A stretch of 64,000 bases of DNA from Owenia fusiformis. Its lineage: Eukaryota > Annelida > Polychaeta > Sabellida > Oweniidae. Position numbers and translations under genes: made by a program. The notes beneath the pieces were generated by a model. It ran no database searches. It was not told the DNA's origin and was given only the letters and a program-made list of their open reading frames with translations. The stretch covers positions 28,959,375-29,023,374 of the forward strand of contig CAIIXF020000005.1 of NCBI GenBank assembly GCA_903813345.2. Reading direction: 5' to 3'. Of this stretch, positions 1-64,000 are shown one piece after another; positions within the stretch are counted from its first letter, which is position 1; each line of letters begins with the position of its first letter.

Positions 1-230
1 ACGATTTGAAAAACAAGACAAATCAATCTTACTCTATTTTCAATAGTTCGTTTGTTGGTACGTGAATTGTTTTGATTATGATTTAAATCTGTAAATAGCT
101 ATCGTTGCTTTAGCAGGGAGGTGACCTGTTAATTTACATGATTTTGATATTAATCATAATCTAAGTTATCCCAATTTTCGACAAAATGTCCACTGAATTG
201 TAAATTGTTGTCTTACAATGTCATAGGCGT

Positions 231-566
231 CACTGGCGGATCTGGGGGGGGGGCCAGGGGCCCGGCCCCCCCCCCCCCCTTGGGTGGGCCCAGAAAAAAA
301 AATTGTGCCCAAAAAAGATTTTGAGCCAAAAAAGGCCTTAAGGCCCCAAAAAGTAGGCCTTTTTGGTCATAAATTGGCCTTCTAAGGCCTTGTTTTTTAA
401 TTTTAGGCTAAATTTTGAAGAAAATGGGCCTCAAAATTTCAAAATTTGGGCCCACTTTTGGGTTTTTGGGGCCCAAAATTTTTTTACGTGCAAGCGCGGA
501 GTTTTTTCTCAGACCAGAAGTTTGGTCCCCCCTTGTTGGTTCCCAGATCCGCCCCTGGGCGTAGCC
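231..566. repeat. GC-rich inverted-repeat element with G/C runs
   Basis: The left end CTGGCGGATCTGGG is mirrored by CCCAGATCCGCC at the right. Just inside the left end lie a G run and a long C run separated by GGGCCCGG. The interior repeats GGCC...AAAA blocks. It looks like a non-autonomous, foldback-type transposon. Confidence 0.6.
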
Positions 567-770
567 AGATGGTGCGATGGTGCACCCCCCCCATAACCGA
601 TGAAAATATGGCCATGACGATAGAGGAAGAAAAGAGCCTTAAATACACTTTTTATTTGAAGCTTCTAGCTCAATTTTGAAGGATGTTACATACATTTTTG
701 TGAATTCAAAACAAATCTTACACGTTTTCTCATAATCTAATTATGTTATATATTCCTATTTTTCGTTTTT

Positions 771-857
771 TTTGGGTACCCGTTTTTTGACCGGGTACCG
801 GGTACCAAGTTTGAACCCAGCATGGAGGATTTACTACCCGGTACCCGGTTTTTCTAC
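771..857. repeat. GGTACC-rich foldback sequence
   Basis: GGGTACCCG, CCGGGTACCGGGTACC and CCCGGTACCCGG occur within 80 bases and can pair with each other. Probably the degenerate end of a small transposon. Confidence 0.4.
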
Positions 858-1149
858 AATGCACCCTTTCTAGATATCAGCGTCCATTTATTGTAACTCA
901 CGTTTGCTAACATTTGCTCAGTTCTGAGATGAAGGCCACACGGATAGTAAAAAGCCCAACCTTAGAACTATTTTTGACCTACATCCCTATTTTCGTAATT
1001 AAAATGAAAGTTGAACCCTTCCTCTTTATTTTGATACCAAACAACAGCATGCTAGGTACTTAAAATTAGGTAAACTTTACTCCTCAAAAGTGCAAAAACT
1101 TAGCTTCTTTTATAAGATAAGATAATCAAAATATAGGGGATTGCAACAA

Positions 1150-1275
1150 TTTCGGAAATTCGCGGAGGTCAAAAACCACATTTGCGGGACTTCGCGGGAC
1201 ATTGCGGGACACGCGAATTAGCCTAGTTTTGATCAAATTCGCGGGATAATCCCGCCATTCGCGGGACACTTGACA
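1150..1275. repeat. CGCGGGAC-repeat block
   Basis: TTCGCGGGAC/TTGCGGGAC occurs about five times in direct orientation, with TCCCGCCATTCGCGGG forming a hairpin near the end. The CpG content is far above the surroundings, which marks it as inserted or young sequence. Confidence 0.45.
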
Positions 1276-2019
1276 GCTCTGCTGTTAAGGCCCAAAAATC
1301 AGGCATGACTGTTTCACTGAGGGGACGCATAAACGGTAGTCAAGATGTCATACAATGTTTGATAACAGATGGTAGAACTGTACTGAAAAAAATCTAATCC
1401 CCCACACCATATTTTTTCCCTTGGTTCGCAAAGAGTGTTGGGATCTTCTTTTTGGTTAATTCTACCATCTGGTCCAGTTCCTGTGCAAATGAGTGTGATT
1501 ACATCATCATCATCATCAGGTTATACGATACACTCATTTACTGATTCCTACATCACGAGATACCGACTTGATGTTTAACTAGAGGTCGCCACTAGAGGAT
1601 GTTATGAAAGTTAGAACAAGTAAACGTCACATTGATACCTGTATAAAATAACATTAGTCAAGTTTATGGCCAGGGAATCTAGATTGTTTACAACACTATT
1701 TACAGAACTGACTGTGCTAAAACTGATATATACATCGATTACAAGTATTAATGTAATATTTTATTTTTATACACAGTATTAGGAGGTTCTTTAGAGAAAG
1801 TAAATATTGAACCGAATGAAAATGAGCATTTTTGGCAAATTTTGTAATTAACGAGAGTTAATTCGTAAACTTTCTCGTTAGCTCTAAAAAATTGCCTCTC
1901 GTACATATATGCCACTTGATCAGATGTAGAAACCTCATGATGTGAACACTCATCACTCTAGTTTATTTTTCTCATTGACTCCCATGTTAAATGAGTAACT
2001 TAAACAGTCCCAGAAATAG

Positions 2020-2212
2020 CTAGGCCATATTCAGGGGCTTTAACCTCCCTGGCCAAAAAGTCTTTGAAAAGCATGCAGTTTTCCACCATTCTTACTTAGC
2101 GCTTTTTAAGTAGTTTTGGATCAAAGTTGTTAAATAGGAACCCCCCTGGAAATTTTGGAAATGTGAACCCCCTTGGCATAAGCGGGCTATGGGTGATAGC
2201 CCTGCATTCACG
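2020..2212. repeat. Dispersed GTGAACCCCCTTGGC element, copy 1
   Basis: It contains GAACCCCCCTGGAAATTTTGG and GTGAACCCCCTTGGCATAAG followed by GGGCTATGGGTG. The same block recurs at 15775-15945 and 37290-37400, each with a CTGGCTACGGGCCTG-like right end, so it is a short mobile element family. Confidence 0.6.
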
Positions 2213-3830
2213 CCTGATGTATGAAATCACAGGTCCGTATGAAAACTAATGACAGCTATTGGACCAAACTTGTTTTATATATGAGCTTCTGGACACAGGT
2301 GGACTTGTGGATTAACTACATCAGTCTGGACACTACTCGTACATCACTCAGGACTATAACCCCTGGTCTCACCTTTTCTGAAAAACACTGTTCATGTGGT
2401 AGCTTAATTCCAAGATTTTGGTTTTCTGGCTTGAATGCAAGACTAGAAACGGTCATGTTAGCCCATCTGGCTTGAATATCTCATTGGCATTATTTCATTC
2501 AAAAAAGAGGGACAAAAAGAATCAGAATCTAATGAAGATTCAGATTAAATTATTTCATACAATGAGAAACTGCACCTAGTGTAAGTTAGCTTCCTACCAT
2601 AAGCACACAGAGACTATCCTACAGGGGCTCAGTCTCATGTTACATTCAAACATGTAATTGATTTTATTTATTGGGTTCTTCAGAGAGATAAAGTTATTTC
2701 CCTCTGGATAAATCTTATATGTAAAACTTTCCTTCATAAGATCCTCATATCGTATTTTTTCATATGATTTTAGTTTTTAAAGTAAAATGAAAATGAACCT
2801 AACAACTGTTTTTCATCCTGACTTGTCCAAGGGTATTTCAAAACAGAAGGGCAATAAGGGCTTCAAATGTTGTTTATTTAGGACTTAGAAAACTGCATGC
2901 ATCTGCTGTAAATCACTGGTATAAACACAACATGGACGGGACTTTGTCTTGGCATTTCTTACAAAAGAGTCGAGATCTTCTGATTATACTGGTAGGCCCT
3001 GTATAAAGTATGCAGAACAGAAACTAAAGTGATATTCATTTCTTTATGCTCTAATTTGACCTGTCCCAAAAATCTGTTTTTAGATCTCTGTATTAATCCA
3101 TTGTGATACTCATCACATTTTCCTGTTTCCAAATAATAAACATCTGTGAAAGGGATCCTTATGTATACTTGCCTATATTGCCTTGTGATGGGAACATAAT
3201 ATAATTGCCTTTTACCCTATTGTTATCATACATTGACTTAAGGATTTAAGCCCTGGACTCTGTTCAGTATAGACTGAATCATTCCTCAAAAAGGTGTTAT
3301 TTCAACCTTTGCACGGGATGTGCAGCATCAAGTATGAAGTTTAGGTAATAACGCTTGAGTGGAATGTATCACAATGCAACAAGTCTTGGGCTTTAATTCT
3401 TCTACGAAATCACCTGTGTAAGTGTGATCACTTCTGTACTGAAAGGAACTCGCATATTTTATTTTATTATCTCGCTATACCCCTATGTAGAATATGTATT
3501 GAGAACTTATATGATGAGATATGTACAATAAATTTGAGCCTGATAGACAATTTATGTAATAAGTAGGAGTATACAAAGCTTAATATTGCCAAGTAATATG
3601 ACGAGATTTTCCTTGCATGCCATTCCAATATTCCAGTAAGTAAATTACATTCAGGAGCATTGGTCAGTACAGTCAGAAGACTATAAATTAGCTGGGGAGA
3701 AAATACCAAAAGCAATCATAGATTTTATTGATCCTATATAGTCTCTCCAGCTGTTGCTATCCATGGTATTTACCCTAAGATTTCATCAACTAAGGAGTAT
3801 CGCCATCCTCTAACTATTTTACAGTTTTTT

Positions 3831-4092
3831 AAGTTAGTGATACAACCTGTGAAGTGGAACACCTAGAAGTGGAGCACCTCTGTAAGTGGAACACTTTTCA
3901 GAGTTCCAAGACCTGAATTGACTTAATGGTAAATGAACCTCTATAAATAGAACACCTTACAAGTGGAACACTTCTCAGAGTCCCAAGACCCGAATTGACT
4001 TAATGGTGAATGAAACTCTTTAAGTAGAACACCTTACAAGTGAAACACTTTTTTGAGGTACCAAAGGTGTTCCACTTAGACAGGTTTTACAG
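3831..4092. mobile_element. Pogo/Tigger-like MITE
   Basis: It runs from a degenerate CAGT...ACAACCTGTGAAGTGGAAC to GTGTTCCACTTAGACAGG then TTTTACAG, the inverted ends of a widespread family here. The interior carries two copies of an ~85-bp unit (AGAGTTCCAAGACCTGAATTGAC...). It has no coding capacity. Confidence 0.65.
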
Positions 4093-7000
4093 TATCTTAA
4101 AACTTCAACATAGCAACATTTATGTATAAAGTATTTAACTTAAAAGTATTTAAGTATTTAAGTTGTTAGATTTGAATGTGAAATGAATGTTAGCTGTATA
4201 AAGACTGAAAATATATTTTGGTGTTTTTTTGAAAATCTGAAAGGCTATTTGCTAGACAATCAAAGAATTATATTTAGATTTTTGTCGCTTAATTCTTCAT
4301 AAAGTTCTGGATTTTCTATCACAATTCCACATCTTTTATTTCTCATTTGATATTTGATGAACTACTATGCTGTATACCTGCTTTGCTTTAGAAAGAACCT
4401 TCATTCTTACAAAACCACCTTATAGTGACATAAAATACTAATGAACCTGATTTGTGGAGATTCATAGCCTAAATTGTATTAGGTGTATAATTGCTTGTCA
4501 TGATATTTGATATATATTCATCTATAATCGAGATATTTATGAATTTTACACGTAACCTATTATGATTTTTCATCTGCCAATGGAAAATAGATTTTTCTTG
4601 CAAATGGGCTTATGCATATTTTCTCTCATGTTCTCTAAAGAGTTTGATGTATGGTATGCAGTTAAGTAAAGGGCATTCCTCATTTTTGCAATTTTATGTC
4701 CATGTAAACATCTTTTTCGTTTAGAGTAGTATTAGTACTGACAAGCTAATATAGTTTCTTTGGGGAATTTGAGATGTGGGAAAAGAAACCATGTTTTATT
4801 AAGGCAGACTGGGTGGAACAAAAAATTTGGGTAATATTAAACATTATACATGATATAGGTGTATACTTATATCATGGCCTAAGATGGTGTAGAATCTTCC
4901 TCGACTGTCAATGCCTAGTACAGTTGAGGTTAAGATGAACATGAACCTGTCTTTTGAAGAAATAAAAATCAAATTATTTGAAAGGGTATGTAATATCTAG
5001 TCTACCCTATGGTTTTAATGAATTCCAGACTGGAGAAAAACCTGGTTTTTCTTGGGCAATTTGATTCCTAATTTGAGTGACCACCGGCTTATAATGGAAG
5101 TTGAAAATCCAAACAAAAGCCTCAGAGAATATGTCAAAACATTGACATTTGTGGAGAAACAGGTTCAACCTTCACTCCCCCATATAATGATAGGAAATGT
5201 TGATTTTTCTTTTACTTTACTTTTTCAGAAAATAAACTCGTCTAATGAAATTGCCATTTACCTTCTCGCTTATACGCCCTAATATAAGAACTTCATTCCT
5301 TTACAACTAACATTTGAGATTGGGATGTGTCATTTCTTATAGACTATAACAATGCTTTTGTCGTTTAAGATTTAACAATAACTTAAATAATTGTAGAAAA
5401 ATGCCACAAGATATTAATTTTGCCACTTTAGGCACTTTTAAGTGATGTTTAATTCTGATGTGTAATATAATATTACATTTACTTTTATAAAACTGCATAT
5501 TGATACAATTTTTAAATGCTAGTGACAGAAAGATATGTTATATCACAGAGGGTAAGAAGAGTTTTCCGCAATAGATATATCATTTGTGAATCACCTTCAC
5601 TTTGTTTTGAAGTCTAATAACAGAGAAAGACGCCTAAGAGATGCGGTATCAGTTAAAATACCAGATTTTACCATAAATACCATTTTCTTAGAAATGAAAA
5701 AAAATGTTGCTCCTTGTAACATTACAAATTCATATTATTTTGCTTAGCCTTAAAAGTTTAAATACATATCACTTTGACAAGTGAATCTATTACAAGTCCC
5801 CCATAGCTATTTAACAACACTAAGGGATGATATCCAAAGTTAACAATTGCGGATTTCTCTTGAATTTTTTTCAAAAGATGAAATTATTAATTAGCTACTT
5901 CTATAATTGTATTAAGTTCCTATTTCATAGCTCTTGACACTAGGACATTGTCCCTTTCTCTAGAGTAGTTAAGACAACACCAACGAAACTTTTTGAAAAA
6001 TAAAATTAGTTATTGGCTAATCCTACACTGTTTAATTTTAGTTATTTTAATCCTATTTAGAATATTTACTATAAAGCTACAAATGGTGATATTAATCTGT
6101 TAAACGGTCCTTAAGTTATAATCCATTTAGAGGAGAAATAGACTTCTGGTATGTTTTTTATCATTTAAGTAAAGTTCATTCTTCTTGGTTGCTTGATTCT
6201 AAGTAAATTGCACCACAATTGAATTCTACAATTCAGCTTTATTGGCAAGAATCTAGGACTTACGCTTACTGCTGAGAAGAGAATTCTTGGTAATATTACT
6301 ATTCAGTAGTTTATTTCAGTTAAGCCCAGTACGAATTTTCATCAACTGAATAGTGCTCCAGATAATCTCTATTATCGCCCACTCTATTATCTTTGGAAAT
6401 TGAATTTTTCTGATGTATATTTTGTTAATACTTCGTCAATGGTCATTCTTCGATATTTCTTGAACTTGAGTGGCATGGTTGCTCAGTACGGTGATTATGG
6501 TGTTAACACAGTTGAAATGACTGAGCAGCAAAAAGAAAAAGTGTCCTGGATTTTAAAATCCTGGCTTTGGATAATGAATGCAAATGCAACATGTTAATAT
6601 GGTAGCATTAGTTGCCATTAGTTAACATCTGAGGCATATATGTCACTTACTGCAATCCAGGATTTCATTCAGACATGATTGATGGCCTCAGATATAAAAA
6701 ATCTTGGTACAGATTTCATTCAATTATTCAATATCAATCAATCAATGTTAGGTTAGTTAGATTACAGGTAGTTCACCCCCCTAATGGTGGAAGATGGCTT
6801 TTATATACAGGGTGAACCAAAAAGATGCGATCTTGTGAATTTTGAATTACTTTTTTTCAAATTTGAATGAAATCTTGAATTTTCATGTTTGGATAAAAGA
6901 GATCAGTGGAGTAAAAATTTTGTCTTTTAAGAAATCACATTTTCAATCTAGGTATGCCAAGATCATAGTCATCCTATTTTTTATAAAGCTATTTTCCTCC

Positions 7001-7224
7001 ACACATCAACTTGTGTTCGATTATACAAATAATCTATAACTCAGTACAACTCAGACCATTACAAGGAATCAATTTATAAATTATTGAAAAAATCAATTGC
7101 TGATATATTTTCGGTGAATGAAAGTGACTGTTTTTCAACCAATGGGAGCTTTGTCAGTTTTACGTTCCACATGTTGATGTATTATGGTCATTTGACCAAC
7201 CAGAGTATAATGGGAGTAAGATTA

Positions 7225-7345
7225 GTCTTGCATTAAGCCCCTTTATTACCCTACCATTCTCCCAACAGAGGAGGGCAGTGAATTATAGAGAAGGGAGGGT
7301 CGGAGGAATATGTAGTCAGAGAACTGGTGCATGATTTTTTAGAGG
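7225..7345. repeat. TTGCATCAAGCCCC-family MITE fragment
   Basis: It contains GTCTTGCATTAAGCCCC and TTATTACCCTACCATT. Related blocks lie at 11380-11470, 22683-23130, 23140-23200, 34885-34965, 47590-47690 and 48680-48810, in both orientations, often next to G/C homopolymers. Confidence 0.45.
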
Positions 7346-7758
7346 TAAGAATTAATACTATTGAATCCCATTATATTAATGATGGAATAACAATATTAAA
7401 TACAAGCAATACATAGGAAAGTGGCTTTTGAATGATTGGTAAATCAGATATGTAGTTGAGTACAGCTGTTAAGTGATAGCTTAACAATAGGATGAACACA
7501 AATGGTGCCCGATCAATATATGTTCAATAACTTACAATGATATGAGTAGTTATATTGTTTTAAAAAACTAGCTAACGTCCTGTATTAGGTTATACATAGG
7601 GTTATTATGATAGAATATAAGATGGAAGAATGAGAGGGAGAGGGTGGGGTGGGTGGTGGGGATAGAATTGACCTGAGAGGTTTCTCTTTCCGGACAGTTG
7701 AATGAATTTGATGTGGCTACTTTACTGATGCATCTAATGCCCTCGCTCAAATCAACCG

Positions 7759-7795
7759 CCAACCAACCAACCAACCAACCAACCAACCAACCAAC
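7759..7795. repeat. (CCAA)n microsatellite
   Basis: About nine perfect CCAA units. An open frame across it on the minus strand (GWLVGWLVGW) is only the repeat translated. Confidence 0.95.
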
Positions 7796-8169
7796 AATCA
7801 ATGAAGATTGAAAAACATGTATGTTTATGTAGATACCCAGTTTCTAAATAACTTGAGAAAAAGAGGGCTCCACCAACAGAGCATTTCAAATGGGGGGGGG
7901 GGGGGGGTATATTCACCAACCATGTTCTGATGTCTATATTATGATTTTAACATCATTCAATGTTGGAAATGGACAAATGAGATTAAATAGATTTTATATT
8001 GAGAGCAGAAATGTTCAGGATGAACTGGAAATTGATTTTATTCCTAGAAACCACATTGAATGATTTCTCCACTTAACACTGTTCAGTCTTTACATGTATG
8101 CATTCCAATTGGATGTTTATACAAGCCATGTTGTACCGAGATGATATCTATGAGGTATTTCATTTACGT

Positions 8170-8495
8170 TAATTGAGTAACTGAGGTCAGTATTATATTA
8201 TAATGTCAAGGTCATTTAAGTCAGTATTGTATTATAATATCAAGGTCACTTAAGTCAGTATTATGTTACAATGTCAAGAGATCACTTAAGTTATTGTTGT
8301 ATTATATCGTAGAGGTCACTTAAGTAAATGCTATATTATAGTATCAAGGTCATTTAAGTAAATGACATTATAATGTCAAGGTCACTTAAATTAAAGTTGA
8401 AGTATGTCAAGGTCATTCGAATAAATGTTATAGTATAATCTCAAGGTCACTTAATTAAATCTTATACTATAATGTCAAGGTCACTAACATTATTT
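8170..8495. repeat. 34-bp degenerate minisatellite
   Basis: The unit TCAAGGTCATTTAAGTCAGT-ATTGTATTATAATA repeats about nine times with drift. It lies about 370 bases upstream of exon 1. Confidence 0.8.
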
Positions 8496-8864
8496 TTCTG
8501 CCTAGGTTGTTTTAGATTCAGTGACATTGATGACCCTCTAACCTCATCAATTTCACAATTTTAAATTCTGTTGAGACAAACTATAATAAAAAAAAATAGT
8601 ATATCACACCTACCTTGTTTGAATATAGTAAAATACCATGGATGGTTAAGTAAATGTTACATTATATTTACTGTTACGTTAGCATTAATATCAAGGTTAA
8701 TTAAGTCAGTGTTGTATTATAATATCAAACTATCTAATATTTATGTTCTTTATTTGTTTTACCTTTTACTTCACTTGGTTTTGAATTATAGCTGGGAAAG
8801 GTATTTTACCTCATTTAACAAAACTGTTGATGATATCATCATGCGTCTTTGTTTAATAATGCAG

Positions 8865-8923
8865 ATGCGAGTAGGTAGTTACCAGTTTCACCACCAGGTG
8901 GCTGGTTCGGGTCAGATAGCATG
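8865..8923 (+). CDS. Exon 1 (first exon found), residues 1-20
   Basis: This exon follows an acceptor in a T-rich context (gtttaataatgcag) and opens with ATG in phase 0, so the ATG could be the start codon or an internal methionine. It reads MRVGSYQFHHQVAGSGQIA and ends at a good donor, ATG|GTGGGT. It leaves two bases (TG), which pair with the single G at the start of the next exon to make Trp20. The frame stays open upstream of the acceptor for a while but does not look coding. Another 5' exon, possibly outside the window, is likely. Confidence 0.6.
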
Positions 8924-11900
8924 GTGGGTATAGTAGAAAATTCCCTTAACTTAACCCTTATGCATCTAATAGTTATGCAAATTAAAATATGTCCTGTAAA
9001 AGAAAATGTTATCTGTCAAATACAAGAAAGGATATTTCACTTTTTGGATTTTGTAACATGGGGTCAATGGGGAATGAACCCGAACTAGAAGTCACATTTT
9101 CAAAAAAAAATTAAAATTTCAAAGTTGATAAACCATATTTCTAGATGTACATGTAGATTTCAAATATGACATCACTTTGACTGAATTTTGGATATTTAAT
9201 GATGTAAATCAAGATTATTTCTACTCGCATCTAGTCTATTGTCAAGATGATTTTCAAATGGTTTAGAATATGTGACTGTGTATTTAGTATACTGTACTTA
9301 CATACAGTTCATTCAGTGCATTAATTATGATCTACATCCAGTGTTGCTTGAATCGAAGATCTGTTACCGTGGCAACTATAATCCAGGTATCAATGTATCA
9401 TGAGTTCATCCTTATATAGGCATGTATGAGATATTTGACTTGATCGTTTTGCGCAAATACCTCATTTCAATCACTGGAATCTTTAATATTGTGATTGATC
9501 GGGATTTAAGTTTAGCAAAATCAGACTACATCTAACATTGTTTTTTCGTAGTCTAGTAGTTACAACAGTAGGTATTATTAGGACCTCAATTGACATATTC
9601 AATTTTTATTGGTCGAGGTGCAGTTAAACTATTACATTGGAATGCCATCAAAGATAAACCATGAGATCTCATAAAGATGTTATGGATACGATGCATTACC
9701 AGTTAAGAAAATGATTCATTTTATAATCTTTAAAATAGCTTATAATAATTGTTCAGAAAGTTATTAAACATTATTCTCTTTTTCTGTTTAGATTAACAAA
9801 ACAATAGACTCTGAAATGGATATCCTTCTGTCTGCAGAGGTCAATACTATAGACCAATCCTGACAAAATCATACCATCGGCATTACCCATTATGTCATTG
9901 TAGCAGTTTTAGGGCAGAAATGGGATTAAATTATTGCTTATATTCAAAAACCTTCTATAATGTTGACAAACATCGCTACCTGCAAACTATGTCATCATGA
10001 ATGTAGGAAAGATATGCTAGTTTGTATCATCAAAAGTAGTCAGAATTTAATAGGAAGGACATTTTTCCAAAAAGTAATTTCCTGATCTGGGGAACATCAT
10101 CCTGACATTTCTCATATTATGAAGTCACAAGGCCTTGACATCAATGGGCAAGACAGGGTTCTCACTAAACTCTTAGACTCCGGAGATTCTCCAGAGTCTA
10201 ATAGCTTTTCCCGAGTCTAAAGTGATTTTTCTGGAGTCTAATTTTACATTTTTGTCACATTATTTCTGGTAAAACTTTTGAGAAAATATATAAAACTGGA
10301 TACAAACAAGGAATAGGAAGTCAGAAACCTTTTAGAAATATATATGGTATATCTACATAGGTGTTTGATTTTATTATAAAAATTACTAACGATATGCTTA
10401 TTGCCTTGACAAATACAAATGTACAAATAAAAGTGATTAACCATGGCATTTTCTTGGATTTTAACCTATTCAAGGAATTAATTAGAAAACACTTATTCAG
10501 GTATTATTAATATTCCTAAATGTTTTTACTTACAGGAATGTGCTATCTTTGTGTCTTTAAATGCAAATCATTTTTTTGATTGATCGATATGTCAGATTGT
10601 AATTAATTGTGTATCTCATAAAGAAAGGTTATTGTATGCTCGTCAAAGATATTTGTACATCAACTTTTATTACTAGTTAACTTATTACAATTTCTCGCTT
10701 TTCAAACTCAATTATTACATTCGTTATGTGATATGACACTCAGACTTGTGTTTCATAGTTATCAAAGTGCATTTTAATCAAAACATCAACTTTTTTATTC
10801 AGATAAAATTGAATTTTACATGCCCTAATTTATGAAAAGCTAATTATATATTGGTGTAATTTTAATTTCATAGTCTAATGAGTTTATTTGAATTCATTCT
10901 TCTTGATATGTCAGCTATTTGATTGAGGACTCTATTACATTCTTTAAAAAAATATTCATTTTAATAACGTTTTTGATTGTTGTATACTATTAACTACAAG
11001 CATCTTTTTCTATGAATTCTTCACAGCAAAACTGTAGTCTTGCTTCAGTCTCTTATATCTGCCGCACTGAAAATTGTCTATATAATGAAACCTGTAGTGA
11101 AACACCTCTTACTGTTAGTAGAACACTTTCAGAGTCCGAATACCAACTGACTTAATGTTAAATGAACCTATATAGGTGGAACACCTCCCATGTGGAACAC
11201 TTTTTAGAGGTACCAAGGTGTTCCACTCAGATAGGTTTTACTAACTTTGTAATTAAAGTGGAACTTCTACAGAACAAGATCGTGCAGAGTTTATGAGGTG
11301 GAAAGCTGTAAATTTTCTTCTTTTATCTTTCAAGGTTAACAATCCAATGTAGATATTGTTTTAAGGACAGTTTAGTTTAGTATTGCATCAAGCCCCTCTA
11401 TTATCTCCTTCGGTACCCTACCTTATGTAGGTGTTTATATTAGAAATAGTAGGGGAGGTACACCTTGGCTCGGTGCAAGACCTCTTGATAGGGAAAGGGA
11501 TTGCTTTGACAAAATCCCATATTTTCTATTTCCTTCAGAGAAATTGTGTATCCATAATCCTGACATTAAAGAAGTAATTTTGGAACTTGCAGCCCTATAT
11601 TTAAGAATTTTTACAATGTCATAGTCTCCAACTTTTACCTGGATGGTGTGCGATATCCAGTGGTCGGCATTCAGGATCTGTAACAAATGGCTGGTGACAT
11701 TTTGCATGCTGTCTTGTTTTCTTGTTTCAGGCTGAATGCCAAACCTTACAAGAGTCCTAGATCAGCACCTAGCGGGGCTAAACGGACACCCTCCAAAATA
11801 GCATTCAAGGAGGACGAACCACATGAGTTTATCATTTATTCTAATAAACCTAAAAAGAAGGGTAAGAAGAAGAAAAAAGAAGGGGCTTACACAACTCCAA

Positions 11901-14900
11901 GACAAGCCACCACACCGAGATTAGCTACCACACCGAGATTAGAGTCAAGACAGGGGACATCATTCAGTGAACTTGGAAAAAAGCCACAAGAGCTAGACAT
12001 TGAGGTAAATTAAATCTTTTTTATGTGGCTTCTCATGAACCACCAAAAATACCATATCCATGCATCCAAACCACTTAGCATTATTCACATAAAATTTTCA
12101 GTAACAATTTACACAATTCAATACATATGACAATTTATGAACATTTCACACACATTCAAAATGGGCCTGGTATCCACACTGGAAACAAGGGGTAAATAGT
12201 ACAAAAACAATTTACACAATTCAATACATATGACAATTTATGAACATTTCACACACATTCAAAATGGGCCTGGTATCCACACTGGAAACAAGGGGTAAAT
12301 AGTACAAAAACAATTTACACAATTCAATACATATGACATTTTATGAATATCTCACACATATTTAAAATGGGCCTTATATACACACTGGAAACAAGGGGTA
12401 AATGGTACAAAAACTTCACATTATCGTTTATTTCACTGTTTTATTATTAGACTCCAGATTGAAAATCTGGAGTCTATTGTTTTTGCCTGTTTTCTTTATT
12501 ATTTTTCTTTCTTTTTTCTTCCTCCTCACCAAATTTCTCGTCAACTATAACAGCTTACTTAATCCAACTTACTGGGTTAACTGAAGACTGTATCCGGCTT
12601 TCTGGGAAATTAGGTCAAATTTTTATCTAGGTCAAAGGTCAAAAACTAGGTCAAATCTTACATTTTCAACATTCTTCATCATATCTTCGTCAATATTCTT
12701 CGTAACTCCTTCATCTTTTTTTCATCGTGTAGCTTAGAGAAAGGCGAATCAAAGATATGGCATCAGAATTTTGATTACTCTTACCGATTTTGAGATATGG
12801 CGTCCGAAATGTAGGTCACGACTAAACATCCTCCAAATCGAATGTGTGAGCTATGAAAAAGATGTAGAATTTTCTCAGGAATCCAAATCTGCAAACCAAA
12901 TTTGGATCAGACTTCCGGTTCGGAAGTTATGGCGTTTTAAAAGCTCAAAAATCGCTAAATTTGGTGCCTATGTTAAGTCAATGGGAAAAAAGACTTTTTC
13001 GAAGTGTAAAATACAGGATATTGACTGAGTACAGCTTAACATAATGAATGCTTATAAAAGAAGGGGACTTCAAAAGCTACATAGCTTCAAAATTTGGACA
13101 CCAAAATGCCTAGGTCAAAATAAAGGTCAAATTCATAGTTTTTCCTTATTTTTACGATTCTGACACTACACTTTAATAATTTACTTCAAAATTTTGTATA
13201 CAGGTAGCAAATAGTGTGCTAATAGTGTTAGCTTTTTGCCGTCAGAAAGTATTTTGACCCACTTTTGAGATATGGTGTCCGAAATGTAGGTCAAAATAAA
13301 AAGTTCTCCAGATTCAACGTATGAGTTATGAATTAAAGGTAGAATCTTCTCAGGAATCCGAATCTGCAAACCAAATTTCGATCAGACTTCCGATTCGGAA
13401 GTTATGGCATGTCCAAAAAGTAGGTCAAAATAAAAAAATTCCAAATTTAACGTATGAGTTATGAATTAGGGGTAGAATTTTGTCAGGAATCTAAATCTGC
13501 AAACCAAATTTCGATCCGACTTCCGGTTCGAAAGTTATGGCGTTTTGAAAGCTCAAAAATCGCTAAATTTGGTGCCCCACGTTATGTCAATGAGAAAAAG
13601 GATTTTTTGAAGTGTAAAATACCAGATATAGACTGAGTACAGCTTAATATTCTGAAAGCCTATAAAAGGAGGGGACCTCGAAGGCTATCTAGCTTTAAAA
13701 TTTGGACGCAAAAATGCCTTGGTCAAAATCTAGGTCAAATTCATAGTTTTTCCTTATTTTTGCGATTCTGACATTACACTTTAAGGATTTGCTTCAAAAT
13801 TTTGTATACAGGTAGCAAAGAGTGTGCTTATAGTGTTAGCCTTCTGCCGTCAAAAAGTTTTTTGACCCACTTTTGAGATATAGTGTCCGAAATGTAGGTC
13901 AAAATAAAAAATTCTCCAAATTTAACGTATGAGTTATGAATTAAGGGTGGAATTTTCTCAGGAATCAGAATCTTTAAACCAAATTTCGATCTAACTTCTG
14001 GTTAGATAGTTATAGCGGTTTGAAGTTTCGAAAAGTCGATATGATGATATCCCCATGTTAAGCTAATAGAGTCGAAGATAGCCTTCTTAAAAGTTGTCTA
14101 AATGTCTATATTCTAGCTGACTCAGCTTATTCTGAATGACTCAGCTTACAAGTTCTGGATGACTCAGCTTAAAAAAAGTTTAAAATCTGGAGTCTTAAAT
14201 TGAACTTGTTCAATTTACATGTCTAGTTATTATTATATCTTGGTTACCGCCATATTTGGCGAGCAATACCTCATTGGTATATTCTGTATTTACGTATTTT
14301 ACACTCGAAGATAGAGCCAGAAACCCCTCCTTGGAGGAGCCCTGTGTTCTTTTATGTGCACAGGTACACAGACATACAGGTACACACCACAGCCTTTTTA
14401 TACGAGTCGTGAACCACTCAGTCAAACACCCAGAATTACATAACGCACAAACAAACTTGTCTGAACCGGGAATCGAACCCGGGGCCAAGCGATATTGGTA
14501 ACCTTGACTCTCTCTGCCACTGAGCCATAGCGGGTGTTCAGTGTTCTTGTAGATTCTTGATAATGCATTCAGGCAAATCGACTAGTTTACGTAATGGAGC
14601 GTTTCATTTTATGAGGTGTTTACTTGATAGAATTGTTATTATGGAGAAGTGTTTGTTATAATTAGATGCATTTGAAGAGAGGTGTTTTTAGATTAAGTAT
14701 TTGAAGTACATGTATTCATTTTAGATAGTGTCCATACCAATGTTAATTTAAAGAAGTGTTTACTTTGAGTGTTCTCTTTTAGAGAAGTGTTTATTACTTA
14801 AAGAGAAGTGTTCTCTTTTAGAGAGTCCCTCATACCAGTACATACTCGCTTTAATAACTGTGTATTTTACACTTGACGTTTACTGAAATACATTAATTCA

Positions 14901-17900
14901 CTTAATTTTGAAATTGCTTTGAGTCAGTTAGTCTAAAGAAGCTGAATGAGCGTTAATTGAGTCTCAGTAGTAGAGAAATTGTTCTGCAATTTACTTTGCA
15001 ATTAGGAAGTACTCTAATATGAGGACTTGTCTACATAAAGCTCTCGTAAATATGAAAGTGTCTTAAATAAGGTTTTTATTGGTGTTCTTCAGCGTTTATT
15101 TCTAACATCATGTAGTTATGGTTCAAGGTTTCACAATTAGCCTGATACAGTGTAATACAAATACAGATGTAATTTTATTCAGACTACGATCTATATGAAT
15201 GATAATAATAATATCATGATGTTTCCAAGAAAATGATTAATAAATTACTTATAATGTTGTATGATCAATAGATGGAGTAATTGACAGATATGTAATGCAG
15301 TACAGGTACCCCCTCTTTAGGACAGGTAAAGAACTAAATTACCAATTTGCCCATTCATTAATGAATAGTCAACAGCTACTGGATTCAATGCTGAATTGAT
15401 TGCAAATAATGTACTTGTAAATTCCACAAGATATTGTCTTATACTATTCATGTTTACTATTTACCAGAATTGCCAGAAACACATACTATTACATACATTA
15501 TTGATGTAACGTCAGTAAGTAAGGATACACCATATTGTAATCACAAGGAATCTTTCTGTAATTAGTGCGACATTCTTATTTCCAGAGTTCTCAGTTCTGC
15601 CCAGATTATTTGATTATTGAATGGATTTTCAGCTGGCAAGATTTTTTGGAAAATCTCAGGCTGTTTTCTGTAAAGTCCAACAGTTCTGACTTTATATATC
15701 AGGATAATTTAAATCTTAAGGGCATCTGGTAAAAGGGGCATATACCCTTTTCAATTCCATTGAATATGGACATCCAGGCCCATAGCCAGGGGGGGGGGTT
15801 CGATGGCTTCGAGCGAACCCCCTCACCCTGGCCAAAATTTAAGTGATTTTGGCCATTTTTGGACCAAAATTGTCACAAGTGAACCCCCCTGGAATTTTAA
15901 AAAAGTGAACCCCCTTTGGCAAATCCTGGCTACGGGCCTGATATCTCTGCACTCTAAATGACAATGTTATCTATTTCTTAATCCCCTGTTCAGAAAATTC
16001 AGAAGATTGTGGACAAATTGGCATGACTGAGATTGCTTCCAACATACAATATCTATTATCAGTTCTTCAACATAAAAATAAACCACAAATAAAAAAATAG
16101 CTATATAGTATACATGTAATATATGATTAATCTACATAAACCTATTGATGGATATCTCAAGTTGGTGTCATTCAGTGCAGCCAATTTATAACAGATAAAT
16201 ACATAGCGTTAATCTTAATTACACCTCTTGGTCACAAATCGGAAATAGTTTCCTCATATTCTATTTTTCCATTCAATGGGTAATATGATAAATATAACAG
16301 TTACAACCAGGAAAAGGAAACTAGCCTTATCTAAATAATGATAACATGTCACCTTACATTGTGAGTTAAATGGCACTATTGGTGATATAATTTTTTGCAT
16401 TTGGAAGTTTAAGGTAGGCAGAGTATTATAACTGACCTGGCAGCACAACATTAGAAATGCTTGAAGCACAACATTATAAATCCTCGAACCATAACATTAT
16501 AAATGCTCGAAGCACAATATTATAAATGCTTGAAGCATAATATTAGAAATGCTTTAAGCACATTACAAATGCTCGAAGCACAATATTACAAATGGTTTAA
16601 GCAAAATATTATAAATGCTTGAAGCATAAAATTACAAATGCTTGAGGCATAACATAACAGATAGCCACATAGCACCTAAATAAATTAGTTATTTCAACGG
16701 AATATTTTGTAAAACAAGACAAATAATAGAAATCTTTTCTCGAATTGTAAAAATCCTCCGAGACAGCTTGATGCGACTAGAAGTAGATGAAAATCTCAGC
16801 TAGATACGGTGTGCTATTGGCAGATATTCTGATAGAGAGTTGATATGCGTCTCTAATCTGTTGAAGTGCCATCCATGATCCAGGGCTTTAACATACAATC
16901 ACACAGTAGAGACTGCATATAGTGAACAGATGGTCAGGGTGTTCACTACAAGAGGTGTTTGCTAGAGAAAAATGTAATCTAAAATTGGTTTTCACTACAG
17001 AAAGGCATTCATCGTAGAAATGTTTTCATTATAGAGAGATGTTCATGACAGAAAAATATAATTTGAAAATCTGTACCTATACAGAAAGGTTTTCATTATA
17101 TAAAGGTATTTACTACAGAGAGGTGTTTATTACATAGAGGTGTTTACTGTAGAGAGGTGTTTACTACCAACAAGTGTTTTGTACAAAGATATACTCATTT
17201 CAAATAGGTTTTTAGCTGTATTTAATCATACATGGCTGTCTGATTGAGGTAATCATTGCTTTCTACATTTATGTCACTCTAAGTCACTTCAGTACAATCA
17301 TTTCTTAAAATGATTATTGACCTCAGGATTTAAATTAGAAAAAAGAATGCAAAAGAGAAGAATTAGCATTGTTTAAAGTGACCAAGGATGGAGTGATCAT
17401 TTGGTTGTTTGTTATACCAAGGAATTTATGTAGTTTTGAGGAATTGAGAGAAATAAGCATGTACAGAGTGGAATATACTGTAAGGGCAATTGGATGTCTC
17501 AATAAGTGTTTTATTGATTGTTCTGATATGTGTTAGATTCATAGCTTACATCTATGTTGTTTCACAGGGGGATTTATGTCCCATAATGCAGCTGGGTTTC
17601 TCTATTCTGAGAGTAATAATGCATCTGTGACTACAGTGTTCTCCACAGGTTTTTTTCTCAAGTGGGTGCAAAATTCCCATCTTCACAATTCAGTCCAAAA
17701 TTGGTCAAAATATGCATGTTTTTCATGATTTTTTCAATTTCAAGTGGGTGCAAATGGATTTTCATGTGGGTGGAAGTCTATTTTCAAGATCTCAGGTGGG
17801 TGCTGCGTCCACTTGCTTTAATGCTGGTGAGATCACTGGACTGATATTTCAAAGGAGCGTCTTAAGTACAATTGTACCATATTTCATATCTGAAATGTTG

Positions 17901-20900
17901 CATTTTGTCTGTCTGCCCTTCCACAATTTTTGGAGTTTTAAGTGCTAAATATCCCATTATGTTAAAAAGGTTGTCAAATGATCTTGCTACCATCCATCAT
18001 ACTATGTTCTACTTTAGTCATACATTCCAAATATGGGTTTCAGGGTAAATGCACCCAGAATGTGGGAGTATCATACCATGAGGCATTCTATATATTGGGT
18101 AGTGACAAAGCAAGGATCACAACATTTGTTGAGGCAAATATAAATAGGTGAGGCAAAAGGTTAATGGAGGTATATTTCAACCTTTGGACTTCATTTTCAC
18201 AGTTTTGTTGAAAAAATCTGAATGAACTTTTTGTATAATTATTTGGCATTAAGGCAGTTGTCTCACCTGGCTCATGCCCATGGATACACCCACTGGGTTC
18301 TCCCCAGAATCTAATTGCATGGCGCTCCCCCCTGCTCACTCATTTTCCCCACCCTGTTCCCCCTGCTTGCTACGCCCGCCCTGCTTAGCGCCCCGCTACT
18401 TCAAAACTTACGAACATTATTTTATTCTCCTGGATATTCGACAAAATCACATAAAATTCAAAAAGTTTTCAAAAAGTTTTTCCTGATTTGCCTTTCCGAA
18501 GGCCGAATCTTAAATGTCTTCTCATTGGCTCAAAACTCATGATTAGTAACGAAATATCCAATCAAATTAGCTATTACTAATCGTGCGTCATCGACATAAT
18601 CTGCCCCAGGTTCGGTTCAATCACTTGATTTGACTACGTATGCGCCCAAAACATTCTAACCTATCAAAATCGTTCATTTGATGCGTGCGTTCAGAAAATT
18701 AGAAATTAACAGTTGAACCTGGCGCAGATTACCCCTATGCTGCAACGCGGAGTGATATGATCACCGATCATCAAAATCGCCAATTTGGAATAAAACAAAC
18801 ATAAAAAACGACTAAAACTACAATTTGACAATGAAGTATTATTTTTTATAAATAGTTATTATAATTGCGAACGAATTAATGTTCAAATCTTGCTTTTGAT
18901 GGTTTTTATTCGGGAAACTCAAAAAAAACAAACACTACAAGCATATTATCATGTATTGGGTCAAAAATTGGCCCAAAAATCATGCGAGCGAAGCGAGCAG
19001 TGAAACTTGTTAAAAAATCCCCCCCTGTTATGAAAAAATCCTGGGGAGATCACTGACCCATGTTGCGTGGAAAATTCTATGATGCGTTTCATTCCCACTG
19101 CTTAGGCCTCCAAGACTTCAACTCATGCGGGTAGAAGGAACGTGGTCAGCGAGGTCAGAACACTGATGACCACAGTGGTTCGCAGTGTAGGAACTCGTTG
19201 CGCGAGTTGAGAAATAAGTTTTCACCACTAAAGGACCGATATTCACGTTGTGAGAACGTAGTTTAGGTGGAAGGAACGTGGTCACGAGGTGGAAACTGTG
19301 GACCGTGTGAGTCAGAGTACGAGGTTGGCTACTATGATTTCTTTTAAGTCATGATCTTGATCATCTGAAACGTTTTGTTTTGATGAGCCAAGAAATATGA
19401 GAGATGCTTTCACTATTTGGTTGGCTATGTAATTCCTTGAAAGCAGAGTAGCTAGCAATTATCGATTTTGCGTCATATGTACAATTTAAAAGGGTATAAT
19501 TGATTGGATTGCACTAAACTACCACAGTTTAATAAATGCCATCCTGGTGTGATAACTTAACTGAACATCATGTACATTTAGATACTTTAATACCATTCCT
19601 GTTAGATAAAAAAAAATTGGTTGCGATAAAGATTGTGAATCTCCTTATGATTTAATATGTTTTGTGTGTCCATTGCAGTCTTGCTTCAAGACACTGGACC
19701 CCCTCATCTATTTCAACAGAAAAAAACAAAATAAAAAAACAGATAGGAGGGTCCACTTTCAATCTCAATGTGATAGAGGTACGAGGATGTTATTTATGCA
19801 TTATCGCTCATCAGCTTTAAATTTTTATTATGATAAGTTAAGGCTTAAATTGTAGTCACACATTTGGAAAAAAACCGAATTGATTGGCTCGGTGAGATCA
19901 GAGATTTATTGTAAACTGAAAGAGTGAAAACGAAGCTCTCTTTTAAGAAGTGAAGTCGAATGAATGCAAAGGGGAAATTCAATGAATATACATGTACATG
20001 TATTATTATCACCACCTTGTGAGCCCCGTTCTCGAGTATCAGTGCTAGTTAGAAGGTTCATATACTACTATATTCAGACTTGAGCAATAGTGGCGGGCCA
20101 TCATGGTCATTATCCGAGTTTGTTTGCAATAGGTGATAAGCCTCATTTTAGCGGGCAACATAATGAAATCTTGTCAAAAAAAAAGTCAATTGATTGCACA
20201 CAAATACAAATAAACTTTGATTATCATTATTACAAATGTTAAATGTTCTCCGGTAACATTATTTTGTAATTCATTCATTTTTATTAGTTCAGCTTACTGC
20301 CAAAAGGGGGCAGCACAATACCTGATTAATCGACTGATTTTCAGCCGTTAGAATTTGATTTGATTACAATAAATCCTTCAAACAATAATATAGTCTGCAG
20401 GGGTTATACTATTACCCTTGTTGTGGCAACCAATCAGAGTTTAGCTTGGTGTATTGTATGGAGATCCCCTGGCTTTGTGTCGTGTTCAATATAGTTTATA
20501 AGAGTATTGATTGGAAGAGAAAGTGGCACCTCTAGCCTCCACGTAGGGTTTGTATGCAAAACATTGTCAAGGCATAGCTAAATAAGCCCTTTTTTAATTT
20601 GGTCCTTTTCTTAACGTTTGCTGGTTATTTATTAAAAGTTAAGACTGAAGAGTTATTGAGCACAACATTATATTTAAATGGATTTGTTATTAAAAGAAGG
20701 GTGTTATTTTTTGGATTTTTGATTGATTCTCATTATGATACCAGATGGAGGGTAACGCCAAACTTAAGTAGCATTTACCGGTGTGCAAAATAATCGTTAC
20801 TTTGTACATAAATGAGTATCAAATTCAAACAAATATATTTCTTAACGCTTATTGAGCTTTGGTTGATTCATCAATTCTGCAGTAAAGGTCGCTCTTTGTT

Positions 20901-23900
20901 GAAAAAAAGTTTAACGAAACGCAAATATTAATTTTTTAGTCAACAAAACATGTGGGAATCTACCAGATTGCCTATTTTAAACAATTCTATTGAAATGTGA
21001 AATGGTCTTACACCATGTGTTGTATGGTGATAGGGTAAGCCACAATTGTTGTTAAAACACGCCAAGGCCAAAGTGTGAATCATGTATTTAAGGTCCTGCC
21101 CTCCCTTTTACTATATTTGCCATATTCTAACATGTGATGTTTGTGTTACAATTTTTAAGCAATTGTAATAATGTATGCATGTACTTTTAGAAATGATTCT
21201 TCTAATATGTTTTTATTGATTGTACCTGATATGCTGTACAAACAAAGGTTTTCATAGTTTTTGAAATTATTTATATATGTTTCCAGTATGCAAGTTGATA
21301 TAAAAAGTAAAAATAAGCATGTACTTTTAGAAAGGATCCCTATGTATATTTTGATTGATTGTACCTGCTATTTTGTACAACCGACCGAAGGATTTGATGG
21401 TTGTGCAATTTTAGTGAAATTAGTAAAATTTGGTTTTTTGATTTTTTCAGTTTCTTCATTTTTAAGTTGGAGCTAGGAGAGTTACATTGTTGCTTTTTAT
21501 AAATGGTGCCAGTAAGCAAGTTTTGGGATAAAAGGCCCAAGTTAAAGGGACATTCATTACAAGCTCGTTCCTGTGAATTTTTCAGAGTTTTTACCCCCTT
21601 CTGACTATTGATGTTCTACTAGCCTCCTTTAATGACAAAAAATAATGTAAATTGAAGTAAAAAATCACAACAAACTATTTCTTTTAAATTTTATTGAAGT
21701 AAGATTTATAAGCTGATTTATAAGCTCATTGATATATCTGTAATGATGTATAAGTGTTTCTTTTCAATGGAATGTAGGAAACATTGGGGGGCCTCTCCCG
21801 TGAATTTAATATCATTGATATTAGGCATGTTTATAGATAGAGCAAATGCTCGAAATTAATGAATCAGAGAAATAATATATTTGTTAAACTTGTCGTTAAC
21901 ACTCTAAATTATATTACATGTAATTAAATCAGGTAGTGTTCTTGAAGTTCATGAGAAAAATGACAAGAGATAATTATGCTTGGTTGAAATTTTAAGCATG
22001 GTTTAATCTCTTTGTAGAGGGGCTTATACTTTACAAAGTATGTTATTATTGTATTCCATGTGAAAGAGCTTAGCTGAAATTTTAACATGTACATCCAAGC
22101 AACCATTGTTTTGTTAAAAAGGCCGCCATGATATTGGTAAACAAACAGCACTTTTTCATTTTTGAAAAACGTGAGATAGTCTTGTAAACAACAATGTAGT
22201 AACACAGGATGAGAAAATATGTAAATAGTTCATGTGAAATCAGTAACTGCATGTAAATATAGGTAAGAACTAGTATTTCAATCTGTTAATCTGTATAATT
22301 GTATATTTTGATCTGAATTTGTTTCTAGTTCCTGAAAATTCATAGAATAATCTGTTCTTGAACTTACATATTTAGTTATACAGATGCACTATTCTACAAA
22401 ATGCAAAAAACCTATTATGCACTTATTGTATGACAAAATTTCTTTATTTGTTATCCTGATTTTGGCAGATGTTGTTGAATTATTTCTTTCATCTGTAATT
22501 ATGATTTTAATATTAACTGCAGGTGAATCTCACTAAATTTATACATGTGTATCATTAGACTAACATGTATTAATATGTAATTTGATAATTTATGTATTGT
22601 GTCAAGTTCCCAAGAACCCCAACCCTCTTATGAGGGATGAGTTATATGTATATATCTATCTCTATCTCTCTCTCTCTATATATATAAAAAGGGGAGGGGG
22701 AGGTGGTCCAAGGATTTGATGCAATACAAATATTATATAAAAAGAGTAGAGTTCCCATGTTAATTGTTGCAAAAAGACATATCAGGATTTATTGTATGAT
22801 CTGTAAAATGAAGCCCTCTGATTGGTCAGTTCTTGTGCGGTACCAATCTGTATTGCTACTGAGATTGTCCCCATTGATCATCTTCGTTGCAATACAGAAA
22901 ATATTGGTATGGAGGGGACAATCTCAGTAGCAATACAGAGGATCACACGATAAAGACGTTATTGTCTCGATATTCTGTATTGGCACTCGACTTTGTCTCG
23001 TTCCAATACAAAATTTCTCGAGCAGAATATATCATGTATTGCACTTATATCATGTATTGCACTTCAAATCATTCAATAACTTATAATATTTGTGTTGTAT
23101 CAAGTCATTGTCCCCCTCAACTTTTTTCTCTTAAGGGGGAGTGCAAAGGGGATGGGGGAGTAGCACAGGCCATGCTTTGATGCAAGACTAAGGAATTATA
23201 TCATTGGAACACCTCCTTTGAATTTGTTACTGTATATTTGATATTCATGGTAAAAATGAATCCATATCACATAATATAAGCCCTGTGGCTCTCATGAATT
23301 ATACCCTCATAATATAGGTTCCAAATTTCAAACCATTTTCAGAAAACAAATTGGAAAGATGATTCCAGGCAAAATTCTAAGGCATGACAATTACAATAAG
23401 TGCCATATTGATCCCATGGGCTCTCTTACAAATCTCACATTTTGTGTGTGAAGCTATTCCTGTTTAAAAGAGAAGAACATTTCTGATATTTTTTATCCAT
23501 ACTCTTAATTGCCCCAGGAATATATTTAAATATGGATCAAATGGGTGTGGTATTTCTCTTAATCAAAACCAGATTTTCAGCTCGATGTTTTATTAAGATT
23601 TCATGATAGGAATTTAACATTTATCTTTTATCCAAGATCAACCAATACAGCTGGAGCGAACATATTGGACTTTTTTATTGACCCAGGGAGCCTAAATCAA
23701 CTTTTTGTCACATCTTGTTTGTGAGCAATAATTTCTCATATATTATCAGGTCAGAGTTTTAACAGGGTTATAGATACGGGGAGAGATTAAATGGAAAACA
23801 GTCTGGATATAGGGGCTAGGTACATTATTTTTCAATCCCAGAAATATTAGAAAAAATGCAGATGTTGATCAGAGATATCCGGGTTAAGTCCAATGCTGGA

Positions 23901-26900
23901 TTATAAGGTTGTCATGTCTCCAAATTACAACTGAGTTAGAATGTATAATCATTACTACAACGAGTTGCGCTTTGGGATTCGGAGACATGGCGGCCACTTA
24001 ATAAGGCTAGTGATCTTTAAATGAAAAGTTCAAGAGTACCGCCAGGAATGCGATTGATTTTTACTGGAATAGAATTATGATTTGTTTTTCAAAGTGAGGG
24101 CCCTAATTCAAATTGGGAAGAATATTATGGATTTATATTTTACCATTACAAGGGCATTGGAGGTATGTAATAATACATTTTAGGGTTTTGAGCATAGAAA
24201 TACATTTTAGTCAACAGGGGAATATCTTTGATTTTAGAGATGGAAACATAGGATGTCATAGCAATCACTAAGTGCAATAGTTTAATCACCATGACAACCA
24301 GATCTGAGGGCATACCCAAAGATTTAGATGGGAAACCAGTAGCAATAATTTTAAAAGGGTAAATATTATTATTTGTTGAAACAGCATTTGTTTATCATTC
24401 AATTTAACAACTCAGTTGACATAGCAATGATCAGTATACTTGTACATATGTATTATATAGATTTTGATAGATAGGTATTCACTAGATAGATATGTACAGT
24501 AAAACTTATTTATAATGAACACCTTTCTAATTGGAAAATAGTGTTCACTTTAGATAGTCATTCATTATATAAAGTTTTTTATAGAAGTTAGATGAGTTAT
24601 TTTCTGAGATATGGTGTTCTTTAGGAATGTTTGCTTATTAGAGAGGTGTTCCCTAAGATAGGTTTTACTGTATATATATGCATACTTTGGGGGTTTCACT
24701 GTGAAAGGTTTTCCTATATTCTTAGCTACGCAGATAGATCCCATGCAAGGTGCTACCACTGTCAAGAAAAATTCAAACCAGCCGCAGAAGCATTACGTCA
24801 CTGTTTCACAGACCACCCTGACCTTGAGATATGCCTTCTTCGGCCAGTTTATGGGGAAGATGGGTCAAAGGTCAGCCGATCAGTACATTATGGTGTGACC
24901 CCTATAGACATGAAAGATGTTGAGGTAGAGGACCTAACCCTTGACCCTGAGTCGTGGAGATTAATTATCAATCCAAAGGTCGAAGAAGAAGAGATTGAGA
25001 GCCCAGAGCCAACTCCAAGGAAACAGAAAGTCCGGAAGAACGCGATTAATAAGCAAGCTGAACTTGAAAAACAATTGAAAAATGAGGTAACTGTGAAATT
25101 ATGGAATGTTTTTCTAGCTTCCTTCATTTTGTTCCCCCTACCAAAAACAGGGTACCAAAAGATATTGTTATCAAAGCAAAAGAATAATGTTTGTCATATT
25201 GAGTCTAATGCACTGAGTTATGATTGGGGTGACCACTCCATTCATATAACTTAATATTTTACCGAGGCTGTGTTCTAGACTGTGATTAGAAAATCAAAAT
25301 TACCTCTTTCATGATGGCTTAGATGATTTAGTGAAGGTTTGCCAGCATAACACACGAAAAGCTGTCAAACTTGATCCTATAAATCTCTATACTTACAATC
25401 CCCCTGTCACCTGAGTGCTCAATTCTCTCTGCAAACATAATGGATGTGTACAGGTTAATCTGACCATAATATGACTGAAAATGTTTGTTTTATTCATTTT
25501 TGCATTTTTAGACATTTTTGTCATGATTGTGGAAAAATAAGGTGTGTTATGCCTTGTCATGGTATGCGTTAAGTGTCATTAATTTAAGGCGGCTGAACAA
25601 ATTATCATCACATCATTCTGTATTCTTGCTCTATTAGCACCTTCTTAGAAATAAACAAAATTACTGCAATTTTATATTTATAGATATCCTTATGGTCACC
25701 TTAGAAAGTATGGGTATAACTATTTTCACATGTTGCCGGTTTTGTACTTTTTGTGATTTATGAGGGTTAAAGTGATTCGGTTCCTCAACCTTGAACAAAC
25801 TATGAATTTGTTTTGGCCTTAGCTCATGTAAATACAGGTAAAGAGCTAGGATGATTAATTATCACACAGTTAGCTCTCACTGGGAGTACTCAGGTTAACG
25901 AGGCAAATAATTACTACACCACTCGCTATACTACATCTAGCGTAAGTAAAACCTTCAAGACGGTCATATTTTAAAATCCAAAATCCAGTCATAAAGAGGG
26001 GATTTTGAATGGAATTAACAGGATAGAATTAAAGTTGATGCTCTTAATTGTAGGGAAATGTTGGAAAATGAGATAGTTCATTCAAATTTTAGAGAGAAAA
26101 GGGGAGGAATAGGCATGACCAGATAGGTATGTTTTAAGAGACGGAGAATAATTATCAAGATTGAAGACTTGTTGAGTGGCTCAATGATAAAGATCAGTGA
26201 TTCTAACATGTGTGAGAAATCGAATAAACTAATGATATAAGACCTTAACAAAAACAGAAAAATTTAGATAATTATCATTACTCATTATCATTACATCATT
26301 ATCATTTATTCTGTTTCATCTTGCTGTCGGAAATGGTTTTTAAAATGTGTTTTTTCTTATCCTCATCATTCAGACTTCTAAAAACTGCTAATGCATTGGA
26401 AGGTTCAAGACAGAAGGGGCATGGTTATCGCCAATCACAGATTATAGTTTGAAGTCTCTTTATTATAGATTTTATAATTATATTATATATACTGAGTATT
26501 TATAAATTTGGTATAATATGAGCTAAACTTTAGTTGATATATCAACGGTTTATCTCAATGAGTCATGTGTATTTTGACCCATACACTAAGATAACAGGGT
26601 TGTTTAATCATAGGAAAATGTCCATTTTCTGATAACTGAATCTACAAGGAAACTCCTAGACATGCAACCGTGTTGAATGAGGGGCAGCCAACTGTGCAGG
26701 AAAGTGGTGAGATTATTTTTGTTTTCAATCAAAGCAGTGTGAAGGATATAGACAAATGGACATTTTTAGCACTTAGATAGGCTAGACCATACCAGTAAAC
26801 TAATTTTATTAGGTTTCTATTTTCGCCTCGTCGGTAGAACTACATTAGTAGTAGTGAAAATGAAGTAATTGACATCAGATTGAACATGATTTTTGATTGG

Positions 26901-29900
26901 TCGCCAAATAGACAAAAATGCATGCACGGTAAGTGAGCCATACATTATTGCATCGAGGAATCCATTAATGAACAAAGATATCAAAAGAATTTAGTTCAGA
27001 TTGGCCAAAGTTCAACAACTTTAAAGTAACTAACTAGAAGATTGTAGTCAGTTGGTATTGTAGCTATGTATATTTGATCATTTTACAAAGTTCAAAATGG
27101 GGGAGTTTTACCACTGAATTGAACAGGAAATGAAATGTTGTTGTATCCATGTACATATGGAAATTAACAAATATTAAAATCGGGGTGTTGGGGGACGCAT
27201 TTAAGATGTGATTTGATATGTAGTAAATAATGGAACTGTTAGATGAGGAATCTGTTGAAGAACTCAGGAGATTGGAACTGAAGTTGAAACTTGAGGTAAG
27301 AGTCTTTTAGACAGAGGGAAAGAACATCTTCATGATGATTACTCAAAATGGGATGTGCCTGTAGTATTTGTACAGTAAAACCTATGTTATCCAAATGCCA
27401 CTGGGACTGTTCAAAAGTGTTTGGAATGGCAGGTAAACTTCAAAGTTTTAACATGGAAGTCTATAGTAGATTACCAAAAGACCAATCATTTTGAGAGGTG
27501 TTCGGATTAGAGAGGTGTTCGGATATATAGGTTTCACCTTACCTTCGTGTGAGGTATACAGAACAAATAGGAGAAACATGAAACTTATATAAGAGCGATT
27601 TTTGATTTTTTTGAATGCAATACAAAGGTTTGGTTTGCCAGGAACTTGTTTATCAGCTGGTTAAGGCAGTGGCTCACCTGATAGAGAAAAAAGACAGTTA
27701 AGTTTCAGTATTTTCCCAGGAAGAAGCTGTTATCTGCCGATACGGGTTCTTTTTATGATTTGTTCTTTATTGGTTTGTCAAAGGGTTATGGATATATGTG
27801 GGGGGGGGGGGTGTTATATTCCTTATAGTTTTGTTTTTGATATGAAGAGTTGGAAGAAAACAGGAAAACATTGAACGATCTGGGGTTTAATTAGATTTCT
27901 GACACAGACAAAATTATTTGAAATTATTTTGACATGGAAACATAGGTTCCTCAAAACAATTGGTTATTTTGGTAAAAATACATGGAGAAATGGCATATAT
28001 AGGAGAAATTGTTGGATTAGAAAGAAGAAATGATTGAACTATGGAAATGGTTTGATTATGTAGAAAAAAGAGTGTAATGATGTGTGGAGGAGTTTGTCTA
28101 AATAGGAAAAGATGGAATGGGTTGAAAATTCATTAAGATTCATCTAGGAGACATTTTGAACCAGAAAATAACATAAGCAGATATAAAGTGGTGCCGTCAA
28201 AAATGTCTCCAATAAGATGTACCTTCACTGGTAGTATTTTCTTGGCAATTTACTTACACCACGCCAATAGCTTGTTATCTAAACATATTATATTGACTAG
28301 TTCAACATTATTCTACTCCCAGCTTGATGAATAGCAAAGTTCAGTTTGTAGATTGATGAAGTAATTTGCAATATCTATATATTCAACCTGGTATAGTGTT
28401 CAACCATGCTGTACCCTTTATGTACTAAATGACATCTCTTATGTGGGCAGTTTAACGCATAGCACCAAGAAATGCAACAACTTGAGAACACCCCTTTACT
28501 CTTTATATTAATCAGTTGTCTAACTTTGCAAATTTATTTGATGCTTTGCAGAATACTTCAGTTAATGATAGCACATAACGAAATCCGCAAGTGTGGAAAG
28601 GTCTGTCCCCCCTCCCCCGACTCCTCACTATCTGACCAAGTGCTTTATACTGACTGCCAGTTTATTCAATAAAGTTTATTCACTCACACATTTGAGTTTG
28701 AAATTATTGAATTATCGAAAGTGGCATTTCAATAATTTGAACAAATTATCTTAAGATTTTGAACTATTCATCTGTAACTTGTAAATATCGACATAACATT
28801 TTAAAAGAAAATTATCATTCTCAATGATTATTCAGAATTTCAGTTGTGAAAATTCTCATTTTGCGAATTTACCTGAAATGCCTTTTTCCCATCCTTTTAT
28901 ACAAGAATAATAAACCATTAAAATGTAGTGTGTTATTTTTCAATTTTCAAGTCAAGTAAAGAGAGTGTTTCTTTATAACACCTGTCATAGAAATGGTGAA
29001 ACGGAGGTTAAGACATGTCAGGTTGTCAGAATAATAGTTTTCAGCTTGTTTATAATATACTTGCCTCTTGTAAATAGATTAATTAAGTAAAAATGATGAA
29101 ATCACTGCATAAATATACATTAGTGTTTTTTTGTGGTTTTGGTTTGACATTTAGTGGTTTGGGGTTCAGAAAATTAAATGTCGAGTAACAAAATAAGATT
29201 TTTATCAGGTATGGTAGCTCTGACTATTACCTTTGAATCCCCATTGCTCAACCATATAACCCTCTGACTATTACCCTTGAATCCCCATTGGTCAACCATA
29301 TAACCCTCTGACTATTACCCTTGAATCCCCATTGGTCAACCATATAACCCTCTGACTATAACCCTTGAATCCCCATTGCTCAACCATATAACCCTCTGAC
29401 TACTACCCTTGAATCCGTATTGATCAATCATAGAACCTCCTGACTATTACCCTTGAATCCCCATTGGTCAACCATATTACCCTCTGACTATTACCCTTGA
29501 ATCTCCATTGAGCAGCCACATAACCCTCTTACTATTACCTTTGAATACCCATTGGTCAACAATATTACTGACTTTTATCCTTAAATCCCAATTGATCAGC
29601 CATATTGCCCTCAGACTATTACCTTTAAATCTCAGTTGATCAATAATATTTCTCACATGAATAGAATGTAGCTGCCTAATGGGGATGTAAGGGTAATAGT
29701 GAGAGGGTAATGTCATCACCCAATAGAAATTCAAGGGTAATATTGAGAGGGTAATATGGCCACTCAATAGTGGGGTGGTAATAAGGCTGCCTCGCCTAGT
29801 GCGGATTCAAGGGTAATAGTCGGAGGTAATAATCCAGATAGATTATTCAGGTACATGCATGTGGAATATTAGATGTCAGTTATAGGTCAATAGAAAGTAT

Positions 29901-32900
29901 AGAGTAATACCATCAAATCAAGCATCAATAATTCATGTCATAATATATTAGCAGGGTCTAAATGAGGCCTTCAGATAAACGAACAATTATAGCATTATTG
30001 ATTCATATATAGTTGAACTTATTTATCGAAACACCTCTCATCTGTAATCAGAACGTCTTTTTAATATGAACATTTTTTGTTCTATTTTTATTATCTCACC
30101 TCTCCCTATCGTAAGTAGTGACATATTGTAATGGTCGCCAACTTTTTTATGAACGGTATTCGGCATCTGATGGTTGGTGTTTGGCATTCAGCAGTCAAGG
30201 TTGGCAACAAATGGCAGGTGGTGACAGTTTGCGTGTCAATGCCTTGTTTTAATCTGAGATAGACTACCATGTTAAAACAAATCTTTATATGTGAACACCC
30301 GCCAAGCTGAACACTTTTGGCCAGTTTCATTGATGTTTGGATTAGATTGGTTTAACTGTATAATGGCCCTCTAGGAAAATATGCTATGTGCCTATAGGAT
30401 AGTCTTGATTTCAATCTTTATGCCCCCCTCCCCTTACATAGCATACGTTCAGAAGAAGAGGTGAAGAAGATGGGAGGGGGAGGAGAGATGCAAGATGGAC
30501 CCATGATGTACATGAATTTATATAGACTACCCTGAATCCAGTACTAATTTGAATGATTTGATAGTTTTGACGCTGATATTACCTCTCAGAAGTCTTAATT
30601 TGTTTTTTTTAGAAATAGGCCAGATCATTAATTGTACTTGGCCTTCCTTAATGTGAATACAGATATATTATCTGTATTAGAGATTTAAAAAATAATTGAT
30701 GGATAGCTCCAGTAATCGCACTTAATACCTACATATTGATCTTTACCTGGATTGAATAACCACAAGCCTGTCAGAAATGACTGATACAATATTTCACATT
30801 GAAAATATGATATGAATTGAGGGCTTAAATGCTTATGAATGTTGAATAGTTGATTGATGTACATGAATTTATATAGACTGTACCCTGAATCCAGTACTAA
30901 TATAAATGATTTGATAGTTTTGACGCTGATATTACCTCTCATGCTTTTTATATGATTTGAATCTAAAATGAATGTCGGCTACCTAAAAGCAGAATATTTA
31001 GTTGATGGTTATCATTTTCTGATTGGATGTAATCAAAATAAAAAATAATCTCTTAATAAGAGGATGAACATAATATTGAGTTCTTGAAAAGGGTGAATAG
31101 AATAATGCAAAGTGGTAGAAACATGTAGAGATAAGGAAAATTTTTATCTTCCTTCCTTTTATATGTATGAATATATGTTTCATAGAGTAGACTATAGGAT
31201 TGTAGACTTATGAAACTACAGCTGCATTGTAACAGTTTGTAAATACAGCTGATTGAGGGTCAAATATACAGCTAGTCAGTGGTAAGTAAAAAACTGGTTG
31301 ATAGATAAGAAACAACAAAAATTGTAAAATATCATATAAGACTAAAGTTATCAGAAAAACTCAGAATTAGAGGGAAATTTGGTTATGTGCAATGTGCAGC
31401 TGGTCAAAGGTAAAGGGTAAAACAATATATAGTATAGTGCTACAGTAATACCCATCTAAGTGGAACACTTTTGGTATCTCTAAAAGTGTTATACTTTGGA
31501 GGTGTTCTACTTATAGAGGTTCATTTAACATCAAGTCAGTTGGTCTTGGGACTCTGAAAAGTGTTCCACTTGTGAGGTGTTCAACTTATAGAGGCTCATT
31601 TAACATCAAGTCAGTTGGTCTGGGAGTCTGAATAAAGTGTTCTAATAACAAAGGCGTTCAACTACTTAAGGGATTTCCACTTTATTATAGGTTTCACTAT
31701 ATATGATAATCAGTCAAAGAATGGCTTGTCTATGTCCAAATGTATATGTAATGTACAGCTGGTCAGTGATCAAGCTTGCAGCTGTTCTAAGGTATAACTG
31801 GTCTGTAGTCAAGATGAGTACAGCTGATCAGCAAGTAATATAGTTAGAATTGCATTTTGTCATTATACCACTACCAGAAGTGGTGGCATATTATTCTAGT
31901 CTCCATCTTTTTTGTGGCAGTGCTCAGCAGTTGAAGTTCAGCATTCGGCATCTGTAACAAATGGTAGGTTGTGACATTTTTTATGGTAATGCCTTGTTTT
32001 AGATCTGCAAATGTTCAAATGTACATATATTCTGCCTGAAGTTAATCCTCTTATCAAAGATACAAATGTCTTACTAAATTATGGAATTAATAAGAAATGA
32101 ATCAAACTGGCAGTAAATGCCAAGGATTTTCTCATGCTGTATTTAAACTGACATATGACTTGTATTTTTGCATTTGTCATGCTGTATATTTTTTATATTT
32201 TATTGTTGTTAGTTTAGTATAAATTATTTTGTATATTGTAAACTGTACTGACTCAAATGTTATTGTGATTACATCAGGGTCAATTAAAGATATATAAGAT
32301 CATTCATCATTTTATTTTATATTGTCTGTGTTTACTCTGCATGGGCCACTAGAAAGTTAACTTTTGGTCAATAAGTTCTACCATATGCTACCATTGTTAG
32401 TGAAACAGGCCAGTAAGTAAAATATAGGCTCATAAGTGAGATGATGCGAGATGTAGTGAATGAAACGATGTGAGTTTTAGTAAATGGACCATGGGCTAGT
32501 AAGTGAGACATGGGCTAGTATGTGAATTATGGGCTATTAAGTTAGGTATGGTCCAGTAAGTGAGATAAAACTGGGATAGCAAGTACTACATAGGTCAGTA
32601 AGTGAACCATGAGCTATGAAGTAAGACATGGGCTAGTATGTGAACCATAGGCTAGTTAAGTGATGTAGGCATGCTGTTATAAGTAACACACAGGCTAGTA
32701 TGTGAACCATGGGCTAGTAAGTAAAAATAATGACTGTAGGCTGCCATTTAGAACGAACTGCTCCTAAGAAATGTATTAGTTATCATTTGAATTATTAGAA
32801 ATACAAATCTATCACAATAATAATAATTGACATACCCCACACAGATATATTATTAGGTTATATAATGGTTCTTTCTGTATATCGTTTTTATACTCGAGTG

Positions 32901-35900
32901 AGTATATGATATATTCACAAGTGAGCGTAGCGAACGAGTGAATATATTATATTCTCACAAGTGTATAAAATGCACGATATACAGAATGAACCATTATATA
33001 ATCTTATTATGCCACTCTAAGTTCAATTACAGTTGATTCGAACACAATCATAACATTAAAAACCATAAAAATATCCCATAGCCAACTCAATAATGCTGTA
33101 ATGCTGATGTTGATCTCGAACCATTTATGACGTCACTTGATTCTAGGAAATCATGAAAATTTTCATGATTTTTTTATTCATTAGTTCCCAGAATCCACTT
33201 CTACAGTGATATATGCTGGAGTGTATAGGGAGGAGTTGTATACGATGACGATATACCACTCTCCAATGTATATCGTTGTTATAGACCCATGTTATACAAC
33301 TCTAATTGGACTTAGAGTGGTATAATAAATGGTATACACACATTGTCACAATTTCCTTACATGTTCACTTTCCAAAATGACTATTTCCCCCAAACTCAAA
33401 TTCTACACAAGCATTTTGTAAATAATTGTTATGTTATGTATTAGTTGTCTATCCTGTATATCAATAGTTCACCAAATTAACTGTCCACCCTGTAAATCAT
33501 GTAGTCTTTATTAGTGGACCACCCTATCATGTTCTTCATATTAGGATACTCTTTCTTTCATGTTGTTCATATTAGTGGACCAGCCTTTATATCATGCATA
33601 TTCAATACTTGCAGAGATACGAGCGTCTCCATGACGACTGGCAACAAGTGAAAGAAGACAACAAATTAGAAGCACAGAAGCATTATGAAGAGAAACTCAA
33701 AATTCAGAAAAATCTCATAAAAGCAAACGATGCTCGTGCTCGACGGAAACAACATGAGAAAGAAGTGCTTGAAAAGCAGGTGAGCATATACTACATGTGT
33801 TAGATGTATGAGACTAGCAATATTAGCTCAATTAAATTTTGGTTCGAAATTTACCTTTATTATCATTTTTTAAGAAACATAAAGTGTTATGTACAAAAAG
33901 TAGTAATAAAGTAATGGGGTGTTTCTTAACCAACCTCCTTCAATAGTTTGCAGTTGTTTGAAAAGTTTCTTTTATGCTATTTATTTTGTATATTATACAT
34001 GTATATATAAAATATGTAGTTTTCAGTATCTCTCAGCTTTCTTTCAGGATACATGCATTTGCTGCAACTACAGCATAATTTGCAAATAGTTTCATGAAAA
34101 GTTTAATACTTTAGGTCATTTAGGTATTTACATTAGCAGGTTTTACAGTATTTAATCTTTTCAGGTATTTTCGATCTTTTTCAGGTTTTTTTTGTATTTT
34201 TTCAGGTATTTTTATATCTTTTGCAAGTATTTTTGTTTTAAGAAAGGGCTGAATAACTCCCCTTCCTCACAAGAGTTTGATACAATACGACATAAAACCT
34301 GTAGAGTGGTGTTCACTAGAGGCAGGTGTTTACTTAGAGAGAGGTATTCACTAAGACAGGTGTTCACATAGAGAGAGGTGTTCACTAAGACAGTTTTTAC
34401 TGTATATCAAACCCTTGTTGGCATGGAGGAGTCCTTTTTTCAATAATGCACTTAGTGTTAAAACAGATTGTTGGCATTACAACACAAGTTTTGCTAGGTG
34501 AGCACATCCATGTCATAATCTGCATTAAGCAGCTAGACTTATTACATATGTGTGTTTTCATACTTTCCCAGTAGGGGAACCAACAAGATGCACCAGATGA
34601 TTAAGGACAACTAAGTCATGACTGTGGTCATATTTTGAAAGTATATGTATAGGATAAATACTTTGTCATTATGTTTCTCATTGCATTTTTTTTTCACTAG
34701 AAATCATCTCATGACAAACTTGTTCATTTGGCTTCCTATGGCATTCTGATACTTATATTTCTGTTTCTCTGTCTCAGGACTGAGAAGAAATGAGATATCA
34801 TGGTTTATCAAGACGTTCCTATGGGTACAGCAGCTAAAGATACTATAGACCCAGAATTTGTGAAGATATATCTTTGACAATACGTAGTAGCATCAAGTCT
34901 CTCAAACCTCCTCCCAATCTGCTTCACCCCCTTATGGAGGTGATGTATAATGGGGGGGGGGGGGTCGCAAATTGTAATGAATGAACCTTCGCTTGACCAC
35001 GTGGATGTTTTTCACATATTATAGTCAATGGTTGGGGATCAGCCAAGTTTTGTGTGAACCATTGATAAAATGTTCATGTTTATCAGATCATTGCCAACTA
35101 CTGTCTGGCAACTTACTCTATGCGAGATTAAAAATTTCATTTTATACTCTGCATAACTGATAAACTCCTGAAGTAAATCAGAGCAAGTTGTGCCCCAGCC
35201 ACAATTTCCAGTCCATTATATAAGGTTAACATATTCTGAAACACAGACCATAACTGCCCCGCAAAGAAGGTAAATGATAGGAGGCTCATGATAGGTTAAC
35301 ATATCGTAGACTATAGTCGTAGACTATGGGTTGGTGTCTGATTGGTGAAACACTAAATTGTGACATGAGTACTCTGAGTCAGAGGATGGATTACTGTTAC
35401 GTGATTCCAGGGTAGTTGACCTCACTTCAGTTCAAGGCAATTGCTAATAGATAGAGAGATACAACTGGGTGCATCTGTTTGGGCTGTTAGCCATTCTGTA
35501 TATTTGATTTGGAATGGCTGTATTAATGCCAATCATGCTTGACCTGACATCAATCCAATCCAATATATTGTTGGTGCATAGGACAGATAGGCTAGGTGTT
35601 ATGGGGTCTGTTGCTGAACATAAAGTTGGTCGTGTTGTTGGTAGCATCAAATTGTTCTTATGGGACTAGTTGTAGTCGTAGTGTCGTAGTCGTATAGGGC
35701 CAGTCATTCATACGATGTAACCATTTATACAGTTCTGAAGCAGACCTCTGAATCAGTTACGTCACATTTTTATCAGCAAATTTTCCAGAAAAAATATTCA
35801 GATTATTTTTCCAGTAGATGGAGTACATAGGCTGGATCATCAGTTTAAGAATCTTACAGCTCGCGGTTCAATCATTCCATATTTGGATAGAATAGTCCAA

Positions 35901-38900
35901 GAAATAGTGTTCACTCTGCAGAAATTATAAGTTCTCACTTATTTTTTGTTCAGAATTTATTGTTAGAATGTATTTAATCCCAATGTCAAAAATATAAGAA
36001 TGGGTTATTAAAAATCTGGTCATTTTTATTGATAGATTAAAAACAAGAAAATTTTAAAGGGTCATGATACCATTTATAGTTGTTCACTCACTGGTCAACT
36101 TGAAATTGTGAAATTGATGAGGAAATCACATTTTACTGAATTTAAAAATAACCAGTACAAAATGTCATTCATCATTGTCCATCCCTAATATGGCTTGACC
36201 ATATGACCAAGTAAAAAATCATTGTATTTGCACATGTCAAATATTCCAAGAATTTCAGTAGAGTAGTTGCATTGTCTCATTCCCGAAGGGTGCCCTGTCC
36301 CATTTTTCTTGCCATGGTCATGTGATGCGGTGCAGCCAATCAACAGATTGTATTGCAATAAGGATTATGGGCTCTGAGTCTCCCAAAGGAGTCGATGAAG
36401 ATATTGATGGGAACAACAATGTTGCCGATGAAAGGAAAGTGGAGTGTATGTACAAAACAATAGAGCACCAAGAGGAGAGATTTTCAGATCAATTTTCTTT
36501 TGTTTTTAAATTGATACACTTTCTTCAAATATTACCTTTTCGTACAATAATCTATATCCGTTGTTAACTACAAGCGATAATGGGGTCTATAATGCAGTTT
36601 ACCCTTAATTGCTTTTCATCAAGTATGGGGTTTATAGTATTTGAAGTAAGTCTTTGGTCAAATACTATTAATTGGCAATGTATTATGTGATCAACAGTCA
36701 AACTTAGTGACAGCTCTTTGGCCAATCAATATTGAGCATTTAGATTGTGGAAATAACAACAGACATAGTTACAGGAATATAGATTTGTCAAGATTAGGGG
36801 AAGCCAAGTAGAAAGAGTTAACTGGCTATGGCTAACCTAGGTATTTTAGCAACATGTCCAAAAGTTGTCCTTTTCTGTCTATCTTATGGAGGTGCCACAC
36901 TTAGTCTATGTTGGCTCACCATTCACCAAAACAAATGGACAAAACAAATAGTTTTATAGCAAGATATCTCCCATCACACCAAATAAAAAAATCAATTAAT
37001 TACTGTGATTAACAAATTAATGCCCAAAATTAGCTACATGGTTGCCAATGGGGAATCCACATGGCTAATCTGACAGCTACTTTAATGCATTTACTCTGAC
37101 TAGAATGGGGACAGGTAATTGCTTATTGAAAGAGTACAGGTGAAACTTTTCAGTAGAGATTTGACGTTAAACTCTTATCAAAGGGTAAAATACATATTGT
37201 GACACCAAAGATTATTTTTGCACTCTTAATTTTATTAAAACTAAACTGCATATGTATGTTATAGAAGCCTGTGTATAATATATTTTTCACCATCTGGGCA
37301 CTTTTCAAGTGATTTGCACCAAAATTTTCAAATGTGACTCCTGTCTGGAAATTTTTGAAAAGTGAACCCCCTTGGCAAAAACTGGCTACAGGCCTGAATG
37401 TTATATCGATATCATCAATTACATGTTTACCATTTCAAGATTGCTAGAGGAATCCAGTCAATTTAACTTATAGTCTAGTAAAACAAAGCCTATTGTAACA
37501 TGACTCTTGGCTAATTCACAACTGACATCAATAAGGTCAAAGTTGACATCATAGTGTGACAACAGAATACCTTCTTCAAAGTAGACAATATAAGTGTGAA
37601 CCTGTTGTTGTTTTATCAGTATCTATTACATATATATCAATTCCTTGTATTTTATAATATATTGGATATTGGGTGCTGGGAGAATATAGAATAGACCCTT
37701 AATGGGATAGAGGGTGTACCCATTGTTTGGAGTTCAAGCCCATCAGGTATACCAGGTACACCAAGAATCCATATACCAGGCACCATTGTTGTTTCATAGA
37801 TTTATTTAGGTAATGATTTACTATATCGTTTTATCAGTGTATAAACTGTTTCGTTATACAGTATGCGACCAGGTCACGTTATCTCAGCTCTTTAAACATT
37901 TAAATAGCTATCACAAAATAACCTCTACCTTGAATCGATGAGAAAAACATTTAGTCGTCATTTTAAGAGCAAGGGTAATTTTCAAAATTATTTTTGAGTT
38001 TTTTTTATAATTTTGATTGTCTTTTATTTATTTCATGAAGCTAACATGTTTGGAAATGTATCTTGTTGTTCTTGATAGAAGTTGATGTTTTACGATTTCA
38101 TGTTTGCAAATGTGAAATATCATACAGCAGTTAAATCAATTTTTCAGACATGAATAGTAAGTCAATTATCATAAATCAATCTTTATAGCACTAGCATTCC
38201 AGGATTATATGTGCAAAGAATATCATTGGAGATGAAATAGAAAACATTCAATTGAGACGTGCTAGAAATTTTGGGCATGAGAGTTGTATGAAATTAGATA
38301 GATTTTCAGACATTGTTTACCTTGAGCTTATAGTTCATTAGATGGACCACTCTTAAAGAAGCAAAATCGAACTTATCGAAAGAGAAGACATTTGATTTGA
38401 TGACCATTTCATGCTCATTGGTTACCATTCTAAGTTTTGTTAATCATTGATAGAAGATTAGAAGAGTAATCAATCTTCACATTGCTCGGGAACTTTCAAT
38501 CAGTCAATCTAAAAATGTGATAATCAAAATGCTAGTAAGTTGGGTTTCAATGTTTATTTCGTTTAGGTGCCCTGATTTGTGATTTTGTTGTTTTTTTCGT
38601 GTCATTCTGAATCTATTGAAAAACATTCATGTTTAGCATGTATTTATTAAAGTAATTAATTTAATATAAAGTCTTGGTCAATCAGTCCATTTGGTTTCCT
38701 TTTTGAGTTGAATTACAGAATGTTGAAAATCTCGCCGTCTGCTTTTAGAAAGGTATTATGGGTAATACAATGTGCACAGTTTGTTATAGTATATTTTGAT
38801 ATGAATGGGGTGTTACTTTTCATGTTTCAAGTGACACGTTATAAGGAAACCAAATTTTACTCTAGATTTTAGCTCTATATAATTGTCTCGATAAAAGAAA

Positions 38901-41900
38901 TTCTATAGATCTATTCAAACTTCAAAAATACCTAAAACCCAATCACTCATTAAAGCCAACCTCTTATAACCTAGGTTTGCTTTTTACAATCCAAATCATA
39001 TTAAAATCGAATGTTTAACCAGGTTAGTTGTGAGATTGAGATATTTTTAAGCTTTTGCTATCATGATATATTAGTGTTTAAATTTTAGTTCAATCTGTGT
39101 TGGGTATAAACTGATCTCATTCATGCTAAGTGGTTTAAATCCATAAGTTATTGATAGAGCCATGCAAATAGAAAGCGCGGCAATTTTTATTATCCAATAG
39201 AACGACAGCATCAAGATTATAATTTTCCAATAGGGGTCATATCAATAAATTAACAAATAGATTATTTATTTCGCCAAAACTTGATAACAATTCAACATTT
39301 GTGGTAATATGGTTTGCGTTTTATATGATCACTAAGATTTTAGTTGATTAATAAATTGTTTAATATCAGAGGAAAGTACCTGATATTTTGCAGTTAAAGT
39401 CTGGCGTGTATTAATATGTGAGAAAATCCCTTGAGAAAATCACCTGTGAGCTAGAGTTAATCTATATACAGTCTGCATATATGTACATATAAAGCTTGCT
39501 GCTTCAATCATTATTAATCAGACCGGCAATCTTATCGCAGACAAGAAGTTTCAACAAAAATGACTTATATAGATGACATCGGGTGATTCCTTGAACGATG
39601 AAATATGAACTTTCTGAGAGTTCATAGATTCGGTTTTGAAAAAATGGATTTGGACTCGACGTAGATGTTAACTTTAGCAAGGGGATTTAGTACATATTAA
39701 GTGAATACACAGGGGTTGTATAATTGGCTAATCGGTCTCTGGCAACGAGATATGTATTGTGAGCTATGACTGGTCAATCTCCAATGCAGGGCTATTCATC
39801 TTGGATCATTGCATGAGAGGCAGCTTAACTCTGCAAGGGGAAATGCATGTGATTTGGCTTGGGTGGTTGTGCATAGGTTTAGCCGATTGGGGGATTTCAC
39901 GTCCTAATTTGTGGCACTGAATGCTTTCAATATGCAAACTGTGGAAGCAACACATTTTTAGGCATTTTAATCATGATTCATAATAGGTAAGTTAATATAA
40001 GTTTTATAATTTTGATATTTCCGATTATATTTTCTGTAAGGAAGAATGATAATGAAGTGTAAATTTAATGTAGCTATTATCACTTTGACAGTTTATCCTA
40101 GTTAGGGTGAACTTTGCCTCGGGAGCAGTTTGTCTTAAATACTCAATGAATAGCGAGATAGTGTTAAAAGGTTATCGTGGGTTTTGCTTGTAATTATATT
40201 TGTCTCTCATTGACATTTGTCAGTTTGCTTATTAATTCATTGCTTATTTATTTCACATTCATGATTTTTATGAAGCTGAGATGCCACGGAATTTGACAGA
40301 TATTTTTTCGAATGAGAATGGATGCTTTTTAGAATGCTTGTAAATGCTGCTTCATTAGTTTGTATAAGAATTATTAACCATGTCTATGTTCCTAATTCAG
40401 AGAGATTTTAAGAACTGAATGTTAAGCTTTAGATGTTGTAATCATATGCAATGTTTATGATTCACAAATGGATTTTTGCAAAGTCATTATCCATGGAATT
40501 CATAATTGAGGGAATGACATAAGGGAAAGCAACATTTTCAATAGCCAACTAATTTTCTCTTGACTATCCCAAATGAGGTTTATCGAAAACAATCCACACT
40601 ATTTTAGGAAATATGGATCGAAAAATATGCAACATAAAGAATAAGATATTCTGCAATTGGTTTTTTGGAAAAGTTGCTTTCTCTTTCTCTGATTTTTATT
40701 TTAAAATTCTTTAACATGCTGGTTTCGCTCATTAAACATGCTGGTTCTGCTTGTTAAATACTACAGTTATGAATGCCATTAGCTTTTTAGGTACTAATTT
40801 TGGAGCAATTGTATAGTCTACATTTTTGCCAAAAATTGCAAACATATTGATACATAAATGATTTTGATCGCTCCTTTTCCGAATTAAAGCATTGCTTTTG
40901 AACATGTGATGGAATGTATCTTCTCTATTTGGTATCTTGTATCTGCAATTTTTGGAAAACCTTCTACATTGCTGTCTTCTCCATGTGCTTTGAATTTTTT
41001 GCAGCATTTAATTTTGTTTTTAAAATTTGCTTGGTAAACAGTTGAAAATGCTTTCAATTTTGTATTTTTACAGCTAAGTTTTTGCAGCTTATTATTGTTT
41101 GCTTTTTGTTATTATTTTTGCAGCTAGCTTTTTCATATTTAACAGCATAGAGAGTCTGCTTAATTTTCGTTGTTGCAGTCTAAGTGGTAACTCGGCCGTG
41201 CTGGAACGGTGGTGGAGGAATGCAGATGTTACTACGTTCTGGGGACCTGGTTTCAAGTGGTGGATAGATATCAACCAATCATCTAGCACCATTTGAAATC
41301 AGTGCCCCTAGAAGTTGTCATGGCAACCAATTTAGCCCCATACCAAAAGCCCTGACGGGGTAACCACTCGCTTATTGTTGCTTGCCTGCCTGGCTGTAGT
41401 TTTAGTTTTTGGCAGGTCATTGGGGGCATTTCTGAGACAAGCTTTGAATGTAGCGTGCTTTCCCGGCTTTACTTAAAATGATTATGCGATATATAACTCC
41501 CAAAGTAGTAAATAATTCTAAAGCTTGTATTGGTAACAATTATTTGCATTTAATATGGCATTATAAGTCTTTGAAAACATTTCCAAGAATTGTAAAGCCA
41601 GAATCAAAAGTTGAAAGACCCCATTATGTAATATATGGTAATCAGCATTTATGGATATTGGTTTGTAAAATATTGATGATGGTTTCTAACATGACTCTTG
41701 TAACATTACATTTAGTCCACAAAGGTCGAAAACCGAATCCCAATTTCTACAACTAAATACTTCTTTTAATAACTTTGCAATTTTGTTAATTGTTGGAGGT
41801 TTTATATGCTGTATAATGTAAAGTTTCTTAGGGTTTCTCAAAATTTTTACAAAACTCAAGATATTTGACTTAGGGTTTCTCAAATTTTTTACAAAACTCA

Positions 41901-44900
41901 AGATATTTGACTTTGGGTTTCTCAAATTTTTTACAAAACTCAAGATATTTGAATTTAGCATTTATTAACGATCGATTATACCCTTTCCAGTTATCGAGGT
42001 CATAATCCACTAAAGAAACTTTAGTACAAAACTGTTGAGGTTGGGTCAACATTGGCGTATTGGTATAGAACTCTCCTTGAACTCTCCCCCTACCTCAAAC
42101 TTTACGACCAATTCTTTTAAAAATTGGATAAAAGATTCACATAATTCTTGGCACAGTTGCATAGGTATATATGTTATAATACTAGAATGATTGCAATTTG
42201 TTTACTTTGTTGTTAAGAAACATTGGCACATTTCAGTCAAAGCCCAAATACCCAGAGGCTGGGGAAATTTAAGGGCTTATTCATCTATTATGTCTGTATT
42301 TAAACCTCAATACTTTTGTTGGCATAAGCTTCATATGCTTTGCTGTGCAAACTTTAAACTTCACACAATTCCCAAGTAACGCTTTTCAGACTGTGGATAC
42401 AAACATCTGGATGGGGATTGTATTCTGTGGGACAGTTTATTCGTTGTAAATTAATTGGGCGTTTATATACAACTCTTTGAATGATAAAAAGATTATGCAC
42501 TTTTTGGAGGAACACCAAACTTGGTTCTGAAAAGCATAAGATATGAAAGTATCATAATTTTTTGATAAAATGAGATCTAAGAGAAGAGAGTGCAAATATG
42601 ATCATTTTAATAGCGTATTGTCAGACCGTCAGCAGTATAAAATTACAGTCTTACAAATATAAAATTATACACATATAAAGTAAAATTTTGATATATTCAG
42701 TTTGTACAGATATTGTACCTGAAAATCAACCTATTTGAATTGAAAGATATTCTGATACACTTTCTTTCACCTGTTTTTATTTTTCTAGTGGTTTTAGTTT
42801 TAACGAAATATCATCAATTGAATACGATTTAAATCCAGTTTAAATGAATTCATATTGTCAGTATCATCCATATGTTTTCTTTCAAACTTAATGTCAAATA
42901 TATTGTTTTGTTAAGCTGTATTAATTGAAAACCTGGAGCATTCAACGACATACTTGTAATAGTATATTTGATTGAGGTAGATTAGCATAAAAAGCCGCTA
43001 AATGTAACAATGAATGTATATATTCCCAGATGTCGATTGTTTTAATATCTTGGTTATTCTCACATGTCATTTTAGATTTAAAACACATTTTATTCATCAA
43101 ACTGTCTTCCAATTGGTATTTTAATAGCAGCAATTAAATAAAAAACCTGGAATGAGATTATATCACGCCATCTTGTTTCGTGGAATTATCATACCGCCAT
43201 TTTGACCTAAAGTCTGGTATGCGAACGATCGATAGCAACTGGAATTCTCTGATATTTGTTGAATACATAAAAAAGAAACAATGCTACGCCAGAAAAAATA
43301 TCTGAAATCTTTACATTAATACACATAAGTGTGTATTTTCAACAAAGCTCTGTAGGGATTGTATTCAGTAGCACCTCACCATAGTGGAACTATGTTTGAA
43401 CACCGAACTATACAGAATCACACTCAGAAGCACCTAATGTAGGGTCTAATGTAGGGGTTAAATCCTTTATAATAACTGGCTTCTACAGACAAATATACAG
43501 GCTTAAGCTTTGTTTTGTGTCTTTGAAACTCATGAAAGAGAATGTGTTATTTGATAGAATTGTTAAATTGATTTCTTATAACATGGCAGCCTATACCTAA
43601 AATTTCAATGAGGAATAATCTCTCAAAAATTTGAATGAATGCTGTCATTTTCCAGTATTTCTATCAAATATTGAGTATGCATGACACGCCTGTATACTTT
43701 ATTTTTCATCATTTTAACATCCTTACATATTCTTATTTATATTTTCCATTTTAAAACATCGCCACTTTTCAATATTTCTTATTGGCCCAGATTTTGACGT
43801 GGCAAGATTTCAGTACATAAAACAGGCCCAGTTGAATTGATAAATTATATAAATTAGACATCATTAAATGATTCAGATCTTAAAGGTAAATGTTTGACAC
43901 CTTTGTGCTTAAATTCAGTCTATAGAAAGAAGCTGTATCAGCTGCAAATGATTGCAAAGTTAGATTCTTATAAATAACAATAATTTCAAAATGTCCAAAG
44001 CTAGAATTCCAACATTTACCTAAATAAGAATCATGTGAAAAATACTTAATATATAAAAAAGAACATATAATGTTTTCAGATTTATTAATGTGTCCAAACG
44101 TATTCTGGCTGTATTTCTTAAACTTTGAATTGATTCAGTGTTAAATTAAGTGAATTGACTAAACAGTAAATGGTTTAAAGTTTTGTGGTGCTTTGGATCA
44201 GCTATTGGAAGTATGACGCTACCTAAATAAGCATTTTCCCGCGTTGGGAATAATCTCTCCAAGTATATTAGGATTAAATCTCAAAAGCTTTATTCTATAG
44301 AAATATAATCCTGATTATGAGACTTGTTAGGTAGCATATAATATAATATAGCATTCTACCTTTGAACTCTCAAGTGTATATACAATGTTATATATCATAT
44401 TCTCCGTGTGTTCCACATTGTTTTCTTTGACGGTTTCAAGTTTGATCAATGCTTGGTTACTCATATTCATGAATCATTTTCATTTTCCCTTATAACTACA
44501 TGACTGTATAACTGTATGAGGTACGTTCACTGTATGATATACATGTATATTTGATATTATGTTTCTTTGGTTTTCTACGAATGTCCCAAATTTGGTCAGA
44601 CGTTCCTTCAATCGTTTAATTGTTAGCAGAATTTTATTGCATAAGTCTAATCTGGAGTATTGATATTTAGGTTATCTTTATCAGATATTTCACGATAAGT
44701 GTGTATCTATTCAAAATAGGAATTTAAAAGTCATTTTTCTGTGAACGAGCATTCAATAAGGAAGTTCAATTCATAAATCATCATATAGAAACTGTTCATG
44801 TCTGAATTGTTCTACAAACACAGATATCTCATAAATAGATTTAAAATTGTGAAATCTGTATAGCATATGTTTCCAAGAGGCTCATTTACCTTTCTGAAAG

Positions 44901-47900
44901 TAGGAGCATGTTTTATTCAACAAGACATGTGTTCAATAATTTCCGATGAGTGATTTTTGAATTTGAGAATTCGATCCTTTAGTCACTCTTCATTAAAGAT
45001 GGCCTCCTGTAATTTTATTTCAATGTGTTGTATAATGATTTGCCTATGATAAGTTTTGTTTGAGATAAGTAGACTTCGGTCAGATCCATGCAAAATTACT
45101 AAGCCACGCTTATATATTTCAAGTACAGTAGTGTAGGCAGTGTCATGGGCTTTTGAAAGTCCATGGCAGTGTTACAAACATTTGGTTCAGTGTTACAAGC
45201 ATTTTGGACTCTATTTTGGAATCTATTTAATACTATATCATAATCTATTTTTAAAGCTGTTTTCAACGGTTATGCCACTATATTCTCTGTTAAGTAAGGT
45301 CAAAAATGAATTAAAGATACTATCAATGAGATACATGTACATAGACTTAACGGAAGTCTGCAAAGTAAAATTTGTAAATGAATTGATGGCTGGAATTGTT
45401 GGGGGAATGTGATGGGATTTTATATTGAAGAGGTTGAAATCACCGTGGATGAATTGACTCACAAGACTCCTGTATAAGTTAGATTACAGATTTCAGTTCT
45501 GTTTATCTTATATATAATAACAACCTTTTTATAAACTTTACTGTAGGTGTGTTTACTCTTAGGTTACTTGGGACATGGGCTTTCAACTAATTGAAAGTCC
45601 ATGCTTGGGATCATAAGAATTTGGAGTCTCAATGCTAGTTTGATTTTTAATCGAAAAGAAAACGGGAATACAGAATAGACTCTTCATGTGACTGATTTCA
45701 TTTGGCGCATAGATTCTACAAAAATTTCTAGCACCATTTGAAATCAGTTTTATGGAAAGTTAAAGTCAACTCAGTAAATTCCTCAACAGACATTTTTGTG
45801 TCAGGAAATACAGAAATAATTGGAATCAGAAAGTGGAGAGAACTGGTGATACATCATCACATTGAAGATTTGTTTAAGAAAATGTTGAAGGATATGAGAA
45901 ATAAGAAAGAATCCAGAAGATAGATGAGACCATATCTGACCAAGTGATGTTCCTATAGATGATACCACAATTATGGGAACATATGAAGACATAACCATGG
46001 CAACAGATGAGTCTTAGAAGTAGAACGTTATGGCAACAGGATGAAACAGACATGAAGATTAGTGATGAAATTTTCAGAAGATGATGGGAAGAACAAATTG
46101 AAAAGAAGATGACAAGGGAAAATAGAGAGATGATGAGAAAAAGATGACAAGGAGAGATGATGAGAGAAGAGGAAGATGTTCTGAAGCGAATGTACCATTT
46201 TCCAGAAACAATAAGAACCTCAACAGTACCATGCACAGTGTGTTTCTAATGTTTTGAATCATTTGTAGTTTGCTTATCTTTTATTTAATATTATTTTTAT
46301 TCTTTTGCCAGCTTTGTTTCAGTAACTGCTTTTGCAAGTTTTTTTTTATTCAACTTCAATCAATACAAATGTTTTTCTTTTAGGTTATGCTGCTGCTAAA
46401 TTCATTCTGATAATCATTACAACTTTCTTTTTTGTTACTACAGCATCGCAATATAGGAAGAAAGAATAACTTTTTAAGGCAAGATCATGAAAATTGTATG
46501 AAAATTCTCATTATTTGGAACTTAATCTGATCTGATTGAATACAAAATGTTGAATGTGAATCTAACAGGCTGCCATATTGGATTCCATCATATTTTCCCT
46601 CATTGCTATTCTGAATAGAGTTTGCTAAATCCAAGTACAGAATATTATCATAAATGTAGAAATTATTGATAATTTAGTACTTGAACAACAAGCTCAACTT
46701 GATGGAATCTCTTTCACATTATAACCTGTACTAAGTCCGGATATAATTCGCCCTGGACCAGTATACATAAGGATTGCAGTAATGAATAATTAAATTCATC
46801 GCATGCTATCATCATTGACTATTTCATGAATCAATAAACGCTAAAATCATCATCTGAAACAATTGTATAATTGGCAATAATATTGAATCTATACCAATAT
46901 TTCCATTTATATTATAATCATATGATTTTGCCATGATCCGAATCCATATGAAGAAGTCATGCATCAAATTTCCCATCCACCCACATTTTATATAACCCGA
47001 ACCATTTAAAGAATCTTCTAAAAATCACGGCATGTCCCAGATAATGCAAGATTATGTTTTGTTTTCCATATTTGGTTCACTGGAAAATATTTTTTGATTA
47101 TAGTATAGACATTTTGGTATAACTTCTGAATTCACGATTCTAAAACCTTTAAGACTTATCATCTCGTATTTCATTCATTATCTGTCAGTGTGACATTAAA
47201 GTCCAATTCTTTTTGAAATCATCTCTCTGGTAGATACTCAAAGGAATTGAGTGGTCTCCCGAGGTATCCCATAATTCAATTTTCAACATTCTATCAACAT
47301 TCTGTCAATACAGTGAAGAACGTTTAAACCTTATGTTCTGGTAATGACTTAAGGGATGTTTTGATTGAATTAATATGTGTCAAATCTTCATCCTGGACAT
47401 GTACTTGAATAACCACAACACTCAGTTGATCTCGTGAAGGTTCTGTATTGTGTCCAATTTTGACAATGTCTTCTCAATATAACATGGAAATATTATGATA
47501 TCATAATATGAAGTTTTCCTTTGTAGCTTGGCAGAAAACAGTGAATATTGGAGCTTATGAATGTTGGAAATTTAGAGGAGAAATTATTACGATAGTCCTG
47601 CTTCAAGCCCTTGTGACACATCCCCATATACACCTCAACTGAACAAGCTGTTGGAGGGAGGCAGTCGAAAGACTTGATACAAGATTACAGTTTTCTGAAT
47701 GCAACTTTTTGTTTTGTAGATCAATAAATCATGTTTATTTGGTGAAATGTGGTATATCTACAATTACCAACAACTCTTTTTATTATGGTTTATGTTCAAA
47801 AACAGTTATTTTGATATTGTTGTTGTTTCTATAGCAACGGGAGGCCAAGAAACAGCTCAAGGCGGCACATGAAGCAAAACTTCAAGAGGTCTGCAAAGAA

Positions 47901-50900
47901 TCATTAGGTAAGTAAAAGTAGAAATATTTCCAGAATTTTAGTTATCGTGAAAACTCAATTTTAGCAAATTTGTCATTGGGGATTAACTGTTGAATAAATA
48001 ACCTGTTCACATCATTCATTGAATATGATTCTGCATGGCAGAGAGAAAGAAAACTAGAATGATAGGACGTTTATTTTCTGAGTGTTGCTTGGATACTGTT
48101 ATTTGGGTTAAGACTATATGATATATTTTTGGTTCATCACAGAGACTGATCGTCAGCTGATTACCGAGCGGCAAACAAGACGTGATGAAGCTTTACGCAA
48201 GAAACAGGAAGAAGAAGAGGAAAGAATTCGGGCCAATCAGCTGAGCAGACACGCACGATTTGTAAAACAACCTCAAAAGGCATCATCCTGGCATACCAAC
48301 TCAAGTTCTCATATCAATGAAACAGAAACAGCGCCATCTGTTATTGAATCCGTACCCGAGCAAATTGAACCACGTGAACTCTCAGAGAGGGAGCTGGAGG
48401 CATTGCCATGGCACCATGCGCAGTTGGTACGACTTTACGGAGAGGATGAAGCTGAGGGATTTGTCAATCCGAAGGTGGAAGTGAATAAAAAAGAGGTTCC
48501 TGTTGACCCGTCTCTACGGAAACAAGGAGGTGAGAACCCAATATGAGAATTCTTCTTTGTATACTAAAAATTGATCAACAAGAAATAGCAATTAAATGAT
48601 GGAACTGAATATTCGTTTTATTAAATGCTTATTAATTCATAATCACTGGTAAAATATAAATATAAATCGTTGTCACCCCACTATGTATTACAGAGAAGGG
48701 GGAAAACTTGACAGCTTGATGCAAGGCTAGATACATTTCTTAGAAATCATGTTTTTCAATTCTCTTTAAATCACTCTTAAGAGGGGAACACCCTATTACC
48801 CTACCATTAACTAATACTAGTTCAAGGTATAAGAGTCATTGAAGAATCTTAAAATTTGTATTTGTCTTTGACTTCAGCACTCAGTGCCCCAGAAACAGAC
48901 CATGATATCTGGGGCGTGTAACATTTTTTCTTACAAATCCTTAAATTCTTTACATCTAATGTTAATTGTGGTTTATTTGAATTCCTTTGATTGACATTAC
49001 TAAGTGGCATACCCTCAATTCCAGGCCCTGACCTTTTTCAAATATATTTTTAAATATGCATTAGCGTTGAATACATGCATGGCAGCCCGTCCAGGTGCAT
49101 GTATTTGAGTGCAAATACTGCGATCAATATAGTCACAGCTCAAATTCGATACAATAATACAATTCTGAAAACTCTAAATGGTTTCCAAATAATGAGCCAA
49201 ACAATTTAAACAAATAAATACCATAGAGTGGAGCAGTATGCTACCGTAGAATTCCTTAAGCAAACATTCACGTATTGGAACTTTGTTTCATTTCCCGTTG
49301 ATTTTGTTTCAAATTTCATATTACTGCAAAACTAAGGCCATTTGTTTATTCAAATGCTTTTCTCTGCACCAGTTATGATTTTAATCTAAAATCTTTTTTT
49401 GGATATTAAAATAACTTTCTGCGAATCAGTTATGATTTCAAACTTTCAAATTGAAATCTTTGAACTTCACAAAAGTTATTTGTCTTAAATATACAGTATA
49501 TTGGCATAATTTTGTCAGAAACATTTTTGAATTCATATTGCATAATGTTTCCAGAAACAGCTGGCCATCCTTTCAAACTTAAACCATAGTTTTCCTGGGT
49601 CGTGAATTAAAAATGAGTTATGAATTGAAAATGCAGATTTAATAAAAGTACATGTACTCAAAGGGCATCTGTATACCAAACATATGTTGGCATTCTTTGT
49701 TAGAAAATGATTTTTTGTTCAATAAGTTCGGACTAAAATCACAATGCATCATGAGTTATGCTGGTATGTGCAATATGCTGGTATATGCAATATCATATTA
49801 TTAATAATATTACATAACATATCAATAAATTAATAATAATAAGAATTGCAAATACTCTTGAAACGGTTGCATGCAATAACATGTACCAACCAGAGTAGTT
49901 CAATATTGTTCATATTTTGCCATTAATTTCAAAATGGAGGTCTGCAGGAGTATAAATGATTGATTTTTACTTAGGGAACCCTTGTACAATTGCCCTATTG
50001 GACGCAGGGCTTTTGTTTAGAGTCAGGCGATGAATCTATCGATTGTTATACTACTTCACCGTATAGTATGTGTAATGATTGAATCTAAATAATCCTGACA
50101 TTTTCATTTCATGTTATGTTGTTATGTATATCAAGAAATATCTATTGATTCTGTTCAAATTCTAATTTTTGTGCAATTTTGCCTCCTGGTTTTATCTTTG
50201 CTTTTTAGTTGTTTTTGATGTGGTATGTTTCTTGAAATATTGTTAAAATAAATATTTTTGATAGGGATAAGGCTAATTAATGTCAATAACGTTGAAATTA
50301 GAGTTACCCAATTTGACTCCCGCACTCCAAATCCTAACAAGGAGCTGTATTAATAAAGTTGACAGCCAGTTTTGTATTACTCTTAAAGAACATAGTATTT
50401 CATTCGTTTTATCATGTAAACATAATCCTGGATCTTTTTAATTGAGTTTTCTCGAAGTATGGACCACATAATCAATTCTTCATCTTTGGGTACAAGAAAA
50501 TCAACTCACTTCTATCTGACATATTTGTTAGCCTAATATTAAACCTTGTAAAAAAGTTCAATTATTTGTTCAAAATAATTATTAATTTGTGACAACCAAA
50601 CCTTCCTGAAATTACTATTACAGTGAAACCTGTTAAGTGGAACACCTTAATAAGTGCGACATTTTCAGACTTCCACAATTCATTTTTAACATCCATGATG
50701 CTTCGCTACATGACATATTGGACTGAGGAATGGGAATGGCATGCCAAAGGGGGGACTAGAACATGCTTGAAAATCGGTGTGAGGTCGGGTTCGGCCGAGT
50801 AAGCACCTCCTGCTGTATACTCCCCGTCCATATGAGCTATCATATGGAACACCTAGTGGTCTGGTGGTTGGCCACATAAACAAGCTTTGTTCTAGTGGGA

Positions 50901-53900
50901 CTTAGGTGGACTGGGTCACCTTTGGGTTCCACTTATCTCTTCTTCTGATCCACAGCCATCTGGAGCTGTCTTCTGCTGCTGAGCTGATAGACTTTAAGGC
51001 ACTCTTGAGCTCCTCAATTGACTTCATGTTAAATGAAGCTCTGTATGTGGAACTCCTCCAAGATGGAACAACTTATAAGTATCAAAGGTGTTCCACTTAG
51101 ACAGGGTTTACTGTAGTTTACTGTTCTACAGTTTTTCTGAATCGTCTGTTTAATACACTGTACATTTTATATACTAGTACATGTATCTGAGTTCAAAACT
51201 ATATAGTACCAAACTGAGGCCATAGCTTACACATTTACATTGCGTTTTATTTTTAAATCTGATTATCTCAAAGATTAATCATTTTAGACAGCATGTGTTA
51301 AATCAGGATTTCTCTAAGTCCATGTTATATAATACATCAGTTTCCACATCACATCATATGAAATGATCCACAAGGATAATGTATGAAACACATATATTCA
51401 TGCTCTGTGATCGCTCTTTGCACAAAGTGTTTACATGGAGGGTGGGATAAGATTATTTTTGTAATTCATCATTTCATCTGGAAAAGTAGATTTACAAAAG
51501 ATAAGAAGGTATTAACTCTGTCATGTAAAGTTAACTATTCACTGAATATCATGAAGTGTACTAAACTCAGGTGAAATAAAACATGCATCACTAAATCCCA
51601 AATTCCAAATTACTTTGTCATATTTAAATTAAGGGGAGGGGGTTAATACTTCACAAACCAAGGCCCTCAACAAAGTTCAACATTGTAAAATTTTGCAAGT
51701 CAAATCAGTTACAAATAAAAACCCTAAGTTCATTTTTAAAACAGTGTAGTTTTTCCTGGATCATCTAGAAATGTTCTGTTATATGGAGAATAGGTCTAGC
51801 TTCTTTTGGCAGTTATATATATAAAAAAATATTTAAAACTGTATGAATTGTACTTCTAATATGGCCAGAACAGTTGAGTATATCTCTGTTACAAAAGTGT
51901 AGAAAAACGATAAATATATAAAAATAGAAATAATTTCATTTCCTTTCATCGATTCATTTCAGGGGGCATTAAACTTTCAGAGAATATAGAACTATCATCA
52001 GAGAATGAACCACTATTAGGTTTATCCACTACGGCATTGCAGTGGCTATAATGTTTCCCGCCATGTCATCTGTCGTTTCACCAACATGCTCGGAAGGTAT
52101 TTCATGGGCGACACTTTTCCTTCATGTTTTTACGCCGACACATTAACAGATTCCCAACTTTGATTGTGTGGTTTTCTTAACATCAGTTAAACTTTTGCAA
52201 GATCAAATTTTTTTTTTAATTTTATTATTTCCAAACATTTCTGACCATTTTAATTTAATTTTAATAAGTGTGAAATTGCACCAATGAATGACTGCACACA
52301 AACAGCTAATACGTGTTACAAATTTTTCCCTTTTATTTTCCGTGTTTTCCAAATTTATTTATACACATTTACAGCACTGTTCACTTTGAAGGAAAGGTGT
52401 TCAACATGAAATCCAAAATAACCAAGAAAAAAATGATTACTAACCTCAATAAAAATAATATGATTTAAAAAAAAATACATGTGACAACCTATAATAACAA
52501 ATAATAATGACAACAAAAAGTTTATAGTCATAGTAGACGTATGTATAAACACATTTTGGTAAGCTAAAAGTCAAGTTAACTAATATTGATATGACCGTGA
52601 GAGTACATCCATGATTGTAATCATGCCTTTAAAATTAGAAACAAGGTCAGGTATATCTAGAAATCATATCAGAGACGTCATATTAAAATAACTCAATTTA
52701 TACAAAACATCCAGGACAGGTGATTTCTTAAATGAAGTTTTATTTTTATAACACTGCTGTTGTAAAGTACATTTCAATCAACTTCCAGACACTGTATTAA
52801 TATTTTGAATATCAAGCTTGAATAGATGCCAGCTTAATGAGACCTTATTAAATTCATTTCGCTTTAAAAGACACAGCTCGAAAAAGCTTGAAAACCAACA
52901 AAACCACAGGGTGCTGTGAATGCCCACTTGACCTTTTGTGACCTTACAGCTCGAAGATCAGGTCGGTTAAAGGTCAACAGATAGTGCAGACGTGGTCTTA
53001 TGATTTAAAGAGTATATTTGAGTGACAGACAATTAATATTTGAACAGCCTCCGGTTAACAGATAAAACTTTGTGAGAGTATAATTGGGTGTGCATCAAAT
53101 AAAAGAAAAAGGTGTTTGAAAAACAAACGTTTTAACGCTCATGTAATATGATACTGTCATATGTACATCAAATCAAAGTTTCCATGTGAATTTGTCAGCA
53201 TTTTCATCAACAGGTGTACAAAAATTAATTCCCTGGAAATCCATTGATTTTCTCCTTGATTTAATAGTCAAACCTATTCATAGACAACCCACAAGTAAAA
53301 GAAACTGAATAACTGAATCATAGACCCCTAGTATTTTGTGCAAGAATTTCTCATTCCATCCATCACAGCCGATTAATAATTATTAATATATTTTAATTTT
53401 GTGATTTCAGGTCGTGCTGGTGCCAATGCATTATGGGATACATTACGCAATAAGTCGAAGGAAAAGATGGAAGAAGTTGACATGATGATTCCGGAAGAAC
53501 TAAAAGTAAGAACTCTCGTTGGCTTTAATTAAGCATAATTTGCTGGTGTATGTGTATGTGGGAGTTGCCTGATTAATGTCAGCCTCGGTTTTGCTCACGT
53601 CATCTTCAGCTCAAAAGATCTGATGACGTAAATCCGGCATTCTCATCGGCCAATCATTGTGCAGCACACGCACCTGTTTTTCAAAATAATCTCGAACTAT
53701 GAAAAGCGAAATTCAATCGTAATTTTCGATATTACCATGTATTTAGTAAGTGGGAGTTGCCTGATTTGTCAGCGTCAGTTTTGCTCACGCCATCTTCAGC
53801 TCAAAAGATCTGATGACGTAAATCCAGTATTCTCATCGGCCAATCATTGTGCAGCACACGCACCTGTTTTTCAAAATAATGTCGAACTATGATAAGTAAA

Positions 53901-56900
53901 ATTCAATCGTAATTTTCGATATTGCCATAGTAACACCTTAAAAGGCAATTGAACAACAGAAAGAATAATCGTCAAGGTTTTCGAAAACCCACCTTGGGCT
54001 ATATTTATATTCATAACGAGTTTGAATCTTCATAGAATGTGTACTGTATTATCTCGAGATCATGAAAACATTTAACAAAATTAAATACAAGCCGCTTCTT
54101 TTGTACTAATGTTTTCACACCTGAAATCTTAATTCTTCCAGTTTTTTTATTCTTCCAATTTTTACCAAATATCCTATCTGAGTTGAGCTGAGATTTTGAA
54201 AAGTTGAAACTGACTGATCCAACATATATTGGTTATTAAGGAGTCTTGGAAATGCTTTTTATTCATTTTCTACTACGTTTTTCAATTTTCAATCTCTAGC
54301 CATTTTCTTAATATTTAGTAAATATTTGAATGTACGGGGTGTCAAAAAACAATTGCACCTGTCTGTAATGCAAGAACTGTTTAATGAAGTACACTCTGAC
54401 ATATACCAACTTAAAGCAAATTTAGTTCTGGATTTACCACTGCAATTTAGTCACGAATGATTGAATATGAGGTTAATTGCAGCCTATATAGTAATTATTC
54501 AACTTTCAAATAAGTTGACTTATTCCATAAGGCAGCAGAAACAAATAAGATTGACCTGACTTGAATCCTTTGTTGGAGTTAGTTAATGAACACACAGAAT
54601 GAAATCCTTGAGACATTGTGCTAATTATGGATACCTATATAAATTATGCTAATAATCATGTTTTATTTTATTTCAGAATGCTTTTAGCGCCTTTATCCGG
54701 GAAGGATTGCACCAGAAAAAGAAGGTCATCAAGCGCAACTATGGTGGAAATGATGTAAGTATATGGGTTAACACTTTTTGAACTTCCTTCAGTTTCAAAA
54801 ATAGGAAGTACATGTACGAGTACATAGGAAGTGGGTACAAACTCCAAACCCAGGTCTACAAATAGCTCACTATGTTGAGTAATATTCCTTATTCATATCC
54901 TATATATAGTTCAATTTAATTCATGATTAACAAATGATTGCTTAAATGTTGAAGAATGTTGAGTTTTTTTACTGGTCCTGGTTAAACTTAGAAACCTTAG
55001 ATTAAATAAATCATGAGATTAATTTAATTTCTCCACAAATTGGTACGCCCGATTACAAGAAAAACAACCAAAAACGTCAATACTTTTGCACTGATCAGAA
55101 TCATATTATATTAAATCATGTAAACGACCACATGAAATGTTTTTCCATACAAATGGTGTGTACATTTTCAGTTCATTAATAACTAAATACACCCTTTAGG
55201 TCTAAACCCTGCGTGTATTTATGAGCCAAGTTCCTTACATGCACGCATATGGATTTTCAAAATACAATAGAAACACTTGAAACTGTTTTTATGGAAAGCC
55301 GACATTGGCACGATCGATTCAAACTTTCAGATCGACTCTCACTTAATGTTTTTAACTCGATTCTTGATAGCCAGTCTAATTATTTGATTCCAATATTAGT
55401 GTATTTCAGTGCATTTAATTGATAAAAATAAATCAGATAGCATGATAGGGTCACAAATAAAATGTGATTGCAACTAAATAGCAAATGGTCCTTTGGTACT
55501 CATATCAGGAATTTGGGAATTTCTGTATTACAAAGTTGTAAAAAAGTTGAATTAGTTCATTTAAACCAGATATGATTCATTTGCATTTCATGTTTCATCA
55601 GAAAAACTCTATTTAGATTTTTTGAAACTTTGTACACATGAAATATAAGAAACTAAAATAGCTCTAGACCCTTATTTAAACAAACCTATGGGCCTATTAC
55701 CGCTCAATGGTTTACTCAACATAGGCTAGAGGTAGTAACAATAGAAATCTATACTGTGTAAATTGACTCAGTGGCACTCGGAGTTTGGCTAGCATCACAG
55801 ATCAAGCTACCATGCTCATGAGTACAGTGAATATGTTTTTGAATTATCTGTAAAGAAACCAAGGTCTTCAGTGGCAAAGCTAGGGCCCTAGGGGGAAGGG
55901 GGGGGGGAGGTGCTAGACATAAATGGTACATTGGTTAGTGACAGTTCAATGTTACTTGCAAGACTATCACTCCCTCTAGAATTAGAACCTTATTGAACAG
56001 GTATCATTAAGGTGGGTAAAAGATAGTGACTTTTGAACCTGTCAATAAGTTAATTAATCATATTACTCACCCTCCTCCGCCTACCTTAAACATCCATGAA
56101 TTCTAAGAATCCATTGATATTATAGCCATAAGTGGTACATTAGAACAAACATTCGCTGCTTTGCAAAATGGGTAGCTTATAGTTACAAAAGACAAACATA
56201 CTCCATTGTTTCTTTTTTCTCTATAAATTGATGTCAGATTCCGTTGCATGAGACTAAGCAAACAATTGCTATAGCAACCATTAAAATGGCCGCCGGGTAC
56301 AATGGTGGATCAATTGAGAGCCAATAAAGCTCATCCTGTGGCAGATATGGAGGAAGCATCCAGTCAATAGTGTCTGTGTGTTGAAGTGATAATATGGAAT
56401 ATGTATTGTAATATATTTGAGTCAGAAAATGCTTGTCAATACATGTAACTAGAAACCCCAATAAACATGGACTTCTTGCACTAGAATATCCGCTGACTGA
56501 GTTTGGCTTCAATATGCGAAGTGCACAACTAAGCATAAACTACAGTAAAACCTGCGAACAGGGAATGCTCTTGGGACTGGAGGAAACTTTCCTTGTTCAG
56601 AGGTTTTCCCTATAGAGAGGGGCCACACTTTCAGCAAACTCAAACTTGCCGAATAAGCATATTTGTATATATATATTGATTGATTGTACAAATGCCGACT
56701 CCATACTTGTTTATGTTTTCCCCATGTTTATTTTAGCTGCTGCTAGTGTCTGATGATGTCCAGTTGATGTAATTATTGATATGATGTGTAGAGATATAGT
56801 GCTAAGAACTGAATTTCAAGTTTCATCAACCCCATTTTATATCATTGATAATCTAGAAGTTGGATCAGTAAAAGATTTAAAGAGATTTGGCTCAACATGA

Positions 56901-59633
56901 CCAAATGTACCACATGTACTTACTTTCTGTTATCTCCATAAAACAATTGTGTCAGTACCTAGATTATCACAACTGATTTGATGTAATTAGGTTTTTGAAA
57001 GGAAGAATTAGCTCATGATAATAAGTAACAGACAGATTAGTATTAGTTTTAAAATAAATCAGGGTAATTAACAGTGGGTGGGATGCTACATCATGTAAGC
57101 AATTGGCTTATCTTAATCTCAATCATATTAATCCAAGCTTTTTATATTCAGATATTGGCTTAAGACTTTCACACCTCTGAAAAATAATGGAATATACAGT
57201 GTCACCAATATTCCATATTCCTTGTTCACAGGTGAATTTTTATAATTTGCCCCAAAATAGTGTTCCTTGTTCCCTGTTCACAGGTTTTCCCTACAGAGAG
57301 GGTCCGTTAACATGTAAGTCAATGGAAAAATATTTGGTTCTTTTGAAAAGCATTCCTTGTTCATAGGTTTTCCCTACAGAGAGGTATTCCATCGGACAGG
57401 TTTTACTGTATGTATAAATGTGTAAACTAGTGTAAACTATGTTTAAATGATTTGGCCGATTTGTGCCCAACCTCTGGCATTCATAGCACATGTGTGACCT
57501 TAAAAGTCGATTCCACACACCACATACTATAGTATATAAAACTCCTATTTACTCTATTTAACCTATGTGTTTAAGTAACATCTGCTGTTCATATTCGACA
57601 GCTTATCCCAACAACATTGTGATGTTTAAATACTTTTAAACTGACAAATGTAAAATGGCTGAAAAGAGGTTTTATTGAGTTATTGTATACAGTTTTGCAA
57701 TGTGCCCCTGGTTCCCTCAAATCTCTTTATTGTTGACTCTGAGCTGGTAAATAGATATGGGGGGGATCACCAGGGTCGAGATATAAAGGTGGAAGGGGTG
57801 CTTGACGTAAAGCTACAATATATCACATGCCTGTTTACTGTGCTTTAGGTGCCTGATATGGAGAGACTCATGGATCAATCAAAATATCTGGCGATCAAGG
57901 ATCTTCAACACAAGACAGAAATGATGTACAGAACCTCACACAGAAATGAGGATCGTACCCGAATCATGACGTTCAATAACCCACTACCTGATATGAACAA
58001 CAAAGAAGGCAATGATAGCATAAGTCGATATCTGCCATCTTGGTTCCCAGAGGAGGATGTAAGTCCTGCCATCTATTATGTATTATAAATATTTAATTGG
58101 GGAGTTATAAGAAATAATCTAATCACATATAATAATTCAGAAAAAACGTTGAAAGTATAAATATGCGCAGTAATTTTTAATCAATACAATGAATCCTGGT
58201 TACTTTAGAATCGAGAAAAAACAAAGGGTACTTGACCCGGATCTGATAATGCCGCAATGAGATCAATATCAAAATTCTATACCATAACATGTTTCATTAT
58301 GTTGTCTGGCTGATCAATACAGATATCCCAAGGTGTACCTGATGATAAATTAAATATTTCTTTTGAAAGTATTCTTGAAAGCATGTTATCCTGGATTATT
58401 CTGGAAATATTGTTGTTTAGCTGGAGAAAATTTGAAAAGGGGTCAGACAAAACCTTGGCTTGAAAGCCCATTTGAAAAATATTGAACTCTGCTAAAAGAT
58501 GTTTTTGGGGGTGAGGTGAATCCCATTTTGTGATTGCATTGATCAGTTGTTTTCCTAGGGTTTATATGTGCAGGTTCACTGTGCAGTCAGTCATTTAGCT
58601 TAAATCATGATTTCACTTTGAGGAGGATCATGAAGGTTGAATCAACATAATTATTTTATTTGATTAATGTTGATCTATTGATCTGTACCCCAAGGAAGAA
58701 TTATTATCCATAAATTATTTATGATTTTCAGGATACTGAATCTGAGCTCAGTTATACCAAGTGGATTCGTCCTAAACTCTCACCACGTAAAAATAACCCC
58801 CTTCCCGACCTAGTCCCTGCCGAGGAACAGGATACCCCCAAACAGACCCCTGATACCAAAGATGAAACCTCCAAACCTATTGAATATAAGCCCACAACAA
58901 AACCAATAACTACTACAGCTCCTCCTATTGATGAAGAAGCTGATGAACTCTCTCGACAATGGGATTTCCTGGTCGCCTTAAATAAGCCAAACATGCCTCA
59001 ACAGACATTTAAATTCTTAACGGAGAAAGATGCCGAGTGTAGGGGACAATTCTCTAAGTATTGGAAAGATCTTAAAGAGGCTAGGGAGAGACCTAAAGGA
59101 TACACATCAGCTGGTGGTGATACAAAGCCGCAATCCGCCATGCCAATCCTACATGGTGACACAGGAAAATCATTTTCATCAATTTCAGGTTCAGGTACGT
59201 AGTTCTTGATTGAAAAGTATTTTGGAAGGATTCAGTTCAAAATTTTAATAAAATTTCAACCGAAATGATTTTATTTTGAAAGTATATTTGTCATTTTTAA
59301 AACTGTTAATGCTTTTCACTATTAAAGTTAGTTTAGAGCTCATGTATTTTAATGTGCTCGGCTGCATTTTAAACAATCCCCTGATTCAAAACCCGAGACC
59401 CCAAAGCTTATATTTGCCTCATCTTCATTGCAGATATCTTTAAGTCGGATAAATCAAGTTCTCGCTCTGTACCTGCCTCCGCCAGTCAGGAGTTCTTCCG
59501 TCGCTTTGAGAACACATGGCAACCCCTGAGCATGAATGCCCTTCAGGAGTACACGGCCAAGAAAGGTACAACTGGAGAAGGTGAATTTGATCACGGAGCA
59601 ACGAAACACTGGACCATAGAGACTAAATCATGA
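8865..59633 (+). CDS. Spliced gene for an 855-residue zinc-finger/coiled-coil protein of unknown family
   Basis: Fourteen exons joined by hand give one open frame (8865-8923, 11731-12004, 19679-19778, 24734-25086, 26649-26706, 27243-27295, 33615-33779, 47835-47907, 48143-48529, 53411-53505, 54677-54754, 57849-58058, 58732-59194, 59434-59633). All junctions are GT..AG and every split codon restores the frame. Visible domains: a basic stretch near residues 60-70 (KKKGKKKKK) followed by TTPR repeats; one C2H2 motif with C151, C154, H167 and H172; a Lys/Glu/Gln-rich coiled coil from about 250 to 410; a Pro/Thr-rich segment about 650-690; and a short conserved-looking C-terminal block (about 800-830). 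No signal peptide or membrane segment is visible, so a cytosolic, cytoskeletal or centrosome/cilium-type scaffold is conceivable, but that is inference. I do not recognise the family. The start at 8865 is the first ATG of the most 5' exon found and may not be the true start. The two weakest exons are 26649-26706 and 27243-27295. Confidence 0.75.
11086..11241. mobile_element. Pogo/Tigger-like MITE, short copy
   Basis: Ends TGAAACCTGTAGTGAAACACC and GGTGTTCCACTCAGATAGG then TTTTA are inverted. The interior GAGTCCGAATACCAACTGAC matches the copies at 3831 and 31443. Confidence 0.6.
11640..11730. repeat. Dispersed CATCTGTAACAAATGG repeat abutting exon 2
   Basis: The block GGCATTCAGGATCTGTAAC-AAATGGCTGGTGACATTTTGCATG is shared with 30140-30255 and 31915-32005. 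Its 3' part (TGCTGTCTTGTTTTCTTG) forms the pyrimidine tract of the exon 2 acceptor. Confidence 0.55.
11731..12004 (+). CDS. Exon 2, basic and Thr/Pro/Arg-rich segment, residues 20-111
   Basis: The acceptor is tgctgtcttgttttcttgtttcag, a strong pyrimidine tract, and the donor is GAG|GTAAAT. The segment opens with LNAKPYKSPRSAPSG, carries the lysine run KKKGKKKKK and then three TTPR-type repeats (TTPRQA, TTPRLA, TTPRLE). The composition suggests a disordered, possibly phosphorylated or nucleic-acid/microtubule-contacting tail; this is inference. The acceptor tract lies inside a dispersed repeat (see 11640-11730). Confidence 0.85.
12105..12411. repeat. 103-bp tandem repeat, three copies
   Basis: Copies begin at 12105, 12208 and 12311 (CAATTTACACAATTCAATAC). 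The first two are nearly identical and the third has diverged slightly. The array starts about 100 bases past the exon 2 donor. Confidence 0.92.
12449..14195. mobile_element. Hairpin-ended 1.75-kb element with internal tandem repeats
   Basis: The left end is a perfect hairpin at 12449-12475: AGACTCCAGATT, loop GAA, AATCTGGAGTCT. The right end closes with AATCTGGAGTCT at 14184-14195, giving a 12-bp terminal inverted repeat flanked by TTA on both sides. Inside, a unit of about 612 bp is tandemly repeated roughly 2.3 times; TTCCGGTTCGGAAGTTATGG and AGGTCAAAATAAAA mark each unit. No transposase is visible. I do not recognise the family. Confidence 0.6.
14210..14536 (-). mobile_element. tRNA-derived SINE
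   Basis: On the minus strand the head reads CCCGCTATGGCTCAGTGGCA (A box TGGCTCAGTGG, 14517-14527) and then CCCGGGTTCGATTCCCGG (B box GGTTCGATTCC, 14469-14479). The B box matches the RNA polymerase III consensus exactly. The body (TGACTGAGTGGTTCACGACT and on) is not tRNA-like and the element fades into AT-rich sequence near 14210. The head cannot fold into a full tRNA with the expected anticodon arm, so this is a SINE and not a functional tRNA. Confidence 0.8.
15775..15945. repeat. Dispersed GTGAACCCCCTTGGC element, copy 2
   Basis: The ends are CCAGGCCCATAGCCAGG and CCTGGCTACGGGCCTG, an inverted repeat, so this copy looks complete. A G run follows the left end. The interior has GGCCATTTTTGGACCAAAATTG. 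Confidence 0.7.
16455..16665. repeat. 23-24-bp minisatellite
   Basis: About nine units of AATGCTCGAAGCACAATATT plus ATA, with drift. No exon is close. Confidence 0.85.
16904..17222. repeat. MITE-like block of GGTGTTTACTACAGAGA units
   Basis: It begins CAGTAGAGACTGCATATAGT and repeats AGAGGTGTTTACTA-type units about eight times. It resembles the interior of the pogo-like MITEs; the 3' end (AATAGGTTTTTAGCTGTA) is degenerate. Confidence 0.5.
17640..19330. repeat. Mosaic of GC-richer repeat fragments
   Basis: Contains AAGTGGGTGCAAA repeats (17655-17800), a C/T-rich block (18320-18400), a short inverted-repeat MITE (18597-18731, ends TAATCTGCCCCAGGTTC and GAACCTGGCGCAGATTA), GCGAGCGAAGCGAGC at 18984-18998 and a GAAGGAACGTGGTCA direct repeat about 137 bp apart (19133 and 19270). 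No protein is encoded. Confidence 0.5.
19679..19778 (+). CDS. Exon 3, basic segment, residues 112-145
   Basis: The exon was found by requiring a phase-0 acceptor and an exon leaving one base. It has acceptor tgtgtccattgcag and donor GAG|GTACGA. It reads SCFKTLDPLIYFNRKKQNKK and then TDRRVHFQSQCDR. The leftover G joins AT of the next exon to give Asp145. Basic composition matches the neighbouring exon 2. Confidence 0.7.
21178..21395. repeat. 143-bp direct duplication
   Basis: ATGTACTTTTAGAAA followed by TTGATTGTACCTG and TGTACAA occurs at 21178 and again at 21321. The copies differ at scattered bases. Confidence 0.7.
22683..23130. mobile_element. Foldback MITE with a perfect 25-bp hairpin
   Basis: The ends TTTGATGCAATACAAATATT and, inverted, CTTGATACAACACAAATATT pair imperfectly. 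Inside, CTGTATTGCTACTGAGATTG plus TCCCC (22848-22872) has an exact inverted copy at 22914-22938. CAATACA motifs recur through the element. Confidence 0.65.
24497..24670. mobile_element. Pogo/Tigger-like MITE, 174 bp, next to exon 4
   Basis: Starts CAGTAAAACTTATTTATAAT and ends CCTAAGATAGGTTTTACTG, with TA on each side as target duplication. It ends 63 bases before exon 4, so the branch-point region of that intron lies at its edge. Confidence 0.75.
24734..25086 (+). CDS. Exon 4 with the C2H2 zinc-binding motif, residues 145-262
   Basis: This is the best-conserved-looking exon. It contains C-x2-C-x12-H-x4-H (C151, C154, H167, H172; CYHCQEKFKPAAEALRHC in the first part), consistent with a single divergent C2H2 finger. 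An acidic stretch follows (VEVEDLTLDPE, KVEEEEIE) and then the start of a coiled coil (NKQAELEKQLKNE). The acceptor chosen is tacgcag|AT at 24733, which gives the phase needed to join exon 3; a competing acceptor at 24725 would not. The donor is GAG|GTAACT. Confidence 0.88.
25087..26648 (+). other. Intron 4 content
   Basis: AT-rich sequence. The frame of exon 4 runs on to a stop at 25252-25254 but loses protein-like composition after the donor, so it is read as intron. I see no repeat or gene here. Confidence 0.55.
26649..26706 (+). CDS. Exon 5 (tentative), residues 263-282
   Basis: This 58-base exon is inferred because exon 4 ends in phase 0 while exon 6 needs one leading base. It reads ETPRHATVLNEGQPTVQES plus one base, and ends at a good donor, GTG|GTGAGA. 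The acceptor ctacaag is weak; a shorter version beginning after gggcag (CCAACTG...) keeps the same frame. Transcript data would decide between them. Confidence 0.4.
27243..27295 (+). CDS. Exon 6, coiled-coil segment, residues 282-299
   Basis: It reads EESVEELRRLELKLKLE and ends at an excellent donor, GAG|GTAAGA. Heptad-like Leu/Lys/Glu spacing continues the coiled coil of exon 4. The acceptor aactgttag is modest. If exon 5 is not used, a GAG acceptor at 27247 would give a direct phase-0 join to exon 4. Confidence 0.6.
27373..27538. mobile_element. Pogo/Tigger-like MITE
   Basis: Starts CAGTAAAACCTATGTTATCC and ends GGTGTTCGGATATATAGG then TTTCACCTT. It lies about 80 bases past exon 6. Confidence 0.65.
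29215..29835. repeat. 44-bp satellite with an orientation switch
   Basis: From 29215 to about 29640 some ten direct copies of CCTCTGACTATTACCCTTGA plus ATCCCCATTGGTCAACCATATAAC follow each other. From about 29660 to 29835 related copies appear in the opposite orientation (GGATTCAAGGGTAATAGT). The earliest copies are the most alike and divergence grows towards the switch. Confidence 0.88.
30140..30255. repeat. Dispersed CATCTGTAACAAATGG repeat, second copy
   Basis: It contains ATTCGGCATCTGATGG, GGCAACAAATGGCAGGTGG, TGACAGTTTGCGTG and AATGCCTTGTTTTAATCTG, the same order as at 11640 and 31915. Confidence 0.55.
30503..30940. repeat. 90-bp direct duplication, copies about 350 bp apart
   Basis: GATGTACATGAATTTATATA through GACGCTGATATTACCTCTCA occurs at about 30503-30592 and 30853-30941 with few differences. 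Confidence 0.85.
31443..31699. mobile_element. Pogo/Tigger-like MITE with internal duplication
   Basis: Starts CAGTAATACCCATCTAAGTG and ends TTATAGGTTTCACT. A unit with CTCATTTAACATCAAGTCAG is duplicated inside, the mirror image of the one at 3831. Confidence 0.65.
31915..32005. repeat. Dispersed CATCTGTAACAAATGG repeat, third copy
   Basis: It contains CATTCGGCATCTGTAACAAA, TGGTAGGTTGTGACATTTT and AATGCCTTGTTTTAGATCTG. This is the cleanest copy of the core. Confidence 0.55.
32395..32730. repeat. Degenerate GGGCTAGTAAGTGA minisatellite
   Basis: About 14 drifting units such as CATGGGCTAGTAAGTGAGAC and GAACCATGGGCTAGTAAGT. Period varies around 20-45 bases. Confidence 0.65.
32853..33329. mobile_element. 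Two adjoining foldback MITEs
   Basis: The left unit (32853-33010) is a long hairpin: TTATATAATGGTTCTTTCTG pairs with CAGAATGAACCATTATATAA. The right unit (about 33004-33329) is bounded by TTATTATGCCACTCTAAGTT and AGAGTGGTATAATAA. They share the TTATTA junction, so one may have inserted at the end of the other. Confidence 0.7.
33615..33779 (+). CDS. Exon 7, coiled-coil segment, residues 300-354
   Basis: This 55-codon phase-0 exon reads RYERLHDDWQQVKEDNKLEA and continues with many Lys/Glu/Gln residues (KIQKNLIKANDARARRKQHE). The acceptor is tattcaatacttgcag and the donor CAG|GTGAGC. It is a typical continuous charged helix with no proline or glycine. Confidence 0.88.
34289..34405. mobile_element. 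Pogo/Tigger-like MITE, short copy
   Basis: Starts ATAAAACCTGTAGAGTGGTG and ends CACTAAGACAGTTTTTACTG next to TA. The interior is three or four GAGAGAGGTGTTCACTA units. Confidence 0.6.
35444..35650 (-). pseudogene. Possible decayed transposon-derived frame
   Basis: A 68-residue minus-strand frame with protein-like composition (ILDWIDVRSSMIGINTAIPN, then QIYRMANSPNRCTQ). There is no splice context and no neighbour exon. I cannot name a family; a transposon remnant is the simplest reading, and chance is possible. Confidence 0.25.
36367..36445 (+). CDS. Candidate alternative first coding exon
   Basis: Within the 14-kb intron an ATG in good context (A at -3, G at +4) opens MGSESPKGVDEDIDGNNNVA then DERKVE. 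Two donors are possible: AAA|GTGGAG at 36438 (phase 0, would join exon 8 in frame as DERK-QREAKK) or GAGT|GTATGT at 36445 (leaves one base, could join exon 10). The acidic, codon-like composition stands out from the intron. Use as an alternative promoter exon is inference. Confidence 0.25.
37290..37400. repeat. Dispersed GTGAACCCCCTTGGC element, copy 3 (5' truncated)
   Basis: It retains GCACTTTTCAAGTGATTTGCACC, GTGAACCCCCTTGGC and the right end CTGGCTACAGGCCTG. The left end seen in copy 2 is missing. Confidence 0.6.
41160..41299 (+). pseudogene. Short GC-richer open frame of unknown origin
   Basis: After a plausible acceptor (tttcgttgttgcag) the frame reads SLSGNSAVLERWWRNADVTT then FWGPGFKWWIDINQSSSTI and stops. 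Its phase does not fit exon 7, so it is not an alternative end of the host gene. GC content is higher than around it. The last 22 bases of the block (41282-41303) recur at 45727-45748. Confidence 0.25.
41826..41955. repeat. 42-bp tandem triplication
   Basis: AGGGTTTCTCAAATTTTTTA plus CAAAACTCAAGATATTTGACTT repeats three times. A minus-strand frame (SNILSFVKNLRNPK repeats) is just this array translated. Confidence 0.85.
46075..46190. repeat. Purine-rich tract
   Basis: Almost only A and G on the plus strand, with GATGATGAGA and AAGATGACAAGG repeated. It could form unusual DNA structure, but I see no gene in it. Confidence 0.6.
47835..47907 (+). CDS. Exon 8, coiled-coil segment, residues 355-379
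   Basis: It reads QREAKKQLKAAHEAKLQEVC then KESL and leaves one base. The acceptor is gttgtttctatag and the donor TTAG|GTAAGT. It continues the charged helix of exon 7 across a 14-kb intron, the largest in the gene. Confidence 0.85.
48143..48529 (+). CDS. Exon 9, end of the coiled coil and central region, residues 379-508
   Basis: The acceptor is ggttcatcacag and the donor GGAG|GTGAGA. It opens with ETDRQLITERQTRRDEALRK, then KKQEEEEERIRANQ (the end of the coiled coil) and a Ser/His-rich linker. A distinctive block near residues 460-490 follows (ELEALPWHHAQLVRLYGEDE). It ends KQG with one base over, which can splice to exon 10 or to the candidate exon at 51963. Confidence 0.88.
50621..51113. 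mobile_element. Pogo/Tigger-like MITE, longest copy (493 bp)
   Basis: Ends CAGTGAAACCTGTTAAGTGG then AACACC and, inverted, GGTGTTCCACTTAGACAGGG then TTTACTG, each flanked by TA. The interior differs from the short copies: it has GC-rich sequence (50740-50840) with several chance open frames but no transposase motif. Confidence 0.85.
51963..52050 (+). CDS. Candidate alternative terminal (or cassette) exon
   Basis: After a good acceptor (catcgattcatttcag) the phase fits exon 9. The frame reads GIKLSENIELSSENEPLLGL then STTALQWL and stops with TAA at 52048-52050. Used as a last exon it would give a short isoform that lacks everything after residue 508. A second possibility is a 57-base symmetric cassette ending at 52019 (donor TTAG|GTTTAT, poor), which would join exon 10 in frame. 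The sequence shows the open frame and acceptor; use in transcripts is inference. Confidence 0.35.
53411..53505 (+). CDS. Exon 10, residues 508-539
   Basis: The acceptor ttttgtgatttcag is strong and the donor is AAA|GTAAGA. It reads RAGANALWDTLRNKSKEKME then EVDMMIPEELK, an amphipathic, charged helix. Its first two bases complete Gly508. A 192-bp tandem duplication starts about 50 bases past the donor. Confidence 0.88.
53558..53941. repeat. 192-bp tandem duplication after exon 10
   Basis: GTGGGAGTTGCCTGATT through GTAATTTTCGATATT occurs at 53558 and again at 53750, nearly identical. Each copy has CAGCTCAAAAGATCTGATGA and ATCATTGTGCAGCACACGCA. Confidence 0.92.
54336..54420. repeat. Possible mariner-type end
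   Basis: TACGGGGTGTCAAAAAACAA resembles the ends of Tc1/mariner elements; a similar TACAGGGTGAACCAAAAAGA lies at 6807-6826. Neither has a visible partner end. Confidence 0.3.
54677..54754 (+). CDS. Exon 11, residues 540-565
   Basis: This is a 26-codon phase-0 exon with acceptor ttttattttatttcag and donor GAT|GTAAGT. It reads NAFSAFIREGLHQKKKVIKR then NYGGND. Together with exon 10 it forms a compact helical block rich in basic residues. Confidence 0.87.
54755..57848 (+). other. Intron 11 content
   Basis: AT-rich. It contains a G-rich run near 55890-55910, a pogo-like block at 56542-56625 (CAGTAAAACCTGCGAACAGG) and another at 57225-57409 that ends CGGACAGGTTTTACTG beside TA. The two may be halves of one disrupted element in the CTTGTTCACAGGTTTTCC subfamily. 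Confidence 0.5.
57225..57409. mobile_element. Pogo/Tigger-like MITE, GTTCACAGGTTTTCCC subfamily
   Basis: CTTGTTCACAGG and CTTGTTCATAGGTTTTCC-CTACAGAGAGG recur two to three times and the right end is GGACAGGTTTTACTG plus TA. The matching left end is at 56542, where the same units occur. Confidence 0.55.
57849..58058 (+). CDS. Exon 12, residues 566-635
   Basis: This is a 70-codon phase-0 exon with acceptor tttactgtgctttag and donor GAT|GTAAGT. It begins VPDMERLMDQSKYLAIKDLQ and ends SRYLPSWFPEED. An internal stretch (RTRIMTFNNPLPDMNNKEG) looks like a loop between helices. Confidence 0.88.
58059..58731 (+). other. Intron 12
   Basis: A 673-base AT-rich intron. I see no repeat, gene or regulatory element in it. 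Confidence 0.7.
58732..59194 (+). CDS. Exon 13, Pro/Thr-rich linker and helical segment, residues 636-790
   Basis: This is the longest exon, with acceptor ttatgattttcag and donor TCAG|GTACGT. A Pro/Thr/Lys-rich low-complexity linker (TPKQTPDTKDETSKP, TTKPITTTAPP) is followed by a helical block (DELSRQWDFLVALNKPNMPQ and on to QFSKYWKDLKEARERPKGY). It ends in a Ser/Gly tail. The open frame on the opposite strand is a shadow of this exon. Confidence 0.9.
59434..59633 (+). CDS. Exon 14, C-terminus, residues 790-855 and stop
   Basis: The acceptor is cctcatcttcattgcag. It reads DIFKSDKSSSRSVPASASQE, then FFRRFENTWQPLSMNALQEY, and ends HWTIETKS with TGA at 59631-59633. The FFRRFENTWQPLS block looks like a conserved C-terminal motif and is a good query for a homology search. 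Confidence 0.9.
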
Positions 59634-59905
59634 ATACAGAGACTAAGCCATACTCATAGTAGGGACCAAGTCTTAATCATATGATATTGGCTTATCTCAA
59701 TGGAATAGACCGAGTTGACTGGTTGCGATGACAACAGCCAGGTCCCAACCACGGAATCGAAGTCCTTATTTAGACTTACAAAGGTCTGATCATGAAAATC
59801 AGGAGGGGGTCTCGTTCATTCTGACAATCTGCCTCACAAAATCTAGTCTCATTTTCAACACTATTTCTTATTGGTTGGAGAAAATTGAAATCGAATAGAC
59901 CTGTA

Positions 59906-60829
59906 AATAAAAAGTTCGTGAAATTAACCTTGGCAAAGGAATATAAATGATTCCTATTTGAATACTCAAGAAACTGGAAGATTAAGAAAAATCTTGATTT
60001 TATAAGCATAATCTGTGATAAGAATTTTCTAAATATTTTGTATAATGTCATTCCTGTTTATAATGTACATGTATATATGTATTAAGCTTGTGGTCAATAT
60101 TAATGAAAATGTATTTAAAGCACATGCTTGTCATATGGCTTACCTTGACGAGCAATTGTGAAATGTTTTGCATATAACTATATTGTATAAATGTGAAATC
60201 AATTTCAAGTTTGTTTTTGTAATATCAACTACAGGGTGAAAGCTGCATTATTATTATGTTCCAATTAGTTGGGACAACCTGTAAAGTTATATGAGATCCG
60301 TCCAATTCCAACATTCCATAAAACATGACATCTGACAACTAACATTCCATAAAACATCTAAAAAAAAACATTCCATAAAACATGACATCAGGCTTTGTAA
60401 ATTTTCAAGATTCCAAAAATTTTACATGTTATCGAGATATTGTACAGTATATATAAACTTACTGGGTGCTACAAATAACAGGGACCATAATCCACAACTA
60501 CGCCAAAGATATCGATTTAGATTACTTCAGACATTATGTCATCTGTATAGAAATTGAACATTTCAGGGAAAATCATAGTTTTGTAACAAAATCAGAAGTA
60601 AAGATATAAATCACATTTAAAATGTTTAGAATATCTTTGGACAACTTGTGAACCTCACTTCAAATAGGGTGCTATGTTGACTGTTGTCACCATGACAACC
60701 TGCATGGTTGCTATGGAGAGACACATCACACCAGTACTGATACGAGGTGCTAAACTGTAGATCGCATGCACATGCTTATTATCATAACTATTATATCTTT
60801 CTTTTTTTATTTAGATTAAAAATAATAAA
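59906..60829 (+). terminator. Candidate poly(A) signals of the zinc-finger/coiled-coil gene
   Basis: AATAAA occurs at 59906-59911, 273 bases after the stop codon, and again at 60824-60829. Either would give a normal 3' UTR. There are no transcript ends here to choose between them. Confidence 0.35.
60308..60392. repeat. AACATTCCATAAAACATGAC triplet repeat
   Basis: Three direct copies of AACATTCCATAAAACAT, two followed by GACATC, in the 3' flank of the plus-strand gene. Confidence 0.8.
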
Positions 60830-61419
60830 TTATATGATAATAATAACTAAACAAAAATGTTACTTTGATTTCAAATACTTTATTTTTTACCATAGAAACA
60901 AACAATTATTTTATAACAGTTGAATTAAAAAAGTAACAAAATTATTTTTTAAGAAAATAATATTTCTAACATTTTTTCATTCTTTATCTTAAATTCCATA
61001 GTATTGCACTGCTTTTAGTTCATATATGTAGTTGAATAGTAATGTTGTAATACATGTACATATATGTATACATGTAAATCAGGTATCAGTTATAAGGGGT
61101 ATGTTTTACATACAATATACTGTGTATTCAGAGATCATATTTTTAATATGCAAATTGTGACATATGATATATACGTGTACATTAAAATAAAGAAATATAC
61201 AATAAATATTTTGTGCTATAAAATTATTAAACTATCTGTTTGTGTAATAGATATGAAAGGAACATTTACAGAATTAATTGGACTAAGTACTTTTTGATTG
61301 TCTGATATTATGATCATCATCAGTTTACATGATTCGATCATTTCCTGATTACTATATCACAGGTATGATGTACTCCTCATATGGCACATGGTGATTAAAA
61401 CAAATTGGTAACAAGAATG

Positions 61420-61425
61420 TTTATT
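61420..61425 (-). terminator. Candidate poly(A) signal of the LRRK2-like gene
   Basis: On the minus strand this reads AATAAA, about 0.8 kb past the stop codon. It sets a plausible 3' end and leaves a short spacer between the convergent genes. Other TTTATT strings occur nearby (for example about 60880). Confidence 0.3.
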
Positions 61426-62236
61426 AAAGCTTAACTTGTCAGCGTGTAATTGTATAAGTGTAGAGTGATTATTAAATACTTATCTCCCGAAGCACATCCT
61501 CAAACATTCATATGGCTCCAGTAAGCTATCACATACATTTTTTCTAAATATTTCTCCAATTAATAAATGGGGTAATTGACAAGAGTGGGCCTTCTTGAGG
61601 AAAGTTGGTATTATGCAATTTTCTGTTTTAACTTGGCAGAGAGATCAAGTGCTGCCATCTATATGTTGTGGACATGTATTACCAATACAATATACATTCT
61701 TAAATAATAAAACACCATCGAAGTTCCATTTGAGATCATTAGGATGGAAATGGTGAAATCATTTATAATAGGGAGGGTGGTGTGTAGTTTAAGCTGATGG
61801 GTATCGTGAGAGATCCCATTCTTCTATCAGAACCATTCGCAGCAAGGCAAAGACTATCAGAATGGCTGATGAGGATTGTATGTAAGCTGGAGGTCAGTGT
61901 TTCTAGCAGTGTTTATGAGAGCATTATGAATACTTAATGAGTATGTTGTGCATATTCCATTGAGCAAGCCTCATCCACTTCTTGACCAGATTGTAAATTC
62001 AGCAGTTCAAATCTTGGGTCTTGTCTATTAAATCTTTAGTCGTAGAAACTGGGGTAATTTTACGGGAATTGCACCTGCCAATATTTTCATAAAATGGGTT
62101 CTAAAATAGTGCAAGTTTCCAATGGACACATATATGATGACCAACCACAAGCTAAATGTCAATTTGACACATGAATCTCAGCATAATTCTCCACTTGAGG
62201 CAAATTTGCCATGCTAGACTGCAAAGAGTTAAGAGT

Positions 62237-62370
62237 CTATTTCTGACAATGTCTCTGCTTCCACTCCTCTCGGGTCTTATTGGCATGTTGTATATGCTGA
62301 ACCTGTTGGGGTAGGTCAGAGTCCCACACTGCTATACAACCATAAAGGTTATCAATATCATTGTCTGACA
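62237..62370 (-). CDS. LRRK2-like last exon d with stop
   Basis: The acceptor is gtattacag. It encodes SDNDIDNLYGCIAVWDSDLP then QQVQHIQHANKTREEWKQRH and CQK, and stops at TAG (62237-62239). It carries the last WD40 strand and the C-terminal helix. Confidence 0.87.
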
Positions 62371-64000
62371 CTGTAATACAAGAAAGACACACAACGTTAA
62401 TAAAACTGCATATAGCACAATTTGAACAATGTTAAAGCTACATTAGTATATCTTTTGATACACATTGCTTTCAGCGATATATACAGTTTATTATCGACAT
62501 TGGTTAAAAAGTAACCTCATGCATAGTCTTGCATAAAAGCTCTACACCTCTACACCTCCTACATACTTCTGAACAATGAGGTGGGGAAGAGGGGAGTGTC
62601 TGGAGCATAATACAAGACAAGAGGGGTCTGATCTTTTGATCAATTAGTTTTGAAAAATTGGTTTCATGATCTGGGCCTAAAATATTATTGAAAAATTGGT
62701 TCCAATTATTTACACATTTTTCCCTCTATTGTCTTAACTTCAAAAACATAAACCATCAAGATGTGATGAGATGAAACCTACACTTACATGAAGTACTGCT
62801 CTGGGTGTCTTGGTTACAAAGGAATCCTAGGCCAGCTGTTAATACCCCTGAGAATCTGTTATTGCCATCTAGAAATAGGAACAGAATAGAACTAGTATTC
62901 AAGTTATTTTCCGAATGGACAGATGAATGAACTGACTGACTGACGGACGGACAGGGGGCTTCACTATATCCCTACCGAACTCTGTTCGTTGAGATAACTA
63001 GGAGAACAAAAAATTGTAAAATGAGGCATTTAAATAGACATATTTTTAGTACTGACATATAACACTGACCTATCTCTTTAAATCCTTAATTTAAAAATAA
63101 CACTTATCTTCCGGTAACTGTTAATGTGACAGTGACCCCCATGACCCCATACCTTCAAGAAGCCTTACAATATCACAATAAGACATATCCTTTTATTGAA
63201 CTTTTGGTTTGACCTATAAATGTGACCTTAACCTCTACAGTATTTACTAATATAATATTTCTACCAAACCTGAATAAACCTTTATTTCTATGTACACTGT
63301 TTATCATTTTGATATCATACCTTGTGATTGAGCTGCTATTATATGCCTCACCGCGGAGGCATGGCGCTGAATAATGGATATTGCACTTAAAGTTATTGCA
63401 TCGAATAAAACAAGATGGCCACCTCCTGTACCGACCCAGAGGCTGCTGCGGGACTGGAGCATTAGGGATGTTATTCGAGAATCAATGGACAGACAACTTT
63501 GACCAGATTTCCTAAAAAATTAAATATAAGACATTACAAGAATTGAGAAAATAGCACAATCTGCTCATTCAATCTCTTAAAGTTCTATGAGATAGAGGAG
63601 CATTTGAAATGCATAACAAACTCCCATAAATCATATATTATAATAGTATTTTGTTCTAAGTTGACATCAATTACTTGAGTATTTGTGCTAAGTTGACATC
63701 AACTACTGGAGTATTTGTTCTAAGTTGACATCACTTACTTGAGTATTTGTTCTAAACTGACATCACTAACTTGAGTATTTGATCTAAGTTGACATCAAAT
63801 ACTTGAGTATTTGTTCCAAGTTGACATCACTTACTTGAGTATTTGTTCTATATCTACAGTGCTTCTACAGACTCCCTTCCTAATATCCCATATCTGAAGT
63901 ATTGCACTTCCCCTGGTTGAGAGATACATCTGAGACTGTTTAACACACAAACAGCTCACCAACAGTCTTTCATTGCTAAAATTCAGAAACATGAGTGTTA
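62237..64000 (-). CDS. LRRK2-like: LRRK2-like ROCO kinase, C-terminal WD40 end (partial, spliced)
   Basis: Four minus-strand exons (64000-63835, 63511-63321, 62868-62788, 62370-62237) join in frame to give the last 189 residues of the protein and a TAG stop. The WD40 blade sequences AILQIWDIRKG, RITSLMLQSRSSLWVGTGGG with HLVLFD directly after, and CIAVWDSDLPQQVQ match the final blades of animal LRRK2, where LWVGTGGGH and VWDINLP occur at the same places. The last residues (VQHIQHANKTREEWKQRHCQ) correspond to the C-terminal helix that runs along the kinase domain in LRRK2. LRRK2 is a large Ras-of-complex GTPase plus Ser/Thr kinase that acts at membranes and microtubules and phosphorylates Rab GTPases (established for the family). 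The catalytic domains lie beyond the right edge. LRRK1 is the main alternative, but the LWVGTGGGH block favours LRRK2. The vertebrate RRTSVE tail is absent. Confidence 0.85.
62788..62868 (-). CDS. LRRK2-like exon c
   Basis: Acceptor cctatttctag, donor TTCAT|GTAAGT. It encodes GNNRFSGVLTAGLGFLCNQD then TQSSTS; split codons give Asp before it and Leu after it. The hydrophobic VLTAGLGFLC strand corresponds to the VMLVLGY strand of human LRRK2. Confidence 0.85.
63321..63511 (-). CDS. LRRK2-like exon b, WD40 blade with LWVGTGGGH
   Basis: Acceptor attttttag, donor CAAG|GTATGA. It encodes KSGQSCLSIDSRITSLMLQS, then RSSLWVGTGGGHLVLFDAIT and a blade strand ending HIIAAQSQ. The LWVGTGGGH string is the strongest family signature in the window. 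Confidence 0.88.
63648..63852. repeat. 32-bp minisatellite containing the LRRK2-like splice donor
   Basis: Six units start exactly 32 bases apart (63661, 63693, 63725, 63757, 63789, 63821). On the minus strand each reads roughly GAACAAATACTCAA then GTAAGTGATGTCAACTTA. The last unit overlaps the end of exon a and its real donor at 63834. The unit starting at 63725 also carries an intact CTCAAGTAAGTG; the others have changed donors (GTAATT, GTAGTT, GTTAGT, GTATTT). The array looks like repeated copying of the exon-intron junction. Confidence 0.85.
63835..64000 (-). CDS. LRRK2-like exon a (cut by the window edge)
   Basis: The frame is open from the window edge and reads TLMFLNFSNERLLVSCLCVK, then QSQMYLSTRGSAILQIWDIR and KGVCRSTVDIEQIL. 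It ends at donor CTCAA|GTAAGT; the leftover AA joins G of the next exon as Lys. QIWDIRKG is a canonical WD40 blade end. A possible 24-base intron within it (63936-63959) was rejected because the frame runs straight through. Confidence 0.8.

Follow-up and report, generated by a model that had tools for sequence, protein, structure and literature searches.

In the 64,000-nucleotide stretch of DNA that we analysed (hereafter the window), the end of an LRRK2 exon and the splice donor that follows it belong to a 32-bp tandem repeat that runs on into the intron, and this array is very probably a minisatellite over an exon-intron border of the kind called a "mirage" in amphioxus, with copies that are probably inert. 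As described in the available text of two reports, mirages are minisatellite-like tandem duplications of exon-intron borders, found in the amphioxus genes for Adh3, the globins BflGb6 and BflGb9, TnC, and PGBD5; they are unstable in length and do not interfere with regular splicing, even though many copies hold splice signals (PMC3087553; PMC3902484). Our array, whose units are designated U1 to U6, has the size of a minisatellite (period 32, 6.4 copies, score 319). Its unit lies across an exon-intron border, predicted here from the sequence, with the authentic border among the copies (in U1), and the splice signals are kept in part of the copies, i.e., GTAAGT is present in U1 and U4 and altered in U2, U3, U5, and U6. 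We would describe it as a real case whose kind is known but whose gene and, apparently, lineage are new.

The copies of the array match each other at 87% with 0% indels, according to TRF. On the minus strand, the transcript runs through U1, U2, U3, U4, U5, and U6 in that order and then through a partial seventh copy at the low-coordinate end of the array. Every unit consists of a 15-nt part of the exon tail, the donor or its remnant, and the start of the intron; 16 of the array bases (63835-63850) are exonic, and the remainder is intronic. The consensus of the six units is the sequence of U1, the unit that bears the exon end. Measured against this consensus, 12 substitutions are spread over four of the six units (three in U2, four in U3, three in U5, and two in U6), and the mean pairwise difference among units is 0.11. 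A preliminary description of the window had reported six exact 32-bp units, which holds for their spacing but not for their sequence, since only two of the six are identical. The same description had placed the end of a LRRK2-like exon and its donor inside the array, in agreement with our mapping of the last exon base to 63835 and of the donor GTAAGT from 63834 onward, and had assigned the real donor to the last unit, which is indeed last in plus-strand coordinates and first in the transcript. The further unit that it credited with an intact GTAAGT, given as starting at 63725, does contain the second such motif (starting at 63738); this is U4, the only array unit besides U1 with an intact donor. 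The mutated donors that it ascribed to the remaining units are likewise found there. All features are listed in Table 1.

Table 1. Features of the repeated LRRK2 exon-intron border, in window coordinates
Feature	Position	Strand	Basis
32-bp minisatellite, 6.4 copies	63645..63850	-	TRF; unit listing
U1: 15 nt of exon tail, then the authentic donor (GTAAGT at 63834) and the start of the intron	63818..63849	-	
U2: donor altered to GTATTT	63786..63817	-	
U3: donor altered to GTTAGT	63754..63785	-	
U4: same sequence as U1 (32/32), with an intact GTAAGT at 63738 as decoy donor	63722..63753	-	
U5: donor altered to GTAGTT	63690..63721	-	
U6: donor altered to GTAATT	63658..63689	-	
LRRK2 beta-propeller exon, 141 nt	63835..63975	-	open frame; in-frame join; Pfam Beta-prop_LRRK2
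Intron of 323 nt in phase 2, with donor GTAAGT and acceptor TTTTTTAG	63512..63834	-	join stays in frame
Next LRRK2 exon (low limit set by where the open frame ends rather than by a mapped donor)	63304..63511	-	open frame 63304-63519; LRRK2 match

By eye, AG stands directly before the copy of the exon tail in four of the five intronic units (U3 to U6; 63658-63785). Each of these four can be read as AG, 13 nt, and GT, from which a micro-exon might arise, with no clear pyrimidine tract.

The last base of the beta-propeller exon is tied to the donor, and its first base, 63975, was placed from TTTTAG/C and the reading frame. Joining this exon to the next one keeps the frame (...VDIEQILK/KSGQSC..., with the slash at the junction), and the joined sequence reads ...STVDIEQILKKSGQSCLSIDSR.... 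The assignment of the gene was made with peptides strung together from open frames, as distinct from a finished gene model: the propeller peptides matched Beta-prop_LRRK2 in Pfam (E 2.2e-60) and, using HMMER, the WD40 structure of human LRRK2, 6dlo (E 3.7e-29), while the kinase exons, which lie upstream in the transcript and beyond the window (in L002), matched LRRK2 at E 4.9e-72 versus 1.5e-34 for the best LRRK1 chain. Judged by these matches, the gene qualifies as an LRRK2 orthologue whose kinase and propeller are nearer to LRRK2 than to LRRK1, and the earlier naming of the gene is borne out. When the exon pair was searched against the genome at E up to 1, it matched two places, both within the same LRRK2 gene; no paralogue of the pair was found by this search, in which the lack of a match is no proof of absence. 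Paralogues were dropped as a candidate outgroup, the matches being confined to the one gene. Elsewhere in the gene, an array with units of about 113-145 bp (L002, 4826-5567) sits between two LRRK2 kinase exons, with open frames at 4469-4657 and 5939-6061, apparently away from any border.

The array appears to have arisen on the spot. A 30-nt pattern of the unit, allowing up to three mismatches, has six matches in the 498-Mb assembly, all six of them in the array (reversed control, 0), and a search with the array DNA found one place in the genome, where both searches score best candidates only and the DNA search ignores words that are very frequent. As the unit is found only at the LRRK2 array, the array was presumably made locally, and an origin from a dispersed repeat or transposon gains no support from unit matches so confined.

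The comparison with human LRRK2 speaks for the multiplication of an old border rather than for an array that captured an exon end. A primer table, in the part of the source available, shows codon 2385 in exon 48 and codon 2397 in exon 49 of human LRRK2, with an intron between them (PMC3855417). By the HMMER alignment, which has gaps and low confidence in this part, our predicted border lies at this stretch or no more than a few residues away. The intron does not look new, because its position is close to that of the human intron; because the alignment is gapped and of low confidence at the border, it does not prove that the exon end is old. One could turn the order around and suppose that the array came first: a minisatellite in the intron would have extended to the exon end, or been captured by it, and the border would have slid into one of the repeat units. 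The weak, gapped alignment of the last exon residues to human LRRK2 would fit such a history, but the consensus of the units is the exon-bearing unit, the intron lies near the human intron, and the pattern and DNA searches of the genome found no source array elsewhere; we consider this order quite unlikely. It is extremely unlikely, in our view, that the copies or their number were made by the assembly: tandem repeats are prone to mis-assembly, a single assembly was examined, and one amphioxus mirage is reported, in the available text, to have been aberrantly assembled in a draft genome (PMC3087553), yet four of the six units carry two to four substitutions relative to the consensus, unlike the result of a simple duplication error, and the array is embedded in a 42-Mb contig. 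If an old border was multiplied, then a 32-bp segment comprising the last 15 exon bases, the donor, and the first 17 intron bases would have been tandemly multiplied into the intron, a direction that we infer along with the mechanism, presumably slippage or unequal exchange. The copies would then have drifted, save for U1, on which coding and splicing would act as constraints, and U4, which may have stayed unchanged or been converted.

With regard to splicing, the frame of the next exon is reached from the U1 donor alone among the array donors, and past this donor the frame reads AAG TAA, i.e., a stop within one codon. Hence, only U1 is predicted to yield a full-length protein. An intact decoy, U4, lies 96 nt downstream of U1. 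It has nine donor bases in common with U1, and the computed pairing with U1 snRNA is -6.4 kcal/mol for both, against -1.9 to -3.4 for the other four donors, as calculated with the sequence of the snRNA end without modified bases. Because the donor bases and the pairing are the same as in U1, the donor itself offers no reason for U4 to be ignored. The preliminary description had expected changes in copy number to create decoy donors and longer or frame-shifted exons. A decoy is already present, in the form of U4, and the predicted outcome of using a downstream donor is immediate truncation, not a frame shift, because TAA follows within one codon. From the positions, the stop after use of U4 lies 92 nt upstream of the new junction, and a stop so placed before a junction usually leads to nonsense-mediated decay (a vertebrate rule). 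U4 can be viewed as a latent decoy: splicing from it would lengthen the exon by 96 nt, with an in-frame TAA within one codon, the product would be LRRK2 minus the last part of the propeller, and the transcript would likely be degraded. The other copies would be removed together with the 323-nt intron and probably have no effect for most of the time. Changes in copy number could carry a risk of another sort, in that an exchange placing the donor of U2, U3, U5, or U6 beside the exon would swap a working donor for an altered one.

Nevertheless, the LRRK2 gene is probably spliced normally despite the array, as would be expected from the mirages published for lancelets, which reportedly leave splicing undisturbed, and the array most likely has no function of its own. 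A poison-donor switch would have U4, and perhaps the weaker copies, in regulated or appreciable use, so that stop-containing LRRK2 transcripts lower expression and copy number tunes the level. Such a switch could build on the identity of U4 to U1 over 32 of 32 bases, on the TAA that use of U4 sets 92 nt before the new junction, and on the precedent of human IFI6, whose repeat units act as donors in the available account (PMC4526556). However, mirages in lancelets are reported, in the text available, not to disturb splicing with their splice signals intact, and nothing in the analysis shows U4 in use. A special RNA structure that would hide the decoys was considered as well; none was found, the folding of the region being ordinary (z -0.71, with 43 of 200 shuffles folding at least as well), and this, too, speaks against a switch, which we hold to be quite improbable.

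The placement of the substitutions gives only a hint that changes are enriched in the decoy donors. Half of the substitutions (six of 12) hit the six donor positions of the 32-bp unit (P 0.010 under random placement), and the donor is hit in all four changed units (P 0.045 under random placement), each time at +3 to +5, in a test whose donor region was picked with the data in view. Three of the units share the same G-to-T change at +5; counted as distinct changes, four of ten fall in the donor (binomial P 0.10), and because of this sharing the enrichment is not significant. It is very improbable, we believe, that selection switches off the decoys and keeps U4 as a poison donor that damps LRRK2, with copy number as a heritable dial.

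The closest published likeness is to the amphioxus mirages, in which repeats that span a border multiply the splice signals beside the authentic border in several copies, some with the signals kept. The 32-bp LRRK2 unit is inside the range of the Adh3 mirage units, given as 10-72 bp in the available text (PMC3087553). It differs from the amphioxus cases in gene (LRRK2) and in lineage (apparently spiralian), and instability and normal splicing are what has been reported for amphioxus. The genome is unlike that of a lancelet in its Hox proteins, where KLTGP follows one homeodomain and IKEINEQ and IKDLNES follow two others, signatures that suggest Spiralia. The molluscan haemocyanin family, tried as another marker of lineage, gave no match, but it was equally silent in all 14 control genomes (0 of 14) and is uninformative. 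Among the matches listed from the open-licence literature, as far as their available text goes, there was no LRRK2 border minisatellite and no mirage outside lancelets, which does not show absence from print. The preliminary description had called the array a rare visible case in which an exon border has been multiplied inside its own intron. That structure is indeed present, and such repeats are uncommon, but the phenomenon is less unprecedented than the description suggests: the kind already has a name and several published lancelet examples, and human IFI6 is related.

In IFI6 (also G1P3 or 6-16), an exon-end minisatellite has repeat units that carry splice donors, and two downstream repeat units are used as donors, giving several mRNAs, according to the part of the report available (PMC4526556). 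The LRRK2 array resembles it in having donor-carrying repeat units at an exon end; in contrast to the several mRNAs of IFI6, use of a downstream donor in LRRK2 is predicted to bring an immediate stop. The IFI6 paper is cited elsewhere, in a source likewise available in part, for the view that VNTRs in introns may affect splicing (PMC2915984). In genes of human segmental duplications, minisatellites with, on average, 30-bp units and 4 repeats are described, in the available text, as modifying gene structure, and those at exon-intron boundaries as a possible cause of new introns (PMC2812944). Our array is similar as a minisatellite that alters gene structure, whereas the human cases are recent paralogues with transcript evidence and the LRRK2 exon pair is one for which no paralogue was found. 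The AGGT model, as it is outlined in the text at hand, has the tandem genomic duplication of an exonic AGGT create an intron. Splice signals are multiplied by tandem duplication in both, but the model makes a new intron, and the LRRK2 array multiplies an existing border with no new intron seen. Intron gain by the AGGT model was rejected for the array because the donor sequence in its units is CAAGT (in U5, CCAGT) and not AGGT, and because the intron, being near a human one in position, does not look new. An abalone gene has a 27-bp minisatellite inside an intron, and the available description does not have that array touching a border.

The array thus places a mirage-type border minisatellite outside lancelets, in an apparently spiralian genome and in a medically relevant gene. 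With two identical donors at a distance of 96 nt, it is a natural test case for how the spliceosome picks one of them, and also for whether selection removes decoy donors; as one case based on sequence, it leaves current ideas unchanged.

The window as a whole has a G+C content of 33.8% and contains 28 distinct tandem arrays, which make up 5.9% of its bases. If these 64 kb are typical, then by extrapolation the 498-Mb genome would hold about two hundred thousand arrays, and with a total so large, some arrays that touch splice sites are to be expected. The donor motif CAAGTAAGT occurs twice in the window, both times in the LRRK2 array; since 20 of 100 shuffles have two or more occurrences, the motif alone is no evidence. 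Open frames on the plus strand at 57849-58088, 58714-59202, and 59385-59633 resemble exons of a neighbouring gene, of which the first two are without a Pfam match at 0.001. An imperfect 19-bp array at 32478-32722 holds four GTAAGT/GTGAGT motifs on the plus strand, and none of the listed ORFs of at least 40 aa around it looks exon-like, so that donor-like motifs also occur in arrays without a visible adjacent exon. A 190-bp tandem duplication at 53547-53928 (2.0 copies, 92% matches) has one GTAAGT/GTGAGT motif on the plus strand. Finally, in L003 (918-1785 and 8800-9998), tandem-repeat rows recur 610 bp apart, which points to a larger duplication, and there is a large array of GACCTTGAGAAGGTCATTGAAGGTCA-like units.
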